Source: Gammaproteobacteria bacterium
Lineage (GTDB): Bacteria; Pseudomonadota; Gammaproteobacteria; Pseudomonadales; Pseudohongiellaceae
Assembly (NCBI GenBank): GCA_002711845.1
Contig: PASF01000013.1
Span: 62,001 to 126,000 of the forward strand
Reading direction: 5' to 3'
Length of the DNA stretch: 64,000 nucleotides
Part shown: positions 1 through 64,000 of the stretch, in pieces
Position numbering within the stretch: the first letter of the stretch is position 1
How the letters are laid out: every line of letters begins with the position of its first letter
Notes under the pieces: generated by a model
Told to the model about the DNA's origin: nothing
Database searches by the model: none
What the model saw: only the letters and a program-made list of their open reading frames with translations
Made by a program: the position numbers and the translations under genes

Positions 1-368
1 TTGCTTTTGGCAGGATCGATCATACGTTGCTGTTCGGGTTACCGGGCAACCCGGTCTCTGCGTTTGTGACCTTCCTGCTGCTGGTGCGGCCAGCATTGCT
101 GGCAATGATGGGAGCCTCGGGTGACAGTCTGCCGGGGCGCTGGGAACGCGCCGGGTTCACCTTGCCCAGGTCCGGGGAGCGGCAGGCTTATCTGCGTGTG
201 TGTCTGCAGAGCGCGGATGAAGAGCCGCTGCTGCAGCTATTGCCGGATCAAAGTTCCGGCGTGCTCAGCTCAGTGGCCTACGCCGACGGGTTGGCAGTCA
301 TCCCTGCGTTCACCTCAGTGGCCGTGGGTGATCGGTTGAGATTTCTGGCGTTTGGTGACATAGTCTGA
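1..368 (+). CDS. moeA: Molybdopterin molybdenumtransferase MoeA, C-terminal part
   Basis: The reading frame is open from the window edge (frame beginning at base 3) and ends at TGA 366-368, so only the C-terminal ~120 residues are present. The segment LLFGLPGNPVSAFVTF is the conserved glycine/proline-rich loop of the MoeA/MogA molybdopterin-binding fold. It is followed by the C-terminal beta-barrel domain seen in MoeA (MoeA domain IV). The enzyme inserts molybdate into adenylated molybdopterin in the last step of molybdenum cofactor synthesis, in the cytoplasm. The N-terminal two thirds lie outside the window. The MogA family has the same loop but lacks the tail after it, so MoeA is preferred. 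Confidence 0.9.
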   Translation, partial: AFGRIDHTLLFGLPGNPVSAFVTFLLLVRPALLAMMGASGDSLPGRWERAGFTLPRSGERQAYLRVCLQSADEEPLLQLLPDQSSGVLSSVAYADGLAVIPAFTSVAVGDRLRFLAFGDIV

Positions 369-396
369 GCCGTCAACATAGCGAGCAAACATTTCC

Positions 397-1167
397 ATGG
401 CAGTGCAAAAGCGGTTTGACATTGGTGTCGTTCAGCCCGGTATTCGCATGCTGGCAGCAGCCACTATGACACTTGCCTTGAGCAGTTGCCAATTACCCGC
501 ACCCGAACCGGCCCATACACCGGTGCCGGCCTTACCGGCTGCCGTTGTTGATGCATCAGTCGCAGAACAACTGGCTGCCGAGGCTGCGCGCGAGGATGCC
601 GAGCGCCACAGACGCTACATCGCTGACATTCTATATGAGGGTATGCGGGCATTGCGCGCTGACCGGTTGATGACCCCGGTAGAGGACAGTGCCTATCATT
701 ATTTCAGCAGGGTACTGGCATTCGAACCAGACAATACAGTTGCCCATGACGGCATGCGCGACATCGCGCTGCGGTATTTGCAGCTTGCCGATACGGCATC
801 AAGGCAGGGGCAGTTCGATAATGCAGAAACCTTTCTGCGTCGCGCCGAAAGTGTCGATGATGAGCTGCCGGCTATCGCGGCGGCGAAACAAAGGCTGGTG
901 GCCGCCCGGGCGCAGACGCACAGCGTGCATACCCTTGATAATCGTGATCTGGTGCAACGCCAGCCTGCGATTGCCCGGCAACTGGAAGATATTGCCAGGC
1001 TCGCGGCAGAGCACAATACGTTTGTGCTGATCACGGCGCCCAATGACGAGCTGGGCCGATGGATCTATGCCCAGTTGCAGGCATCGATGACCGATGCGCG
1101 GCTGCGGGCGGATATTGAAATCGGCGAGCAGGCTTCGATCCGGCTGGTTTTGCCGCGCACCAGTTAA
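397..1167 (+). CDS. Putative lipoprotein with TPR-like helices, function unknown
   Basis: 256 residues from ATG 397. A short basic N-terminus is followed by a hydrophobic stretch and a lipobox-like LALSSC with Cys at residue 31, so export and lipidation are likely. Met18 is an alternative start, but it would leave a signal of only about 13 residues before the Cys. Residues ~55-170 are helical and contain the TPR-like phrases YHYFSRVLAFEPDN and GQFDNAETFLRRAESV. The C-terminal ~70 residues look like a small alpha/beta domain. The gene starts 28 bases after moeA on the same strand. I do not recognise a named family; the TPR features suggest an envelope scaffold or complex partner, which is inference. 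Confidence 0.65.
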   Translation: MAVQKRFDIGVVQPGIRMLAAATMTLALSSCQLPAPEPAHTPVPALPAAVVDASVAEQLAAEAAREDAERHRRYIADILYEGMRALRADRLMTPVEDSAYHYFSRVLAFEPDNTVAHDGMRDIALRYLQLADTASRQGQFDNAETFLRRAESVDDELPAIAAAKQRLVAARAQTHSVHTLDNRDLVQRQPAIARQLEDIARLAAEHNTFVLITAPNDELGRWIYAQLQASMTDARLRADIEIGEQASIRLVLPRTS

Positions 1168-1249
1168 GCATTCACTGCGCTGTCAGGTGCCACTTCAGGC
1201 TATTGCAGGACAATCGTCTGCGCTTCATCAATCTGTAATATTAGGCTGA

Positions 1250-1424
1250 TAGGATGCCTTCATCGGTAGCGCAGAGCGACGCTCTGTGGCTCCGAATGAC
1301 AAGGTAATGACTCTTCGTGGAAGGTGAGTGATTAGCGTCGTCAGGTTTCAAACCGATTAATAGTAATGGTTTTCTTCATGTTGAACCGGGTCCTTCCTGA
1401 CTGCAGGAAAGCCCCGGTTTTTTT
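1250..1424 (+). ncRNA. Possible small RNA ending in a strong intrinsic terminator
   Basis: The 308-base gap 1168-1475 has no convincing ORF. It ends in a textbook terminator (1384-1424) that lies more than 200 bases beyond the preceding gene, farther than usual for a simple 3' end. Just before it is a compact hairpin (CAGAG/CTCTG arms near 1272-1286) and a TAATAT hexamer at 1236-1241 that could be a -10 box; no good -35 is visible. A free-standing small RNA of about 170 nt is therefore possible. Equally it could be a long 3' untranslated region of the lipoprotein gene. I recognise no RNA family. Confidence 0.3.
1384..1424 (+). terminator. Intrinsic terminator
   Basis: AACCGGG (1384-1390) pairs with CCCGGTT (1413-1419), and an inner TTCCTG/CAGGAA stem closes on a four-base loop. 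A run of seven T follows on the plus strand (1418-1424). The minus strand has no T run after the stem, so it terminates rightward transcription. Confidence 0.85.
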
Positions 1425-1475
1425 AGTTCCGCTTCCTGCGGCAAAGAACCAGTGACCGGCAGGATCCAACGCCTC

Positions 1476-1886
1476 TCAGAACGATGCGCCGAGTTTTCGG
1501 ATGCCGGCCAGTATCTGCCGGCAGGTAATCTGACCGACCAGTTGATTGCTGTCAGAGACGACCGGTCGACGCCGCTGGCCTTTGGCCAGCATGTCGGTGG
1601 CCACATTGATGATATCGTCGCTGATGCGGGCAGAATTGATATTTTCGGTAATCATGTGCTCTTGCACAAGCCCGACAGTCCCCTGACTGTAGGTTGCGTC
1701 CAGAATGCCGCGCAGACAATCAAGTTCCGACAGGATGCCCAGCAGGGTGCCGTCTTCGGCGACCACGCACACGCCTGAAACGCGATTATGGGTGATCAGG
1801 TCAACAGCCTCAATCAAAGACGCATTCGGTGCAATTGTTACCGGCTTTTCCTGCATGTAATCTTTAAGATCGACTGAGCGCAACAT
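1476..1886 (-). CDS. Tandem CBS-domain protein
   Basis: 136 residues made almost entirely of two CBS domains (~8-60 and ~75-130). Typical phrases are VSGVCVVAEDGTLLGILSE in the first repeat and RRRPVVSDSNQLVGQITCRQ in the second. Stand-alone CBS pairs bind adenosine nucleotides and act as small energy or redox sensors; no catalytic domain is present. The gene heads a minus-strand group of small stress-type proteins together with the frameshifted gene and CsbD to its right. The exact ligand and partner cannot be read from the sequence. Confidence 0.85.
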   Translation of the reverse strand: MLRSVDLKDYMQEKPVTIAPNASLIEAVDLITHNRVSGVCVVAEDGTLLGILSELDCLRGILDATYSQGTVGLVQEHMITENINSARISDDIINVATDMLAKGQRRRPVVSDSNQLVGQITCRQILAGIRKLGASF

Positions 1887-1962
1887 AAAAACCTTCTCTT
1901 ATTATTTTGAATGAAGCGTCCGAGGCCGCTCGTTTAACGTCAGCTAACGATGACGGGCTGCG

Positions 1963-2536
1963 TCATTGAGTGCTTTGTTGTTTGATTTTATGGATTTTTA
2001 CATGCTGCCCATCATGCTTTTGCAATATCCCGACCGCGGTTTTCTCGTGGTCAGCATCCATGATTCTGACGAACAACAGAATGTGCCCTTCGTCGATTTG
2101 CTGCTGCAGGAAGTCTGCGTCGCTTTGCTGAATGATTTTGCCAGCCATTGCGCCGACCGCTCCCACTGCGACGACGCCGCTCAACGCTGCCAGCAACGCG
2201 CCACCAAACACCGCGGAAGAGGCCACCACAGCCCATGGCGCCGGTGGTGCCAGCAAAAAACAGGCTGCCGCCCAGTGAGTCCTGTTGCTGCTGACTGTTG
2301 CTGTTTTTATCGACAAATGCCGTCACCGGGCCGTGTTTGGCATCGTTGGAATTGTTGGTGTGCGCGTAGAAATCGCCGAGTGATTCGCGCACAGAGTGCT
2401 CACTGGCCAGCAGGCCGATCTGTTCCCTGCTGACACCGGTGGCGATCAGGTCCTTGACAGCGTTCTTCAGGCTCTCAGGGTCCATAAACACTGCGATGGC
2501 CTCGCGAACGGTCTGTTTGTCGTCTTTATTAGTCAT
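1963..2536 (-). pseudogene. General-stress-protein-17M-like gene, split by a frameshift
   Basis: Two minus-strand frames together make one protein. The N-terminal part (start 2536) reads as a cytosolic alpha/beta domain with SLKNAVKDLIATGVSREQIG, like general stress protein 17M-type domains. It runs into nonsense after FAGTTGAMG. From that point the +1-shifted frame reads AVVASSAVFGGALLAALSGV and a natural C-terminus ending at 1963 (KIIQQSDADFLQQQIDEGHI and so on). The join lies at about 2228-2262. A six-base A run (T on the coding strand) at 2255-2260 is a likely slip site. The original protein would be about 190 residues with a glycine/alanine-rich hydrophobic hairpin. It may be a true pseudogene, a recoded gene or a sequencing indel. 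Confidence 0.7.
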
Positions 2537-2681
2537 AAGTTTCCTTATCCTGGAGGGGCAACGAGCGCCCGGCGGCGAAAATGGAATGTGCTTATTACTT
2601 CAACAACAGTTTCAAGAATAACCATCCTGACAGAAAAAATCTACTCATGCGTCTACCCGGGCCGCCAATTCAGGCAGCACA

Positions 2682-2729
2682 AATAAAACGGCCCCGATCC
2701 ATGTCAGCGCTGCTGAGGGTATCGGGGCC
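2682..2729 (-). terminator. Intrinsic terminator downstream of csbD
   Basis: GGCCCCGAT (2690-2698) pairs with ATCGGGGCC (2721-2729). Read on the minus strand the stem is followed by GTTTTATTT, giving a U-rich tail about 50 bases after the CsbD stop codon. Confidence 0.75.
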
Positions 2730-2776
2730 AGTGGGGGCGCTGACAAAGCGGCTGAACAGGCTGTGTCAGCGTGGTC

Positions 2777-2974
2777 TTACAAAGCGTCCAGGAACTCTTC
2801 AACTTCTTTTTTGGCTTGCGCCTTGTCTTTGCCGTAACGCTCCTGAACCATTCCAATAAGCTGGTCATAATTCCCGTCGATACGGTCAAGATCATTGTCA
2901 GTGAGCTTGCCCCACTGGGACTGCAGGGACCCTTTAAGCTGTTTCCATTTCCCGGAAAAAATATCGCTGTTCAT
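2777..2974 (-). CDS. CsbD-family stress response protein
   Basis: 65 residues from ATG 2974. An AAGGAGAC ribosome binding site lies just upstream, which decides this start over the longer frame beginning at 3070. The protein has the CsbD signature: a small acidic helical protein beginning MNSDIFSGKWKQLKGSLQSQ and continuing with WGKLTDNDLDRIDGNYDQLIG. Members are induced by general stress in many bacteria (sigma-B in Bacillus, RpoS-linked YjbJ in E. coli), but their molecular role is unclear. It sits with a CBS-pair gene and another stress-type gene. Confidence 0.9.
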   Translation of the reverse strand: MNSDIFSGKWKQLKGSLQSQWGKLTDNDLDRIDGNYDQLIGMVQERYGKDKAQAKKEVEEFLDAL

Positions 2975-3046
2975 GCTCGTCTCCTTATACAAAATAGTGA
3001 ATTTTTGTGTTGGGACGTCTACCACTGTAACGCGATGAGCGAGCGT

Positions 3047-3076
3047 AAAGCAAATGCCCCAGTGAAACATGGGGCA
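3047..3076 (-). terminator. Probable terminator of the RND efflux operon
   Basis: TGCCCC (3055-3060) and GGGGCA (3071-3076) form a six-pair stem with a ten-base loop. On the minus strand it is followed by TTTGCTTT. It lies about 28 bases beyond the stop codon of the RND pump gene. The stem is short and the U tract interrupted. Confidence 0.5.
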
Positions 3077-3103
3077 CTATGATCCGGAACGGCGGTTCAC
3101 TGG

Positions 3104-6100
3104 TCAGCTGGCGGTGGCTGTGGCAGGTTCAGCGTCAGTTGACGAAGTGCCTTTGAATAAACGGGCCAAGTCTTCCAGTATAAGGTACAGCGAAGGAATG
3201 AGGAACAATGTGAGAAATGTTCCAAAAGCAATGCCGAAACCAAGTGACAGCGTCATGGGAATCACCATCTGTGCCTGCATGCTGGTTTCAAACATGATGG
3301 GGAACAGGCCCAGGAACGTTGTCAAGGAGGTCAGCAGAATCGCACGAAAACGGCTGGTACCAGCGTCGACGACCGCATCAAGCATGGACATGCCATCGCG
3401 GCGTGCGCGATTGACAAAATCCACCAGAATCAGACTGTCATTGACGATAACGCCGGCCAGTGCCACCAGACCAAACAGCGACATCATGCTTAGGGTGGTA
3501 TCGAATACGATGTGGCCTATCAACGCACCGATAAAGCCAAACGGGATGACCGCCATGACAATGAAAGGCTGTACATAGGACTTCAGGGGAACGGCCAGCA
3601 ACGCGTAGATCAGAAACATGGCCGCAAGAAAGCAGACTGCGATACGTTGAATCAGCTCTGCCTGTTCCTGGCTGGCCCCCCCAAGGCCAAAGCTGACATC
3701 GGGATAGGTGGCGGTCAATTCCGGCACATAATTCTGCATGATGTCGCGAATGACGGCCGCTGACTGCGCCAATTCGGGATTGACATCAGCCGTGACGGAC
3801 ACTGTGCGTTGCCGGTCGATACGGTTGATGGTCGAGAAGCCTTCACCTATCGTTGCTTCAGCAACCTCGGAGAACGGCACTTCGTCACCGCCATCGGTCC
3901 GGATTCGCATGCTCTGCAGGCTGGCAATGGATTTACGGTCGACTTCCGGGTAGCGCACCATGACCTTGAGTTCGTCCCGGCCACGTAACAGGCGCTGCGC
4001 CTCTTCGCCATAAAACGCCTGCCGGACCTGGGTCCCCAGTGTGCTTGCCGTCAGGCCCAGTTGCTCGGCATTCGGCTTGATGTTAAGGCGGATTTCATCG
4101 CCGCCGCGGCTGTAAGAGTTGGTGACGTCATACACGCCAGTATAACCACTTAGCTTGCTCTCCAGTGCATTCGCGGCCAGTTCCAGTTGTGTGTAATTGG
4201 ACCCCATCAAGCGCAGGTTGATGGCAGAGCCACCACCCGCACTTGTGCTGGAGAAAAAGCGGACATCCCGTGCGCCGGGTATGGTGCCCACCCGGGCGCG
4301 CCAGCGCTGCTCAATCTCCAGGGCGCTGATGGTGCGCTCTTCTGCCTTGGTCAGTTCCACCAGTACTTCACCACCGCTGTCGCCATTGGTGAACACCATG
4401 ACATGGTCAACGGGGTTCTCATCGGGGTACTCGTCATTCAGGGTCAGTATGGCCTGTTCCATCTGCGCCAGGGCGTTATTGCGCGCGGCGTAGGATGACC
4501 CCTCATTCATATTGACGCTGGCCTGAATAAAGTCACTGGGGATGTTCGGGAAAAATTCGAAACGCACCAGACCACCGATGACCAGGCCGGCGCTGACGAT
4601 AAGTGCCGTAACGAACATCGCGACGGTGGCATATCTGTTCGCGACGGCCTTGATCAGTGCCGGCCGGTAAATATTCTGAATGAAATGCGTCAGGCCCTTG
4701 GCCACCCGGTGCTGGTAGCGCTCCAGCATGCTGGCTTTCTTGGGTTTGATCTTTTTGATGCGCGTGTGCGCAAGATGCGAGGGCAGAATCAGTTTGGACT
4801 CAATCAGTGAGAATAGCAGGCACAGGATGACGACCATGCCAATCGCTTCAAAAAAGGGAGCCACCTGACCGCCGACCAGCAGCATGGGCGCAAAGGCCGC
4901 GATGGTGGTCAGCACGCCAAAGGTGGCCGGCACTGCAACATGTTTGACGCCGGTGATGACGTTGTCCAGGCTGTGCCCGTTCCGGGTGACTTCGGTATGA
5001 ATGCTTTCAGCGGTAATGATGGCATCGTCAACAACAATACCCAGCACCAGAATAAGACCAAACAGGCTGAGCATGTTGATATCAACCGGGAAAGGTCCCA
5101 TCGGCATCAGGAAAATGGCACCGAAGAAACTGATGGGGATACCCACCATGACCCACAAGGCGATCTTCAGTCGCAGGAAGGTTGTTAACACCAGAAATAC
5201 CAGAATCGCACCCATGAGCAGGTTGCCCAGCATCATGTTGAGCTGGGCTTTCAGGTAAAACGCGTTACTGCCCCAACTGTCGATGCTGATGCCGGGAGGA
5301 AACGTGCCTTGATTGCGCGCAATATATTCGGAGACCGCGCGATCGATATCCAGGACATTCTGCTCCGGTGTGGCCATGATCTGAATATTCAGCGAGCGGT
5401 TACCGTCAAATCGGGAGAAATTTTCGGTTTCGACAAAGCCGTCAACAATAGTGGCGATATCCCGGACCAGCAGGCGGCTGCCATCGGGGTTGGTGCGCAG
5501 CACGATATTGCCAAACTCGTCACCGGTGTAGGCCTGCTCCTGGGTGCGCAGCTGAATGCGGCCGGTGTCAGTGCGAATGGCGCCGCCGGGGACATCAACG
5601 GAGGCGCTACGGATTGCATTGGCGACCTGGCCCATGGTCAGACCGTATTTGCGCAGGGTGTTTTCAGATACTTCAATGGCGATTTCGTAGTCGCGGTCGC
5701 CCTGAATTTCCGCCTGACTGACCTCGGGTAACAGCAGAATGTCGTCCCTGATCTCCTGCGCCAGGGTTTTCATCGCGCGATCGTCCAGGTCGCCGAAAAT
5801 GGAGACCTGAAGTACGGGCTGCGTGATTTCGATTTCGCGGACGACAGGGCGTTCAGCATCATCGGGGAAGGTGGAGATACGATCGATGCGGCTCTTGACC
5901 TCATTCAACAGTTCGATGACGTCATAGTTGCCCGACACCTCCATCATCATGCTGCCGGAACTTTCCCGCGCCGTCGAGTTGATACGGTTGATACCGCTGA
6001 GCCCCTGAATGGCTTCTTCCATGGGCACGACGATGGCCAGCTCCACTTCTTCCGGCGCGGCGCCCGGGTAGGCCATGCTGGCAGTGATCATGCGGGTTTC

Positions 6101-6247
6101 GAATTCAGGAAAAACCTGGATCTTGATGAAGAATACCGATGCAAAGCCAGCGGCGATAATGAACAGCATCAACAGGTTGGCGGCGACCGAGTTGGCGCTG
6201 AACCAGGCAATGATGCCGGTGTGTCTGGTAGTGGGTAGTGGCTTCAT
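3104..6247 (-). CDS. RND efflux transporter permease (HAE-1/AcrB type)
   Basis: 1047 residues, the usual size for the AcrB/MexB group. A first membrane helix at ~20-40 is followed by a large periplasmic domain. A second membrane bundle contains GLILVLGIVVDDAII at about residue 395-410, whose Asp-Asp pair is the proton-relay site of HAE-1 pumps. The pattern repeats in the second half (LFGLVALAGVIVNDSLILVD). It should export drugs or other amphiphiles from the inner membrane using the proton gradient. It overlaps the adaptor gene by four bases (ATGA). No outer-membrane channel gene is next to it, so it probably borrows a TolC-type channel. The substrate cannot be inferred. Confidence 0.93.
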   Translation of the reverse strand: MKPLPTTRHTGIIAWFSANSVAANLLMLFIIAAGFASVFFIKIQVFPEFETRMITASMAYPGAAPEEVELAIVVPMEEAIQGLSGINRINSTARESSGSMMMEVSGNYDVIELLNEVKSRIDRISTFPDDAERPVVREIEITQPVLQVSIFGDLDDRAMKTLAQEIRDDILLLPEVSQAEIQGDRDYEIAIEVSENTLRKYGLTMGQVANAIRSASVDVPGGAIRTDTGRIQLRTQEQAYTGDEFGNIVLRTNPDGSRLLVRDIATIVDGFVETENFSRFDGNRSLNIQIMATPEQNVLDIDRAVSEYIARNQGTFPPGISIDSWGSNAFYLKAQLNMMLGNLLMGAILVFLVLTTFLRLKIALWVMVGIPISFFGAIFLMPMGPFPVDINMLSLFGLILVLGIVVDDAIITAESIHTEVTRNGHSLDNVITGVKHVAVPATFGVLTTIAAFAPMLLVGGQVAPFFEAIGMVVILCLLFSLIESKLILPSHLAHTRIKKIKPKKASMLERYQHRVAKGLTHFIQNIYRPALIKAVANRYATVAMFVTALIVSAGLVIGGLVRFEFFPNIPSDFIQASVNMNEGSSYAARNNALAQMEQAILTLNDEYPDENPVDHVMVFTNGDSGGEVLVELTKAEERTISALEIEQRWRARVGTIPGARDVRFFSSTSAGGGSAINLRLMGSNYTQLELAANALESKLSGYTGVYDVTNSYSRGGDEIRLNIKPNAEQLGLTASTLGTQVRQAFYGEEAQRLLRGRDELKVMVRYPEVDRKSIASLQSMRIRTDGGDEVPFSEVAEATIGEGFSTINRIDRQRTVSVTADVNPELAQSAAVIRDIMQNYVPELTATYPDVSFGLGGASQEQAELIQRIAVCFLAAMFLIYALLAVPLKSYVQPFIVMAVIPFGFIGALIGHIVFDTTLSMMSLFGLVALAGVIVNDSLILVDFVNRARRDGMSMLDAVVDAGTSRFRAILLTSLTTFLGLFPIMFETSMQAQMVIPMTLSLGFGIAFGTFLTLFLIPSLYLILEDLARLFKGTSSTDAEPATATAS

Positions 6248-7428
6248 GATTGGCCGGCATCCGGATTGACACGCATTCCTTCGATGGGTATGGCGACAGG
6301 CGAAACGATGACACTGTCGTTATCGTTCAACCCTTCATTGACGAATACGCGGTCGGCTTCGCTTCTGATGACATTGACCTGGCGCTGTCGCAAGCGTTGT
6401 TCCGGGTCCATGGTCAATACCTGGTTGCCGGTGCGCAGAGCCTCAAGCGGTATGTCAAACACGCCGGTGATATGGATGCCTTCGATGTTGGCATTGACGA
6501 AGGTGCCGGCCGGCAGGGCTGGCATGTTACTGCTGCCACGAAGTCCGTAGGGATCCTCGATGCGCGCCACTGCGTAGTGCATCCGGCTGTTGATGTCGAC
6601 AATGCCTTCAGTGCGAACGATCTCTGCCTGCCAGTGATGCTGCTTGCCGGCCATGGTCGCGGACAGGGTAACGTTGGTGGCGTCGGCAGGTGCCAGTTGT
6701 CCGGGCTTCGGTAACGTCAGCCAGCGCAGGTCACTGTCGCTGAGCGGCAAACGGATCTCCGCATAGTCGGTTGCAAAGACGTCAGCAATCTGCGAGCCGG
6801 TACCCAGATACTGGCCAATATCCGCATGTTTTACCCGAACCAGCGCATCATAAGGGGCCCGGACCGTGGTGCGGTCCAGCTGGCGCTGGGCGCGCCGCAG
6901 TTCGGATTCCGAATACAGTACCCGGGCTTCCGCCTCACGCAAAAACGGGGTTCGCAAGGCGATCGCCGGCGCACTGTCGCGGGGGCGCCCCGACAGGTCC
7001 CATTCGCGTGCGGCCTGGTTTGCCTGGGCCTGCTCCTGGGCCAGCTGTGCCTGCGCCGTCAGCAGGTTAGCCTGAGCCTGGTCCACGGCGACCTGATAGT
7101 CGGCGGGGTCAATGCGTAAGATGACCTCGCCTTCATTGAAAAAGCCACCGGCGACAAGCTTGTCGGACACCGACATTACCCGGCCGGACACTTCCGCAAC
7201 CAGGGTGGTCTGAGTGCGCGGCGCTACTGTGCCCTGCGAACTGACATTGATGTTCATGTCGGTGCTGGTTACCGTCACCACCTCGACAGGGACAACACGC
7301 TCGGCGGTGGGGGTGCTGGGAGGCTGCGGCCTGAGGACGATCATCGTCGTGGTCGCGGCAATGCCTGCGGCGACGATAACGAGAGGTACCAGCCAGCGCC
7401 GGGTGGACTGCCAGAGAGTTGGTTTCAT
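6244..7428 (-). CDS. RND efflux periplasmic adaptor subunit (membrane fusion protein)
   Basis: 394 residues. One N-terminal membrane anchor (~11-31, WLVPLVIVAAGIAATTTMIV) is followed by a biotinyl-lipoyl-like half-motif, a coiled-coil hairpin rich in Gln/Ala (AQAQLAQEQAQANQAA), the second lipoyl half (RTTVRAPYDALVRVKHADIG) and a beta-barrel. This is the HlyD/AcrA domain order. It bridges the RND pump to an outer-membrane channel. The gene is translationally coupled to the downstream pump (four-base overlap) and lies 41 bases after the regulator, so the three form one operon. Confidence 0.93.
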   Translation of the reverse strand: MKPTLWQSTRRWLVPLVIVAAGIAATTTMIVLRPQPPSTPTAERVVPVEVVTVTSTDMNINVSSQGTVAPRTQTTLVAEVSGRVMSVSDKLVAGGFFNEGEVILRIDPADYQVAVDQAQANLLTAQAQLAQEQAQANQAAREWDLSGRPRDSAPAIALRTPFLREAEARVLYSESELRRAQRQLDRTTVRAPYDALVRVKHADIGQYLGTGSQIADVFATDYAEIRLPLSDSDLRWLTLPKPGQLAPADATNVTLSATMAGKQHHWQAEIVRTEGIVDINSRMHYAVARIEDPYGLRGSSNMPALPAGTFVNANIEGIHITGVFDIPLEALRTGNQVLTMDPEQRLRQRQVNVIRSEADRVFVNEGLNDNDSVIVSPVAIPIEGMRVNPDAGQS

Positions 7429-7469
7429 AGGAGTTCCTTACTTCGTTTCATATCCATATTGGTCCTGAG

Positions 7470-7994
7470 TCAACTTCGGCTGTCAGGTGTGCCGGACAGC
7501 TGCGCCAGCAACTGTTCGTTGCTCAGCACCGCTTCACGATAGAAATGACGCATCTGCTGTAGTCTTTTTTTGGTATCAGGCAATTGCGCCGGTATTTTCC
7601 GGTCAGCGGTCTCCACAATGGTCTGCATGTGACGCATCCGTTGCAGATAACCGTCGATCATGCGCAGAAACGGCGCATCACTAAGCTGGTAATAATCCTG
7701 GCGATCGCCGGGGACGGTCACTTTTTCGATAAAGCCGATGCTGACCAGCATGCGGGCGTTGGTACTGACGCTGCCGCGGCTGACTTTCAATTGTTCCGCC
7801 AACTGGGCAAAGCTGACCGGGCCACCGTAAATGATGAAGTACCCGGCAATACGCCCGGCAATGCGCGGCAGGCCATCAGTCTGCGAGGTCAGGCCCATCT
7901 GCTCGATAAAGTAACTGACGCCATCGCGGTCACTGTCGTGGGCAGCAGATTGCTGATCGGCCAGGGCGTCTGCCCGGTTAACGGAGGTTTGCAT
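7470..7994 (-). CDS. MarR/GbsR-type winged-helix regulator
   Basis: 174 residues. The winged helix-turn-helix occupies ~45-110: GGPVSFAQLAEQLKVSRGSV is the helix-turn-helix and IEKVTVPGDRQDYYQL the wing. A helical C-terminal region (~115-170) would dimerise. The arrangement matches GbsR-like members of the MarR superfamily. As the first gene of the operon with the adaptor and RND pump it is most likely their local, autoregulating repressor (inference from position). The ligand is unknown. Confidence 0.8.
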   Translation of the reverse strand: MQTSVNRADALADQQSAAHDSDRDGVSYFIEQMGLTSQTDGLPRIAGRIAGYFIIYGGPVSFAQLAEQLKVSRGSVSTNARMLVSIGFIEKVTVPGDRQDYYQLSDAPFLRMIDGYLQRMRHMQTIVETADRKIPAQLPDTKKRLQQMRHFYREAVLSNEQLLAQLSGTPDSRS

Positions 7995-8125
7995 TAAAAT
8001 GAGCCAGTGTGTTTAGTTTGGACTGAATAGATTGAATGATATGCCAGTCTGGTTTGTTTTGTCTTGGCTGCGGCGTCTGAATGCGACAGACAGCAGCGTT
8101 CTGCGGTCAAGCGGTTGGCCGGGGG

Positions 8126-9850
8126 TCAGATGCTGCGCTGCTGGAAGCGCTGCTTTTTGCGATAGGGGAAGACGTCCGCGATGTATCCGGCCCGGATCCG
8201 GTCCTGCAACGCTACCCACCACGCCGGGTCGTACAGCTCACCGTGCAGCTTTTCAAACACATCCCGGGCATGCCGGTTGCCGGAAAAGAACAGGCTGAAC
8301 TCCTCCGGAAAAATGTCGTTGGCCGCCACGTGGTACCAGGGCTCACTGGACAACACCTGTTCGTCAGTTTGCGGCTCGGGCAGCCAGCGGAAGCGGCAAT
8401 CAGTCAGCGGGCAGATTTCGTCGTAGTCATAGAACACCACGCGACCATGGCGGGTAACACCAAAGTTCTTCAGCAGCATGTCGCCTGGGAACAGATTGCC
8501 GGCCGCCAGCTGCTTGATGGCGCTGCCGTATTCGTCCATGACACTGCGCAGCTGCTGACCGGTGCAATGCTGGACATACAGGTTAAGCGGTTGCATTTTT
8601 CGCTCAATGTAACAGTGTTTGATGACCAGCACATTGCCATGCTCTTCCAGTAGCGAGGGGACTTCTTTGCGCAGCTCGGCCAGCAATTCGCTGGAGAAAC
8701 GACGCCGGTCAAAAGCCAGGTTATTGAATTCCTGGGTATCGGCCATGCGTCCGCCCCGTTCCCAGCGCTTGACCAGCGCATAACAATGTCGGACATGCTC
8801 GCGCGTCACGGTCTTGGGTGGCGTGAAGCGTTCACGTATCAACTTGTACACATAGTCAAAATCATCGCGTGTGAAAACCTGCATCACCATGCCTTTGATG
8901 CCGGGTGCGGTGACGTAGGCGTCCTGGCTGGACAGGGTCATTTCCACAGCGCGACGATAGTAGACGGTCTTGCTGTGTTTGGGGAAACCAATGGCGCTGT
9001 AGAGTTCAAACACTTCCTTGTGAGGCATGATGTCGTGCAGGAAGTCGATGTAGGCTGAGGGGGTCGAGGCATCGACCATGAAATAACTGCGACTGAAACT
9101 GAAGACAATGCTGATATCGTCGGGGTCGTGCAGCATGGTGTCGACATAGACACCGCCCTGCTCATTGTTGAGTATTGGCAGGATGAACGGCAGGCTGATG
9201 TCGCCGCTGACAAAACGGCCAATGACGTACGCGGCCTTGTTGCGGAAGAACAGGCTCTCCAGCATTTCCACCCAGACGTCCTCCGGGGCTGGCAGCCGTG
9301 GTGCAAACTCGGTCGCAAATACCTGGCTCAGAAAGCGCAGATCACGACCTTTGTTTTCAAAGGCAATGCTGAAACCGCAATTGTCCAGAATGTGGTCAAA
9401 CGTTGCCGTGGCGTCATGCGCAAACGCAAACCGTAACAGCACATCCTCGCCGGGCAGAGCGCTCAGCTGTGGCGCTGGGTGCATGACAAAGGCATGCAGG
9501 TCGCGAATCTGCTGGTGGGCAAACACGTAACAATAGACTGAATTGAAAAATGTCTGGGTGATCTCGAAATTGCGGTGTCCCTGGATAATGCGGGCAAACT
9601 CGGCCTTGGCCTGTTGCCACAGGTCACGGTCGCGCAAATCCTGGCCGGTGATATCGCGGGCACTGTCAGCGACGCTGATGACTTTCTGTTTGTAAAGATC
9701 AAGTCGCTGGCCCATGGCGGTCTGCACGTCCTGCCAGTCCGCCCGCTCAAACCGCCCTTGCGCGCCATAGGTAATATTCTTGTATTCGGCGAAAAACGCA
9801 TCAAAACCATTAAGTATGGCCTTGGCCAGTCGGCGGGCGGTTCTGTTCAT
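8126..9850 (-). CDS. aceK: Isocitrate dehydrogenase kinase/phosphatase
   Basis: 574 residues from ATG 9850 (MNRTARRLAKAILNGFDAFF); a longer frame from 9913 would run back into aceA and is not needed. AceK phosphorylates and dephosphorylates isocitrate dehydrogenase, sending isocitrate either into the TCA cycle or the glyoxylate shunt. Visible family features include the eukaryote-like kinase part with VIKHCYIERKMQPLNLYV and the metal-binding stretch VFYDYDEICPLTDCRF near residue 460-480. The length matches the E. coli enzyme. It starts four bases after the aceA stop, so aceA-aceK is an operon. Confidence 0.95.
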   Translation of the reverse strand: MNRTARRLAKAILNGFDAFFAEYKNITYGAQGRFERADWQDVQTAMGQRLDLYKQKVISVADSARDITGQDLRDRDLWQQAKAEFARIIQGHRNFEITQTFFNSVYCYVFAHQQIRDLHAFVMHPAPQLSALPGEDVLLRFAFAHDATATFDHILDNCGFSIAFENKGRDLRFLSQVFATEFAPRLPAPEDVWVEMLESLFFRNKAAYVIGRFVSGDISLPFILPILNNEQGGVYVDTMLHDPDDISIVFSFSRSYFMVDASTPSAYIDFLHDIMPHKEVFELYSAIGFPKHSKTVYYRRAVEMTLSSQDAYVTAPGIKGMVMQVFTRDDFDYVYKLIRERFTPPKTVTREHVRHCYALVKRWERGGRMADTQEFNNLAFDRRRFSSELLAELRKEVPSLLEEHGNVLVIKHCYIERKMQPLNLYVQHCTGQQLRSVMDEYGSAIKQLAAGNLFPGDMLLKNFGVTRHGRVVFYDYDEICPLTDCRFRWLPEPQTDEQVLSSEPWYHVAANDIFPEEFSLFFSGNRHARDVFEKLHGELYDPAWWVALQDRIRAGYIADVFPYRKKQRFQQRSI

Positions 9851-9854
9851 GCCG

Positions 9855-11210
9855 TTATGAAACCTTCTGCAGTGTGGCCCTGTCAGCGAACTGCTCTTCC
9901 TCGGTTGAACCACGCATGGCGGTCACGGACGATCGTCCACCCTGGATCACGGTAGTGACATCATCAAAATAGCCGGTGCCGACTTCCTGCTGGTGCGAGA
10001 CGAAGGTGTACCCCTTGGCGGCATCAGCGAATTCTTTTTCCTGCAGTTCGACGTAAGCCGCCATGTCCCGACGGGCGTAATCATAGGCAAGATTGAACAT
10101 GCCGTTCCACATATTGTGAATGCCTGCCAGCGTGATGAACTGGAATTTATACCCCATGGCGCTGAGTTCGCGCTGGAATTTGGCAATGGTGGCATCGTCC
10201 AGGTTCTTTTTCCAGTTGAACGACGGGGAGCAGTTATAGGACAGCATCTGGTCCGGGAAATCCTTTTTGATGGCCTCGGCAAATTTTTTCGCTTCTGCCA
10301 GTGACGGGGTGGCCGTTTCGCACCAGAGCAGGTCGGCGTAAGGCGCGTATGCCAGTCCGCGCGAAATGGCCTGATCGATACCGGGGCGGGTTTTGTAGAA
10401 GCCTTCGGGGGTGCGGTCGCCGACAACAAAAGGTGCGTCATATGGATCACAGTCGGAGGTAATCAGGTCAGCGGCGTTGGCATCGGTGCGGGCCAGAACA
10501 ATGGTCGGCACACCTTCAACATCGGCGGCCAGGCGTGCCGATACCAGTTTCTGCACCGCTTCCTGGGTCGGCACCAGGACTTTGCCGCCCATGTGGCCGC
10601 ATTTCTTTACGGATGCCAGCTGGTCCTCGAAGTGCACCCCGGCCGCGCCGTTGCGAATCATGTTCTTCATCAATTCGTAAGCATTCAGCACGCCGCCAAA
10701 ACCGGCTTCGGCATCGGCGACAATCGGCGCAAAGTAGTCAATATATGCCTCGTCGCCCGGGTTCATGCCTTTTTTCCACTGAATCTGATCGGCGCGCTCA
10801 AAGGCATTATTGATACGCCTTACCACCGTTGGCACGGAGTCTACGGCATACAGCGACTGATCCGGGTACATGGTCTCTGAGGTGTTGGCGTCAGCTGCCA
10901 CCTGCCAGCCGGACAGATAAATGGCCTGCACGCCGGCCTTGACCTGTTGCACGGCCTGCCCACCCGTCAGGGCACCCATGGCATTGACAAAATCCTTGTC
11001 CGGGCGAAAGGCCGGACGGCCGCCGTCGTTGATCAATTGCCACAGCTTCTCCGCACCTTGTCTGGCCAGGGTGTGGTCCCGCTTTACCGAGCCGCGCAAA
11101 CGGACAACATCGTCGGCGGTATAGGGTCGCTGAACACCTTGCCAGCGGGGATTGTGCGCCCAGTCCTGTTTGATGTCGGCAATTTCCTGCTCGCGATTGT
11201 AGTTACCCAT
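9855..11210 (-). CDS. aceA: Isocitrate lyase
   Basis: 451 residues from ATG 11210 ([10 protein letters not shown]), chosen because GGAGAGAGATC precedes it. The enzyme splits isocitrate to glyoxylate and succinate, the first step of the glyoxylate shunt. The catalytic signature KKCGHMGGK is present, with [14 protein letters not shown] later on. Length and motifs fit the short, E. coli-like AceA rather than the long AceA2 form. It is divergent from glcB across a 249-base gap and is followed by aceK, so both shunt enzymes and the branch-point regulator sit together. Confidence 0.96.
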
Positions 11211-11321
11211 GATCTCTCTCCTGTTATGAATTAGCCGCCACACCGGTAGCGATCGAAGGCAAGTCTAGGGAGCAGGCAATGATTTCTGAAATTTATTCTC
11301 GTTATTCAAACATTTTTCTTG

Positions 11322-11349
11322 TGAATGATGACCTCGTTGCCGTCATTCA
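11322..11349. promoter_or_regulatory. Dyad between aceA and glcB, candidate operator
   Basis: TGAATGA (11322-11328) and TCATTCA (11343-11349) form a perfect inverted pair 14 bases apart, in the middle of the divergent aceA/glcB promoter region. Related half-sites TTATTCA (about 11312) and TGAATAA (about 11363) flank it. The symmetry suggests a shared regulator of the glyoxylate shunt; no known regulator consensus was recognised. Confidence 0.35.
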
Positions 11350-11459
11350 TTAAATATATACAGTGAATAAAAAGGATAAATTTGCCGAATTACTGATCGC
11401 TGTCTAGGATGCAGAGAAAACCATCAGGTCTTACATATTGCCAAATTCAGGAGTCCGAC

Positions 11460-13736
11460 ATGAGTACCTTGCCCACTTTGCAACCGGCCATGACCCATGT
11501 GCCGACACGTCTGGGGAACCTGCAGGTGGCGGACGTGCTGATCCGCTTCGTAGAGGACGAACTGTTGCCGGGCACAGGCCTGTCTGCGCGTCGGTTCTGG
11601 CAGGGGCTGGCGACCCTGATGGCCGAGCTCGGCGCCGAAAATCAGGCGTTGCTGCAGCGACGTGAAGACTTGCAAACCCGCATGGATGCATGGCACCGGG
11701 CAAACCCCGGGCCGGTGCAGGATATGGAAGCGTACACGGACTTCCTTAAGCATATCGGCTACCTCGTCCCCGAGCCGGTGTCGGTCAAGGTGACCACGCG
11801 GGGTGTTGATGCCGAAATCGCCGACCTTGCCGGTCCGCAGCTGGTGGTACCGGTGATGAACGCGCGTTACGCCCTCAACGCTGCCAATGCACGTTGGGGC
11901 AGCCTTTATGACGCATTGTATGGCAGCGACGTGATACCGGAGACTGACGGCGCCGGCCGGCAGGGCCCTTATAACCCGGTGCGGGGCGCAAAGGTCATCG
12001 GCGCGGGCCGGGATCTGCTTGACCGGATTGTGCCCCTGGCAACGGGCAGCCATCATCAGGCGCAACGCTATTTTCTGAGTCCCACGGAAACTCCCGAGGG
12101 ACTCAGAATGACGCTGTCCGTCGCCCTTGCAGGCGGGCAGCAGGCAGTGCTGCGATCACCACAGCAGTTCTCCGGTTACCTGGGTGATCCGGCCTGCCCG
12201 GGCCATATCCTGCTGATCAATAACGGGCTGCATATCGACCTGCAACTTGATCCGACGCACCCGATCGGGCAGCAGGATGCGGCGAGCATCAAGGATATAG
12301 TGCTGGAGTCTGCACTGACCACCATTCAGGACTGCGAGGACTCGGTGGCGGCCGTTGATGCCGACGACAAGGTGCTGGTGTATCGGAACTGGCTGGGGCT
12401 GATGACCGGGTCGCTGACGGACAGTTTCATCAAGCGGGGCGACACCGTGCGCAGGTCTTTGCAGGCGGATCGCCAGTTCGTTTCTGCGGCCGGGCAGCCG
12501 CTGCGTCTGCCCGGCCGGAGTCTGATGCTGGTTCGCAACGTGGGCCACCTGATGACCACTGACGCTGTGCTTGATGCCCGCGGTGCCCCCGTGCCGGAAG
12601 GTATTCTGGACGGACTGGTCACTGCGGCGGCAGCGCTGCACGACCTGAGTGCCCGCGGCAATCGCATCCGCAACTCCCGTGAAGGCAGTGTCTATATTGT
12701 CAAACCGAAAATGCACGGGCCTGAGGAAGTTGCGTTCACTTGCCGCCTGTTTGGTCATATCGAGCAGGTGCTGGGCATGTCCCGCGGCACCCTGAAGCTG
12801 GGCATTATGGATGAGGAACGACGGACCAGCGTCAATCTCAAGGCCTGCATTGCCGCTGCCAGTGACCGGGTCATTTTCATCAATACCGGTTTTCTGGATC
12901 GCACGGGTGACGAAATTCATACCTGCATGGAAGCCGGACCGGTCGTCCGCAAGGTGAATATGAAAACGCAGCGCTGGATAGGTGCCTATGAAGACCGGAA
13001 CGTCACTACCGGGCTGGCATGTGGCCTGGCCGGGCGCGGTCAGATCGGCAAGGGCATGTGGGCCATGCCTGATAACATGGCGCAAATGCTGCGCGAAAAG
13101 ATCGCCCATCCGCAGGCGGGCGCCAGCTGCGCCTGGGTGCCGTCACCGACAGCCGCAACGCTGCATGTCTTGCATTATCATCAGGTCTCAGTGGCTGAAC
13201 GACAGGCGCAGCTGCAGCACAGCCGGCCGGCAGCGCTGGATGATCTGCTCACGCCGCCGTTGGCAGAGGCGCCCGAATGGACAGCAGCCGAGATAGACGC
13301 CGAACTGGAGAACAATGTGCAGGGGGTGTTGGGCTATGTTGTGCGCTGGATTGACATGGGCATCGGCTGCTCCAAGGTGCCTGATATTCACAATGTCGGC
13401 CTGATGGAGGACAGGGCAACGCTTCGTATCTCCTGTCAGCATCTGGGGAACTGGTTGCGGCACGGCGTCTGCAGTCGCGAGCAGGTCATGGCCACACTGA
13501 GGCGGATGGCGCCGGTGGTAGACGCGCAGAACAGACACGACCCCGCTTATCAGCCCATGGCTGACGACCTCGCTGACAGCATCGCCTTTCAGGCCGCCAG
13601 TGAGTTGATCTTCAAGGCAGCCGAACAACCGAGTGGGTACACTGAACCGGTTCTGCATTCACGGCGTAAACAGTTCAAGACACGCATTTGTCAGCGCCCT
13701 GAGGCTGAAGTGGGCTGCGTCGGTGTCGGTAGTTGA
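11460..13736 (+). CDS. glcB: Malate synthase G
   Basis: 758 residues from ATG 11460 ([15 protein letters not shown]), with AGGAG upstream; the frame is open further up to 11409 but without a better start. It condenses glyoxylate with acetyl-CoA to malate. Family landmarks include [36 protein letters not shown] and the long TIM-barrel insert typical of isoform G. The end is slightly long: the usual C-terminus near [14 protein letters not shown] is followed by ~19 extra residues ([18 protein letters not shown]). It pairs with the divergent aceA to complete the shunt. Confidence 0.96.
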
Positions 13737-13777
13737 CTCTCATGATGCAATGGAAGGTTGGTTAAATTCGACGTTTG

Positions 13778-13816
13778 TGCCCGGTTCAGGGTTGACTTGA
13801 GCCGGGCATTTTTTTT
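13778..13816 (+). terminator. Intrinsic terminator after glcB
   Basis: GCCCGG (13779-13784) pairs with CCGGGC (13802-13807), with extra TTCAGG/CTTGA pairing inside. A run of eight T follows on the plus strand (13809-13816). It lies about 40 bases after the glcB stop. Confidence 0.85.
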
Positions 13817-13916
13817 GCGGGTTGACCTCGTTGGCAGGAGTACCTCAAATAGTTTGTTCTGGCTCATGCTGTCACTGCCGGGATTTGTCATAATAAGTCC
13901 TGTTTATTGAAAACGG

Positions 13917-14876
13917 ATGTCTATTCGGCGTATGAATCTGTCGCGCATTGATCTCAATCTGCTGGTGTATCTGGACACACTGCTGCGGGTGAAAAACGTA
14001 ACCCGCGCGGCAGAACAGCTTGGCATTACCCAGCCAGCGCTCAGCAATGGCCTGCGTCGACTGCGAGACCTGTTCAGAGACCCATTGCTGGTAAGAACCA
14101 GCGAAGGCATGACGCCCACCGAGAGGGCGCTTGAGTTGCAACCGCAGGTTCGCGAAATTCTGGCAGCCGTGGAGCAGGCGGTATTACCGGTAACCGAATT
14201 CAATGCTGCCGACAGCCAGCGGGTGTTCCGCATCATGGCCAGCGACTACGCGGAAGCCACCTTGCTGGCACCGCTTTTGGCGGGATTGCGGGAACTGGCA
14301 CCGGATATCTGCCTGGACGTGCTGACGCCCAGCGATGTCAGCTTTCAGGACCTGGAACAAGGCAAGGTGGACATGGCGATCAACCGCTTTGATCGGCTGC
14401 CGCAGACCTTTCATCAGGCCAGCTTGTGGCACGATGGCTTTTCCTGTCTGTTCAGCCCGGATAATCCGATTGCAGACGATTTTTCTCTGGATGCCTATTT
14501 GTCTGCCGCCCATATCTGGGTCAGCAAGACCGGTGTTGGCGCGGGCCGCGGCATGAGCCGGCGCGACGGGCAGCGCATGGGCTGGGTTGACGAGGCATTG
14601 GCAGAAATGAGGGTCACAAGGCGCATCCGGGTATTCACCCGTCATTACCAGGTGGCTGCGCTGCTGGCCACCCAGCCTGATCTGGTGGCGACATTGCCCA
14701 CCGAGCTGGCCCGTCTGCATCAACGAGACCATGGGCTGTGTTTGCGCAAACCGCCATTCATGATCATTCCCATTGAGCTGCAGATGGCATGGAGCCCGTT
14801 GCTGCAGCATGATGCGGGACATATCTGGTTGCGCCGCCTGATTGTGTCTACCGCCCGGGATGTGTCAGGCGGCTAA
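13917..14876 (+). CDS. LysR-family transcriptional regulator
   Basis: 319 residues. The N-terminal helix-turn-helix is clear: LSRIDLNLLVYLDTLLRVKN then VTRAAEQLGITQPALSNGLR. A periplasmic-binding-protein-like effector domain (~95-310) follows. The N-terminal pattern puts it in the NodD/PcpR-like branch, the same branch as the second LysR gene near 41.8 kb. It follows glcB after that gene's terminator and is transcribed separately; a role in glyoxylate-shunt control is possible but unproven. The ATG at 13932 (MNLSRIDL) is an alternative start. Confidence 0.88.
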   Translation: MSIRRMNLSRIDLNLLVYLDTLLRVKNVTRAAEQLGITQPALSNGLRRLRDLFRDPLLVRTSEGMTPTERALELQPQVREILAAVEQAVLPVTEFNAADSQRVFRIMASDYAEATLLAPLLAGLRELAPDICLDVLTPSDVSFQDLEQGKVDMAINRFDRLPQTFHQASLWHDGFSCLFSPDNPIADDFSLDAYLSAAHIWVSKTGVGAGRGMSRRDGQRMGWVDEALAEMRVTRRIRVFTRHYQVAALLATQPDLVATLPTELARLHQRDHGLCLRKPPFMIIPIELQMAWSPLLQHDAGHIWLRRLIVSTARDVSGG

Positions 14877-14970
14877 CAGTTTTTTCCAGCGATTGGCACA
14901 TTGCGCTGAATTGAACATCAGGGCGCGTTACAATAGACATAGTCAAAACCCTGCGAACACGGAGTGATAT

Positions 14971-15396
14971 ATGACCGCAAAACAAGTGACAGATGAATTT
15001 TCAGTTGCAGAGCAGATTACTGCTGACGACGTAGATGTACTGGCCGCAGCTGGTTACAAAACCATAATCTGCAACCGGCCTGATGGCGAAGCGGCCGGCC
15101 AGCCACCCGTCTATGAAATCCAGGGTGCGGCTGAGGATCATGGTCTGGTTTTTCGTCATATACCCGTTGTCTCGGGTCAGCTGAGCATGCAGGATATCGC
15201 GGAATTTACCGCCGCCCTGGATGAATGCCCGCCGCCCGTCCTGGCTTTCTGCCGCACGGGAACCCGGTCCATACAACTTTGGGGTCTGGTCAAGGGCCTC
15301 AAGGGCATGCCGCCGCAGGAGATCGTTGAGCGCGGTGCCGCGCTGGGTTACGATCTGCGCGGCGTTGCCGGATGGCTGGCGCAACAGCAGGAGTAG
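14971..15396 (+). CDS. DUF442 / beta-lactamase-hydrolase-like phosphatase-fold protein
   Basis: 141 residues with the TIGR01244/DUF442 pattern: SVAEQITADDVDVLAAAGYK, then ICNRPDGE, and a Cys-x5-Arg loop FCRTGTRS near residue 92-99 like dual-specificity phosphatases. In other bacteria this domain is stand-alone or fused to a persulfide-dioxygenase-type metallohydrolase (Blh), and it is often found with sulfur or sulfide-response genes. Here it is followed 36 bases later by a SulP anion transporter on the same strand, which supports a sulfur-related role. The actual substrate is unknown. Confidence 0.8.
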   Translation: MTAKQVTDEFSVAEQITADDVDVLAAAGYKTIICNRPDGEAAGQPPVYEIQGAAEDHGLVFRHIPVVSGQLSMQDIAEFTAALDECPPPVLAFCRTGTRSIQLWGLVKGLKGMPPQEIVERGAALGYDLRGVAGWLAQQQE

Positions 15397-15432
15397 CCGG
15401 TATCAGTGTCCACCTGACAGAGTGAAGAATCT

Positions 15433-17145
15433 ATGGCAGCGCGTTATTTCCCTGTTCTGAGCTGGGCCAGATCCTATACGGCGCACCAGTTTTCCGACGA
15501 TCTGCTCGCATCCGTTATCGTCATGGTCATGCTGGTGCCTCAGTCGCTGGCCTATGCCATGCTGGCGGGCCTGCCGGCGGAAATGGGCCTGTATGCCAGT
15601 ATCCTGCCGCTGGTTGCCTACACTGTCTTTGGGACCAGTCGTGCACTGTCAGTGGGCCCGGTGGCCGTCATATCGTTGATGACGGCTGCCGCCATTTCCG
15701 GACTGGGTCTGACGGATCCGGCGCAGATTGTCAGCGCTGCCATGACACTGGCATTGATGTCCGGGCTGTTTCTGGTATTGATGGGTGTGCTGCGACTGGG
15801 ATTTCTTGCCAATTTTCTATCTCATCCGGTGATTGCCGGTTTTATCACGGCGTCCGGTGTGCTGATCGCTCTCGGTCAGGTGCCGGCTATCCTGGGTCTT
15901 AACGCTACCGGGCATAATTTACCGGAACAGGTTTTCGCGCTGGCTGCCGCCATCAGCGCCAACTGGCCAGCTCTCAACATGCCGACGGTCATGACCGGCG
16001 TAGCGACCCTGGTTTATCTTTTCTGGGCCCGTAGCCGCCTGGCGCCAATTTTGCGCCGGGTCGGCATGTCGGACCGGGGTGCCGTAATTGTTGCGCGACT
16101 CAGCCCGGTTGTTGCGGTGCTGGCCAGCGGCCTGGCGGCCTGGTATTTCGATCTCGGCGAGCGCGGCCTGGCATTGGTCGGTGATGTGCCTGCCGGGTTG
16201 CCGGTGCCGGGGCTGCCCGCGTTTCAGTCGATCCCCTGGATGAGCCTGGCAGGTCCTGCGCTGCTGATTGCGATTCTTGGGTTTGTGGAATCGGTATCAG
16301 TGGCGCAGGGGCTGGCGGCCCGGAAACGACAACGGATCGATCCCGACCAGGAGCTGATCGGGCTGGGTGCGTCCAATCTGGCAGCAGGCTTTTCCGGCGG
16401 GTTCCCGGTAGCCGGTGGCTTTGCGCGCTCGGTGGTCAATTTTGATGCTGGCGCGGCAACACCGGCAGCGGGCCTGTTTGCCGCCATCCTGATTGCCGCC
16501 GCGACGTTTGTGCTAATGCCGCTGTTGGCATTTTTACCCAAAGCGACGCTGGCGGCCACCATTATTGTGGCGGTCTGGTCACTGGTGGATATCAGCATTG
16601 TCAGTAAAGCCTGGCGCTATTCCCGTGCCGACTTCCTGGCGGTGACTGCCACCATCGTGCTGACCTTGCTGGTCGGGGTGGAAGCCGGTGTGGCAGCCGG
16701 TATTCTGGTCTCGGTTCTCGTGCATCTGTACAAAAGCTCCAGGCCTCATGTGGCTATTGTCGGCCAGATACCGGGCAGCGAGCATTTTCGCAATGTGGTG
16801 AGACACCAGGTGATTACTCATCCGCATATCCTGTCATTGCGCGTTGATGAAAGCCTCTATTTTGCCAATACCCGCTATCTGGAGGATCTGATCTACAAAG
16901 AGGTGTCCGAGCGCAACGATCTGCAGCATGTGATTCTGATGTGCAGCGCCGTTAACGAAATCGACCTCAGCGCCCTGGAGTCGCTGGAGGCCATTAACCG
17001 GCGACTGGATGATCTGGGTATCAAGCTGCACCTGTCCGAAGTAAAAGGGCCGGTCATGGATGCATTGCAGAAGTCGCATTTTCTGCACGATCTCAGCGGC
17101 CAGGTGTACCTGAGTCAACACCTGGCTGTGCAGGATCTGGTATAG
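15433..17145 (+). CDS. SulP-family anion transporter with STAS domain
   Basis: 570 residues. About 10-12 membrane segments begin at ~25 with the SulP signature MVMLVPQSLAYAMLAGLPAEMGLYAS. The conserved FPVAGGFARSVVNFDAGA lies in the middle. A cytosolic STAS domain occupies ~445-560 (LMCSAVNEIDLSALESLEAI). SulP proteins move sulfate, bicarbonate or other anions across the inner membrane. The 36-base gap to the DUF442 gene suggests co-transcription, favouring sulfate or another sulfur oxyanion. It ends one base before the convergent thiolase gene. Confidence 0.9.
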   Translation: MAARYFPVLSWARSYTAHQFSDDLLASVIVMVMLVPQSLAYAMLAGLPAEMGLYASILPLVAYTVFGTSRALSVGPVAVISLMTAAAISGLGLTDPAQIVSAAMTLALMSGLFLVLMGVLRLGFLANFLSHPVIAGFITASGVLIALGQVPAILGLNATGHNLPEQVFALAAAISANWPALNMPTVMTGVATLVYLFWARSRLAPILRRVGMSDRGAVIVARLSPVVAVLASGLAAWYFDLGERGLALVGDVPAGLPVPGLPAFQSIPWMSLAGPALLIAILGFVESVSVAQGLAARKRQRIDPDQELIGLGASNLAAGFSGGFPVAGGFARSVVNFDAGAATPAAGLFAAILIAAATFVLMPLLAFLPKATLAATIIVAVWSLVDISIVSKAWRYSRADFLAVTATIVLTLLVGVEAGVAAGILVSVLVHLYKSSRPHVAIVGQIPGSEHFRNVVRHQVITHPHILSLRVDESLYFANTRYLEDLIYKEVSERNDLQHVILMCSAVNEIDLSALESLEAINRRLDDLGIKLHLSEVKGPVMDALQKSHFLHDLSGQVYLSQHLAVQDLV

Positions 17146-17146
17146 G

Positions 17147-18325
17147 CTAGCGTTCTATCGCCAGCGCCACGCCCTGACCACCGCCGATGCACAGTGTTGC
17201 CAGGCCCTTGCGGGCGTCCCGGCGAATCATTTCATGAATCAGTGTTACCAGCACCCGGCAGCCGGACGCGCCAATGGGGTGGCCTAGGGCGATGGCGCCG
17301 CCATTGACGTTGACCTTGCTCATGTCCCACTGCAGCTCCTTGCCGACAGCCAGGGATTGCGCGGCAAATGCTTCGTTGGCTTCAATCAGGTCCAGCTCGT
17401 CGAGCGTCCAACCAGCCTTGGCCAGACAGCGTCGTGTCGCGGAAACCGGACCAATGCCCATGATCTTCGGGTCTACGCCGGCATTGGCCCATGCCCTGAG
17501 GGTGACCAGAGGCGTGAGCCCGGCGCGCTCGGCCGCCGCCTTGCTGCAGACAACAACGGCTGCGGCGCCATCATTCAGACCGGACGCATTGCCGGCCGTG
17601 ACAGTGCCTTCCTTTTTAAACACGGCCGGCAGGCGCGCCAGCGATTCAGCAGTGGTCCCTGCGCGTGGTCCCTGATCTTTGTCGATGACCACGGCACTGC
17701 CTTTGCGTTGGGGAATTTCCACGCCGACAATCTCGTTTTTGAATCTTCCTTCGGATATGGCATTGCTGGCTTTTTGTTGCGACAACGCTGCAAACTCATC
17801 CTGCTGCTCCCGGCTGAGCTGGTATTTCTCCGCCAGATTCTCCGCCGTGATGCCCATGTGGTATTGATTGAATGCGTCCCAAAGGCCGTCATGCAGCATG
17901 GTGTCAATGGCCTGCCAATGGCCCATTTTTTGTCCGGTGCGGGAATTGGGTAGCACATGGGCAGACTGGCTCATGTTTTCCATGCCACCCGCCACTATCA
18001 TTTCGGCATCGCCGCAAAGAATAGCCTGTGCAGCCAGGTGCACGGCCTTGAGCCCTGATCCGCACACTTTATTGATGGTCATGGCCGGCGTGTCGAAGCC
18101 CAGGCCGGCATTGACGCTTGCCTGTCGGGCCGTATTCTGACCACACCCGGCAGTAAGCACATGTCCCATAATGACCTCGTCAACCTGCTCGGCACTGATA
18201 TTGTTGGTCGCCAGCAACTGCCGGATGACCTGACTGCCCAGTCCGGCAGCAGAGATGGCGGCGAGATCGCCCTGAAATGTACCAATGGCGCTGCGTCCGG
18301 CAGCAACAATAACCAATTCCTGCAT
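17147..18325 (-). CDS. Acetyl-CoA acetyltransferase (thiolase)
   Basis: 392 residues, standard thiolase length. The nucleophile Cys lies in [15 protein letters not shown] (~residue 88), the active-site His in [14 protein letters not shown], and the second catalytic Cys in [15 protein letters not shown] at the C-terminus. The sequence resembles biosynthetic AtoB/PhaA-type enzymes that interconvert two acetyl-CoA and acetoacetyl-CoA, rather than the larger FadA or FadI proteins. It follows acs by about 100 bases on the same strand, which links it to acetyl-CoA metabolism. No polyhydroxyalkanoate synthase gene is nearby. Confidence 0.9.
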
Positions 18326-18429
18326 AATATCTGCCTGTAAGTCCGATTAAATAAAAGAAAATGTCGTCTGCCGATTAAATCCGTCCACTGTCATTGCACG
18401 CGCCGGATCTCGCCGATGAAGAAGCACGG

Positions 18430-20370
18430 TTATAAACGATTCACTCGGTTTGCTATCAGCTGCTCAACCACGGATGGATCCGCCAGTGTCGTGGTATCCC
18501 CCAGATTGTCCGTTTCATTGGCGGCGATTTTGCGCAGTATCCGGCGCATGATCTTGCCCGACCGGGTCTTGGGTAAACCCGGCGCAAACTGGATGATATC
18601 GGGCCGCGCAAAGGCGCCGATTTCTTCGGCAACAAAACCAATCAGCTCTTTACGCAATGCTTCCGATTCTTCGACGTCCAGCATCAAGGTCACATAAGCG
18701 TACACGGCCTGCCCCTTGATGTCGTGCGGGAAGCCGACAACCGCTGCTTCAGCCACGGCGGGGTGCAGTACCAGTGCGCTTTCTATCTCGGCCGTGCCCA
18801 ACCGGTGGCCGGATACATTGAGCACGTCGTCCACTCGACCGATGATCCAGTAATAACCATCTTCGTCACGGCGGGCGCTGTCACCGGTGAAATAGTAGCC
18901 CGGATAAGCACTGAAATAGGTATCGACGCAGCGCTGGTGGTCACCAAAAACCGTGCGGATCTGACTGGGCCAGCTTTGTGTGATCACCAGATTGCCTTTG
19001 CCAGCACCGGTGATGATATTGCCATCAGCATCCAGCAGTTCGGGTTTGACACCAAAGAACGGCAGCGTTGCCGAGCCTGGTTTTAACGCCGTGACACCGG
19101 CCAGCGGACTGATCATGCTGGCACCGGTTTCGGTTTGCCACCAGGTATCGACTATCGGACAACGTTGTTCCCCGACGGTATTGTAATACCACTCCCAGGC
19201 TTCCGGATTGATGGGTTCACCGACCGAGCCCAGCAGACGCAGCGACCGTCTTGACGTTTTCTGCACCGGTTCGTTGCCCATGCTCATGAGCGCACGCAGT
19301 GCCGTGGGTGCGGTGTAAAAAATGCTGACCTGGTGCTTGTCGATGACACGCCAGAAGCGCGATGCATCCGGATAGGTGGGTACACCTTCGAATACGAGCG
19401 ACGTGGCGCCATTACATAAAGGGCCATAAACGATATAGCTGTGACCGGTCACCCAGCCGACATCAGCCGAGCACCAGAAGACATCCCCTTCATGGTAGTC
19501 AAAGATGTACTTGTGACTGATGGCAGCGCTCAGCAGGTAGCCGGCGGTGGTGTGCAGCACGCCCTTGGGTTTTCCGGTCGACCCGGATGTGTACAGGATA
19601 AACAGCGGATCCTCGGCGTCCATCACCTCTGCTGGGCATTGATCATCAACCTGGTCAATGGCGTCGTGGTACCAGACATCCCGGCCCTCCTGCCAGTCTA
19701 CCGACGCGTCTGTGCGTTTGACCACCACCACGCTGTGCACACCTGGGCAGTGTGTCAGTGCTTTGTCGACATTGTCTTTCAGCGGGATGAGCTTGCCACC
19801 GCGCAGGCCCTGATTGGCCGTAATGACTGACTGGCAATCGGAGTCCTGAATGCGATCCTTGATGGCATCAGGTGAAAAGCCACCAAACACCACTGAATGA
19901 ATAGCGCCGATACGGGCGCAGGCCAGCATGGCATAAACCGCTTCGGGGATCATGGGCATGTAGATACAGACCCGGTCTCCTTTTTCTATGCCCCGTTGTT
20001 TCAGCACATTCGCCAGCCGGCAGACAGCCTGGTGCAGGTCCCGATAGGTGATCAACAGGCTGTCTTCAGGCTCGTCTCCTTCCCAGATCAGTGCGGTCTG
20101 GTCGGCACGCTGGGGCAGGTGGCGATCCACACAGTTCCAGCAGGCATTAAGCTTGGCATCCTTGAACCAGGCGACATCAGCCTTGCTGAAGTCACCACTG
20201 AACACTTTGCTCCAGGGCTGGAAAAACCCCAGGAACTGTTCTGCCTGCTCGCCCCAGAAGGTTTCCGGGTCGCGGATGGATTGCTCATACATGCGCTGGT
20301 AGCCGGCCATGTCAATCAGGCTGTGAGCGGCCTGGTCGGGCCTGACCGGGTATACGTTGGGTTGCGACAT
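18430..20370 (-). CDS. acs: Acetyl-CoA synthetase
   Basis: 646 residues, the typical Acs size. Motifs: [20 protein letters not shown] (AMP-binding P-loop, ~265), [10 protein letters not shown] (~415), [20 protein letters not shown] and [36 protein letters not shown] near the C-terminus carries the Lys that is acetylated in known Acs enzymes. It activates acetate to acetyl-CoA with ATP. The start ATG 20370 has GAGGAG upstream. It lies 24 bases after panC, so it sits at the end of the pcnB-dNK-panBC run, with the thiolase behind it. The short leader also contains a CA-type Hfq/Crc motif. Confidence 0.97.
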
Positions 20371-20391
20371 GATGCTCTCCTCTGGAAGCGC

Positions 20392-20399
20392 TTTTTATT
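20392..20399 (-). promoter_or_regulatory. CA-type (Hfq/Crc) motif in the acs leader
   Basis: On the minus strand the sequence reads ACAATAAAAAGCG, containing AATAAAAA, which fits the AANAANAA pattern bound by Hfq/Crc in Pseudomonas. It lies ~22-29 bases before the acs ATG, just upstream of the GAGGAG site, and overlaps the panC stop codon. Confidence 0.45.
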
Positions 20400-21249
20400 G
20401 TGGCAAAATGATTTCAATATTGTCGATCAGTCGGGTGGCGCCGACAAAGCCTGCGGCCAGGATGACCAGCCGTTGATCCGCTGGTGTGGCGGGTACCAGA
20501 CTGTCAGCCTGGCAAATATTGAAATAGTCGGCCTGGATGCCGTTGGCCGTGAAAATCTGCAATGCGTGCTGCTCGAGTACACGATAATCCCGCTCACCCT
20601 CGGTAATGCGTTTTGCCACATCAGTGAGGGTACGGATCAAGCACAGTGCCGTGTGTTTTTCTGAGTCGTTCAGGTAGCCGTTGCGGGAACTGAGCGCGAG
20701 ACCCTGACGGTCACGTTCGGTGGCTACGCCCACAATCTCAATGTCAAAACCCAGATCCGAGGTCATTTTCCGGATGACCTGGAGTTGCTGGTAGTCCTTT
20801 TTGCCAAACACCGCGACATCCGGCCCGACGATATTGAACAGCTTGCTGACGACAGTGGCGACACCGTCGAAGTGACCGGGGCGGCTGGCCCCGCAGTGCC
20901 GCTCTGAAATGCCCGGAACACTGACGACAGTATGTTGCTCAAGGCCTTCGGGGTAAATCTCACTGACCGGCGGTGCGAACAGGCAATGGCAGCCGGCTGC
21001 AGTCAGTTTGTCGATATCTGCGTCCGGCGTACGTGGATATTTGTCCAGATCCTCATGTGCACCAAACTGCATGGGATTGACAAAAATGGTACTGACAACA
21101 AAGTCGGCCTGGGCGCCAGCGGTTTCCACCAACCGGATATGTCCGCGATGCAGGTTGCCCATGGTGGGCACCACGGCGATGCGCCTGCCCCCTCGGCGTA
21201 CCTCGGCAAGTGTCGACCTGAGTTCGTTGACATGATGAATGATCTGCAT
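20395..21249 (-). CDS. panC: Pantothenate synthetase
   Basis: 284 residues. It joins pantoate and beta-alanine using ATP, the last step of pantothenate synthesis. PTMGNLHRGHIRLVETA contains the nucleotidyltransferase HxGH motif, VAVFGKKDYQQLQVIRKM the catalytic Lys region, and LALSSRNGYL the KMSKS-equivalent loop. The length is normal. It follows panB by 17 bases and is clearly co-transcribed with it. Confidence 0.96.
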   Translation of the reverse strand: MQIIHHVNELRSTLAEVRRGGRRIAVVPTMGNLHRGHIRLVETAGAQADFVVSTIFVNPMQFGAHEDLDKYPRTPDADIDKLTAAGCHCLFAPPVSEIYPEGLEQHTVVSVPGISERHCGASRPGHFDGVATVVSKLFNIVGPDVAVFGKKDYQQLQVIRKMTSDLGFDIEIVGVATERDRQGLALSSRNGYLNDSEKHTALCLIRTLTDVAKRITEGERDYRVLEQHALQIFTANGIQADYFNICQADSLVPATPADQRLVILAAGFVGATRLIDNIEIILPQ

Positions 21250-21266
21250 ATCAGCGTCCCGAATGT

Positions 21267-22079
21267 TCAGTCAAAACTATGTTCTGCTGCCGGAAACACG
21301 CCAGTCTTGACGGCATCGGCATAGGCTCTGATGGCGCCGGCGATCCCGTGGTCTGACTCGGCGAGGAAGTTTTTCACGAATTTGGGGCGAATCGGGGAGA
21401 TGCCCAGCAGGTCATGCAGCACCAGTACCTGACCAGTCGTGTGAGGACCGGCACCAATGCCGATAACCGGAATCTCCAGGGCGTCGGTAATTCGTTTGGC
21501 CAATGCCGTAGGGACACATTCCAGCAACAGAATGCTGGCACCGGCCTCCTGCAGCTGGATGGCTTCCCTGACCATGTTCTCGGCCTGCACGGGGTCGCGG
21601 CCCTGCACCAGATAACCGCCGATACGATTGATCGATTGGGGCGTCAGGCCCATATGCACACACACTGGAATGCCGCGCTCGGCGAGCAGACGGGTGGAGC
21701 TGGCAAGCCAGGCACCGCCTTCCAGCTTGACCATTTCCGCGCCGGCACGCATCAGCGCCGCCGCATTTTCCAGGGTCTCGGTTTCCGATGAATAACTCAT
21801 GAACGGCATGTCAGCCATCAGGAAGGCGGTGCTGTTGCCGCGCTTGACGCACTGCACATGATAAACCATATCCGCCATGGTGACCGGTAGGGTATTGTCA
21901 TGGCCCTGCAAGACCATGCCCAGAGAGTCGCCCACGAGTATGACTTCGACGCCGCCGTCATTGAGCAGGCCGGCAAAGCAGGCATCGTATGCCGTCAGAC
22001 AGGCAAATTTGCGCCCGTCGGCACGAATTTTGTTCAGGGTGCTCAGGGTTATGTGTTTTTGCGCAGATTGTGTGCTCAT
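21267..22079 (-). CDS. panB: 3-methyl-2-oxobutanoate hydroxymethyltransferase
   Basis: 270 residues. It transfers a hydroxymethyl group to ketoisovalerate to make ketopantoate. [20 protein letters not shown] holds the Mg-binding Asp and the substrate loop; [18 protein letters not shown] and [20 protein letters not shown] are the other hallmark segments. It is followed by panC; the gap to the upstream deoxynucleoside kinase is 43 bases. Confidence 0.96.
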
Positions 22080-22122
22080 GCGATGCCGCCTCCTGAGTGT
22101 CAGCTTAGCGTGACCGTCGTCG

Positions 22123-22770
22123 TCACAGCAAGGTCGGTTTGGGGTTGAAGTAGTGCGTTCCCTGAGGGGCTGTCATGATCTGGCTGACCAGTTGCTGGTA
22201 GTCCTCGTCATGGCTTATGAGATCCAGGTCGGTGCTGTTGACGATCAGCAATGGAGAACGGTCGTAGTAATGGAAAAACGACGTGTATGCCTCGTTTAGG
22301 CGGCTCAGGTAGTCGGCCTCTATGGTTTGTTCGGCAGCGATGCCACGCTTCTGGATGCGCTGCAACAATACCTGCGTTGGCGCCTGCAGATAAATGACCA
22401 GCTCCGGCACGGGCGCATCAATGGTCAGGTGCTGATAGACGTTCTGGTACAGCAGGAATTCGTCCGGGTCCAGATTCTGGCGGGCAAACAGCATATCCTT
22501 GTCGATCAGAAAATCAGCGACCCGAACCGGCTCAAACAGGTCATCCTGCTTCAGATCCTGCAGTTGTTGCGCGCGCTGAAAAAGGAAAAACAGCTGTGTT
22601 GCCAGCGCGTGCTGTTTGGGGTTGCGGTAGAAACGTTCGAGAAACGGATTGTCTTCGGGCTTCTCGAGCACAATGTCGTAATTGAAGGTTTCTGCCAGGC
22701 GTTTGGCAAGGCTGGTTTTGCCGACGCCGATCGGGCCTTCAACTGCGATGTAGTGTGGTATGCGGGCCAT
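22123..22770 (-). CDS. Deoxynucleoside kinase family protein
   Basis: 215 residues. A P-loop [16 protein letters not shown] lies at ~12-27, a lid/Arg region around [11 protein letters not shown] follows, and [14 protein letters not shown] matches the deoxyadenosine/deoxyguanosine kinase family. It phosphorylates deoxynucleosides (or related small nucleosides). The start codon overlaps the pcnB stop (TGATG), so translation is coupled. In related genomes folK lies between pcnB and this gene; here it is absent. Exact substrate preference is not readable. Confidence 0.88.
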
Positions 22771-24332
22771 CAGTCGGCTGACTCCGGTTTGCGTGGTTTG
22801 CGCCGGCGCTTACGCGGCGCTTTGGTACCCTGCAAGGCATCAATCATGGCGTTCTGCGCGCCGGCATCTACCTGTTGAAAACGCGTCCACCAGTCACCCA
22901 GACCGTTCAGCTGTTCACCCGCTGCCTCGCGCAACAACAGGAAGTCATAGGCAGCGCGAAAGCGGGGGTGGGTGAAGGCAATTTCAACACTGCGCCGGTT
23001 TCGCGGACTCAGACGTAATTGCAGTTCCCATATTTCCCGCATCATGGCGGTGAAGCGCTTGGGTATGGCGGTGTATTTTAATTGTTCAACAATGACATCG
23101 CCAGCGCATTCCTGCAGCGCGCCCAACGTCGGTGCCCGATTGCCGCTACTCTGACGCAGTGCGTCCTGCAGCGGCGGCCATAGCAGTGCCGCGTACATAA
23201 ATGCTGGCGTCACCGACTTGCCTTCGGCCAGGCGATTGTCAGTGTTGCGCAATGCCAGGGTCAGCAATTTGCCCTCGATGGCTTTGCTGACGGCATCGTT
23301 GTTGTCATCGTGCAGACAAGCCAGGGTTGGCCGGAACAGGTAGTCTGCGACCTTGTAACGGCGCAACAGGTCGAAGGTTTTCTCGGCACTGCCATTGGTA
23401 AACAGTTTGACGGTTTCATCGAACAGTCGGGCAGAAGATATCGATTCCAGCAGGTCGGCCAGCCTGGGGATAGGCTCTTCGGTGTTTTTCTCGATACCAA
23501 AGTCGAGCTTGGCGGCCAGGCGGATGGCACGCAGAATTCGAACCGGGTCTTCGCGATAGCGGGTTTCCGGATCGCCGATCATGCGAATCAGTCGCTGTTC
23601 GATATCGGGCAGACCGTTGACAAAGTCCAGCATCATGAACTGGTTGGTGGTGTAGTACAGGGCATTGACAGTGAAGTCGCGGCGAACCGCGTCCTCAGCG
23701 ATATTGCCGTAGACATTGTCGCGCAGGATCATACCGGTGCTGGAATGGGCGGAATCAAGATGCTTGATGTGCTTGCGTGATTCGCCTTCAGTGACTTCGG
23801 TTTCAATTTCGTGGTGGGCACGGAAAGTTGTGACTTCGATAACCTCGCGGCCGTAGCGAACATGCACGATCTTGAAGCGACGGCCGATGACGCGAGAGTT
23901 ACGGAACAGCTCACGGACTTCTTCGGGTGTTGCGTTGGTGGAAATGTCAAAATCCTTTGGGTGCCCGCCCAATAAAAGATCGCGGACGCCACCGCCGACC
24001 AGAAAGGCCTGAAAGCCGGCATCATTGAGTCGGTAAAGAACTTTCAGCGCGCTGGGTGAGATATCCTTGCGCGATATATTGTGCTGCTCCCGAGGGACAA
24101 CGGTGACCTTGGTGACGTCGATATCCAGATTGAGTTTACGCAGGTCATCAAGAGGATCCGATGTTTTCTGGTGGCGGCGCGGCGGCTGCGCCGACTGACG
24201 CGTGCTGCGTTGGCCGCGTGATGATTTGTTGCCTGGGCCGTCAGCAGGTTTGGCGGGTGCGTCTGGCCTGGTGGTGTCAGCGTCAACCTTGCTGGTTTTA
24301 CCAAAAAGCAGTCGAGTAAGCTTTTTTAACAT
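22770..24332 (-). CDS. pcnB: Poly(A) polymerase I
   Basis: 520 residues. The nucleotidyltransferase core contains FLVGGGVRDLLLGGHPKDFD followed by DIST (catalytic Asp pair) at ~115-140. Next come RRFKIVHVRYGREVIEV and DPVRILRAIRLAAKLDF, the tRNA-nucleotidyltransferase/PcnB RNA-binding region. A long basic tail (GTKAPRKRRRKPRKPESAD) is typical of PcnB and argues against a CCA-adding enzyme. The N-terminal ~75 residues are basic and low-complexity. It adds poly(A) tails that promote RNA decay. The leader lies directly behind the crcZ region, as in Pseudomonas. Confidence 0.94.
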   Translation of the reverse strand: MLKKLTRLLFGKTSKVDADTTRPDAPAKPADGPGNKSSRGQRSTRQSAQPPRRHQKTSDPLDDLRKLNLDIDVTKVTVVPREQHNISRKDISPSALKVLYRLNDAGFQAFLVGGGVRDLLLGGHPKDFDISTNATPEEVRELFRNSRVIGRRFKIVHVRYGREVIEVTTFRAHHEIETEVTEGESRKHIKHLDSAHSSTGMILRDNVYGNIAEDAVRRDFTVNALYYTTNQFMMLDFVNGLPDIEQRLIRMIGDPETRYREDPVRILRAIRLAAKLDFGIEKNTEEPIPRLADLLESISSARLFDETVKLFTNGSAEKTFDLLRRYKVADYLFRPTLACLHDDNNDAVSKAIEGKLLTLALRNTDNRLAEGKSVTPAFMYAALLWPPLQDALRQSSGNRAPTLGALQECAGDVIVEQLKYTAIPKRFTAMMREIWELQLRLSPRNRRSVEIAFTHPRFRAAYDFLLLREAAGEQLNGLGDWWTRFQQVDAGAQNAMIDALQGTKAPRKRRRKPRKPESAD

Positions 24333-24370
24333 CAGATATGTTGTATCCGTTCACATAGCATTCGGCACCG

Positions 24371-24385
24371 TTGTCGAGTCGACAA
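24371..24385. repeat. Perfect palindrome in the pcnB leader
   Basis: TTGTCGA-G-TCGACAA lies about 40 bases before the pcnB start. It could be a protein-binding site or a small hairpin in the leader RNA; no T run follows it. Confidence 0.35.
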
Positions 24386-24420
24386 TGGCATAAAGACCCA
24401 TAATACACTGAAGTGCTGGC

Positions 24421-24450
24421 GCTTTGCAGAGATTTGCAGGGATTTGCAGG
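24421..24450. repeat. Three tandem 10-base repeats before pcnB
   Basis: Plus strand GCTTTGCAGA, GATTTGCAGG, GATTTGCAGG (on the transcript side, CCTGCAAAT-type units). They lie between the G-run hairpin at the end of the crcZ region and the pcnB leader. The ten-base period places each copy on the same DNA face. Function unknown. Confidence 0.5.
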
Positions 24451-24462
24451 GAGAAATGCTCT

Positions 24463-24708
24463 GGGGGGTGACTCGACCCCCCCGCAAGGAAGGTATTTGA
24501 TTATTTTTATTATTATTTCTTTTTGTTCTTGTTCAGGGGGCACCAAATTTAATGCCTGAGTTCTAAACAGTACCCGTAGCCGTCAGCAACTTGCTGATCC
24601 ATGTCTACTTGCCCGTTTTGATTATTTTTATTGTTTTTCTGCACCCATATACATGCGATTTTTATTGTTATATAGCGTTATTGTTATTGTCTGTTTTTAT
24701 TCTTATTA
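24463..24708 (-). ncRNA. crcZ: CrcZ-like small RNA (Hfq/Crc-sequestering)
   Basis: The RNA is transcribed leftward from a sigma-54 promoter between cbrB and pcnB, the exact Pseudomonas crcZ location. The minus strand contains five A-rich clusters of the AANAANAA type: plus coordinates 24692-24707 (AATAAGAATAAAAACA), 24676-24690 (ACAATAACAATAACG), 24656-24669 (AACAATAAAAATCG), 24616-24638 (core AACAATAAAAATAATC) and 24496-24533 (AACAAGAACAAAAAG then AATAATAATAAAAATAATC). In Pseudomonas such motifs bind Hfq with Crc and relieve catabolite repression. The 3' end is uncertain: a GGGGGGT/ACCCCCC hairpin at 24463-24482 is the nearest candidate but lacks a U tract, and the RNA may run further toward pcnB. 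No long ORF competes. Confidence 0.85.
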
Positions 24709-24718
24709 CGCGATATAG

Positions 24719-24734
24719 AGCAGGAAGCGTGCCA
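24719..24734 (-). promoter_or_regulatory. Sigma-54 promoter of crcZ
   Basis: On the minus strand TGGCACG-CTTC-CTGCT matches the -24/-12 consensus TGGCACG-N4-TTGCW at every defined position except one (C for the first T of the -12 box). The spacing between GG and GC is exact. The predicted start is about position 24708. Sigma-54 (rpoN) and the activator CbrB are both encoded in this window. Confidence 0.85.
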
Positions 24735-24787
24735 GGAATATAAAGTTCAATAAAAACAGCAGGATGTGTTTTTCGAAGTGACTCTGA

Positions 24788-24803
24788 TGTGACTGAGGTC
24801 ACA
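24788..24803. promoter_or_regulatory. CRP/Vfr-type palindrome upstream of crcZ
   Basis: TGTGA-CTGAGG-TCACA is a perfect match to the CRP/Vfr core TGTGA-N6-TCACA. It is centred about 87 bases upstream of the predicted crcZ start, between the sigma-54 promoter and the putative CbrB half-sites. Confidence 0.55.
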
Positions 24804-24808
24804 CAAAG

Positions 24809-24855
24809 TGTTACCAAAACACTCTTGTGCTGTGTGTAGATGGGTATCGGTAACA
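24809..24855. promoter_or_regulatory. Putative CbrB upstream activator half-sites
   Basis: TGTTACC (24809-24815) and GGTAACA (24849-24855) are exact inverted copies, about 100-147 bases upstream of the predicted crcZ start, a normal distance for a sigma-54 enhancer. As I recall, the CbrB site is TGTTAC-N14-GTAACA; here the half-sites are 35 bases apart, two helical turns more than 14. They overlap the region just after the cbrB stop codon. Confidence 0.5.
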
Positions 24856-24862
24856 GTTTGTC

Positions 24863-26266
24863 TCAGGCTTGTTTCTTTTTGCGGGGCAGGCCAAAACGCT
24901 GGCGTCGCTCCCACAGACATTTGCGGCTGATGCCCAGTTTTTTGGCCAGTTGCGTTTCATTCATCTGGTCCTGGTGCTCGAGGACAAATTTCTGGAAATA
25001 GTCTTCCAGTGACAATTCCTCGGCGGCGTCACCGTCATCACCGTCGCCCGGACTTTCCAGGTTGCGCTCAAGCAGTGAGCGAATGGTACGCTTGCTGCCA
25101 CTCAGATCGATGGCCAGCAACTCGGTGCCAATGTCTTCGTCCTCTGCCAATACCACTGCCCGCTCAATGGCATTTTCCAGTTCCCGGACGTTGCCGGGCC
25201 AGGGGTAAGTGGAGATAGCCTGCGTGGCTTCCTCGGTAAAGCGCAGCATGGGCGATTTCAGGCGTTTACAGGTTCGCGACAGGATGGCATCGGCCAGTTC
25301 CAGAATGTCATTGCCACGCTCTTTCAGCGGTGGCAGCAGTAGCGTCATGACATTGATCCGGTAATACAGGTCTTCACGGAAATCGCCATCAATTACCAGC
25401 TGCTTGAGGTCCCGGTGGGTAGCAACGACCAGGCGCACATCCACCTTGCGTGATTGCACTGAACCGACTTTGCGTATCTCGCTCTCCTGCAGGACCCTCA
25501 GCAGCCGTGCCTGGGCCTCCAGCGGCAACTCACCGATCTCATCCAGAAACAGGGTGCTGCCGCTGGCAGCTTCCACCAGGCCGGTACGGTTGGCTGTGGC
25601 GCCAGTAAAGGCACCTTTTTCATGTCCGAACAGTTCGGATTCAATCAGGTTTTCCGGAATGGCTGCACAGTTGACGGAAATCATTTCGGATTCGCGTCGG
25701 TCGCTCAAGCGATGAATGGCGCGGGCCACCAGCTCTTTGCCAGTGCCTGATTCGCCGTTGATGAGGACGGTAGAGCTGGTCAGGGCGACTTTGCGGATGC
25801 GGCGGAACAGTTCCATCATCTGCGGGCAACTGCCGATCATGCCGGGTACGGGAGGCTCGGGTGGTGGTTCCAGGGATTTTGCTGCCGGTTGCCGGCTGGC
25901 ATTTTCCTTGATGATGCGGGCGACCGCCTGCAGCATTTCTTCATGTTCAAAGGGTTTGGGAATATAGTCAACCGCGCCCATTTTCATGGAGTCGATGGCC
26001 GAGCGCAGACTGGAGTAACTGGTCATGATCAGCACGGGCGTCCGGGTTGCCTTGATCAGGTCAGTGCCCGGTGCCCCTGGCAGTCGCAGGTCGCTGATAA
26101 CGATATCAAACTGTTTGTCACCCAGTTGTTCAATCGCCTCTTTGACGGAGCCGGCTTCGCTGACGTCGTACTCGTGGCGCTCCAGCAGCCGGCGAAGTGC
26201 GGTGCGGATTACCTGTTCATCCTCTACAACCAGAACTTTGTGCTGTGCAGTCATGTGTGTACTCAT
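24863..26266 (-). CDS. cbrB: Sigma-54-dependent response regulator CbrB
   Basis: 467 residues in NtrC order. Receiver domain (~8-125) with DIVISDLRLPG carrying the phospho-Asp and DYIPKPFEHEEM the conserved Lys. AAA+ domain (~145-370) with GESGTGKELVARAIH (Walker A), EKGAFTGAT (sigma-54 contact loop) and LFLDEIGELPLEAQARLLRV. C-terminal Fis-type helix-turn-helix (NETQLAKKLGISRKCLWERR). It activates sigma-54 promoters; by synteny and family the main target is crcZ just downstream. It follows cbrA by 31 bases. Met5 is an alternative start. Confidence 0.93.
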   Translation of the reverse strand: MSTHMTAQHKVLVVEDEQVIRTALRRLLERHEYDVSEAGSVKEAIEQLGDKQFDIVISDLRLPGAPGTDLIKATRTPVLIMTSYSSLRSAIDSMKMGAVDYIPKPFEHEEMLQAVARIIKENASRQPAAKSLEPPPEPPVPGMIGSCPQMMELFRRIRKVALTSSTVLINGESGTGKELVARAIHRLSDRRESEMISVNCAAIPENLIESELFGHEKGAFTGATANRTGLVEAASGSTLFLDEIGELPLEAQARLLRVLQESEIRKVGSVQSRKVDVRLVVATHRDLKQLVIDGDFREDLYYRINVMTLLLPPLKERGNDILELADAILSRTCKRLKSPMLRFTEEATQAISTYPWPGNVRELENAIERAVVLAEDEDIGTELLAIDLSGSKRTIRSLLERNLESPGDGDDGDAAEELSLEDYFQKFVLEHQDQMNETQLAKKLGISRKCLWERRQRFGLPRKKKQA

Positions 26267-26297
26267 TTAACGCAGGCCAAAATGTTTCAGTCAGCCT

Positions 26298-29225
26298 TTA
26301 CGTGTATTTTTCATCATAACAGGGAAAACTCAAGATTACTCGTGTTCCAGGGTAGTCCTGATGCTGCGAGGCATTCATTATATCAATATGGCCATCGAGG
26401 TTTTCAACCAGGCTGTAGACCAGCGCCAGGCCCAGACCCGTGCCGTCGCCAGGCTCCTTGGTGGTGAAAAAAGGCTCGAAAACGCGGTCTTTGAGTTCAT
26501 CGGGAATACCGGTGCCTTCGTCGCTGACGCTGATCTGCACGGAAGCTGCGATGCGCTCACAGTCGATGCTGATGGTGCTGTCGGGCGGACTGGCATCGCG
26601 GGCGTTATTGATCAGGTTGACGAGGATCTGCAGCAGTTGTTGCGAGTCACCCAGCAGGCGCGCATCGTCCGTACACTGCACGTCAAAACGGATTTCCTTG
26701 CCCTTTTTATTGAGTGAAACCAGGGTGATCGCTTCGTCGACACACTCGGCAATACTGACAATTTCGCGGCGTTGCTCGGTCTTGTTGTGACTGCCGCTGT
26801 GCGCAAAATTGACCAGCGACTGCACAATGCGTGACGTGCGGTCAGTCTGTTCGATAATCTGCCTGGCCATGGTCCGCAATTCGTCATTCTGGGTCTCGTC
26901 ACGGATATTCTGGGCCAGGCAGGCGATGCCGGTAATCGGGTTGCCGATTTCGTGCGCGACCCCGGCCGCCAGTCGGCCGATGGAGGCAAGGCGCTCGCTG
27001 TGTGCCAGCTCCTCTTCCAGTAACTCGGTCTCGGTCAGATCTTCCAGCAGCACGATGACGCCGTCCTGGCGTATGCGCTGGCTGGCTGACTTTTCGATGA
27101 CCGCTTTGTGGAGACTGATATAACGTTTGCTGCCCTGCACATTGATAGACTGTTTGTGCAAGTGCGCGGACTCCGCACTGCGGAAATTGTTGATCAGGCT
27201 GTACCAGGGTTGGCCGATTTCACTGATGTGCAACCCCACGGCCTCGTCACTGTTGAGGCCGGTCAGGGTGGCCATGGCGTGATTCCACATCACGATCTGA
27301 TCTTCCGGCCCCAGGGAGCACACGCCCAGGGGCAGCTCCATCAGGATCTGTCGGTGATAGCGCCGCAGGTTATCAAGGTCGGACGCCATGCCTGACAGGT
27401 TGCTGCGGTACGCTTCTATGCGGCTCTCAATGGTGGTGACATCGGTGGTGCCGGGCTCGCTGTTGGATGAGAAAGGCAGAAAGCGGTCAATCAGGTCGTG
27501 GGCGATGGCCGGACCCAGCAGCCCCGACAGGTTGGCCTCCAGACGGCTGCGGAGCAAACGCAGCGAATGCGGGCGTGTGTCCTGACGCTCCATGTTGAGG
27601 TCGCGCAGCGCCTGCATGACTTCGCGGGTGGCGGTCCGTTCGCCCAGCGGTTTGGTCAATTGGCTGATGAACTCTTCCGGCGATGCGGCGCGCAGCCCGG
27701 CGCGCCGCTGGCGACGCAGGTTGTCGACAGAGCAGATGTCAGCAGAAATACGCTCTTCCTTGGAGCTGCGTGTCATCACCGACACCAGCATGAACATGGC
27801 AACATTGCAGACCAGCGACAAAGCCACTATTTCCCGTGTGTTCAGGCTATCCAGCGTGACAAAATTGGTGCCTGCGATCACCGGCAGCACCAGGAACAGC
27901 ACCCAGATTGCAGTGCCGATGGCCAGACCAGCCATGAATCCCTTCTTGTTGCCGCGAGGCCAGTAGAGCAGGGCAATGATGGCGGGCAAAAATTGCAGAC
28001 TGCCGATCAGGCCGATATTGCTGACCGCCCGGATACTCTGGTTGTCGCTGGGCATGTAATAGAACAGGAAACCGCCCCAGATCAGCGCGGTAATCAGCAG
28101 GCGGCGCTTCCACAGTAGCCAGCGATAGATGTCCTGTTTGGCGGTGGGTTGCCAGACCGGCAGGATCAGGTGATTAAGGCACATTGTCGACAGCGCCAGG
28201 GTAATGACGATAATCAGCCCGCTGGCGGCAGACAACCCGCCGATAAAGCCGATCAGCGTAAACAGCTCTGAGCCGTAGTCCATGCCCAGCGTCACGGTGA
28301 AATACTCCATGGGACTGGCGCTGCCGGCTTTCAGCCCCGCCCACAGGATGGGCAGTACCGGCAGGCTGAGCAACAGGAAATACAGTGGCAGGCCCCAGCT
28401 GGCAATTGTCAGGGCACGAGGGTGATTGTTCTCGTGAAAGGTCATGTAAAACATTTGCGGGGTGGCGACGGCGGCGGTGAAAAAGACTAGCATCATTACC
28501 TGAAAAGTGCCGGGCGCCGCCGGCTCTTTGAGCTGTCGCAGCAGCTCGGGCTGTTCCCGCAACCACTGATCCATGGCATCCATGCCGCCAAAACCGGTAT
28601 ACACCGCGAACCCGCCCACCAGCAGCAGGGCAACCAGCTTGACCAGCGACTCGAAGGCAATGGTCATGACCAGACCTTCGTGGCGTTCTCTGCCGGATCC
28701 CTTGCCGGTGCCAAAAAAAATCGCAAACAGAGTAATCAGAATGCAGAAACTCAGCGCCAGTGTCGTCTGCGACGCATCCGGCGACAACAGGCCGACAATA
28801 TTGGCCACAGCCTGAATCTGCAGTGACAGCAACGGCATCACGCCCATCATCATCACCAGCGTGGTCAATGTGCCCGCCCAGGGGCTGCGGTAACGGAATG
28901 CCAACAGGTCTGCCAGTGAACTGAGCTGGTAGGTTTTGGTCAGGTTCAGAATCGGGCGCAGATAGATGGGAGATAGCAGGAATGCCAGCGAAATGCCGAT
29001 AAAGGGGGCCAGATAACCGAAGCCATCACGAAAGGCGTTGCCGGTGGCGGCGAAATAGGACCAGACACTGGCAAATACGCCCAGTGACAACACATAAACG
29101 ATCGGGTGCCGGACAATTTTTTCCGGAATCCAGCCTTTTTCGGTGATGAACGCGATACCAAACAGGATGATCAGGTAGCCGATCCCGATGGCAAAGAGTG
29201 TGCTGAGTTCAAAGCTCATCGACAT
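26298..29225 (-). CDS. cbrA: CbrA: sodium/solute-symporter-fused sensor histidine kinase
   Basis: 975 residues from ATG 29225; the next in-frame ATG (29219) is also possible, and the longer frame to 29306 overlaps cbrX. Residues 1 to ~490 form a sodium/solute-symporter-type bundle of about 13 helices. A PAS domain follows ([20 protein letters not shown]), then HisKA with [20 protein letters not shown] and an HATPase domain with [10 protein letters not shown] and [20 protein letters not shown]. There is no receiver domain. The kinase should phosphorylate CbrB in response to carbon/nitrogen status; the transporter part may sense or carry histidine-like substrates, as in Pseudomonas. The ATG lies inside the end of cbrX, so translation is probably coupled. 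Confidence 0.93.
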
Positions 29226-29385
29226 TCTGTTCCCGATATGCCCAGGCGGCCAGCGCGATGACGGCAAAGCAGACCACAAAGGGCCGGTACCAGGCACCGT
29301 CTGCATTCAGGGCCCAGTCGACGCTGAGCAGGAACAGCAGATAGGTAAAGACCAGAAAAATCAGTGTTGATGGTGGTATATACAT
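29209..29385 (-). CDS. cbrX: Small membrane protein CbrX upstream of and overlapping cbrA
   Basis: 58 residues from ATG 29385 to TGA 29211-29209. It begins MYIPPSTLIFLVFTYLLFLL and contains a second hydrophobic segment RPFVVCFAVIALAAWAY, so two membrane helices. It ends YREQNVDEL. Its stop codon lies 14 bases beyond the cbrA start at 29225, a translational-coupling arrangement. Pseudomonas has a small ORF, cbrX, in the same place and with the same overlap, on which I base the name; I have not aligned the sequences. The function is unknown beyond coupling cbrA expression. Confidence 0.75.
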   Translation of the reverse strand: MYIPPSTLIFLVFTYLLFLLSVDWALNADGAWYRPFVVCFAVIALAAWAYREQNVDEL

Positions 29386-29396
29386 GATAGTGGTCG

Positions 29397-30296
29397 TCAG
29401 CTGAACGGGGACGTGACAGGAATAGTAGCTAACTTGGGCACATGCTGTATATCCCAGTGTGCGATTGCCCAGGTTACCTGCTCCGCGGGCGGCGCCTGCC
29501 GCAGACTGGCCGGTGGTCGCTGGCGCAGAAAAACCAGAGCCTGATACAGGTATTCGCTGGCGCTGTCGCGGCGCAGAGGACGGGCAAAATGCTGTTTGCT
29601 GAGTTTTTGCCCGCGGTGGTTGGTGGCCACCGGTATATGGGCATAAACCGGCTGCGAATAACCCAGGGCTCGCTGCAGTGTCAGTTGTCTGGGGGTGGAG
29701 TCGAGCAGGTCATGCCCACGCAGGATATCGGTCACGCCTTGCCACTGATCATCGACCACAACGGCCAGCTGGTAGGCGATCAGTCCGTCGCGGCGCCGCA
29801 GAACAAAATCCCCGCAGTCGTGCTGCAGGTGCTGTCGATACGGACCCTGAATGCGGTCTTCGATGACCACGGTCTGGTCAGGCACCTTGAAGCGGATAGC
29901 ACTGTTGCCGGGTGGCGGCGCCGGGCGGTCACGGCAATGGTTGTCATAGATACCGCCCAGTGCTCTTATACGTTGGCGGGAACAGTCGCAGGGGTAGGTG
30001 AGATCCTGCTTGGTCAGCGCTGTCAGCGCAGCCTCATAGGCATCCAGCCGCTGGCTTTGATACAGCACCGGGCCGTCCCAGGTCAGGCACAGGTCTTCCA
30101 GCAGGAACAGTATCTGATCGGCAGCGCCCGCTGGTTCGCGGGCCGGGTCAAGGTCTTCCATGCGCAGCAGCCACTGACCGCCACGCGCGCGGATGTCCAG
30201 GAAGCTCGCCAGGGCAGCGAGCAGGGAACCAAAGTGCAGAGCCCCGCTGGGTGATGGGGCGAAACGGCCAATGATGTGGTCGCTGGCGGCAGTCAT
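29397..30296 (-). CDS. gluQ: Glutamyl-Q tRNA(Asp) synthetase
   Basis: 299 residues, far shorter than GltX because the anticodon-binding domain is missing. The active-site motif is GRFAPSPSGALHFGSLLAAL and the KMSKS-like loop RGQKLSKQHFARPL. A Cys pair in YPCDCSRQRI and a further Cys in DNHCRDRP supply the zinc site. It attaches glutamate to queuosine at the tRNA(Asp) wobble base. It lies between dksA and cbrX as in Pseudomonas, 10 bases after dksA. Confidence 0.95.
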   Translation of the reverse strand: MTAASDHIIGRFAPSPSGALHFGSLLAALASFLDIRARGGQWLLRMEDLDPAREPAGAADQILFLLEDLCLTWDGPVLYQSQRLDAYEAALTALTKQDLTYPCDCSRQRIRALGGIYDNHCRDRPAPPPGNSAIRFKVPDQTVVIEDRIQGPYRQHLQHDCGDFVLRRRDGLIAYQLAVVVDDQWQGVTDILRGHDLLDSTPRQLTLQRALGYSQPVYAHIPVATNHRGQKLSKQHFARPLRRDSASEYLYQALVFLRQRPPASLRQAPPAEQVTWAIAHWDIQHVPKLATIPVTSPFS

Positions 30297-30306
30297 CAGA
30301 AGCGGA

Positions 30307-30753
30307 TCAGGCGCCCCACTGCTTCTCGCGAATTTCGTCCAGCGTTTTGCAGTCGATGCATTTGTCGGCCGTTGGACGCGCCTCCAGGCGGCGGATACCG
30401 ATCTCTATGCCACAGGACTCGCAGAAACCATAGTCGTCCTGCGCGATCTTTTCGATAGTGGAGTCGATTTTTTTGATCAGTTTACGTTCACGGTCACGTG
30501 TGCGCAATTCCAGGCTGAATTCCTCTTCCTGGGTTGCGCGATCGGCCGGGTCCGGATAGTTCGCCGCGTCATCCTGCAGGTGATGCACGGTGCGGTCGAC
30601 TTCTTCCATCAACTGATTGCGCCACTGGCGCAGTATCATCTTGAAATGTTCTCTCTGTTTCTCGTTCATGTACTCCTCACCCTTTTTGACTTTATAGGGG
30701 GTGAAGTTTTTTAATACTGACGAGCTGACAACAGGTGTTTCTTTTTTGGACAT
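30307..30753 (-). CDS. dksA: RNA polymerase-binding transcription factor DksA
   Basis: 148 residues. The coiled-coil tip carries [12 protein letters not shown], including the Asp/Ala residues needed in the secondary channel. The C4 zinc finger is [20 protein letters not shown] then KCIDCK. DksA works with ppGpp to reset transcription under starvation. The sequence has the standard [21 protein letters not shown]-terminal block. It heads the dksA-gluQ-cbrXAB run. Confidence 0.97.
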
Positions 30754-31072
30754 GGTGAACCAGGCCTCATACCCTCGCGGGTTTTCCAGAATTCTGACGG
30801 TTTGATCCCTGGTCAGGGCATGCCGGCAAAAGGATCCGGTGGGCAGGCCAAGGTGATCAGAATTTTACTCTCAACAGTAGCGCGATCCTGCGCGCTTGCC
30901 AACAGAAACAAAGCCGAATCATGCGCTGCACACTCCGGTGCGGACGGGTCTGACACGGCAAGCGCAGTAAGCTACCAGATAATTGGCGTCCAGGCTAGAA
31001 AAAATGCTATGTTCGCCGCTCTTGTGACCGCCCCCGCAAGTTGCGGCCCAGAGGGCATTATGCAGGCCAATT
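30754..31072. other. Divergent intergenic region dksA / aminotransferase
   Basis: 319 bases without a credible ORF. It must hold the leftward dksA promoter and the rightward aminotransferase promoter. In Pseudomonas sfsA lies between the corresponding genes; I see no trace of it here. A TAAAAT hexamer on the minus strand near 30865 could belong to dksA. Nothing else was recognised. Confidence 0.6.
30983..31013 (+). promoter_or_regulatory. Possible sigma-70 promoter of the aminotransferase gene
   Basis: TTGGCG (30983-30988) and an extended -10 TG-C-TATGTT (31005-31013) with a 19-base spacer. The predicted start lies ~50 bases before the ATG at 31073. The spacer is long, so this is tentative. 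Confidence 0.3.
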
Positions 31073-32287
31073 ATGTCAGTTATTAAGCGCATGTCAGGTT
31101 TCCAGCCGACAGCGGCGGACCGAACCCGTCTGATCAACCCTTTTCGCGTGATGGATGTACTGGAACGGGCCCGGCAACTGGAAAGCACGGGTGTCGATAT
31201 TGTGCACCTTGAAGTAGGTGAACCGGATTTTGCCACCGCGCCGCAGATCGTGGCAGCAGGTATGAGGGCGTTACAGCAGGGCCACACTGCCTATACCCCG
31301 GCAGCCGGGCTGCCGGCCTTGCGCGAGCGCATTGCCCGGTTCTATGCCGACCATCATGGCGTCAGCGTTGATCCTTCGCGAATTCTGGTGACGCCCGGTG
31401 CCAGCGGGGCTTTGGTGCTGGCCTCCAATTTGCTGTTGAACGCGGGTGACACCGTATTGATGCCCGACCCGTCCTATCCCTGCAATCGGAATTATGTTCA
31501 TCTGGTCGGTGGCAAAGCCGTACTGATCCCGCCGGCTTTTCCAGGCCGGCCCGCGCCAACAGTGGCGCAACTGGAGAGCGTCTACGACAGTTCCGTCAAG
31601 GGACTGTGGCTGGCATCACCGGCCAATCCAACCGGCGCAGTGATTCATGACAGTGACGTGCAGGCGCTTAGTGCCTGGGCGTCAGGGCGTGGTGTGCACA
31701 TGCTCATGGATGAAATCTATCAGGGGCTGGACTATGCGGATACTGCCTCCAGTTGGCGCGCCATGGGCAATCTGCCTACGGCGCTGGGTTACAATCCGGA
31801 TAACCTGATCGTCAACAGCTTTTCAAAATATTTTGGCATGACCGGTTGGCGCGTTGGCTGGCTGGTGGTGCCGCAGGCGCTGGCGGCGACAGCCAATATT
31901 CTGGCACAGAATCTTTTTATTGCAGCGCCGACGCCTGCCCAGCACGCGGCCTTGCGCGCGTTTGACGAGGATGTTGTGGAAGTGCTGGAGCAGCGCCGCG
32001 CAGCGTTTCAGCAACGACGGGACTTTCTTTGCGATGCCTTGCGATCAGTGGGTTTTTCGTTGCCCTGGCAAGCCGAAGGCGCATTTTACTGCTACGCGGG
32101 CATTGAACGTTTTGCTGATGACAGCGAGGCATTTTGTCGGATGTTACTGGAAGATCATGGTGTTGCGGTGACACCGGGCACTGACTTTGGCGACCATGAT
32201 GCCAACCACTATGTCCGTTTTGCTTTTACCGGGGCGTTGCCGAGATTGCAACAGGCGGCGGAGCGGTTGCAGCGTGCCCTGGCCTAG
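31073..32287 (+). CDS. Pyridoxal-phosphate aminotransferase, class I/II
   Basis: 404 residues of fold-type I. VEVGEPDF-like HLEVGEPDFATAPQIVAAG is near the start, then ASPANPTGAVI and the PLP lysine in NSFSKYFGMTGWRVGWLV (~residue 255). An Arg for substrate carboxylate binding lies in HYVRFAFTG near the end. It resembles the aspartate/aromatic aminotransferases found next to dksA in Pseudomonas. It transfers an amino group between an amino acid and a keto acid; the exact substrate is not clear. It is divergent from dksA. Met7 is an alternative start. Confidence 0.88.
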   Translation: MSVIKRMSGFQPTAADRTRLINPFRVMDVLERARQLESTGVDIVHLEVGEPDFATAPQIVAAGMRALQQGHTAYTPAAGLPALRERIARFYADHHGVSVDPSRILVTPGASGALVLASNLLLNAGDTVLMPDPSYPCNRNYVHLVGGKAVLIPPAFPGRPAPTVAQLESVYDSSVKGLWLASPANPTGAVIHDSDVQALSAWASGRGVHMLMDEIYQGLDYADTASSWRAMGNLPTALGYNPDNLIVNSFSKYFGMTGWRVGWLVVPQALAATANILAQNLFIAAPTPAQHAALRAFDEDVVEVLEQRRAAFQQRRDFLCDALRSVGFSLPWQAEGAFYCYAGIERFADDSEAFCRMLLEDHGVAVTPGTDFGDHDANHYVRFAFTGALPRLQQAAERLQRALA

Positions 32288-32304
32288 CGATCACCACACG
32301 GCCG

Positions 32305-32649
32305 CTAGATTCTGCCCAGCAGGGCAATGTCATTTTCGTTCACCATGATAAAGCCATTGCCACTTTCGTGGGGGATGGTTTTCAGTGACTTGCCCCGGCA
32401 TGGACCGGAAATACACTGACCGTCCTCCACCACAAACAGGGCACCGTGTGTCGCGCACTGAATGAAGATGCCATCGGCGTCCATGAACTGGTCTTCCAGC
32501 CATTCCAGCGGTGTGCCCAGATGTGGGCAGTAGTTGTAATAAACGTAAACCCGGTCGTCCTTTTTAACCGCAAACAGATATTTGCCACTGACCTCAAAAC
32601 CTTTGGCGCGGCCTTCTTCAATATCATTGTGATGGCAAAGAGTAATCAT
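32305..32649 (-). CDS. Small Rieske [2Fe-2S] protein
   Basis: 114 residues with a single Rieske domain. The cluster ligands are visible as NYCPHLGTPLEW (Cys-x-His) and QCATHGALF (Cys-x2-His). The sequence between and after is similar to ferredoxin-like components (NirD or dioxygenase ferredoxins). It should be a small electron carrier. It sits 19 bases downstream of a Cys/Met-metabolism PLP enzyme in the same direction, which may be its functional partner or a chance neighbour. Confidence 0.85.
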   Translation of the reverse strand: MITLCHHNDIEEGRAKGFEVSGKYLFAVKKDDRVYVYYNYCPHLGTPLEWLEDQFMDADGIFIQCATHGALFVVEDGQCISGPCRGKSLKTIPHESGNGFIMVNENDIALLGRI

Positions 32650-32668
32650 GACAGTGTTTCCTGGGCAA

Positions 32669-33907
32669 TCAATTCAGCGCCTGGCTGAAGTCGTGGAGCA
32701 GATCGTCAATGTCTTCGATGCCAACCGACAGGCGGATCATGTTATCACTGATGCCCATGGACGCACGACGCTCGGCACCCATTTCAAAGAAAATGGTGTG
32801 GGCGACGGGTATCGCCAGTGTCCGGGTATCGCCCAGGTTACTGGAGGCAATCACGCACTGAAGCCTGTTCAGAAAATCGAAGCAGTCGATGTCATCCGCC
32901 AGGTCGATGCTCATGATGGAGCCGGTTTTTTTGAACAGTGATCTGGCCCGATCGTGTTGAGGGTGATGCGAGAGTCCCGGGTAGTACACATTTTTGATGC
33001 GCGGATGTTGGTCGCAAAACTCGGCGAGCTTCTGGGCATTGTCACAGGCGCGGTCCATGCGCAGTGGCAGGGTTTCCGAACCCACCGCCAGATGATGGGC
33101 CGCTTCCGGCCCCAGCATGGCGCCGAAGTCACGCAGACCTTTTTTCCGGACCTGGGTCGTCCCCCACAGCTTGACGTCACCCTTGCGATACGTGTCGAAA
33201 ATATTGTCATAGTGGCTCCAGTCAAACAGACCGGTGTCAGTCAGCATGCCGCCCAGTGCATTGCCGTGTCCGCCAATGGTTTTGGTCAGCGAGTTGACGA
33301 TAAACGTTGCGCCCACCGTGATCGGGCGGAACAGCCAGGGAGAGGTCATGGTGTTGTCGACCAGGTAAATCAGTCCATGATCACGACAGAGTTCGCCGAT
33401 GCCCTGCAGGTCTGCCACCTGAGTGACCGGATTGGCAATGGTTTCGGTGAACACCAGGCGGGTGTTGTCCTGAATGGCGGCCGCCACGGCGTGTGCAGAG
33501 GTGGTATCAACAAAACTCACCTCGATGCCAAAATTGCGGAACGAACTAAACAGGCTGTTAGTATTGCCAAACAGGAAGGCGCTGGCAATCATGTGATCAC
33601 CGGCGCGCAGTAATGCAAACAGGGTAGATCCGATGGCCGCCATGCCGGTGGCAAAAGCAGTGCTGGTTACCCCTTGTTCCATTTTGGTAACGCGCGCCTG
33701 CAGCGCATTGACAGTCGGATTCTGCTGGCGCCCGTAATTGTAGCCGGTCTTGGTGCCCTGAAAAACCGCAGCCAGGTCGCGGGCATCATCATAGGTGAAG
33801 GCCACAGACGTATGGATGGGTTTATGCAACACGCCGTGCTCGGGTTTGTCGGCGCGATCGTTGTGCAGGTTGCGGGTCGTGAAACCCTGATCTTTGCTGT
33901 TGCTCAT
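32669..33907 (-). CDS. Cys/Met-metabolism PLP enzyme (O-acetylhomoserine sulfhydrylase/cystathionine gamma-synthase type)
   Basis: 412 residues. TKTGYNYGRQQNPTVNALQA and TAFATGMAAIGSTL are the substrate- and PLP-binding blocks. The catalytic Lys is in VNSLTKTIGGHGNALGG (~residue 210). The family includes O-acetylhomoserine sulfhydrylase, cystathionine gamma-synthase and methionine gamma-lyase, which cannot be separated by eye. It probably makes or degrades homocysteine or cystathionine. It overlaps the upstream 452-residue gene by four bases, indicating one operon. Confidence 0.85.
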   Translation of the reverse strand: MSNSKDQGFTTRNLHNDRADKPEHGVLHKPIHTSVAFTYDDARDLAAVFQGTKTGYNYGRQQNPTVNALQARVTKMEQGVTSTAFATGMAAIGSTLFALLRAGDHMIASAFLFGNTNSLFSSFRNFGIEVSFVDTTSAHAVAAAIQDNTRLVFTETIANPVTQVADLQGIGELCRDHGLIYLVDNTMTSPWLFRPITVGATFIVNSLTKTIGGHGNALGGMLTDTGLFDWSHYDNIFDTYRKGDVKLWGTTQVRKKGLRDFGAMLGPEAAHHLAVGSETLPLRMDRACDNAQKLAEFCDQHPRIKNVYYPGLSHHPQHDRARSLFKKTGSIMSIDLADDIDCFDFLNRLQCVIASSNLGDTRTLAIPVAHTIFFEMGAERRASMGISDNMIRLSVGIEDIDDLLHDFSQALN

Positions 33908-35262
33908 CTGCTCTGGTTTTCCTGTAGACCTGGTTCGTCAGCGCTGTACAAAGGCAGTGCACTGACGTCGGCTTCGATTCGGCTCAGCCGGGCCTGGTAG
34001 CGCGGGCTGTCGCGGTCGCGGTAGTGTTCGATGAAAGTCTCTTCCGACATGCCGTCGCCCTCGCTGTCCGGCGCTGGCATGTATTGCGACTCGGCGCGGG
34101 CGTCGCGCAATCGCAATTGTATCTGACGTGCCTGTGCTTCGGTCTGCGTAGCGGCGTCGCCCAGTGTCAGGCCGGCAATGTTGGCGGTCATGTCGCTGAA
34201 GCTGAATCCGCTGGTATAGCGCGCATCATACACTTCTTTGCTGTTGGCAAGAACCTCGGCAATCCCGGCACTGGCTGATGCCGCAATGGCCGCTGCGCTG
34301 ACAAAATGCCGGCCCAGGTCCTGGCGCTGGTATAGCGTGACGCGCAGCGCCGGGGGAGAGTAGACGCTGTCATCCGGGATGCCGTCCAGCAGTTCATGGA
34401 TGCTCAGGTTGTTGACGTAGAGTGACAGGGCCTGCAGCAGGCTCCGGTTCTCTGCCACGGCGCTGCTGTTGGGCGCGCGTTCACTGGCTCGGGCGAACAG
34501 GTCCGGCACAAATGTTTGCAACGACACCGTCTGTCCCTGTTGCGCAGCAATACGGGCAAGGTCGCCAATATAGGTGTAGTAGCTTAACAGGCGTTGTCGA
34601 TCCTGCTCGCTCATGAAGATCTGTTGTGCCTGGGTGCGCAGCTGGTCCAGTATGTCCGGCTCCCATCGCAAGGTCAGGTGCAGCCGGTCGTCGTCGAGTA
34701 TGACGGCATTGACGCCGTGGCGCAGTTCCGCCAGTTCGCGACTGGCGGCGCTGGCGACCTCCAGCCTGTCACCAGCCAGATTCTCAGCGCTGCGCATGAT
34801 GCGGCGCGGCACAGGAAGATAACCGGCGTGCAGCGATAGCAAGCGCGCGCGTCCTTGCTGCTGGGCAAAGCGGGCCCGCAGATTAAGATACAGAGTGAGT
34901 GGGCCGACCTGGTGCGGGATACTCAGCGAGGCCAGTGCGGTGTCGCCTGACAGGCTGATACGTGCCGCAAATTCCTGTGTCTGCGGCACATTGGCCAGCA
35001 CGAACGCGGCCAGCAGATTCAATTCTTCGGCATTCAGGCTCAGTTGACGTTCGCCGCTGCGACTGAAGCGTTCGGGGCTGTTGTCGACAATCAACTGTTC
35101 AATGCGCCGGACATCGCTCCCTGACAGGGTGTCCGGTTGCGGGACACTGGGGCGCAGACTGACAACACTGGCGATGAGCAACATGACCGCCAGCAAGCTT
35201 GCTAACAATAGCCATGCCAGCCACTGTCTGATACGCGATCGCCGGTTTGAAAGCTCCGTCAT
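33904..35262 (-). CDS. Membrane-anchored protein of unknown function
   Basis: 452 residues from ATG 35262 (MTELSNRRSRIRQW); the longer frame to 35313 is less likely. One membrane helix at ~16-35 (WLAWLLLASLLAVMLLIAS) is preceded by a basic stretch, so the rest is probably periplasmic. The large domain has no Cys or metal motifs and is mixed alpha/beta with repeated RQLSLNAEELNLLAAFVL-type segments. Towards the C-terminus is a long stretch (~330-400) of Ala/Ser-rich helices. No family recognised. It is transcribed into the Cys/Met enzyme and Rieske genes by a four-base overlap. Confidence 0.75.
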   Translation of the reverse strand: MTELSNRRSRIRQWLAWLLLASLLAVMLLIASVVSLRPSVPQPDTLSGSDVRRIEQLIVDNSPERFSRSGERQLSLNAEELNLLAAFVLANVPQTQEFAARISLSGDTALASLSIPHQVGPLTLYLNLRARFAQQQGRARLLSLHAGYLPVPRRIMRSAENLAGDRLEVASAASRELAELRHGVNAVILDDDRLHLTLRWEPDILDQLRTQAQQIFMSEQDRQRLLSYYTYIGDLARIAAQQGQTVSLQTFVPDLFARASERAPNSSAVAENRSLLQALSLYVNNLSIHELLDGIPDDSVYSPPALRVTLYQRQDLGRHFVSAAAIAASASAGIAEVLANSKEVYDARYTSGFSFSDMTANIAGLTLGDAATQTEAQARQIQLRLRDARAESQYMPAPDSEGDGMSEETFIEHYRDRDSPRYQARLSRIEADVSALPLYSADEPGLQENQSR

Positions 35263-35466
35263 AGTGCTGTGCCTGAGGGTCTGGCGGACGTTGGGGTGGG
35301 TGCCAAGACGCAATTATAGAGCAATTGCCGGCGAAATTTCAGTCCTGACACCTGTTGCCGTGACGAAAATGAAGGAATTGCGGCGAAACGCTGTACGGCA
35401 CTGGTCAGCGTGACCTCAGTCATTATAAAGTAGACGTTGGCATCAAGGATTTTCAAGGGTATGTAA

Positions 35467-36090
35467 ATGAACAACTCGTTAATGAGACCATTACGCATAG
35501 GCGGCGTGGTTCTGCTGTTGGTGTTGTCTGCGTGTGCCGGGCAGCGGGCCGAACAGGAGGCCATGCAGGCGCAGCAGGAGGCCGCAGCGGCCGAGGCAGA
35601 GGCGCGCGCCATGGCGGCACGGGCGCAGCAGGCCGAAGAGGCCCGGCTGGCGGCCGAGCAATCCGAGCGTGAGCTGCGGGCAGAATTGGCGCGTGTGGAG
35701 CAGGAACGTGCCGCGCTGGCAGAAGCGCGTGTCGAGGCTGAACGCGAGGCAGAGGCCCGCGCACGTCAGGCGGCGGCCTTGCAAAGGCGGCAGGAGGCTG
35801 CCGAGCGGGCGCGCCTGCAAGGTGAGCAGGAAGAAAGAATTGCCGCACTTGAGCGCCAGGTAGCGGAGGCGGATGCGCGAATCAGACGGCGTGAACAAGC
35901 CAATGCCAAGCTGGCGGAAGCCATTACCGCGGCAGAAGAGTTGCTGCAGATGCTGGCCAGTGAGCAGCTCAAGTACGAAAATGTCGACGCTCAGGGAAGG
36001 ACTGTGGAGCCTTTGCAGAAGTCGTTGATATCAGAGCTGGAAACGCGCAAAAACACATTGGTTCGTGAGGCTCAGCAACTGGGGAACTGA
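35467..36090 (+). CDS. Coiled-coil lipoprotein
   Basis: 207 residues. Signal peptide followed by a lipobox (VLSACAGQ, Cys at ~23), so it should be a lipoprotein. Residues ~28-165 are an almost unbroken Ala/Glu/Arg/Gln coiled coil (EARLAAEQSERELRAELARV and similar repeats). The last ~40 residues are less repetitive (EELLQMLASEQLKYENVDAQ). It resembles other rod-like periplasmic lipoproteins that span or brace the envelope, but I recognise no specific family. A single-gene unit, convergent with the next gene. Confidence 0.75.
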   Translation: MNNSLMRPLRIGGVVLLLVLSACAGQRAEQEAMQAQQEAAAAEAEARAMAARAQQAEEARLAAEQSERELRAELARVEQERAALAEARVEAEREAEARARQAAALQRRQEAAERARLQGEQEERIAALERQVAEADARIRRREQANAKLAEAITAAEELLQMLASEQLKYENVDAQGRTVEPLQKSLISELETRKNTLVREAQQLGN

Positions 36091-36098
36091 ACAGGCGG

Positions 36099-36755
36099 TC
36101 AGTCCAGCGGCAGGCGCTCGAAGTGATACATCAGCCATTGGTTTTGTGATCGCTCAGTATCCTCCTCAGGGCTGTACCAGACGGTCTGGACATTGCGGAC
36201 ACACTGGTAAATGCGAAAGGAGCGGGTGTTTTCGATGATCAGACCGCGCACTGACGGATTCAGTGTGTAGTTGGAGATCTCAACCAGTTTCCAGTCGTCT
36301 GCCATGGTCCGGTTAACGCAGTCATTGCCGGACAGCAGATCCTGGTAGGGCAGTTCGACCTCCGCCCAGGCCTGAGCGGGGATCACCATGTCCAGCTGCA
36401 ACGTCGCGTCAGTCTGTGTGCCGGTTTCGTCGCGGAACAGGATGCTTTCCAGTTTGATCGGTGACTCCCCCTGGTTCTGGGCAACAATACGCAGACCGGC
36501 ATTGCTGTTAAGATGCCACGCCGATGAGTAGATCGCATATTTAACCGGGCTTTCAAAACTTTCCTGGGCTGCCGCCAGAGGGTCGATGGATTGCGCTGAC
36601 GCGGTCTGCGGATTGACGGCGGTCAGCACGCCCAGCGCGGTCAGTACTAAAAAGGTCATCAGTCCCCGTATCCCCGGTCCGGTGAGACGACAGGATTCAC
36701 GGTCGGCGGCAGCTGCCAGTCTCCCGGAACAGTTTGGGGTACGATATTCAGACAT
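36099..36755 (-). CDS. Secreted protein of unknown function
   Basis: 218 residues from ATG 36755 (MSEYRTPNCSG). A hydrophobic stretch GLMTFLVLTALGVLTAV followed by ASAQS looks like a signal peptide, possibly with the true start at the inner Met of that stretch. The mature part is beta-rich, with AIYSSAWHLNSNAGLRIVAQ, and it contains two Cys (GNDCVNRT and IYQCVRN) that could form a disulfide. I recognise no family. It is divergent from the mrp gene across a gap of about 170 bases. Confidence 0.6.
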   Translation of the reverse strand: MSEYRTPNCSGRLAAAADRESCRLTGPGIRGLMTFLVLTALGVLTAVNPQTASAQSIDPLAAAQESFESPVKYAIYSSAWHLNSNAGLRIVAQNQGESPIKLESILFRDETGTQTDATLQLDMVIPAQAWAEVELPYQDLLSGNDCVNRTMADDWKLVEISNYTLNPSVRGLIIENTRSFRIYQCVRNVQTVWYSPEEDTERSQNQWLMYHFERLPLD

Positions 36756-36926
36756 GATGTATGGATCCATTAATGCAGTCAGGACTATCAAGCGCTTAAT
36801 AGAACATGGAATACAGCCCGAGATCAAGTTTCAATCGTCCAGCACAGGGCAGAGCAGGGCGTCACGCGCAGACCTGCGCAGAGGCATGGTAAGCGCTGCA
36901 CAATCATCAGCAGGAGTCTTTATCAG

Positions 36927-37748
36927 GTGGATAATCTTTCCCGAATCAAACACATAATCTGTATCGCCTCCGGCAAGGGCGGTGTTGGCAAGTCCACCAC
37001 CGCAATCAATCTGGCAGTCGCATTACAGCAACAGGGGTATAAGGTGGGTCTGCTGGATGCGGACATTTACGGACCCAGTCAGCCGACCATGCTCGGCGTG
37101 CGTTCAGGCACCCGCCCGGAGATTGTTGATAAGAAATACATGCGTCCGATTCTTGCCTGTGGTCTGGAAACCAACTCCATGGGGTATCTGGTGGAGGGCA
37201 GTACCGCGATGGTCTGGCGTGCTCCGATGATAGTCGGTGCGTTTAATCAGATGCTCCAGTTCACATTGTGGTCAGCGCTGGACTATCTGCTGATCGATAT
37301 GCCACCGGGCACCGGCGACATACAGCTGAGTCTGTCACAGTCGGTCAGGCTGACCGGTGCGGTGATCGTCACCACGCCACAGGATGTTGCCCTGCTTGAT
37401 GCCCGCAAAGGTATTGAGATGTTCCGCAAAGTCAATGTGCCATTGCTGGGCGTTGTGGAAAACATGGGTGTTCATATCTGCTCCAGCTGCGGGCATGCTG
37501 AAGCCATTTTTGGCGAGGGTGGCGGGGAGCAGCTGGCCAACGATTACGGTGTCCAGGTGATTGGTTCCTTGCCGCTGGATCTGTCCATCCGTGAGCATAC
37601 CGATGCCGGCCGGCCCATCCTGCTGGCGCAGCCCGACGGTGCGGTCGCCAGCGCGTATCACGTGCTGGCGCGTCGTCTGGTCGCCCAGGTGGCCGAGCTG
37701 GAAGCCGCCGGCGAGTCAGCGCCCAGCATCAGTATCACTGACGACTGA
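36927..37748 (+). CDS. mrp: Iron-sulfur cluster carrier ATPase Mrp/ApbC
   Basis: 273 residues from GTG 36927 with CAGGAG upstream. Deviant Walker A ASGKGGVGKSTTAINLAVAL (~15-32) and LLDADIYGPSQPTMLGV mark the MinD/Mrp group. The C-terminal CSSCGHAEAIFGEGGGEQLA carries the paired Cys that hold a transient Fe-S cluster. E. coli Mrp is longer because of an N-terminal DUF59 domain, absent here. It delivers Fe-S clusters to target proteins. Confidence 0.93.
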   Translation: MDNLSRIKHIICIASGKGGVGKSTTAINLAVALQQQGYKVGLLDADIYGPSQPTMLGVRSGTRPEIVDKKYMRPILACGLETNSMGYLVEGSTAMVWRAPMIVGAFNQMLQFTLWSALDYLLIDMPPGTGDIQLSLSQSVRLTGAVIVTTPQDVALLDARKGIEMFRKVNVPLLGVVENMGVHICSSCGHAEAIFGEGGGEQLANDYGVQVIGSLPLDLSIREHTDAGRPILLAQPDGAVASAYHVLARRLVAQVAELEAAGESAPSISITDD

Positions 37749-37749
37749 T

Positions 37750-39423
37750 TCAGTTGGGCAGGCGGATCTCTTCCACCATGTCCTGCACGGCTTTGGGGGG
37801 CGCCGCATAGAAACGGTTGACCGTCAAAGCCACAGCGGTATTGATGAACGTGCCCAGTGTGCCGATACCTTCCGGCGATATGCCGAACCACCAATGGGCG
37901 GCATTGCTGGTCTCCGGTGAAATGAATTTGAAATAGATGATGTATGCCGCCGTGAACAGGAAGCCGGCCAGCATGCCGGATATCGCGCCCTGGCGGTTCA
38001 TGCGCCGGTAGAAGATACCCAGCACAATGGCCGGGAAAAAGGACGCGGCGGCCAGACCAAAGGCAAATGCGACGACCTCGGCAACAAACCCCGGCGGGTT
38101 GATGCCAAAATAACCCGCTATCAGAATCGCGACAAAAATCGATAACCTCGCAAACAGGAGCTCCTGCTTTTCGGTAATGCCCGGCATCAGGCTGCGTTTC
38201 AGCAGATCATGCGAGACCGCCGTCGATATCACCAGCAACAGGCCTGCCGCCGTCGACAATGCGGCCGCCAGCGCGCCGGCGGCCACCAGTGCCACAACCC
38301 AGTTGGGCAGACCGGCGATCTCCGGATTGGCCAATACCATAATGTCCCGGTTGACAGTTAACTCATTGACCTCGGGGTCGCCCGAATACTGGACAACACC
38401 GTCAGCATTACGATCGTCAAACTCAATCAGTTGTGTGGTTTCCCAGGTGCCGAACCAGCTCGGCAGCTGCTCATAGGTTGCATTGTTTACCGTATTCAGC
38501 AGGTTGGTTTTGGCAAAGGCTGCCACGGCTGGCGCCGTGGTATACAGAATGGCGATGAAAATCAGCGCATACGCTGCCGACTTGCGCGCATCCCGCACGC
38601 TGGGCACGGTAAAGAAGCGGATGATGACATGCGGCAGACCGGCGGTGCCGAACATCAGGGCGGCAGTGATAAAAAACACATCCTGGGTCGGGCGCAGGCC
38701 TTCGGTATAGGCAGCAAAGCCCAGATCCAGGCTCAGGTTGTCAAGTCGGTCCAGCAAATAGCCACCGCCGTATTCGGGCGTAAGTTCAGAACCAAAGCCC
38801 AGTTGCGGGATGGGATTGCCGGTCATCATCAGAGAGATGAAAATCGCCGGCACCAGATAGGCAAAAATAAGCACACAATATTGTGCTACCTGAGTATAGG
38901 TGATGCCTTTCATGCCACCCATGACCGCGTAGAAAAACACGATGGTCATGCCAATAATGACGCCGGTGGTGATGTCAACTTCCAGAAAGCGGGAAAAAAC
39001 GATACCTGCCCCCTGCATCTGGCCGCAAACGTAAACGAAAGAAACCGAGATGGCGCAGAAAATGGCCACTAGGCGTGCACTGTTCGAGTAGTAGCGGTCA
39101 CCGATAAAGTCAGGCACGGTGAATTTGCCGAACTTGCGCAGATACGGTGCCAGTAACAGTGCCAGCAGCACATAACCGCCGGTCCAGCCCATCAGGTAAA
39201 AGGCGCCATCGCGACCGAGAAAGGAAATGAGTCCGGCCATGGAAATAAAAGAGGCCGCTGACATCCAGTCGGCAGCGGTCGCCATGCCATTGGCCAGGGG
39301 GTGCACGCCACCGCCGGCAACATAGAAGTCATTGGTAGATGCCGCGCGCGACCAGATGGCAATGCCAATGTACAGGCCGAAGGAAAGCACAACAAAAACA
39401 TAGGTCCAGATCTGTACACTCAT
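37750..39423 (-). CDS. Sodium:solute symporter large subunit (VC_2705/ActP-like)
   Basis: 557 residues with about 13 membrane segments. It has the SSS-family blocks NDFYVAGGGVHPLANGMATA and DWMSAASFISMAGLISFLGR. A periplasmic insert around 330-370 and the adjacent small DUF4212 protein identify the two-part symporter subfamily (TIGR03648 with TIGR03647). Related proteins import acetate or other short carboxylates with sodium. It overlaps the small subunit by four bases. Given acs and the glyoxylate shunt nearby, acetate is the best guess. It ends one base from the convergent mrp gene. Confidence 0.9.
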   Translation of the reverse strand: MSVQIWTYVFVVLSFGLYIGIAIWSRAASTNDFYVAGGGVHPLANGMATAADWMSAASFISMAGLISFLGRDGAFYLMGWTGGYVLLALLLAPYLRKFGKFTVPDFIGDRYYSNSARLVAIFCAISVSFVYVCGQMQGAGIVFSRFLEVDITTGVIIGMTIVFFYAVMGGMKGITYTQVAQYCVLIFAYLVPAIFISLMMTGNPIPQLGFGSELTPEYGGGYLLDRLDNLSLDLGFAAYTEGLRPTQDVFFITAALMFGTAGLPHVIIRFFTVPSVRDARKSAAYALIFIAILYTTAPAVAAFAKTNLLNTVNNATYEQLPSWFGTWETTQLIEFDDRNADGVVQYSGDPEVNELTVNRDIMVLANPEIAGLPNWVVALVAAGALAAALSTAAGLLLVISTAVSHDLLKRSLMPGITEKQELLFARLSIFVAILIAGYFGINPPGFVAEVVAFAFGLAAASFFPAIVLGIFYRRMNRQGAISGMLAGFLFTAAYIIYFKFISPETSNAAHWWFGISPEGIGTLGTFINTAVALTVNRFYAAPPKAVQDMVEEIRLPN

Positions 39424-39743
39424 GCCGGATCCTCCGGTGACTGTTTTTGATCCGGTTTGTCGGCTTGCCGGGTTTTGCTGTCGTGGGTGTTTTTGTCCCG
39501 TGTGTAACGCGCATCCAGCCGGTCCATCCAGACCAGATACACCAGGATCAGAATGACGAATACATAGATGGAGCCTTGTTGGGCAATCCAGAAGCCCAGC
39601 TTGAAGCCTGCGAAGCGAAAATTATCGAGAAAATCAGCGAGCAGGATGCCGCAGACAAATGAAATAAAGAACCAGATGCTCATCAGCACCGTCAGGATCC
39701 TGACATTGGCTTTCCAGTATGCTCGGGCGTGTTCATCGCGCAT
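39420..39743 (-). CDS. DUF4212 small subunit of the sodium:solute symporter
   Basis: 107 residues with two membrane helices (LMSIWFFISFVCGILLADFL and GSIYVFVILILVYLVWMDRL). A charged cytoplasmic tail (RDKNTHDSKTRQADKPDQK) follows. This is the DUF4212/TIGR03647 family that always accompanies the large symporter. It is translated first and overlaps the large subunit's start by four bases. A GAGGG ribosome binding site precedes ATG 39743 and a CA-type motif lies directly upstream of it. Confidence 0.9.
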   Translation of the reverse strand: MRDEHARAYWKANVRILTVLMSIWFFISFVCGILLADFLDNFRFAGFKLGFWIAQQGSIYVFVILILVYLVWMDRLDARYTRDKNTHDSKTRQADKPDQKQSPEDPA

Positions 39744-39756
39744 GCCTTACCCTCGG

Positions 39757-39764
39757 TTTTTATT
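39757..39764 (-). promoter_or_regulatory. CA-type (Hfq/Crc) motif in the symporter leader
   Basis: On the minus strand the leader reads ATCAATAAAAACCGAGGG before the ATG at 39743, with AATAAAAA (AANAANAA type) immediately upstream of the GAGGG ribosome binding site. This is the position expected for Hfq/Crc translational repression. Confidence 0.5.
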
Positions 39765-39834
39765 GATTTTTTTTGATGGTAGCACTAAACATCGGAGGTG
39801 CATAGCGGGCGTATCAACTGTCTGCCCGCGTGCT

Positions 39835-40872
39835 TCACTCCCATGTTGTCTTTAGTCCCTGGGCGGCCAGTGGCGCAACCAGGCGCCCCATGCGCAGCGC
39901 CTTTTCGCTGGATGCATTACCATCCAGGCCGCGTTTGTAGACACCCTGCAGAATGGCAGCGAGCCGGAAAAAGCTGAACGCCAGGTAGAACGTCCAGTGT
40001 GTCGGTTCGGCAATCCCGCGCGCTTCACAGTAGTGGCGAATGATGGCCGGCTCGTCGGGTATTTTCAAGGCAGCAAGGTCTTCACCCTGCAAGCCTTTCA
40101 TTTCGCCTGCCCGGGGCAGGCGCAGTGCCATGCAGTAATAGGCCAGGTCCGCCATCGGGTGCCCCAGGGTGGCAAGCTCCCAGTCCAGTATGGCGCGAAT
40201 CCTGCCTTCGGCCTTGTGAAAAATGACATTGTCCAGCCGGTAATCGCCGTGAATGATGCTGCACTGGCCGTCGTCTTCCGGCTGGTGCTGCTCCAGCCAC
40301 TGTATCAGTGCATCCATCTGTGGCAATTCAGATGTTGCGGATGCCTGATACTGCTTGGTCCAGCGAGACAACTGGCGGGCATAGTAATTGCCCGGGCGTC
40401 CGAAGTCGTGCAGGCCAAGCGCCTGGTAGTCGACAGAGTGCAGCCTGGCCAGAGATTCCACCAGCGCCTGGTAGTAATCCCGGCGCCGGTCAGCGGGCAC
40501 TTCCGGCAGCGCAGGGTCCCATAGAATATCGCCGTCTTCGTAACTCATCAGATAAAACATGCTGCCAATGACATCGCTGTCTTCGCACAATGCGATCGGC
40601 GTGGGCACGGCGACATCGGTATGCTGAAGCGCGCTGATCAAGCGGAACTCTCTGTCCACGGCATGCGCCGAGGCCAGCAACTCACCCGCCGGTTTGCGAC
40701 GCAGGACATACTTGCAATCGCCCGTGGTCAGCAGGAAGCTCGGATTCGATTGCCCGGCGGCAAACTTGTCCAGTTGAAACTGCCCGGTGTAGCCTGGCAG
40801 ATGCTTTTGCAGCCACACATGCAGCGATTGTTGGTGTTGTGGATCGAGTGTGTTTGCCTGGGGAGATGTCAT
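39835..40872 (-). CDS. Aminoglycoside-phosphotransferase-fold kinase (ACAD10-like)
   Basis: 345 residues. The protein-kinase-like fold of the APH/choline-kinase family is seen in IIHGDYRLDNVIFHKAEGRI (catalytic HGD-x4-N) and AILDWELATLGHPMADLAYY (DW metal-binding Asp). This sub-branch is often linked to acyl-CoA dehydrogenases (ACAD10/11 in animals) and may phosphorylate a hydroxyacid such as 4-hydroxy acyl-CoA. Here the next gene on the same strand, 46 bases upstream, is a histidine-phosphatase-fold protein. No acyl-CoA dehydrogenase lies nearby. Substrate unknown. Confidence 0.85.
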   Translation of the reverse strand: MTSPQANTLDPQHQQSLHVWLQKHLPGYTGQFQLDKFAAGQSNPSFLLTTGDCKYVLRRKPAGELLASAHAVDREFRLISALQHTDVAVPTPIALCEDSDVIGSMFYLMSYEDGDILWDPALPEVPADRRRDYYQALVESLARLHSVDYQALGLHDFGRPGNYYARQLSRWTKQYQASATSELPQMDALIQWLEQHQPEDDGQCSIIHGDYRLDNVIFHKAEGRIRAILDWELATLGHPMADLAYYCMALRLPRAGEMKGLQGEDLAALKIPDEPAIIRHYCEARGIAEPTHWTFYLAFSFFRLAAILQGVYKRGLDGNASSEKALRMGRLVAPLAAQGLKTTWE

Positions 40873-40918
40873 AGTGAGGAGGTGCCCGTTATTATTGTGT
40901 GGGTCTGGCGATTCGCTG

Positions 40919-41614
40919 TCAGGTGTAGCTCAAGGCATTAAGGCGGCCCGGTCGTTGCAGGTGAGCTAGTGAGTTGAAGCCTGCCAGCTGGTAACCGCGC
41001 TGGTTGTAAAACAGATGATGCACGCCAGTATTGCGGGTTTGCATGTTCAGATTGATCAGGGTGTCGACACCGCACTGGAGCACCTGGCTCAGTGCCATGG
41101 CCATGGCGCCGCCGGAGCTGACCGCCAGCACCGTCTCTTCCTGCTCTCGCGCAATCAATTGCTGCAGCGCCTGTTGAACCCGGTCATGGAACTGTTCCCA
41201 TGTTTCCAGGACGGGCTCGTCGGTGTCCGCGTCTGCCGCATGCAATTCGCCGCGTGACCAGGCGATCATGGCCTTGCGCAGCATCTGAAAAAACTCGCGG
41301 CCCCCGTTGTCGGTGCCCGGCAGGGGAATGCCGCTGAAGCGGCAATAGATGGCGGCCAGGCCGTGAAAGTCGAATTCATTAAAGCCGTCATCCACATGCA
41401 CGGGCAGGGTCTGGCCGATGCCGGCCAGCACGGCCTGTGCGGTCTGCTGTTGACGTGAAAGACTGCCGGTTACAGCCCGGTCGAAATGGATACCCAACTC
41501 TCGAAAGTGTTCCCCGAGCCACTGAGCCTGCTGGTAGCCCAACGGCGACAACTGATCGTAATTGGCGGCACCAAAGGAAGCCTGGCCGTGCCGCACAAGG
41601 TAAAGCTGACTCAT
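40919..41614 (-). CDS. Histidine-phosphatase-superfamily protein lacking the second catalytic His
   Basis: 231 residues. The N-terminal LYLVRHGQASFGAANYDQLS is the phospho-His RHG motif, with GFNEFDFHGLAAI near the acid residue. The C-terminal catalytic loop normally reads SHGG; here it is AVSSGGAMAMALSQVL, with Ser in place of His. It may have altered or no phosphatase activity, or belong to a sub-branch that has this loop. It is paired with the kinase-fold gene downstream, so the two may act on the same substrate. Confidence 0.8.
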   Translation of the reverse strand: MSQLYLVRHGQASFGAANYDQLSPLGYQQAQWLGEHFRELGIHFDRAVTGSLSRQQQTAQAVLAGIGQTLPVHVDDGFNEFDFHGLAAIYCRFSGIPLPGTDNGGREFFQMLRKAMIAWSRGELHAADADTDEPVLETWEQFHDRVQQALQQLIAREQEETVLAVSSGGAMAMALSQVLQCGVDTLINLNMQTRNTGVHHLFYNQRGYQLAGFNSLAHLQRPGRLNALSYT

Positions 41615-41772
41615 TCGAAAAATTTCCGGTTATTGATTTGTATTATCCACTATTTTAGCTATTATTCATGAAACGAATAGGACATGGAAGAAATCGTCGC
41701 TAAAAATTTACCTGTTCTGGCATTGTGCACAAGAATCGTCGCTGCGATGTCACTGGCAAGAGGTAGGCCGTT

Positions 41773-42660
41773 CTGAAAAAAATCGATCTGAATCTGTTCC
41801 TGGTCTTCGATACCATCTACACCGAGCGCAACTTGACACAGGCGGCCAAATCACTGGCGATCACCCAGCCGGCCGTGAGCAATGCGCTGTCGCGACTGCG
41901 GCGGGTGTTCAATGACGAGCTGTTTGTGCGCACCTCAAAAGGCATGTTACCGACCCCGGTCGCCGACGGCATTGCGCAAAATGTCTCGGCGGCGTTGGGG
42001 CTGCTGAATGCCAGCGTGCTGGAGCGCGAGGAATTCAGCCCGGACTCCGCTGACCGGACCTACCATTTCAGCATGACCGACCTTGCCGAGGCGGTCATTC
42101 TGCCCAGGCTGTTTCCATTTTTTGAAATCAACGCGCCGCATCTGGTCTTGCAGAGTTACTACACCAAACGGCATGAACTGGTGCGGCACCTGTCGCGGGG
42201 CGAGCTGGATTTCGCCATTGATGTGCCCTTGATCGAGGACACCCAGGTGTCCCATCAGTCCCTGATCAGTGATCATTATGTGTGCGCCATGCGCCCGGGG
42301 CATCCGCTTGCCGATCAGGAGCTGACGCTGGAAGCCTATCTGAATCTGCGCCATATCCATGTCTCCAGCCGCCGCAAAGGCCTGGGACAGGTGGACATGG
42401 CGCTGCTCAAGCACCACGCCGAGCGTCGCATCCAGTTGCGGGTGCAACACTACCGGGTGGCTGCGGAAGTGGTCAGTGGCACCGATCAGGTGCTGACCGT
42501 GCCGAGGTTCCTGGCGTCGCAATACAACCTGACATTGCGGCCGCTGCCGTTTGATGTGCCGCCGCTGGATCTGCATCTCTACTGGCACCGACAGTCCGAC
42601 AGTGATCCTTCCCATCGCTGGTTGCGGGAAAGCCTGCTGACGTTGTTCAAGTCAGAGTAG
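41773..42660 (+). CDS. LysR-family regulator, probably with a CTG start
   Basis: The frame is closed at TAG 41764-41766, and the LysR N-terminus KKIDLNLFLVFDTIYTERNL begins right after CTG 41773-41775. No ATG, GTG or TTG exists before this conserved block: the first TTG is at 41833, inside the recognition helices, and starting there would destroy the domain. GAGG lies ~12 bases upstream of the CTG. The protein would be 295 residues, with helix-turn-helix LTQAAKSLAITQPAVSNALS and a normal effector domain. It is of the same branch as the LysR gene near 13.9 kb. It is divergent from the phosphatase-fold gene. Confidence 0.75.
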   Translation: MKKIDLNLFLVFDTIYTERNLTQAAKSLAITQPAVSNALSRLRRVFNDELFVRTSKGMLPTPVADGIAQNVSAALGLLNASVLEREEFSPDSADRTYHFSMTDLAEAVILPRLFPFFEINAPHLVLQSYYTKRHELVRHLSRGELDFAIDVPLIEDTQVSHQSLISDHYVCAMRPGHPLADQELTLEAYLNLRHIHVSSRRKGLGQVDMALLKHHAERRIQLRVQHYRVAAEVVSGTDQVLTVPRFLASQYNLTLRPLPFDVPPLDLHLYWHRQSDSDPSHRWLRESLLTLFKSE

Positions 42661-42670
42661 GTAGCCGCCG

Positions 42671-44854
42671 ATGTTGATTGCCGCCTCCCTGTTGCTGCGA
42701 CATCTGCGGTTGTCGCTGGTGGTGGGCCTGTTGGCGGCGGGGACGTTGGCGGGGTGCATGTTACCAGCGACCGGCCTCGGGTCCGAGACGGCTGTGGTGC
42801 CGGATCCTTACCGCTGGCTGGAGTCGCCGGCATCCAGTGCGCGGGTGAGCGCCTGGCTGGCGCAACAGGCGCAGAAGACCCACGACTGGCAACAGCAGCA
42901 ACCGGCATACGCGCAGATGCGCACACAGTTGATCACGGCCTGGGATCACCCCAAATGGATGGTGGCCAGTATTCAGCACGACCACGTCTTTTTTTATCAC
43001 AATGCCGGACTGGATCAACACTACAGTCTGTACGTGCAGCCCTATACTGATTTTATTGACCACCGGCAACGGCAGCAGCCGCCCGGCGGCAGCGCGCGGC
43101 TGCTGATTGACGGTAGTGGATTTACTGAAGACACCCACCCGGGTGCCCTGTCAATCAGCCCTGATGCCAGCTGGCTGGCATACCAGGTTCACCGGCGCAC
43201 GGCGTCCGGGAGCCAGCAGAGCCTGTGGTATCTTCAGTCATTGCGCGGCGGGGCGGCCAGCCCTCAACTGTTAAGTGCCAGCCATCAGGGCTGGACTCTG
43301 CCGGCAGAAGAGCTGGCATGGGACCCGCAAGCAGAGCAGCTGTTTTTTACCGTGTCCGCGCCCACCGGAGCCGACGTCTGGCAGTCACGTATCTACGCTC
43401 TCCAGCTTAACGGGGCGCAGTCGGCGCCGATGCAGATTCATGCCCTTGCCAACGAGACCCGCGTCGAGCAAATGTATCTGCTGGACGCGCGTGCCGGGCA
43501 CGGCGACGGAAACCGGGCAGGCCCGGCGCTGCTGCTGGCAACTGCGTCTGCGGCAGACAGTGATCTGCGCTGGTGTCTGCTCGATGCTGATCCGGTCGCT
43601 GCCGCCATGTCAGCTAAGGGCCGGTGCCAGGCGCTGATGACAGATCCCGGCACCGAGCGTTTTATCGGCGTGATCAGCGATATGCCGGCTTTTATTGCTG
43701 TGGGCAAGCGGGGAACCGGCGCGGTGACTCTGGCGGGCCCGACGCAGCGGCGTGAGCTGATCGCTGAGCAGGACGCGCCGTTACGGACGGCTCTGGTGGC
43801 TGGGCAGACGCTGGTGATGGAGTATCTGATCCACGGCAGCTCGGTCCTGAGATTTGCTGACCTGCAAGGGCGTGCGATCAACGATGACCTGGCACGGTTG
43901 CTGCCGGCGCCGGTCAGCGTAGAGGCGATGCGGGCAACGGACGGGGGCGAGCTGCTCATGTCCTACAGCGGCATGCTGACACCACCGCGCAGTGTGCTGG
44001 TCAATCTTCAGAACCGCCAACAAACCCTGCTGACGGAAGATCGCCCGGCCCTGACACTGGATGGGCTGCGCGCCAGGCTGGAACGGGTGCCTTCCGGCAA
44101 CACTCGGGTGCCAGTGTGGATTGCCAGTGCCCGTAGCCCGCATGAATCGCTGCCGGCGCAGATGTTGCTGGAAGTCTATGGGGGATTTGCGGCGCCCATG
44201 GATGTGTCGTTTTCGATCAGCCGGCTGGTCTGGGTGGTGAACGGTGGCGGGTGGGCGGTTGCCGGCCCGCGTGGTGGCGGTGACTATGGAGAACAGTGGC
44301 ATCAGGCTGGTCGAGGGCATAGCCGACACAATAGCCTTGCAGATGTCCTGGCCGTGGGCGACTGGATGCGCAGCCGGCAGCCGGCTGCGCAGGGCGGACT
44401 GGCCATCAGCGGGCGCAGTCATGGCGGCCTGCTTGCGGCCGAAGCCGTTCATGGGGCACCGCAGCTGTTTGCGGCGCTGGTGACGGAGGCTGCTGTGCTG
44501 GATCTGCTACGCATTGATGCGTTGGGTGGTGCCCGCTTCTGGCGCCAGGAGTATCACGGCGCGACGACGTCTCCCTATCAGAGCGTGCTGGATGACGCCC
44601 ACATACTGGCGGATCACCCGCCTGCCTTGCTGATAACGCGGGATGAAGATGAGGTCGTGGCACCTGCCCACAGCTTCAAATATGTGCACGCCCTGCAGGT
44701 CAAAGCGCCCGACACGGCAGGCGCCGCTTTGCTGACGGTCACACCCGGACAGGCGCACCAGCCCGGCGGTCGCATTGATTTGCTGATTGATGATTATGCG
44801 CTGCGCTGGACATTCCTGAACAGTCACCTGACGGCGGAAACCCAGTCGCAGTAA
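42671..44854 (+). CDS. Prolyl oligopeptidase family (S9) serine peptidase, likely lipoprotein
   Basis: 727 residues. A signal peptide with lipobox LAGC (Cys ~29) suggests outer-membrane or periplasmic anchoring. Residues ~40-420 form the beta-propeller (DPYRWLESPASSARVSAWLA is the hallmark N-terminal block of prolyl oligopeptidase). The alpha/beta-hydrolase domain follows with the nucleophile in ISGRSHGGLL (Ser ~582), an acid in TRDEDEVVAP (Asp ~658) and His in PGQAHQPGG (~696). It cleaves short peptides, typically after proline. It starts 10 bases after the LysR gene and may be regulated with it. Confidence 0.88.
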   Translation: MLIAASLLLRHLRLSLVVGLLAAGTLAGCMLPATGLGSETAVVPDPYRWLESPASSARVSAWLAQQAQKTHDWQQQQPAYAQMRTQLITAWDHPKWMVASIQHDHVFFYHNAGLDQHYSLYVQPYTDFIDHRQRQQPPGGSARLLIDGSGFTEDTHPGALSISPDASWLAYQVHRRTASGSQQSLWYLQSLRGGAASPQLLSASHQGWTLPAEELAWDPQAEQLFFTVSAPTGADVWQSRIYALQLNGAQSAPMQIHALANETRVEQMYLLDARAGHGDGNRAGPALLLATASAADSDLRWCLLDADPVAAAMSAKGRCQALMTDPGTERFIGVISDMPAFIAVGKRGTGAVTLAGPTQRRELIAEQDAPLRTALVAGQTLVMEYLIHGSSVLRFADLQGRAINDDLARLLPAPVSVEAMRATDGGELLMSYSGMLTPPRSVLVNLQNRQQTLLTEDRPALTLDGLRARLERVPSGNTRVPVWIASARSPHESLPAQMLLEVYGGFAAPMDVSFSISRLVWVVNGGGWAVAGPRGGGDYGEQWHQAGRGHSRHNSLADVLAVGDWMRSRQPAAQGGLAISGRSHGGLLAAEAVHGAPQLFAALVTEAAVLDLLRIDALGGARFWRQEYHGATTSPYQSVLDDAHILADHPPALLITRDEDEVVAPAHSFKYVHALQVKAPDTAGAALLTVTPGQAHQPGGRIDLLIDDYALRWTFLNSHLTAETQSQ

Positions 44855-44864
44855 GTAACGTGAA

Positions 44865-45452
44865 TCAGTCGATGCAGGTCTTGATGTAATCCAGCAGTCG
44901 CCGGCGTTGAATCTTGGCCGGTTCGCTGCTTTTTTCCTCTTCCAGCTCGGCGTCGGTCGTTGCCACCTGGCTGTAGCGACGCAATAACTGACGCAGCGTC
45001 TGACGCTCGGCAGCGGGCCAGGTCTCGACGAATACCTGGATGTCATCGTCACCACCCCTCAGCAGACGCTCGCCCCAGTGTTCGATATCCTGCCCGCGGC
45101 GAATTTCCTGACGGTCGGGGGTGCGCAGCTTTTCCAGGGCGGCACGAATGCTTTCGTGATCACTGCCGCGCATGAGTTTGCCGATGAATTGCAGTTGGCG
45201 ACGTTTGGCTTCATTGCGGTTGGGCAGGCGCTGGTACTCACGCAAGGCTCCCAGCAAAGGCTCGGGTACCTCAATCTGCTCCAGTTGCTTTTTATTGAGG
45301 CTGAGCAGGTCTTCGCCCATTTTCTGCAAGTCAGTCATGCGTTTCTTGCGTTGGGTTTTGCTTTCTTCGCCGTCTTCAATGCTGTCTTCATGCCCGGACT
45401 GCTCGTCCGGATTCGAGCGGTGTTCTTTCATGTCAGTCGCCTGTGCCTTCAT
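44865..45452 (-). CDS. darP: Ribosome biogenesis protein DarP (YjgA)
   Basis: 195 residues, basic and helical, matching the YjgA/DarP family: KKRMTDLQKMGEDLLSLNKK, LREYQRLPNRNEAKRRQLQF and IGKLMRGSDHESIRAALEKL. DarP helps the maturation of the 50S subunit. The N-terminal ~25 residues are acidic and Asn/Glu-rich. It overlaps npr by four bases at its start and is the last gene of the ptsN-rapZ-npr run. Confidence 0.9.
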   Translation of the reverse strand: MKAQATDMKEHRSNPDEQSGHEDSIEDGEESKTQRKKRMTDLQKMGEDLLSLNKKQLEQIEVPEPLLGALREYQRLPNRNEAKRRQLQFIGKLMRGSDHESIRAALEKLRTPDRQEIRRGQDIEHWGERLLRGGDDDIQVFVETWPAAERQTLRQLLRRYSQVATTDAELEEEKSSEPAKIQRRRLLDYIKTCID

Positions 45453-45715
45453 TCGCCTTCTTCAAAGCGGTTATCTACCAATGCCTGAATGGCCTGCAGA
45501 GCCTCGGCTTCATCGCTGCCATCGACCACGATGTTGAGCACCGTACCTTTGCTTGCTGCGAGCATCATCAGGGATAAAATGCTTTTGCCATCAACCAGTT
45601 TTTCAGCACCAATACGGACATTGCTGCTGAACTGTGACGCGGTGCCGACCAGGCGCGCAGCGGCGCGGGCGTGCAGACCTGCCTTGTTGCAGATGGTGAT
45701 CGTGGATTCAATCAT
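45449..45715 (-). CDS. ptsO: Nitrogen-related phosphocarrier NPr
   Basis: 88 residues, HPr fold. The phosphorylatable His is in CNKAGLHARAAARLV (~residue 15), and the Ser-46-region loop reads SILSLMMLAASKGT. NPr passes phosphate from PtsP to PtsN in the nitrogen-related PTS. Both PtsN and RapZ are encoded upstream in the same run. It overlaps rapZ by four bases and darP by four. Confidence 0.94.
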   Translation of the reverse strand: MIESTITICNKAGLHARAAARLVGTASQFSSNVRIGAEKLVDGKSILSLMMLAASKGTVLNIVVDGSDEAEALQAIQALVDNRFEEGE

Positions 45716-46590
45716 GGCTGGCGCGAAGCCTCCTTGCGTACGAGTTCCCGGTGCAAGACCTGCAGATTACTGATGCGTCCCGAGAAAGCCTGTTTCAGTT
45801 GTTCACATAAATACACAGATCGATGCTGCCCCCCGGTACAGCCGATAGCCACCGTCAGATAGCTGCGGTTGCTGCGCTCTATTCTGGGTATCCATTTTTC
45901 CAGAAACTGGTAAATATCCGTGTGCATGGCGATGACGTCATCCTGGGCTGACAGGTACTGCCTGACAGCATCGTCCAGCCCGCTCAGAGGGCGCAGTGCC
46001 GGGTCCCAATAGGGGTTTGGCAGACTGCGCGCGTCGAATACAAAGTCGGCATCTACAGGCACGCCGTTTTTGAATCCGAAGGATTCAAACATCAGGGCCA
46101 GTGACGAGTCTTTCTTCTCCACGACACGCGCGCGCACTGTCGATCGGAGTTCATGAACCGACATGGTGCTGGTGTCGATAGACAGACCTGCCAGCGCGGC
46201 GATGGGTTCGAGCATTTCGCGTTCTTTATTGATCGCCTCACGCAGCCCGATGCGATCGGTGGTCAGGGGGTGCTTGCGCCTGCTTTCGCTGAAGCGCTTG
46301 ATCAGCGTCGGGCTGTTGGCATCCAGGAAAATGATTTCGGTATCGATTTTCGAGGCCTGTAATTCAACAATGATCTGTGGAACCTTTTTCAGATCATCCG
46401 GCAGGTTGCGGGCATCAATGCTGACCGCCACCCGCGGCAAGGCCACTGTTTCGCTGGAAATGCGACTGACAAATGCCGGCAGCAGGCTCGCCGGCAAATT
46501 ATCGATGCAGTAATAGCCATGATCTTCCAGCATGTTCAGCGCGGTGCTTTTGCCGGAACCAGAGCGGCCGCTTACAATCAGGAGTCTCAC
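45712..46590 (-). CDS. rapZ: RNase adapter protein RapZ
   Basis: 292 residues. The N-terminal Walker A VSGRSGSGKSTALNMLEDHG and IDNLPASLLPAF are typical. The C-terminal RNA-binding domain carries VAIGCTGGQHRSVYLCEQLK. In E. coli RapZ guides RNase E to GlmZ small RNA and controls glucosamine-6-phosphate synthase; it also senses glucosamine-6-phosphate. The chain is clean and of normal length. It sits between ptsN and npr. Confidence 0.95.
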   Translation of the reverse strand: MRLLIVSGRSGSGKSTALNMLEDHGYYCIDNLPASLLPAFVSRISSETVALPRVAVSIDARNLPDDLKKVPQIIVELQASKIDTEIIFLDANSPTLIKRFSESRRKHPLTTDRIGLREAINKEREMLEPIAALAGLSIDTSTMSVHELRSTVRARVVEKKDSSLALMFESFGFKNGVPVDADFVFDARSLPNPYWDPALRPLSGLDDAVRQYLSAQDDVIAMHTDIYQFLEKWIPRIERSNRSYLTVAIGCTGGQHRSVYLCEQLKQAFSGRISNLQVLHRELVRKEASRQP

Positions 46591-46675
46591 AATTACCTGC
46601 CTGTCTCAATTGAATCTGGGTGTGTTCGGATGCCTCCGATGTGGGTCATGCCGGAACGTCTGCTCGTGCTGACGA

Positions 46676-47143
46676 TCAGTCTGACGTCTGTTCGCTGAAC
46701 CGGATGGCGGTCTGGTAAAGCTCGGTACTGTTACTGGCATCGCGCAAGGCCTGGCAGAATGCCTCCTGATGGAAAAGACGTGCCAGTCCGCTCAGCACAC
46801 GCAAGTGCTCGTCAGTCTCTTCTGCCGGCACAATCAGTACAAACAGCAAGTCGACCTGTTGCGCATCAATGGCGTCAAAATCGATGCCTTCGTCCAGCTT
46901 GACCAGGGTGCCGATGATCTGTGTGCATTCCTGCACACGGCAATGCGGGATGGCGATGCCATTGCCGATGCCGGTGCTGCCCAGCTGCTCGCGGGCCAAT
47001 AAGGCATTGTAGACAGCGTCGGCCGACAGGTTGCTGGTACACGCGGCAATATGCTCGCTGATGGTGGTCAGAAAGCGTTTTTTGCTGACGCCCGGCATGT
47101 TGCAGACGGTGCGCTCAGGGCTAAGAATCTTGCTCAGTTGCAT
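46676..47143 (-). CDS. ptsN: PTS IIA-like nitrogen regulatory protein
   Basis: 155 residues. The active His is in GNGIAIPHCRVQECTQIIGT, and KLDEGIDFDAIDAQQVDLLF completes the IIA fold. PtsN regulates potassium uptake, nitrogen and other functions according to its phosphorylation by NPr. It follows rpoN after 62 bases; in most relatives hpf lies between the two, and it is missing here. A gap of about 85 bases separates it from rapZ. Confidence 0.95.
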   Translation of the reverse strand: MQLSKILSPERTVCNMPGVSKKRFLTTISEHIAACTSNLSADAVYNALLAREQLGSTGIGNGIAIPHCRVQECTQIIGTLVKLDEGIDFDAIDAQQVDLLFVLIVPAEETDEHLRVLSGLARLFHQEAFCQALRDASNSTELYQTAIRFSEQTSD

Positions 47144-47205
47144 CAGGTGTTCCTAATCTTCCGATGGCTGCCATTCTAGAACCTTGGTCTGTCGCTGGCA
47201 ATGCG

Positions 47206-48750
47206 CTAAACCAGTCGTTTTCGTTCATTGGAAGGGGGAATGGACAACGACTCGCGGTATTTGGCAATGGTTCGTCGTGCCACATTGATGCCCTGTTCCT
47301 CGAGCAATTGGGTGATTTTGCTATCGCTCAGTGGTTTGCGGGGGTTCTCTGCCACCACCAGTTTGCGGATCAGAGCGCGAATGGCCGTTGATGAACACTC
47401 GCCGCCACCCGCTGTACTGACATGGCTGGAGAAGAAATACTTGAGTTCGAATATGCCCCGAGGGGTGTGCATATACTTCTGGGTGGTGACCCGTGAAATT
47501 GTCGACTCATGCATCTCCACCGCTTCGGCAATGTCGTGCAGCACCAGCGGTTTCATGGCCTCTTCGCCCTGTTCGAGGAAAGCCTGCTGATGTTCTACGA
47601 TGCGGCTGGCGACTTTGAGCAGGGTTTCGTTGCGGCTCTGCAGGCTCTTCAGAAACCAGCGGGCTTCCTGCAGGTTGTCACGCAGGTAATTATTGTCAGT
47701 GCTGTTTTCCGAGCGTTTCACCAGTGCTGCGTAGTCGGCATTGATGCGCAGTTTGGGCGCAGTTTCCGGGTTCAGCTCGACTCGCCAGCGCCCGTTCCGC
47801 GGGTTCTTGCTGACAAACACGTCCGGCACAATGTAGGTGGCGGAAGAGGGCGCAATATCAGCGCCGGGACGCGGGTCCAGTTTTTCGATGATGGCGATGG
47901 CGTCGCGCAGTTCGGGCTCCTTGAGCCGGGTCAGGCGCATGACCTGAGCGTAGTCGCGATTGCCCAGCAAGGGCAGGTGATCCCTGACCAGTATCCGGGC
48001 GTTGCGGACCGCTTCGCTTACCAGGGTGTCGGGTATCTGATTCAGCTGGATTAGCAGGCATTCAGACAGATCGCGGGCGGCGACGCCAACAGGATCAAAA
48101 TGCTGGATCCGGTGCAGGACGGCGAGCACTTCGTCCTCTTCAATCTCAAGGTGTTCCTGCAGGCCTTCCAGAATGGAGTCCAGACTGGCTGACAACTGGC
48201 CATTGGCATCAACCGCATCAATAATGGCCATGGCGATAAGCCGATCGGTATCGGACATGGTGGTCAGGTTCAATTGCCAGAGCAGATGATCCTGTAACGA
48301 CTCCGAGGCAGCGTCGCGGGACTCAAAGTCATCGTTGTCGGGGGCCGGGCTGCCGCTGGTGTAGCTGTTCTGGTAAATATCGTCCCAGTTGGTATCAACT
48401 GTCAGCTGCTCTGGGATGTTGTCTTCCCAATGAGATTCATCGCCGCTGGCTTCGTAGGCGGCATCGGACGACGATTGTTCGGCGAAGGTGTCGCCGGCGA
48501 CCTCAGCACTGCTGCCGTCCTTGCCACTGTCGGATTGGGAGTTGGACTCGCCACCGTCATTATCGTAACTGGCGTCACTGCTGTCGGCATCGTGGGCTTC
48601 ATCAACCTCCAGCATGGGGTTGGACTCCAGCGCCTGATGAATTTCCTGTTGAAGGTCCAGCGTGGACAGCTGCAGAAGCCGGATTGCCTGCTGCAGCTGG
48701 GGAGTCATGGTCAGCTGCTGACCAAGCTTTAGCTGTAGCGAAATTTTCAT
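47206..48750 (-). CDS. rpoN: RNA polymerase sigma-54 factor
   Basis: 514 residues from ATG 48750 ([20 protein letters not shown]); the frame further upstream is out-of-context. Region I (1-50) is rich in Leu/Gln, followed by a long acidic, low-complexity linker (50-130). The core-binding region is followed by the RpoN box [20 protein letters not shown] near the C-terminus. Sigma-54 needs an NtrC-type activator such as CbrB in this window. It lies between lptB and ptsN. Confidence 0.96.
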
Positions 48751-48947
48751 GGCATCAGATACATCTTTTGTTGCTCGTGGTCGCGAAATTGTTTGGTGTC
48801 TGGCCGCTTGGTCAGCGATTCCTGATGGCGCATCACGTCGGCGGCCAAGCAAGCATCATGCCGATATGCGCTGCGTTTTGCAATATTTTTTGCCGGGTAA
48901 AATTGTGCGGCATCACGGCGTGAATGTACGGGCCGACAGACGCCCGA

Positions 48948-49673
48948 TCAGATACGGAATTTTTCACCCAGATAGACATCGCGGACTTTCTGATTGGCCA
49001 GAATCTGTTCGGCGCTGCCTTCGGCAATAATGCCGCCCTCACTGACGATATAGGCTTTTTCACAGATATCCAGTGTTTCGCGGACGTTATGGTCGGTCAG
49101 CAGAACACCGATGCCTCGCATTTTCAAGTGCTCAATGATCGACTTGATATCGCTGACGGAGATCGGATCGACGCCAGCAAAGGGTTCGTCCAGCAGGATG
49201 AAGCGTGGGTCGTTGGCCAGGGCGCGGGCTATCTCGGTGCGCCTGCGTTCGCCGCCGGACAGGCTCATGCCTTTATTTTGCCGTATGTGGGTGATGTGGA
49301 ACTCCTGCAGCAGGTTCTCCATCTTGTCCCGGCGCTGCGCGGCATCCAGGTCCTTGCGGGTCTGCAGGATAGCCATGATATTGTCTTCAACACTGAGATT
49401 GCGAAAAATCGACGAATCCTGAGGCAGATAGCCCACGCCCAGGCGGGCGCGCGAGTAGATCGGCAGGCCGGAAAGTTCGGTGTCGTTGAGCTGTATATTG
49501 CCCGCATCAGCCTTGACCAGGCCGACGATCATATAAAAGCAGGTGGTTTTGCCGGCACCGTTGGGGCCCAGCAAGCCGACGATCTGACCGCTGTTGACGC
49601 TCAGGGAGACATCACGGACCACTTGCCGCCCCTTGTACGATTTGGCCAGGTGTCTGGCTGACAGAGTATCCAT
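48948..49673 (-). CDS. lptB: LPS export ABC transporter ATPase LptB
   Basis: 241 residues from ATG 49673 ([20 protein letters not shown]); this start overlaps the lptA stop (TGATG). ABC ATPase with Walker [21 protein letters not shown], signature [15 protein letters not shown] and Walker [17 protein letters not shown]. LptB powers transport of LPS to the outer membrane together with LptFG (elsewhere). It is followed by a gap of about 200 bases before rpoN. Confidence 0.96.
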
Positions 49674-50341
49674 CAGTTGTCGCTGCCATCGGGCGCAGCT
49701 GGCGGCTGCTCCGCCGGTGTTGTCGGCGCCAGCAGGCCGCTGCACGGACCCGGCGAATCGGTCGCGCCGGTCTCGATGACATGTTTGATCTGTGTGCACT
49801 GGAACGCGGTGCGGCCTCGATTGAAGCTGGCGCTGCCGATGAATTCAACGATTGACAGTACTTCGCCATTGATCGTTTCATTGTAATACACGATCGACTG
49901 GCTATGTCCGGTGATGGTATCCACGCTGTCCTCCGCGGCTCGGGAGAAACGCGCCGGGTCACCCTCAACAGTCACCTTGATCAGTTCACCGGTATTGATA
50001 TCCTGTTCCAGTCGCGCAGTGCTTCCCAGAATTTCAATCAGTCCCTGCCGAAAACGCACGTTGTCGCGCAGGGTAGTGATCCGGCTGGCGCCGGAGGGTT
50101 CGATACTGCCTGCGCCATCGGCGAAAAACAGGATGTCATCGTTAATCTCTGGCGTATTGCTGCTGTCAGCCCGGCCTTGCGCTTGAGCCTCAATGGCAGG
50201 CGCCGCTGCAGGTTCCGTGTCCCCGGGCTGAGCCGTACCCGGCACCAGCACATCCTGCGCTGACAGCAGGGGGCTGACAAACAGCGCTGTCAGCAGGGTT
50301 GCCGCTGGCCACAGGTTGCTTGTGAACTTAGTTGTCAACAC
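49673..50341 (-). CDS. lptA: LPS-transport periplasmic protein LptA
   Basis: 222 residues, starting most likely at GTG 50341, which gives a signal peptide ([20 protein letters not shown] then LLSAQ). The OstA-type beta-jellyroll lies in [20 protein letters not shown] and [20 protein letters not shown]. It forms the periplasmic bridge for LPS between LptC and LptD. A low-complexity Pro/Ala stretch precedes the domain (~30-60). The start overlaps the end of lptC by 14 bases. The C-terminal tail is Pro/Ala-rich. Confidence 0.9.
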
Positions 50342-50918
50342 GATAATAGCGGCCCTGTATATCAGATAAAAAGGTAATGGTGTCCACGCTGAGGTCGGCA
50401 TGCATGCCCTGGGATGTCTGCTCCAGGCCATTACCGGTAACCCTGACCCGAGCGTCAGTAAACATGGTTTGTGTGGGTGGTTCTACGGTGAGCCGGTCAC
50501 TGGTCAGGCGCACATTGTTGTCCCCTTCCGTGCGGTGCAGGATCTGTACCGCGTCGGTCAGGTTCAGTTCCACGATGTCTCCACCGCTGGTGGCCTGAAT
50601 TCTGCCTGAAGCCGCCGAGATATTCCAGCGTTCCCGGCTGCCCTCGAACATTTGCATGACCGGTTCGGTAAGCACAGTCACCTGGCCCGGGAACAGTCGT
50701 TGCTGGCTGGCTGACAAGGTATAGGCCATCTGTCCGGTTTCATCGTAGATGACACTGCGTATACCTCGGCCAAAGCCATCATAGCTGGTTTCGGGGTCAG
50801 GCATGGTGTTGACGCCGGCATCCTCGACGGGCGTCACGCCGGTGCGCTCGGTCAGCAGCCAGGCAATAAAAATCGCCGGGATGAGTGCCAGAAGCCATCT
50901 GTATCTTATACGTTTCAT
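50328..50918 (-). CDS. lptC: LPS export system protein LptC
   Basis: 196 residues. A single N-terminal membrane helix (WLLALIPAIFIAWLL at 8-22) precedes a periplasmic jellyroll related to LptA (LTEPVMQMFEGSRERWNISA and DIVELNLTDAVQILHRTEGD). It passes LPS from LptBFG to LptA. It follows kdsC by 63 bases and overlaps lptA. Sequence identity in this family is low, so the name rests on the fold pattern and the position. Confidence 0.9.
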   Translation of the reverse strand: MKRIRYRWLLALIPAIFIAWLLTERTGVTPVEDAGVNTMPDPETSYDGFGRGIRSVIYDETGQMAYTLSASQQRLFPGQVTVLTEPVMQMFEGSRERWNISAASGRIQATSGGDIVELNLTDAVQILHRTEGDNNVRLTSDRLTVEPPTQTMFTDARVRVTGNGLEQTSQGMHADLSVDTITFLSDIQGRYYRVDN

Positions 50919-50981
50919 ATCAACTCTGTGGTGAGTGGCAGCAAATCAGGCGACCCGGCAAAACAAGGATGGCCGGGAGCG

Positions 50982-51521
50982 TCAGGAGAACGCGCGCAGG
51001 GCGTCGTCGTACTTGCCCTGCGCGCGAAGCAGAAAATCGGCGACATCCCGCACGGCACCTTCACCGCCCGCGCGCGTTGTGCAGAGGGCTGCGCAATGAT
51101 GAACGCTGTCATGGGCATTGGGCACGGCAATGGGCAGGCCGACACGTCGCATCACCAGCAGATCCGGCAGGTCGTCACCCACATAGGCAATGTCGGCCAG
51201 TGGGCATGGGTGCATGTGCAACAGTTCGTCGAGGGCATTGCCCTTGTCTTCGCGCCCTTGCGCCATCAACGTAATGCCCAGCGCGGCCGCGCGGCGCTCC
51301 AGAGCCGCGGATTTGCGTCCGCTGATGATGCCCACCTGAATGCCGTTTTGCTGCAGCAGCTTGATACCCTGACCGTCCAAGGTATTGAAGGCTTTCATGA
51401 CTTCCCCGTGCTCCCCGTAGAACAGCTGGCCGTTGGTGAGCACGCCATCAACATCCAGTAACAACAGGCGGATGGCTTCAGCGCGTTTCAGTACGTCGTC
51501 GGCGGTATCGTAGTATTTCAT
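50982..51521 (-). CDS. kdsC: 3-deoxy-D-manno-octulosonate 8-phosphate phosphatase
   Basis: 179 residues, HAD superfamily. Motif I is LLLLDVDGVLTNGQLFYGEH, motif II GIISGRKSAALERRA, and motif III/IV AYVGDDLPDLLVMRRVGLPI. KdsC makes Kdo for the LPS core. It is preceded by kdsD (21 bases upstream on the same strand) and followed by lptC. The size matches the family. Confidence 0.95.
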   Translation of the reverse strand: MKYYDTADDVLKRAEAIRLLLLDVDGVLTNGQLFYGEHGEVMKAFNTLDGQGIKLLQQNGIQVGIISGRKSAALERRAAALGITLMAQGREDKGNALDELLHMHPCPLADIAYVGDDLPDLLVMRRVGLPIAVPNAHDSVHHCAALCTTRAGGEGAVRDVADFLLRAQGKYDDALRAFS

Positions 51522-51542
51522 GGACTGCTGCTCCGGCAGCGA

Positions 51543-52523
51543 TCAGATGACATTGGCTTGTAACAGGTCATGCATGCGAATAATGCCGCTCATGTGTGAT
51601 GCTTCATCAGTGACCACCAGGGTATACACACGGTTGTCTTCCATCAGTTTGGCCGCCTCGGTTGCCAGTGCTTGAGCCTTGACGGTTTTACTGTTGCGGG
51701 ACATGACATCCTGCATGCGAGTGGCCAGAATATCGCGACCGGCATCCAGCGCCCGGCGCAGGTCGCCATCGGTAAAGACACCGGTCAGCTCGCCGTTGTC
51801 ATTGACGACCGTGGTCATGCCCAGACCTTTGCTGCTGATTTCGTACAGTGCATCTTTAAGCAGCGTGTTTTCCTGCACGCGCGGGATGGCATCGCCACCG
51901 TGCATGATATCGGCAACCTTGAGCAGCAGGCGACGACCCAGGCGCCCCCCGGGATGGGAAATGGCGAAATCTTCCTGGGTGAAGCCCTTGGCTTCCAGCA
52001 ATGCCATGGCAATGGCATCACCCAGCACCAGTGCCACTGTCGTGCTGGACGTAGGCGCCTGGCCGAGCGGGCAGGCCTCTTCATCGACGCTGGCATCCAG
52101 GTTGACATCTGCGCTGTGTGCCAGCAGGGAGGCGGGGTTGCCGGTCATGGTAATAAACGGCACACCTTTGCGCTTGAACAGCGGCAGGATATTGATCAGC
52201 TCTTCAGTGGTGCCGGAATTGGACAGTGCCAGCACCACGTCCCGGTCAGTGATCATGCCCAGGTCTCCGTGACTGGCTTCGGCCGGATGCACGAACATCG
52301 CGGGGCTGCCGGTGCTGGACAGTGTGGCGGCGATCTTGCGCGCGATATGACCGGACTTCCCCATGCCGGTGACAACGATACGGCCGTCGCAGGCCAGCAT
52401 GAGTTCGCAGGCCCGGGCGAAACTGTCATCGATCCGACCGCTGAGCGCAGCAATGGCCTGATGCTCGATGCGAATGGTGCGTAAGGCACTGTTGATCAGC
52501 GACTGCCTCTGTTCCATGTTCAT
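51543..52523 (-). CDS. kdsD: D-arabinose-5-phosphate isomerase
   Basis: 326 residues. A SIS sugar-isomerase domain (~45-180: GRIVVTGMGKSGHIARKIAA, SNSGTTEELINILPLFKRKG) is followed by a CBS pair (~205-326). It converts ribulose-5-phosphate to arabinose-5-phosphate for Kdo synthesis. The HPAEASHGDLGMI segment is a hallmark. It lies upstream of kdsC and downstream of the Ca/Na antiporter gene (about 14 bases), as in E. coli yrbG-kdsD-kdsC. Confidence 0.95.
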   Translation of the reverse strand: MNMEQRQSLINSALRTIRIEHQAIAALSGRIDDSFARACELMLACDGRIVVTGMGKSGHIARKIAATLSSTGSPAMFVHPAEASHGDLGMITDRDVVLALSNSGTTEELINILPLFKRKGVPFITMTGNPASLLAHSADVNLDASVDEEACPLGQAPTSSTTVALVLGDAIAMALLEAKGFTQEDFAISHPGGRLGRRLLLKVADIMHGGDAIPRVQENTLLKDALYEISSKGLGMTTVVNDNGELTGVFTDGDLRRALDAGRDILATRMQDVMSRNSKTVKAQALATEAAKLMEDNRVYTLVVTDEASHMSGIIRMHDLLQANVI

Positions 52524-52537
52524 TGGTATCCGTCTAA

Positions 52538-53497
52538 CTAATGAATCTGGTAGTACATTATGCCGAACCAGCCCGCATAAAGCAGCAGGAAGGCGATGCC
52601 GCTGAGTCTGCCAATTTGCGTACCGCGGCGAATGGCGATAACGCAGAGCGCGGCCAGCAGCAGGGTCATGATCATCATGGCGGTATAGTCGCGGTAAAAC
52701 AGGTCGGCATTGAAGCTGCCGGCAGCCAACAGGCCGGGGAAGGGCAGAACCACCAGGATATTAAGAATGTTGGAGCCAATGATATTGCCGATGGCCAATT
52801 CATGATGACCGCGCAGCGCGCAGGTTACCGTGGCGGCCAACTCCGGCAGGCTGGTGCCCAACGCCACCAGCGTCAGACCGATGATGCCGGAAGACACCCC
52901 CAGGGTGTCGGCAATGGAAATGGCGCCATTGACCAGCGCCTCGGCACCAATGATGAGCAAGGTCAGGCCCAGTGCCAGGTAGGCGGCGGCCCGCCATGTG
53001 GTCATCTGCTCGGGAAGCTCGGTGTCGTCTTCTTCCAGTCCAGCAGCCTTGCGCGTAAACAGATGGTAGATAAAGTAGGCCACCACACCAATCAGTATCA
53101 GGGCGTCAATGGCACCCATGTAGAGGTTGGCCATCAGCAGGCCGCAAATCGCGCTGACCAGCAGCAGGGCCGGCATTTCCTTGCGGGACAGCGACTTGGG
53201 TGGTGTGATCGGCTTGATGACGATGGCAACACCCAGTGCGACGCCCAGATTGAAAATATTGGAGCCGATGGCATTGCCGATCGCCAGTTCGGGCTCACCG
53301 ATCAGCGCTGACGCAGCCGAAGAGAATATCTCCGGCGCAGACGTGCCGAAGGCAACAATGGTCAGGCCAATCACCAGCGGCGAGATGCCCAGGTTGCGCG
53401 CCAGGGCCGAGGCGCCAAACACGAATTTGTCGGCGCCCCAGATCAGGCCGGCGAAACCAATGCAGATAATAATGACGTCTAGCAGCATAGTGTCCAA
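52538..53497 (-). CDS. Calcium/sodium antiporter family protein (YrbG)
   Basis: 319 residues with about ten membrane segments and the two inverted repeats of the CaCA family: GTSAPEIFSSAASAL with GNAIGSNIFNLG in the first half, and GTSLPELAATVTCAL with GNIIGSNILNIL in the second. Residues in these GTS/GSN motifs bind the cations. It exchanges Ca2+ (or another cation) for sodium or protons. It is the first gene of the kdsD-kdsC-lptCAB-rpoN run and is divergent from mlaC. Confidence 0.9.
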   Translation of the reverse strand: MDTMLLDVIIICIGFAGLIWGADKFVFGASALARNLGISPLVIGLTIVAFGTSAPEIFSSAASALIGEPELAIGNAIGSNIFNLGVALGVAIVIKPITPPKSLSRKEMPALLLVSAICGLLMANLYMGAIDALILIGVVAYFIYHLFTRKAAGLEEDDTELPEQMTTWRAAAYLALGLTLLIIGAEALVNGAISIADTLGVSSGIIGLTLVALGTSLPELAATVTCALRGHHELAIGNIIGSNILNILVVLPFPGLLAAGSFNADLFYRDYTAMMIMTLLLAALCVIAIRRGTQIGRLSGIAFLLLYAGWFGIMYYQIH

Positions 53498-53608
53498 TAT
53501 AAAGTCATGGATGGGGTGGTCGCGGGTCGCTCATTAGACGGATGAATGTCGGGCCTTGCAAGTAGTAATTTATTGGCCGTGTTAATTAAGGTACACTGCA
53601 ACCGTGTC

Positions 53609-53620
53609 CCGACTAGTCGG
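53609..53620. promoter_or_regulatory. 12-base palindrome upstream of mlaC
   Basis: CCGACTAGTCGG is a perfect inverted repeat about 100 bases before the mlaC start in the mlaC/antiporter divergent gap. It could be an operator or a leader hairpin; no factor recognised. Confidence 0.3.
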
Positions 53621-53717
53621 CCGATGTTACCGTTATTCTCAAATAATTGCATCTGCCGTCAATAGCGGCCTGCCATGGCGGCTTAGCCTCGCCAGGTCTG
53701 ATTGGAGTTGTCACTAT

Positions 53718-54329
53718 ATGAAATTGTTTACGAAATTGATTGCCTTGGGTTTTGCCCTGATGTTCGTGCCATCAATGGCAGTGCAGGCGCAGGCGCCGGC
53801 GCTGTCGGCCGTTGAGGCGGCGGAGCAATCCGTTACCCAGTTGCTCAGGCGCGTTGAGGAATTGCGACCCTATTTTGAGTCCGATAAGGACCGCTATTAC
53901 GCGGGTATTGAGGAAGAGGTTGGCAAATTTGTCGATTTTACCCAGGTTGCTACCGGGGTCATGGCGCGCTTTTCCGAAGATGCCACGGACGCACAGATCG
54001 AGGCGTTCGGAGAGAAGCTGCGAGCGACATTGACCCGGTTCTACGGTTCGGCGCTGGTCGAGTATGGTGGTCAGGAACTCAACTACATGCCACCCCAGAA
54101 TCCGCCCGAGGATCCCGAGGCGCCTACCAATGTCCGGATGCAGATAGTCTCGGACGGTACACGTATCGAATTGCAGTATGCCATGTTCCTGAATGACAGC
54201 AGGGAATGGAAGCTGCGCAACCTTTATGTCGGTGGCATCAACCTGCGCCGCCAGTACCATACCCAGTTTGCCGCGCTGATGGCCCGGCACAACAATGATA
54301 TAGATGCTGTCATCGAAGCCTGGCAATGA
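53718..54329 (+). CDS. mlaC: Phospholipid-binding MlaC-family protein
   Basis: 203 residues from ATG 53718 (MKLFTKLIALGFALMF); the frame upstream of it has no signal-peptide character. A signal peptide is cut near AVQAQA. The rest matches the MlaC/Ttg2 fold: SAVEAAEQSVTQLLRRVEEL, VGKFVDFTQVATGVMARFSE and AFGEKLRATLTRFYGSALVE. MlaC carries phospholipids between the outer membrane and the MlaFEDB complex. Here mlaF, mlaE, mlaD and mlaB are not beside it. It precedes ibaG and murA as in E. coli. Confidence 0.88.
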   Translation: MKLFTKLIALGFALMFVPSMAVQAQAPALSAVEAAEQSVTQLLRRVEELRPYFESDKDRYYAGIEEEVGKFVDFTQVATGVMARFSEDATDAQIEAFGEKLRATLTRFYGSALVEYGGQELNYMPPQNPPEDPEAPTNVRMQIVSDGTRIELQYAMFLNDSREWKLRNLYVGGINLRRQYHTQFAALMARHNNDIDAVIEAWQ

Positions 54330-54378
54330 GCTGCGGTTGTGGTGACAGCCGTAGACGCTGACCGGTGGAGAAAGATTG

Positions 54379-54630
54379 ATGACTGACGTAAATGTTGATG
54401 CCCGTGCCCTTGAGGACATGCTGCAGTCCGGTTTCCCGGGCTGCCAGGTGCGGGTTGAGGGCGGTGGTGGCAAGTATCAGGTCGCCATGGTGGGAGAGGC
54501 GTTTGCCGGCCTGAATGCGGTCAAACGGCAGCAGTTGGTTTACCAGCACCTGAATGCGCACATCCGTACCGGGGCCGTGCATGCGGTGACCATGCACTTG
54601 CAGACACCAGAGGAATCGGCAACGGCCTGA
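54379..54630 (+). CDS. ibaG: BolA-family protein IbaG
   Basis: 83 residues from ATG 54379 with GGAG nine bases upstream. The BolA fold shows as DVNVDARALEDMLQSGFPGC then KYQVAMVGEAFAGLNAVKRQ. The AVHAVTMHLQTPEE end is typical of the IbaG/YrbA branch. It probably works with monothiol glutaredoxin in Fe-S handling. It is 49 bases after mlaC and 43 bases before murA. Confidence 0.92.
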   Translation: MTDVNVDARALEDMLQSGFPGCQVRVEGGGGKYQVAMVGEAFAGLNAVKRQQLVYQHLNAHIRTGAVHAVTMHLQTPEESATA

Positions 54631-54670
54631 TCCTGCCTTGTTACCCCCGCCCATCTCAGTACCAGGATAA

Positions 54671-55936
<1,266 letters not shown>

Positions 55937-55959
55937 GACAGTCGGACAGGGAACAGATC

Positions 55960-56613
55960 ATGGTGGAAACAACAAATCAGCCTCTGGTCATGGCGTTAAC
56001 CAAAGGCCGTATACTGGACGAGGTGATGCCGTTGCTGGAGCAGGCAGGTATTCGCTTGCTGGAAGACTACAGCAAAAGTCGTAAACTTATATTTGATACC
56101 AATATGGCCGGTCTGCGTATCATGATTGTGCGTGGCTCGGACGTACCCACCTATGTTGAGTTCGGCAGTGCGGATCTCGGTGTGGTCGGCAAGGATTTGC
56201 TGATGGAGTACGGCGAGGGTGCCTTTTACGAGCCACTGGACCTGGGCATTGCCAGATGTCGCCTGATGACCGCAGCACCCGTGGGCGCCCCTGTGCCCCA
56301 GGGACGGGTCCGGGTGGCCAGCAAGTTCGTCAATATCGCCCGGCGCTACTTTGCCGGACAGGGGCTGCAAACCGATATCATCAAGTTAAATGGCGCACTG
56401 GAGCTCGCGCCGTCCATGGGATTGGCTGACTGGATAGTGGACATTGTAGACAGTGGCAATACCCTGAGGGCCAATGGCCTGGAACCACTGGAGCTGATTG
56501 CCGATATCAGTTCAAGGATTATCGTCAACAAGGCTGCCATGAAAATCAAGCACAAAGAACTCAGCGGCCTGCTGACCAGCATTGAGCAGATCGTTAACAC
56601 CAGACAGGCGTAA
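55960..56613 (+). CDS. hisG: ATP phosphoribosyltransferase, short form
   Basis: 217 residues from ATG 55960 ([20 protein letters not shown]). It lacks the ~80-residue C-terminal regulatory domain of long HisG, so it is the short form that needs HisZ, encoded elsewhere. The PRPP-binding motif is [20 protein letters not shown]. It begins histidine synthesis. Its frame starts within the 24 bases after the murA stop, and it is followed by hisD 53 bases later. Confidence 0.95.
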
Positions 56614-56666
56614 AAAAGCTGCCGTTTTGAATGCTGTCAACAGACGCGACCGTCACGAGGCTGACA

Positions 56667-57995
56667 ATGGCTGAACAGGTAAATATCAGAAGACTGAGCA
56701 CAGAACAGGCAGATTTTGCAGCGGCGCTGGAGACGTTGCTGGATCGCCGCATGATCGAGGATCCGCAAACCAGCAAGGTTGTTGCGGACATACTGCATGA
56801 CGTGCGCACCCGCGGAGATCAGGCGCTGGTGGAATACAGCCGCCGTTTCGATCGTTTCGCGGGCAGCGCAGTGACTGAACTGGAAGTGAGCAAGTCGCAA
56901 ATGCAGGCGTCACTGGACAGTCTCGAGCCGTCCCTGGCGGCGGCCTTGCACACAGCCGCCGACAGGATTCGTCGGTATCACGAGCGGCAGATTCAACCGT
57001 CGTGGCAGTATGAAGAGGACGATGGTTCCGTATACGGCCAGGTCGTGGTCGCCCTGGAGCGAGTCGGTATTTATGTGCCGGGTGGCAAAGCCAATTACCC
57101 CTCATCCGTACTGATGAATGCAATCCCGGCCAAGGTGGCGGGGGTCGACGACGTTATCGCCGTGGTGCCGACGCCATATGGCGCAGATGCCGGCGGTGCG
57201 GGACGACTCATTTTCGCCGCGGCAGCGGTGGCAGGCGTAGACCGGCTGTTTACCATTGGCGGTGCGCAGGCCATTGCGGCGCTGGCGTTTGGCACCGAAA
57301 CGATTCCGCGCGTGGACAAGATCACGGGTCCGGGCAACGTCTATGTGACCGCTGCCAAGAAGCAGGTTTTTGGTGAAGTGGGTATCGACATGATCGCCGG
57401 GCCGTCGGAGCTGACGGTGGTCTGTGATGGCAAAACCGATCCCGACTGGATAGCCATGGACCTGTTCTCGCAGGCGGAACATGATGAGCAGGCTCAGTCC
57501 ATTCTGATCAGCACCGACAAGGCGTTTCTGGACAGCGTGTCCGCCAGTATTGCGCGACTGCTGCCGACCATGGAGCGCAGGGATATCATCGCCACGTCGA
57601 TGCAGAACCGGGGTGCGCTGATCTACGCACCGGACCTCGAGGCTGCGATGAAGATCTGTAATCAGATTGCACCGGAACATCTGGAGTTGTCTGTGGATGA
57701 GCCCGAACTGTGGCTGAAAGAAGTACGGCATGCGGGGGCCATATTCATGGGGCGTCATACCCCTGAAGCGCTGGGTGATTATTGCGCCGGGCCGTGCCAC
57801 GTGTTGCCGACATCGGGCACTGCACGTTTCTTTTCGCCACTGGGGGTTTATGACTTTCAGAAACGCAGCTCGATCATCAATTGCTCACCGGCCGGCGCGG
57901 CGCGTCTGGCGCCGGTGGCAGAGAAGCTGGCCCAAAATGAACACCTGCAGGCGCACGCGCTGTCAGCGGCCTGGCGGATTCCCGGGCGCCAATAG
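56667..57995 (+). CDS. hisD: Histidinol dehydrogenase
   Basis: 442 residues from ATG 56667 ([10 protein letters not shown]), with GAGG upstream. It oxidises histidinol to histidine in two steps. [20 protein letters not shown] and [20 protein letters not shown] are family hallmarks; [11 protein letters not shown] carries Zn and catalytic residues. The usual next gene, hisC, is absent: the stop is two bases from a convergent protease gene. Confidence 0.96.
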
Positions 57996-57997
57996 CG

Positions 57998-59227
57998 TCA
58001 GTCCAGCCCGTTTTCCGGTATGGCGGCATTGTCATTGATCCGGGTACGGTACTGCGCTGTGCCGCTGCCCAGAGTGACGTTGATGGTCTGGTATTCCCCG
58101 GCACGAAAAATGGTGAGTTCCACCGTTTGTCCAGGCGCCTTTCTGTTGATCTGCTCAATGGCGCCGATAACGCTGCTGATAGCACTTCCGTCTATGGCTA
58201 CCATGACATCGCCCGCGCGAATCCCGGCCTCCTCGGCCGGGCTCAGCTCCGTTACCTGCTCAATCAGCAGGCCCTCAATGTCGGTCGTACCGAAAAATGT
58301 GCGACTTGTCTCTTCCGTCAGCAGCTCGCCGGTTATGACGCCCAGATAACCCGGGGTGACGACGCCGTGCTGAATCAGTTGCTCGACGATGATCATGGCT
58401 TTGTTGACAGGCACCGCGAAACCGATGCCATCCGAACCACCCGATTCCGAGTAGATGAATGAATTGATGCCAATCAGCGATCCGCTGGTGTCGATCAAGG
58501 CCCCGCCGGAGTTACCGTAGTTCATGGCGGCATCCGTCTGGATGTACTGCACGATCGGCAGGCCGTCGCGAGGAATGCCGAGGGCGCTGACGATACCCAG
58601 GGAAACCGATTTCTGGTTCATCAGATCGCGTCGCGGATAACCGATGGTCAGCACCGAATCGCCGACACGAATGCCATCCGAGGAGCCGATGGGAACGGCC
58701 GGCGGCAGGATGGCGCTGTCCACTTTAAGCAGGGCCAGATCTGTGCTGGTATCGGAGCCGATCAGCTGAGCCCTGGCATTCACGTTGTTGCCCTGGGTAT
58801 CGGTAAAGTGTACCTCGATATCTTCCGCGCCCTCGATGACATGCAGGGCGGTAAGGATATGGCCTTCCTCACTGACGGCGACGCCTGAGCCCAGGCTGTC
58901 CCACAAGCGCTCGGAAGGAATGGTTTGCAGCAATTCACGAAATGCCGCTGGCAGCTCGTCTGCCGGTGGCAGTTCAATTTGCTCGCGAATGGTGGAGTGA
59001 ATACTGACCACTGACTGCGCTGCGCGTTCGACGGCGTCAGCGTAGGAGGGCAGGGAGGTGGCAACCGGATTCACGGAGGCAGTGTCAGTTGATCGTACGA
59101 GGCGGGTATCGGGCAAGTCGGTGATGCGTTGCGACAGATCTTGCAGTTGTTGATACTGGAGCAACACCACTGCGAGGAGGACGCCGGTCATCACCGGCCA
59201 GCTTATAAACTGCAGAAATTTCTTCAT
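57998..59227 (-). CDS. Periplasmic serine protease of the DegS/AlgW type
   Basis: 409 residues from ATG 59227. One N-terminal membrane helix (WPVMTGVLLAVVLLQY) anchors a trypsin-like domain with His in ILTALHVIEGAE, Asp in SDTSTDLALLKVD and Ser in NYGNSGGALIDTSG. A single PDZ domain follows (EQVTELSPAEEAGIRAGDVM). One PDZ and a membrane anchor point to DegS/AlgW, the sensor that cuts the anti-sigma factor RseA/MucA under envelope stress, rather than DegP/MucD. In Pseudomonas algW also follows the hisGD(C) genes. The C-terminal tail extends ~40 residues past the PDZ. Confidence 0.9.
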   Translation of the reverse strand: MKKFLQFISWPVMTGVLLAVVLLQYQQLQDLSQRITDLPDTRLVRSTDTASVNPVATSLPSYADAVERAAQSVVSIHSTIREQIELPPADELPAAFRELLQTIPSERLWDSLGSGVAVSEEGHILTALHVIEGAEDIEVHFTDTQGNNVNARAQLIGSDTSTDLALLKVDSAILPPAVPIGSSDGIRVGDSVLTIGYPRRDLMNQKSVSLGIVSALGIPRDGLPIVQYIQTDAAMNYGNSGGALIDTSGSLIGINSFIYSESGGSDGIGFAVPVNKAMIIVEQLIQHGVVTPGYLGVITGELLTEETSRTFFGTTDIEGLLIEQVTELSPAEEAGIRAGDVMVAIDGSAISSVIGAIEQINRKAPGQTVELTIFRAGEYQTINVTLGSGTAQYRTRINDNAAIPENGLD

Positions 59228-59341
59228 AAGACCGCTGTCGTGCTTGTGAATTGCTATAATCACCGACTTCTTTGATACTCGCAGATGACGGACGCGTATG
59301 CATTATGCGAACAAATCCTGCCTATGTGAAGGTAAATCGGA

Positions 59342-60103
59342 ATGACAGTCAGTTTAGATGAGTTGATGGCCAGCCTGACCCGCGAGCTGAAGCCGGAGCA
59401 GTTCAAGGATTACTGTCCGAATGGCTTGCAGGTTGAGGGACGGGCGCAGGTCAGCCGGCTGGTAACCGGCGTCACCGCATGCCAGGCGTTGATTGACGCG
59501 GCGATTGACTGTCACGCTGATGCCATTCTGGTGCATCATGGTTATTTCTGGCGAGGTGAGGATGCGGCGTTAACCGGCATCAAACAGCGGCGCATAAAAA
59601 CGCTGATGGCGCATGATATCAGCCTGATTGCCTATCATCTGCCGCTGGATGCACATCCGGAACTGGGCAACAATGCGCAACTCGCGCACATACTGGGTCT
59701 GACCCCCAGCGCAGCGCTTAGCCGACAGAACAATCACGACATGGGCCTGGTCGCGCAATTGCCGGCGCCGGTCTCAGGAGCCGAATTTGCTGCGCTGCTG
59801 GCTGAACGCCTGCAGCGTGAACCCCTGCACATAGCCGGTTCAGCCGCCGATATCAGCATGGTGGCCTGGTGTACGGGCGCAGCGCAGGGTTATATCGGGC
59901 AGGCGGTTGCAGCTGGCGCCGACGCCTACATTTCGGGCGAAATATCCGAGCCGACGGTGCATAGCGCTCGCGAACATGGCATTCACTATTTTTCTGCCGG
60001 GCATCACGCCACGGAGCGCTACGGGGTGCAGGCGCTGGGCCGGCTGCTGGCCCAGCGCTTTGATCTGCAGCATCAGTTTATCGATATTGATAACCCGGTT
60101 TAG
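59342..60103 (+). CDS. Nif3-like dinuclear metal center protein (YbgI)
   Basis: 253 residues. Metal ligands are visible in DAILVHHGYFWRGEDAALTG (HH) and IHYFSAGHHATERYGVQALG (HHxTE). YCPNGLQVEGRAQVSRLVTG is the hallmark N-terminal block. Members form hexamers with a two-metal site; a GTP-cyclohydrolase-like or DNA-damage role has been suggested but the function is not settled. It ends in the short 20-base tandem-repeat region shared with cysNC. Confidence 0.9.
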   Translation: MTVSLDELMASLTRELKPEQFKDYCPNGLQVEGRAQVSRLVTGVTACQALIDAAIDCHADAILVHHGYFWRGEDAALTGIKQRRIKTLMAHDISLIAYHLPLDAHPELGNNAQLAHILGLTPSAALSRQNNHDMGLVAQLPAPVSGAEFAALLAERLQREPLHIAGSAADISMVAWCTGAAQGYIGQAVAAGADAYISGEISEPTVHSAREHGIHYFSAGHHATERYGVQALGRLLAQRFDLQHQFIDIDNPV

Positions 60104-60106
60104 CTT

Positions 60107-60146
60107 CGCTTTTTATTGCGCTTTCTCGCTTTTTATTGCGCTTTCT
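60107..60146. repeat. Two 20-base tandem repeats between nif3 and cysNC
   Basis: CGCTTTTTATTGCGCTTTCT occurs twice in a row (60107-60126 and 60127-60146). A diverged third copy begins at 60147 and runs into the end of cysNC. The 14-base TTTAGCTTCGCTTT appears on either side (60099 and 60150), each copy containing a stop codon region. The minus strand carries AATAAAAA in each full unit. It could be a replication-slippage product or a short RNA element in the 3' end of either gene. Confidence 0.8.
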
Positions 60147-60150
60147 CGCT

Positions 60151-62064
60151 TTAGCTTCGCTTTATCACACCTTTGTCCTGCATCAGGGCAATGACCTGGT
60201 CCAGGCAGTCTTCGACTGTCAGGCTCTCGGTATCCAGCTCCAGGTCCACTTTGTCGGGGGGCGCATAGGGGAAGGATATGCCCGGAATGTCTGCCGAACC
60301 GGTGGTTTCCGCAGCGGCATAAATGCCACTGGGGTCGCGCTGCTGACACACGTCAATGGGCGGGTTCAGATAAACGATATGGCAGTTGTCCTTGCCAATC
60401 ACACTGACGGCATGTTCGCGTGAATCCGGGTTGGGCGCGACGAACGCGGCGCAGCAGATCATCCCCGAGTCATTCAGGAAGCGCGCAATATGCGCACTGC
60501 GCCGCAGGTTCTCCGCGCGGCCCTGGGCATCGTGGGGCAGGTCTTTGCTGATGCCCAGGCGCATGGCCTTGCCGTCCAGTACGGTGCTTACCCGGCCCAT
60601 GTCAAACAGGCGTCGTTCCAGGCCGTGCGCCAACGTGGACTTGCCTGCGCCGGAGACACCAATGAACATGATGGTGGCGGGTTTCTGGCCATAACGTGCA
60701 GCACGTTCTTCGCGCGTGACGTGCGTGGCACTGCTGCGTGCCTTGCGGCGACGGGCGGCAGCGCTTTCCAGATTGATCATGCCCGCACCCACAGTGACGT
60801 TGGTCAGACGGTCAATCACGATAAACGCGCCGGTGCTGCGGTTCTTTTCATAGCTGTCGATACAGACGGGCTGATCCACGCTGATTTCGCACAGACCGAT
60901 TTCATTGAGATCCAGTCCCGGTGCCGGCTTTTCCTCAAGGCTGTTGACGTCAATCTGGTGCTTCAGGGCATTGACGCGACCACTGACGGTTTTGCTGCCC
61001 AGCTTGAAATCGTAGAGCTTGCCCGGCAGCATGGCGGCGTCGGTCATCCACACCACGATGGCGTCGAAATCTTCGGTGATGGTGGGCAGGTTGTCCCGGT
61101 GGACTATCATGTCGCCGCGACTGACATCCACTTCATCTTCCAGCGTCAGGGTGATGGCCATTTCCGCGTGCGCGAGCTCAAGCTCCTCATCCATCGTGAC
61201 AATGGACTTGATGCGACTCTTTTTGCGCGATGGCATTACCATGATCTCGTCGCCCTTGCGCACCACGCCGGATGCGACAGTGCCGCAAAACCCGCGGAAG
61301 TTCAGGTTGGGACGATTGACGTACTGCACCGGATAGCGGAAGTCGTCGTAGTTGCGGTCTTCAGCGATCTGCACATGCTCAAGCAGAGACATCAGTGTCG
61401 GCCCGTCATACCAGGGCATGCGTTCGCTGGGGTTGACGACATTGTCGCCATCAAGCGCGGACATCGGAATAAAATGGAACTCGGCATCGCGCAACTTTTC
61501 GCTGAATTTCAGATAGTCTGCCTTGATGCGGGCAAAGACCTCTTCGCTGTAGTCCATCAGGTCCATCTTGTTGATGGCCACCACAATATGCCTGATGCCC
61601 AGCAGGGAGGTGATAAAGCTGTGGCGGCGGGTCTGCACCTGCACACCGTGGCGGGCATCGATGAGGATGATCGCCAGATCGCAGGTTGAGGCGCCAGTGG
61701 CCATGTTGCGAGTGTACTGTTCATGGCCGGGTGTGTCGGCAATGATGAATTTGCGTTTAGATGTGGAAAAATAGCGATAAGCCACATCAATGGTGATGCC
61801 CTGTTCGCGCTCCGCCTGCAGGCCGTCCACCAGCAGGGCCAGGTCAACTTTGCCGCCAGTGGTGCCGGACTTGACGCTGTCCGCGGTAATGGCGGCCAGC
61901 TGATCTTCATAGATCATCTTGGAGTCGTGCAGCAGGCGGCCGATCAGGGTGCTCTTGCCATCATCAACGCTGCCGCAGGTCAGCAGGCGCAGCATCTCCT
62001 TGCGTTCGTGTTGTGCCAGATAGGCAGTTATGTCGGTGCTGATAAGCTCTGATTGGTGCGACAT
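60151..62064 (-). CDS. cysNC: CysNC: sulfate adenylyltransferase large subunit fused to APS kinase
   Basis: 637 residues. Residues 1-440 form the EF-Tu-like GTPase CysN ([33 protein letters not shown]). Residues ~460-637 form the APS-kinase domain CysC, with P-loop [20 protein letters not shown]. The active-site stretch that usually reads DGDNVR is [13 protein letters not shown] here, so one acidic residue and an Asn near the APS site are replaced. The pair makes APS and PAPS from sulfate. It follows cysD by one base. The stop lies in the tandem repeat region. Confidence 0.94.
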
Positions 62065-62065
62065 G

Positions 62066-62974
62066 TCAGAAGTATCCTTTGCGTTTCTTTTCTTCCATGG
62101 ACCCAGCCTGATCGGAGTCGATCAATCGTCCCTGGCGTTCCGAACTGGTGGTCAACAGCATTTCCTGAATAATGTCCGGCAGCGTGGTTGCTGAAGACTC
62201 CACGGCCCCGGTCAGCGGGTAGCAGCCCAGTGTGCGGAAACGCACCATCTTGTGCCCGATCTTTTTGTCAGCCGGGATGGGCATGCGGTCGTCGTCAACC
62301 ATGATGTCGATGCCATCCATATTGACGACGGGACGCTCCCTGGCAAAATACAGTGGCGATATGTCGATATTGTTCAGGTAGATATATTGCCAGATATCGA
62401 GTTCTGTCCAGTTCGACAATGGAAATACGCGAATGCTTTCGCCACGATTGACCTTGCCGTTGTAGATGTTCCATAACTCGGGGCGCTGGTTCTTGGGGTC
62501 CCAGCGATGGTTTTTGTCGCGGAATGAAAACACCCGCTCCTTGGCGCGTGATTTTTCTTCATCACGACGGCCACCACCGAATGCCGCATCAAATTTGTGT
62601 TTGTCCAGCGCCTGTCGCAAGGCCTGGGTTTTCATCACGTCAGTGTGTTTTTCACTGCCGTGGGTGAAAGGGCCTATGCCGGCGTCAACGCCCTCCTGGT
62701 TGATATGGACAATCAGATCGAGCCCCAGCTTCTCCATCTGGGCATCACGGAACTCGATCATTTCGCGAAACTTCCAGGTGGTATCAATGTGCATCAGGGG
62801 GAAGGGCAGGCGGCCGGGATAAAAAGCTTTCAGGGCCAGGTGCAGCATCACCGAAGAATCCTTGCCGATGGAGTACAGCATCACTGGGTTGCTGAACTCG
62901 GCTGCGACTTCGCGAATAATGTGTATGCTTTCCGCTTCCAGTTGTTTCAGGTGTGTCAGGTTGTAATCTGCCAT
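62066..62974 (-). CDS. cysD: Sulfate adenylyltransferase subunit CysD
   Basis: 302 residues from ATG 62974 ([20 protein letters not shown]). The PP-loop of the PAPS-reductase superfamily is [40 protein letters not shown] and [20 protein letters not shown] are further hallmarks. CysD is the ATP sulfurylase catalytic subunit and acts with the CysN part of the next gene. The two genes are one base apart. Confidence 0.97.
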
Positions 62975-63048
62975 GATGATTGTGTACCGGGTACTGCAGC
63001 GCTGCCGTGACAACGGCGCTGCGATGGATCAAAAGGTTCGGGAGTCGA

Positions 63049-63543
63049 TCAGTCTTCGTTGACGGTCTGCCGGGTGTCTTTGTGCTTGTCCGCGCCCGGT
63101 TCCGGGCTATTGACCTTGCCCGCACCGCCGTCAGCTTTCAGACCAAAATTCTCTGCCAGCGCGCCGGACTGGCCAGGGGCCTTCTTGGGCGCATAGTCCT
63201 TCGGCGGCTCCAGTGCGTCATCATCGACATGGTAGAAGACTGATTGCTCGGCAGCAGGCAGCAGTTTACTGGCGACATCTTCGCTACAAAGATCCTGGGC
63301 GCCACCGGCCAGATGCTGGTATACGTCACGATAGCTCTCGGTCATCTGCTGCACCAGTTCCGCCGTGGTATTGAAGTGCTCGCTGACATTGTCGCGATAC
63401 TGGGCGTGATGGCGCTGCAACTCCTGCACCCGTGCTTCGAGTTCAGAGACTTTGGCAGGGCTGCTGCCGTTGATTCGCTTGGCAATAAGCAACCCCGCCA
63501 CCAGGCCGACGGCCAGGCAAACGATACCGGTTAACCACAACAT
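63049..63543 (-). CDS. zapG: ZapG / YhcB-family inner membrane protein
   Basis: 164 residues from ATG 63543 (MLWLTGIVCLAVGLVAGLLI), giving an N-terminal membrane helix directly at the start. A coiled-coil part (KVSELEARVQELQRHHAQYR, DNVSEHFNTTAELVQQMTES) matches DUF1043. YhcB/ZapG links cell division and envelope synthesis. The C-terminal ~60 residues are Pro/Lys/Asp-rich and low-complexity. It is divergent from zapE, as in E. coli. Confidence 0.9.
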   Translation of the reverse strand: MLWLTGIVCLAVGLVAGLLIAKRINGSSPAKVSELEARVQELQRHHAQYRDNVSEHFNTTAELVQQMTESYRDVYQHLAGGAQDLCSEDVASKLLPAAEQSVFYHVDDDALEPPKDYAPKKAPGQSGALAENFGLKADGGAGKVNSPEPGADKHKDTRQTVNED

Positions 63544-63742
63544 ATTAAAACTCTTCCTTCGCTTGAGTAGGCGCAAGTATAACGCGAAACAGGCCCGGGG
63601 CCCTGCGGGTATTCTAGCATGATGTCCGCCCGGTATTGAACGGCGGCAAGTCCAAAGGGTGTGCAGAGGATATTCCCTGTTCCCTCTATCCCCTTTACAG
63701 GTCTAGAATGCGGGGCTTTGAATCAGTGCCGGGTTTTTGACC

Positions 63743-64000
63743 ATGACACCATTACAGCGCTACCAGGATGATCTGGCTCGTGGCGTGTTGCTGCCCGATG
63801 AGGCGCAGGCGCGGGCGATTGTGCATGCTCAGCGTGTTTACGATGATGTGCTGGCAGCGGCGCGGCGCGGCCAGAAGGATACCTTGCTGGGCCGGTTGCG
63901 GTCGTGGTCGGCCAGGGCAGGCTTGCCGGGTGCCGCGCCGTCGGGGTCGGTAAAAGGCATCTATTTTTATGGCGGTGTCGGGCGCGGCAAGACCTATATC
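63743..64000 (+). CDS. zapE: Cell division ATPase ZapE (AFG1-like), N-terminal part
   Basis: The first 86 residues only; the gene runs off the window's right edge. MTPLQRYQDDLARGVLLPDE, then KGIYFYGGVGRGKTYI with the Walker A motif, is the normal AFG1/ZapE beginning. ZapE is an ATPase that assists Z-ring function and membrane-protein turnover. It is divergent from zapG across a gap of about 200 bases. Confidence 0.93.
   Translation, partial: MTPLQRYQDDLARGVLLPDEAQARAIVHAQRVYDDVLAAARRGQKDTLLGRLRSWSARAGLPGAAPSGSVKGIYFYGGVGRGKTYI

Follow-up and report, generated by a model that had tools for sequence, protein, structure and literature searches.

The gap between cbrB and pcnB of a Pseudohongiella genome is likely to encode a decoy RNA that is driven by CbrAB and titrates Hfq, probably without Crc. 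The sequence-level basis of this reading consists of the anatomy of the locus, its conservation, the presence of hfq, the failure to find a pseudomonad-type crc, and A-rich motifs at the starts of some target genes, and from these we infer transcription, activation by CbrB, Hfq binding, titration and a physiological role. On poor carbon sources, CbrA would phosphorylate CbrB, which in turn would activate the sigma-54 promoter at 24734-24720. Transporter and catabolic mRNAs with A-rich sites at their ribosome-binding sites would then lose Hfq to the CrcZ-type decoy RNA and could be translated. CrcZ of P. aeruginosa is described as having six A-rich stretches and as titrating Hfq, its RNA-binding partner (PMC4063720). 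Since no pseudomonad-type Crc co-repressor was found, the decoy in Pseudohongiella probably works through Hfq alone. The features of the locus are listed below by their positions in the window, the whole stretch of 64,000 nucleotides that was analysed.

29209..29385, minus strand: cbrX-like small ORF of 58 residues, upstream of cbrA
26298..29225, minus strand: cbrA (membrane sensor kinase), start chosen by reading
24863..26266, minus strand: cbrB (sigma-54 response regulator)
24850..24855, minus strand: CbrB-type forward half-site TGTTAC (half-site sequence as given in PMC6296734)
24809..24814, minus strand: CbrB-type reverse half-site GTAACA (half-site sequence as given in PMC6296734)
24734-24720, minus strand: sigma-54 promoter TGGCACGCTTCCTGC by sequence match, predicted start at 24708
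24708 to about 24453, minus strand: predicted CrcZ-type RNA of about 256 nt, its start placed from the sigma-54 site; supported by the Rfam CrcZ match and by the arrangement in 16 genomes; 3' end uncertain
24693..24707, minus strand: AAN cluster 1
24677..24688, minus strand: AAN cluster 2
24658..24669, minus strand: AAN cluster 3
24621..24638, minus strand: AAN cluster 4
24516..24533, minus strand: AAN cluster 5
24500..24514, minus strand: AAN cluster 6
24458..24495, minus strand: 3' block, TACCTTCCTTGC (24484-24495) and then a G7/C6 hairpin (24485-24458), with stem and lead-in invariant and loop variable in 16 aligned genomes
22770..24332, minus strand: pcnB

The original prediction had claimed the synteny of Pseudomonas crcZ and a sigma-54 promoter ahead of A-rich clusters in an organism outside Pseudomonas. 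In agreement with this, the cbrX-like ORF, cbrA, cbrB, the gap and pcnB follow one another on the minus strand, TGGCACGCTTCCTGC precedes the clusters, and the host belongs to Pseudohongiella, a genus of the Pseudohongiellaceae in the Pseudomonadales (NCBI taxonomy). The cbrX-like ORF extends 17 nt into cbrA, counted from the chosen start, and the cbrX/cbrA overlap of P. putida is given as 17 nt as well (PMC6591292). CbrA matches a Pseudomonadaceae-like CbrA over its full length at about 50% identity; a Pfam scan finds its kinase and PAS domains as well as the domains of CbrB, and gives no match for the symporter part of CbrA. The pair is a CbrA-type sensor, with a symporter-like part and a kinase, next to a sigma-54 response regulator. 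The predicted RNA lies directly downstream of cbrB, where a sigma-54 promoter and CbrB-type half-sites are recognised by sequence match alone, and carries several A-rich clusters of the Hfq type on its sense strand. Five such clusters had been predicted; they are real and on the minus strand, but their number is six when a cluster is defined as (AAN)4 or longer. In two pairs, neighbouring clusters are separated by just 1 or 4 nt, and the count falls to five if either pair is taken as one. A chance origin of the clusters is excluded, since the 530-nt gap holds six (AAN)4+ runs in the sense and none in the antisense direction, as compared with a mean of 0.15 in dinucleotide shuffles, of which 0 of 2000 reach six. 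In 864 kb of the 3.59-Mb genome, 41 such runs are present on both strands together, and outside the cbrB-pcnB gap every 260-nt stretch of the scanned 864 kb holds at most one.

No Rfam match at the gathering threshold was found within the 64-kb window, and so a search by E-value was relied on instead. The Rfam CrcZ model (RF01675), which the original prediction had proposed as a check, matches 24690-24432 on the minus strand over its full length (model positions 1-398) with an E-value of 2.3e-8, and this match is the single one in the whole genome; its score of 38.2 bits, however, is far under the curated cut-off of 95 bits. The RNA is best called CrcZ-type by its anatomy and falls outside RF01675 in its curated form. 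Its end had been placed at 24463, which cuts through the hairpin at 24485-24458, and the conserved block ends near 24453. A terminator scan for a canonical U-tract or terminator gave 0 sites, as did a sigma-70 site scan, and the 3' end is uncertain because no U-tract follows the hairpin. The stem of the 3' hairpin is free of any variation, and pairing reaches 95% of cells in one small stem and only 53-60% in the remaining internal stems. The covariation score of the drawn helices is no higher than that of shuffles, with 75.8% of cells paired, a value reached by 15 of 500 shuffles. The score below the Rfam cut-off, the lack of covariation support and the lack of a canonical terminator count against the decoy reading. 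Three short tandem repeats of the CCCTGCAAAT type lie 3' of the hairpin at 24421-24451 and vary among near relatives. Between the hairpin and pcnB, a CAGTGTATTAT stretch at 24400-24410 is kept in many relatives and may belong to a pcnB promoter, with no call there from the consensus scan.

RF01675 matches are present in 24 of 56 genomes, the host genome included, two of them above the cut-off. Within the genus, 14 of 15 genomes have a match, and in the fifteenth, a single-contig genome (G008), the RNA is present on direct reading. The alignment covers 16 of 17 Pseudohongiellaceae loci, drawn from three genera, L007 being left out because the end pattern did not catch it. All 16 have the same arrangement with four to seven AAN4 runs per locus; the sequence and length between clusters drift, in contrast to the conserved clusters and 3' block TACCTTCCTTGC-G7...C6. 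This common arrangement, together with the Rfam match, the synteny, the promoter and the CbrB-type half-sites, bears out the predicted identity as a CrcZ-type RNA. The TACCTTCCTTGC element directly 5' of the hairpin is invariant in all 16 genomes across the three genera.

Like Pseudomonas CrcZ (RF01675; P. aeruginosa CrcZ), the RNA is placed directly behind cbrB with a sigma-54 promoter and CbrB-type half-sites, and it shares six A-rich stretches and a 3' hairpin with the P. aeruginosa RNA. Unlike P. aeruginosa CrcZ, which is 407 nt long, its predicted length is about 256 nt, and it differs from Pseudomonas CrcZ in a score below the Rfam cut-off, a G7/C6 hairpin without a U-tract, and a genome in which no pseudomonad-type Crc was found. 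CrcY and CrcX of Pseudomonas are described as further RNAs of the CrcZ kind under CbrB (PMC8871633), whereas the Pseudohongiella host genome has one match only.

The original prediction had spoken of a complete module for relief from carbon catabolite repression and had asked for hfq and crc in the genome: hfq is present, but a pseudomonad-type crc was not found in it, and so a complete module is not supported. Because the host genome (G000) is 99.98% complete, a missed crc gene is unlikely. Between rph and pyrE, crc is absent in 9 of 9 Pseudohongiellaceae genomes read, in which rph and pyrE adjoin less than 100 nt apart; a Crc-like gene is present at pyrE in G054, G053, G035 and G041. G000 encodes two ExoIII-family proteins, of which the nearer Crc homologue (L035/L142) gives 302 bits to PDB 2jc5, which we take to be Neisseria NApe, versus 258 bits to Crc (4jg3); the genuine Crc of G054 (L037) gives 531 bits to 4jg3. 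By sequence, the homologue is a member of the ExoIII-like family, as are Crc and Neisseria NApe. Unlike Crc, it keeps the catalytic nuclease motifs QETK, GDWN and SDHAP and is without the Crc assembly residues R140, E193 and R229/R230, where it reads G, L and V-P. The gene of this NApe-like homologue lies away from pyrE, and the homologue is present in 14 of 15 genomes of the genus, the exception (G005) being 72% complete. In a tree, the pyrE-linked proteins group together with a support of 92/93, which is not decisive, and all 15 Pseudohongiellaceae proteins in the tree fall outside; four of 33 rows (one from the Pseudohongiellaceae genome G024 and three pyrE-linked) and L149, one of 30 candidate loci, were left out of it. 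The best candidate of the CrcZ-positive G029 (100% complete) is a 151-bit match of ExoIII rank, and no NApe-rank match was found in the CrcZ-positive genomes G029 and G020, the latter 90% complete.

Two ways of recognising Crc were rejected. The Crc profile score was not accepted on its own: seven pyrE-linked Crc-like proteins outside the query reach 299-353 bits versus 247-316 bits in the genus, and the four highest scores belong to members of the query itself. The R140 patch alone was discarded as a diagnostic, since G046 and G024 have RRKRRE with intact nuclease motifs; these ExoIII-like proteins (L144 of G046 and L131 of G024) may be intermediates.

It is conceivable, albeit unlikely, that the Crc function is kept, with the NApe-like homologue or an unrelated protein as co-repressor, in which case the module would be complete but disguised. 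The protein is a Crc homologue found throughout most of the genus, its profile score alone does not set it apart from pyrE-linked Crc-like proteins, and E193 itself seems dispensable, as P. aeruginosa Crc with E193A and R230E is reported still to repress (PMC6422490). The same source, however, reports that R140E and E193R abolish repression, and the homologue is missing R140, E193 and R229/R230. Its intact nuclease motifs, its gene away from pyrE, its better match to NApe, its place outside the pyrE-linked clade and the mere ExoIII-rank match of G029 also argue against a retained Crc function. The absence of crc, which had been named beforehand as refuting, is read as marking a variant without Crc, on the ground that in P. 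aeruginosa CrcZ has Hfq as its RNA-binding partner. According to PMC4063720, CrcZ was at first believed to sequester Crc and later to sequester Hfq. A lineage with CrcZ and Hfq and no recognisable Crc would make the Crc-versus-Hfq question directly testable, as a natural test of the real partner of the RNA, and points to Hfq-based carbon control in bacteria for which, as far as the open-access literature shows, it had not been reported earlier.

hfq is present in 13 of 13 genomes, and 58 of the first 65 residues of Hfq are identical to those of the Pseudomonadaceae-like G054. In one P. aeruginosa assembly, Thr49 of Hfq is described as hydrogen-bonding Ala78 of Crc (PMC6422490). Position 49 is occupied by Ala in all 5 CrcZ-positive Pseudohongiellaceae read (hfq loci L060, L056, L058, L059 and L061) and by Thr in all 4 crc-bearing genomes, but also by Thr in G015 and G021, two Pseudohongiellaceae without a CrcZ match; two of the 13 Hfq proteins were not located for this comparison. 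Ala49 fits a loss of the Crc contact, as judged from few and related sequences. Residue 28 is Ser in the CrcZ-positive Pseudohongiellaceae read versus Asn in the four crc-bearing genomes, which counts against the decoy reading.

In G000, (AAN)4 stands at -35 to +15 of the start in eight of 718 called genes; other windows give 0 to 2 and shuffles 1.5. The CrcZ-positive G201 has it at 3 of 316 starts (0.5 when shuffled) and G093, a genome without a CbrA match, at 8 of 331 (2.6 when shuffled), and so genome-wide enrichment at starts was rejected as unspecific. A looser pattern picks out 14 genes in G000, several of them transporters or catabolic enzymes by reading, of which four proteins were Pfam-scanned. 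Three candidate targets were followed over 16 genomes with an 11-base AAN motif at the start, in counts that include G000, which was chosen for the motif, and close relatives. The motif is present in 9 of 9 genomes having the Nuc_H_symport transporter gene (eight by script and one, on a truncated contig, by reading), in 7 of 9 for the GMC oxidoreductase and in 7 of 16 for the SNF transporter, and in 0 of 41 located control starts of seven other genes (65 given). On these counts, some transporter and catabolic genes keep A-rich motifs at their starts from species to species, though not in every case. The unspecific start enrichment and the absent or short motif in 9 of 16 SNF and 2 of 9 GMC starts count against the decoy reading. 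In place of a catabolite-repression switch, the RNA could act under CbrAB as a general sponge for Hfq or as a stress RNA, a reading to which we give little credence: the weak enrichment, seen also in the genome without a CbrA match, speaks for it, and against it the promoter and synteny tie the RNA to CbrAB and the followed-up motif sites belong to two transporters and an oxidoreductase.

Of 293 genomes of the order, 215 have CbrA-type proteins (E <= 1e-100) and 59 have an RF01675 match, 14 of these above the cut-off. Loci behind cbrB were read for a strict TGGCA-N8-GC site followed by at least two AAN4 runs within 500 nt. Of 67 loci started, five were dropped with the cbrB end absent; 61 of the remaining 62 show this anatomy, with 291 sense and 0 antisense runs. 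Forty-four of the 62 had been selected by an Rfam match and are not independent; among the 18 without a match, six of them from Pseudohongiellaceae, 17 show it, and the exception (G040) has AAN runs and no strict sigma-54 site. When runs are counted from the cbrB end instead, few are antisense (7 in the 62 loci). A second set without Rfam matches, from which 4 of 20 loci were dropped, gave 12 of 16, with 66 sense versus 5 antisense runs over 1000 nt. Both sets without a match taken together, 29 of 34 genomes, hand-picked from the listed CbrA matches and not random, show the anatomy right behind cbrB. The strand bias in both sets, the different phases of the clusters with no reading frame open through all of them, and intercluster lengths that differ from species to species make an AT-rich DNA element or a small coding gene a highly improbable explanation of the clusters, even though short ORFs overlap parts of the region.

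In the class, a CbrA match at E <= 1e-150 is present in 41 of 370 genomes, 37 of them outside the order, and 0 of 19 CbrAB loci outside the order show the anatomy in the 1000 nt read behind cbrB, one having a single run. A 2022 review describes CbrAB with the conserved cbrA-cbrB-crcZ order as unique to Pseudomonadaceae and known only from Pseudomonas and Azotobacter (PMC8871633), and no contrary report of CrcZ or CbrAB elsewhere was among the matches listed from the open-access literature. By the sequence evidence, CrcZ-type RNAs are not confined to Pseudomonadaceae and extend to further families of the order, and beyond it CbrAB is found without the RNA behind cbrB; the new elements are this wide occurrence within the order and a host family that yielded no Crc. 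An evenly balanced wider proposal is that CrcZ of Pseudohongiellaceae controls Hfq alone with no Crc, that CbrAB is older and wider than the RNA, that CrcZ arose in Pseudomonadales, and that Crc was a separate addition or a later loss. Within the order, the CbrAB loci L314, L319, L321 and L327 (G166, G051, G156 and G068) are without a CrcZ-type RNA directly behind cbrB. In L162, L163, L166, L174, L310 and L316, two tandem units of a sigma-54 site and AAN clusters lie behind cbrB, as if CrcZ had been duplicated in place.
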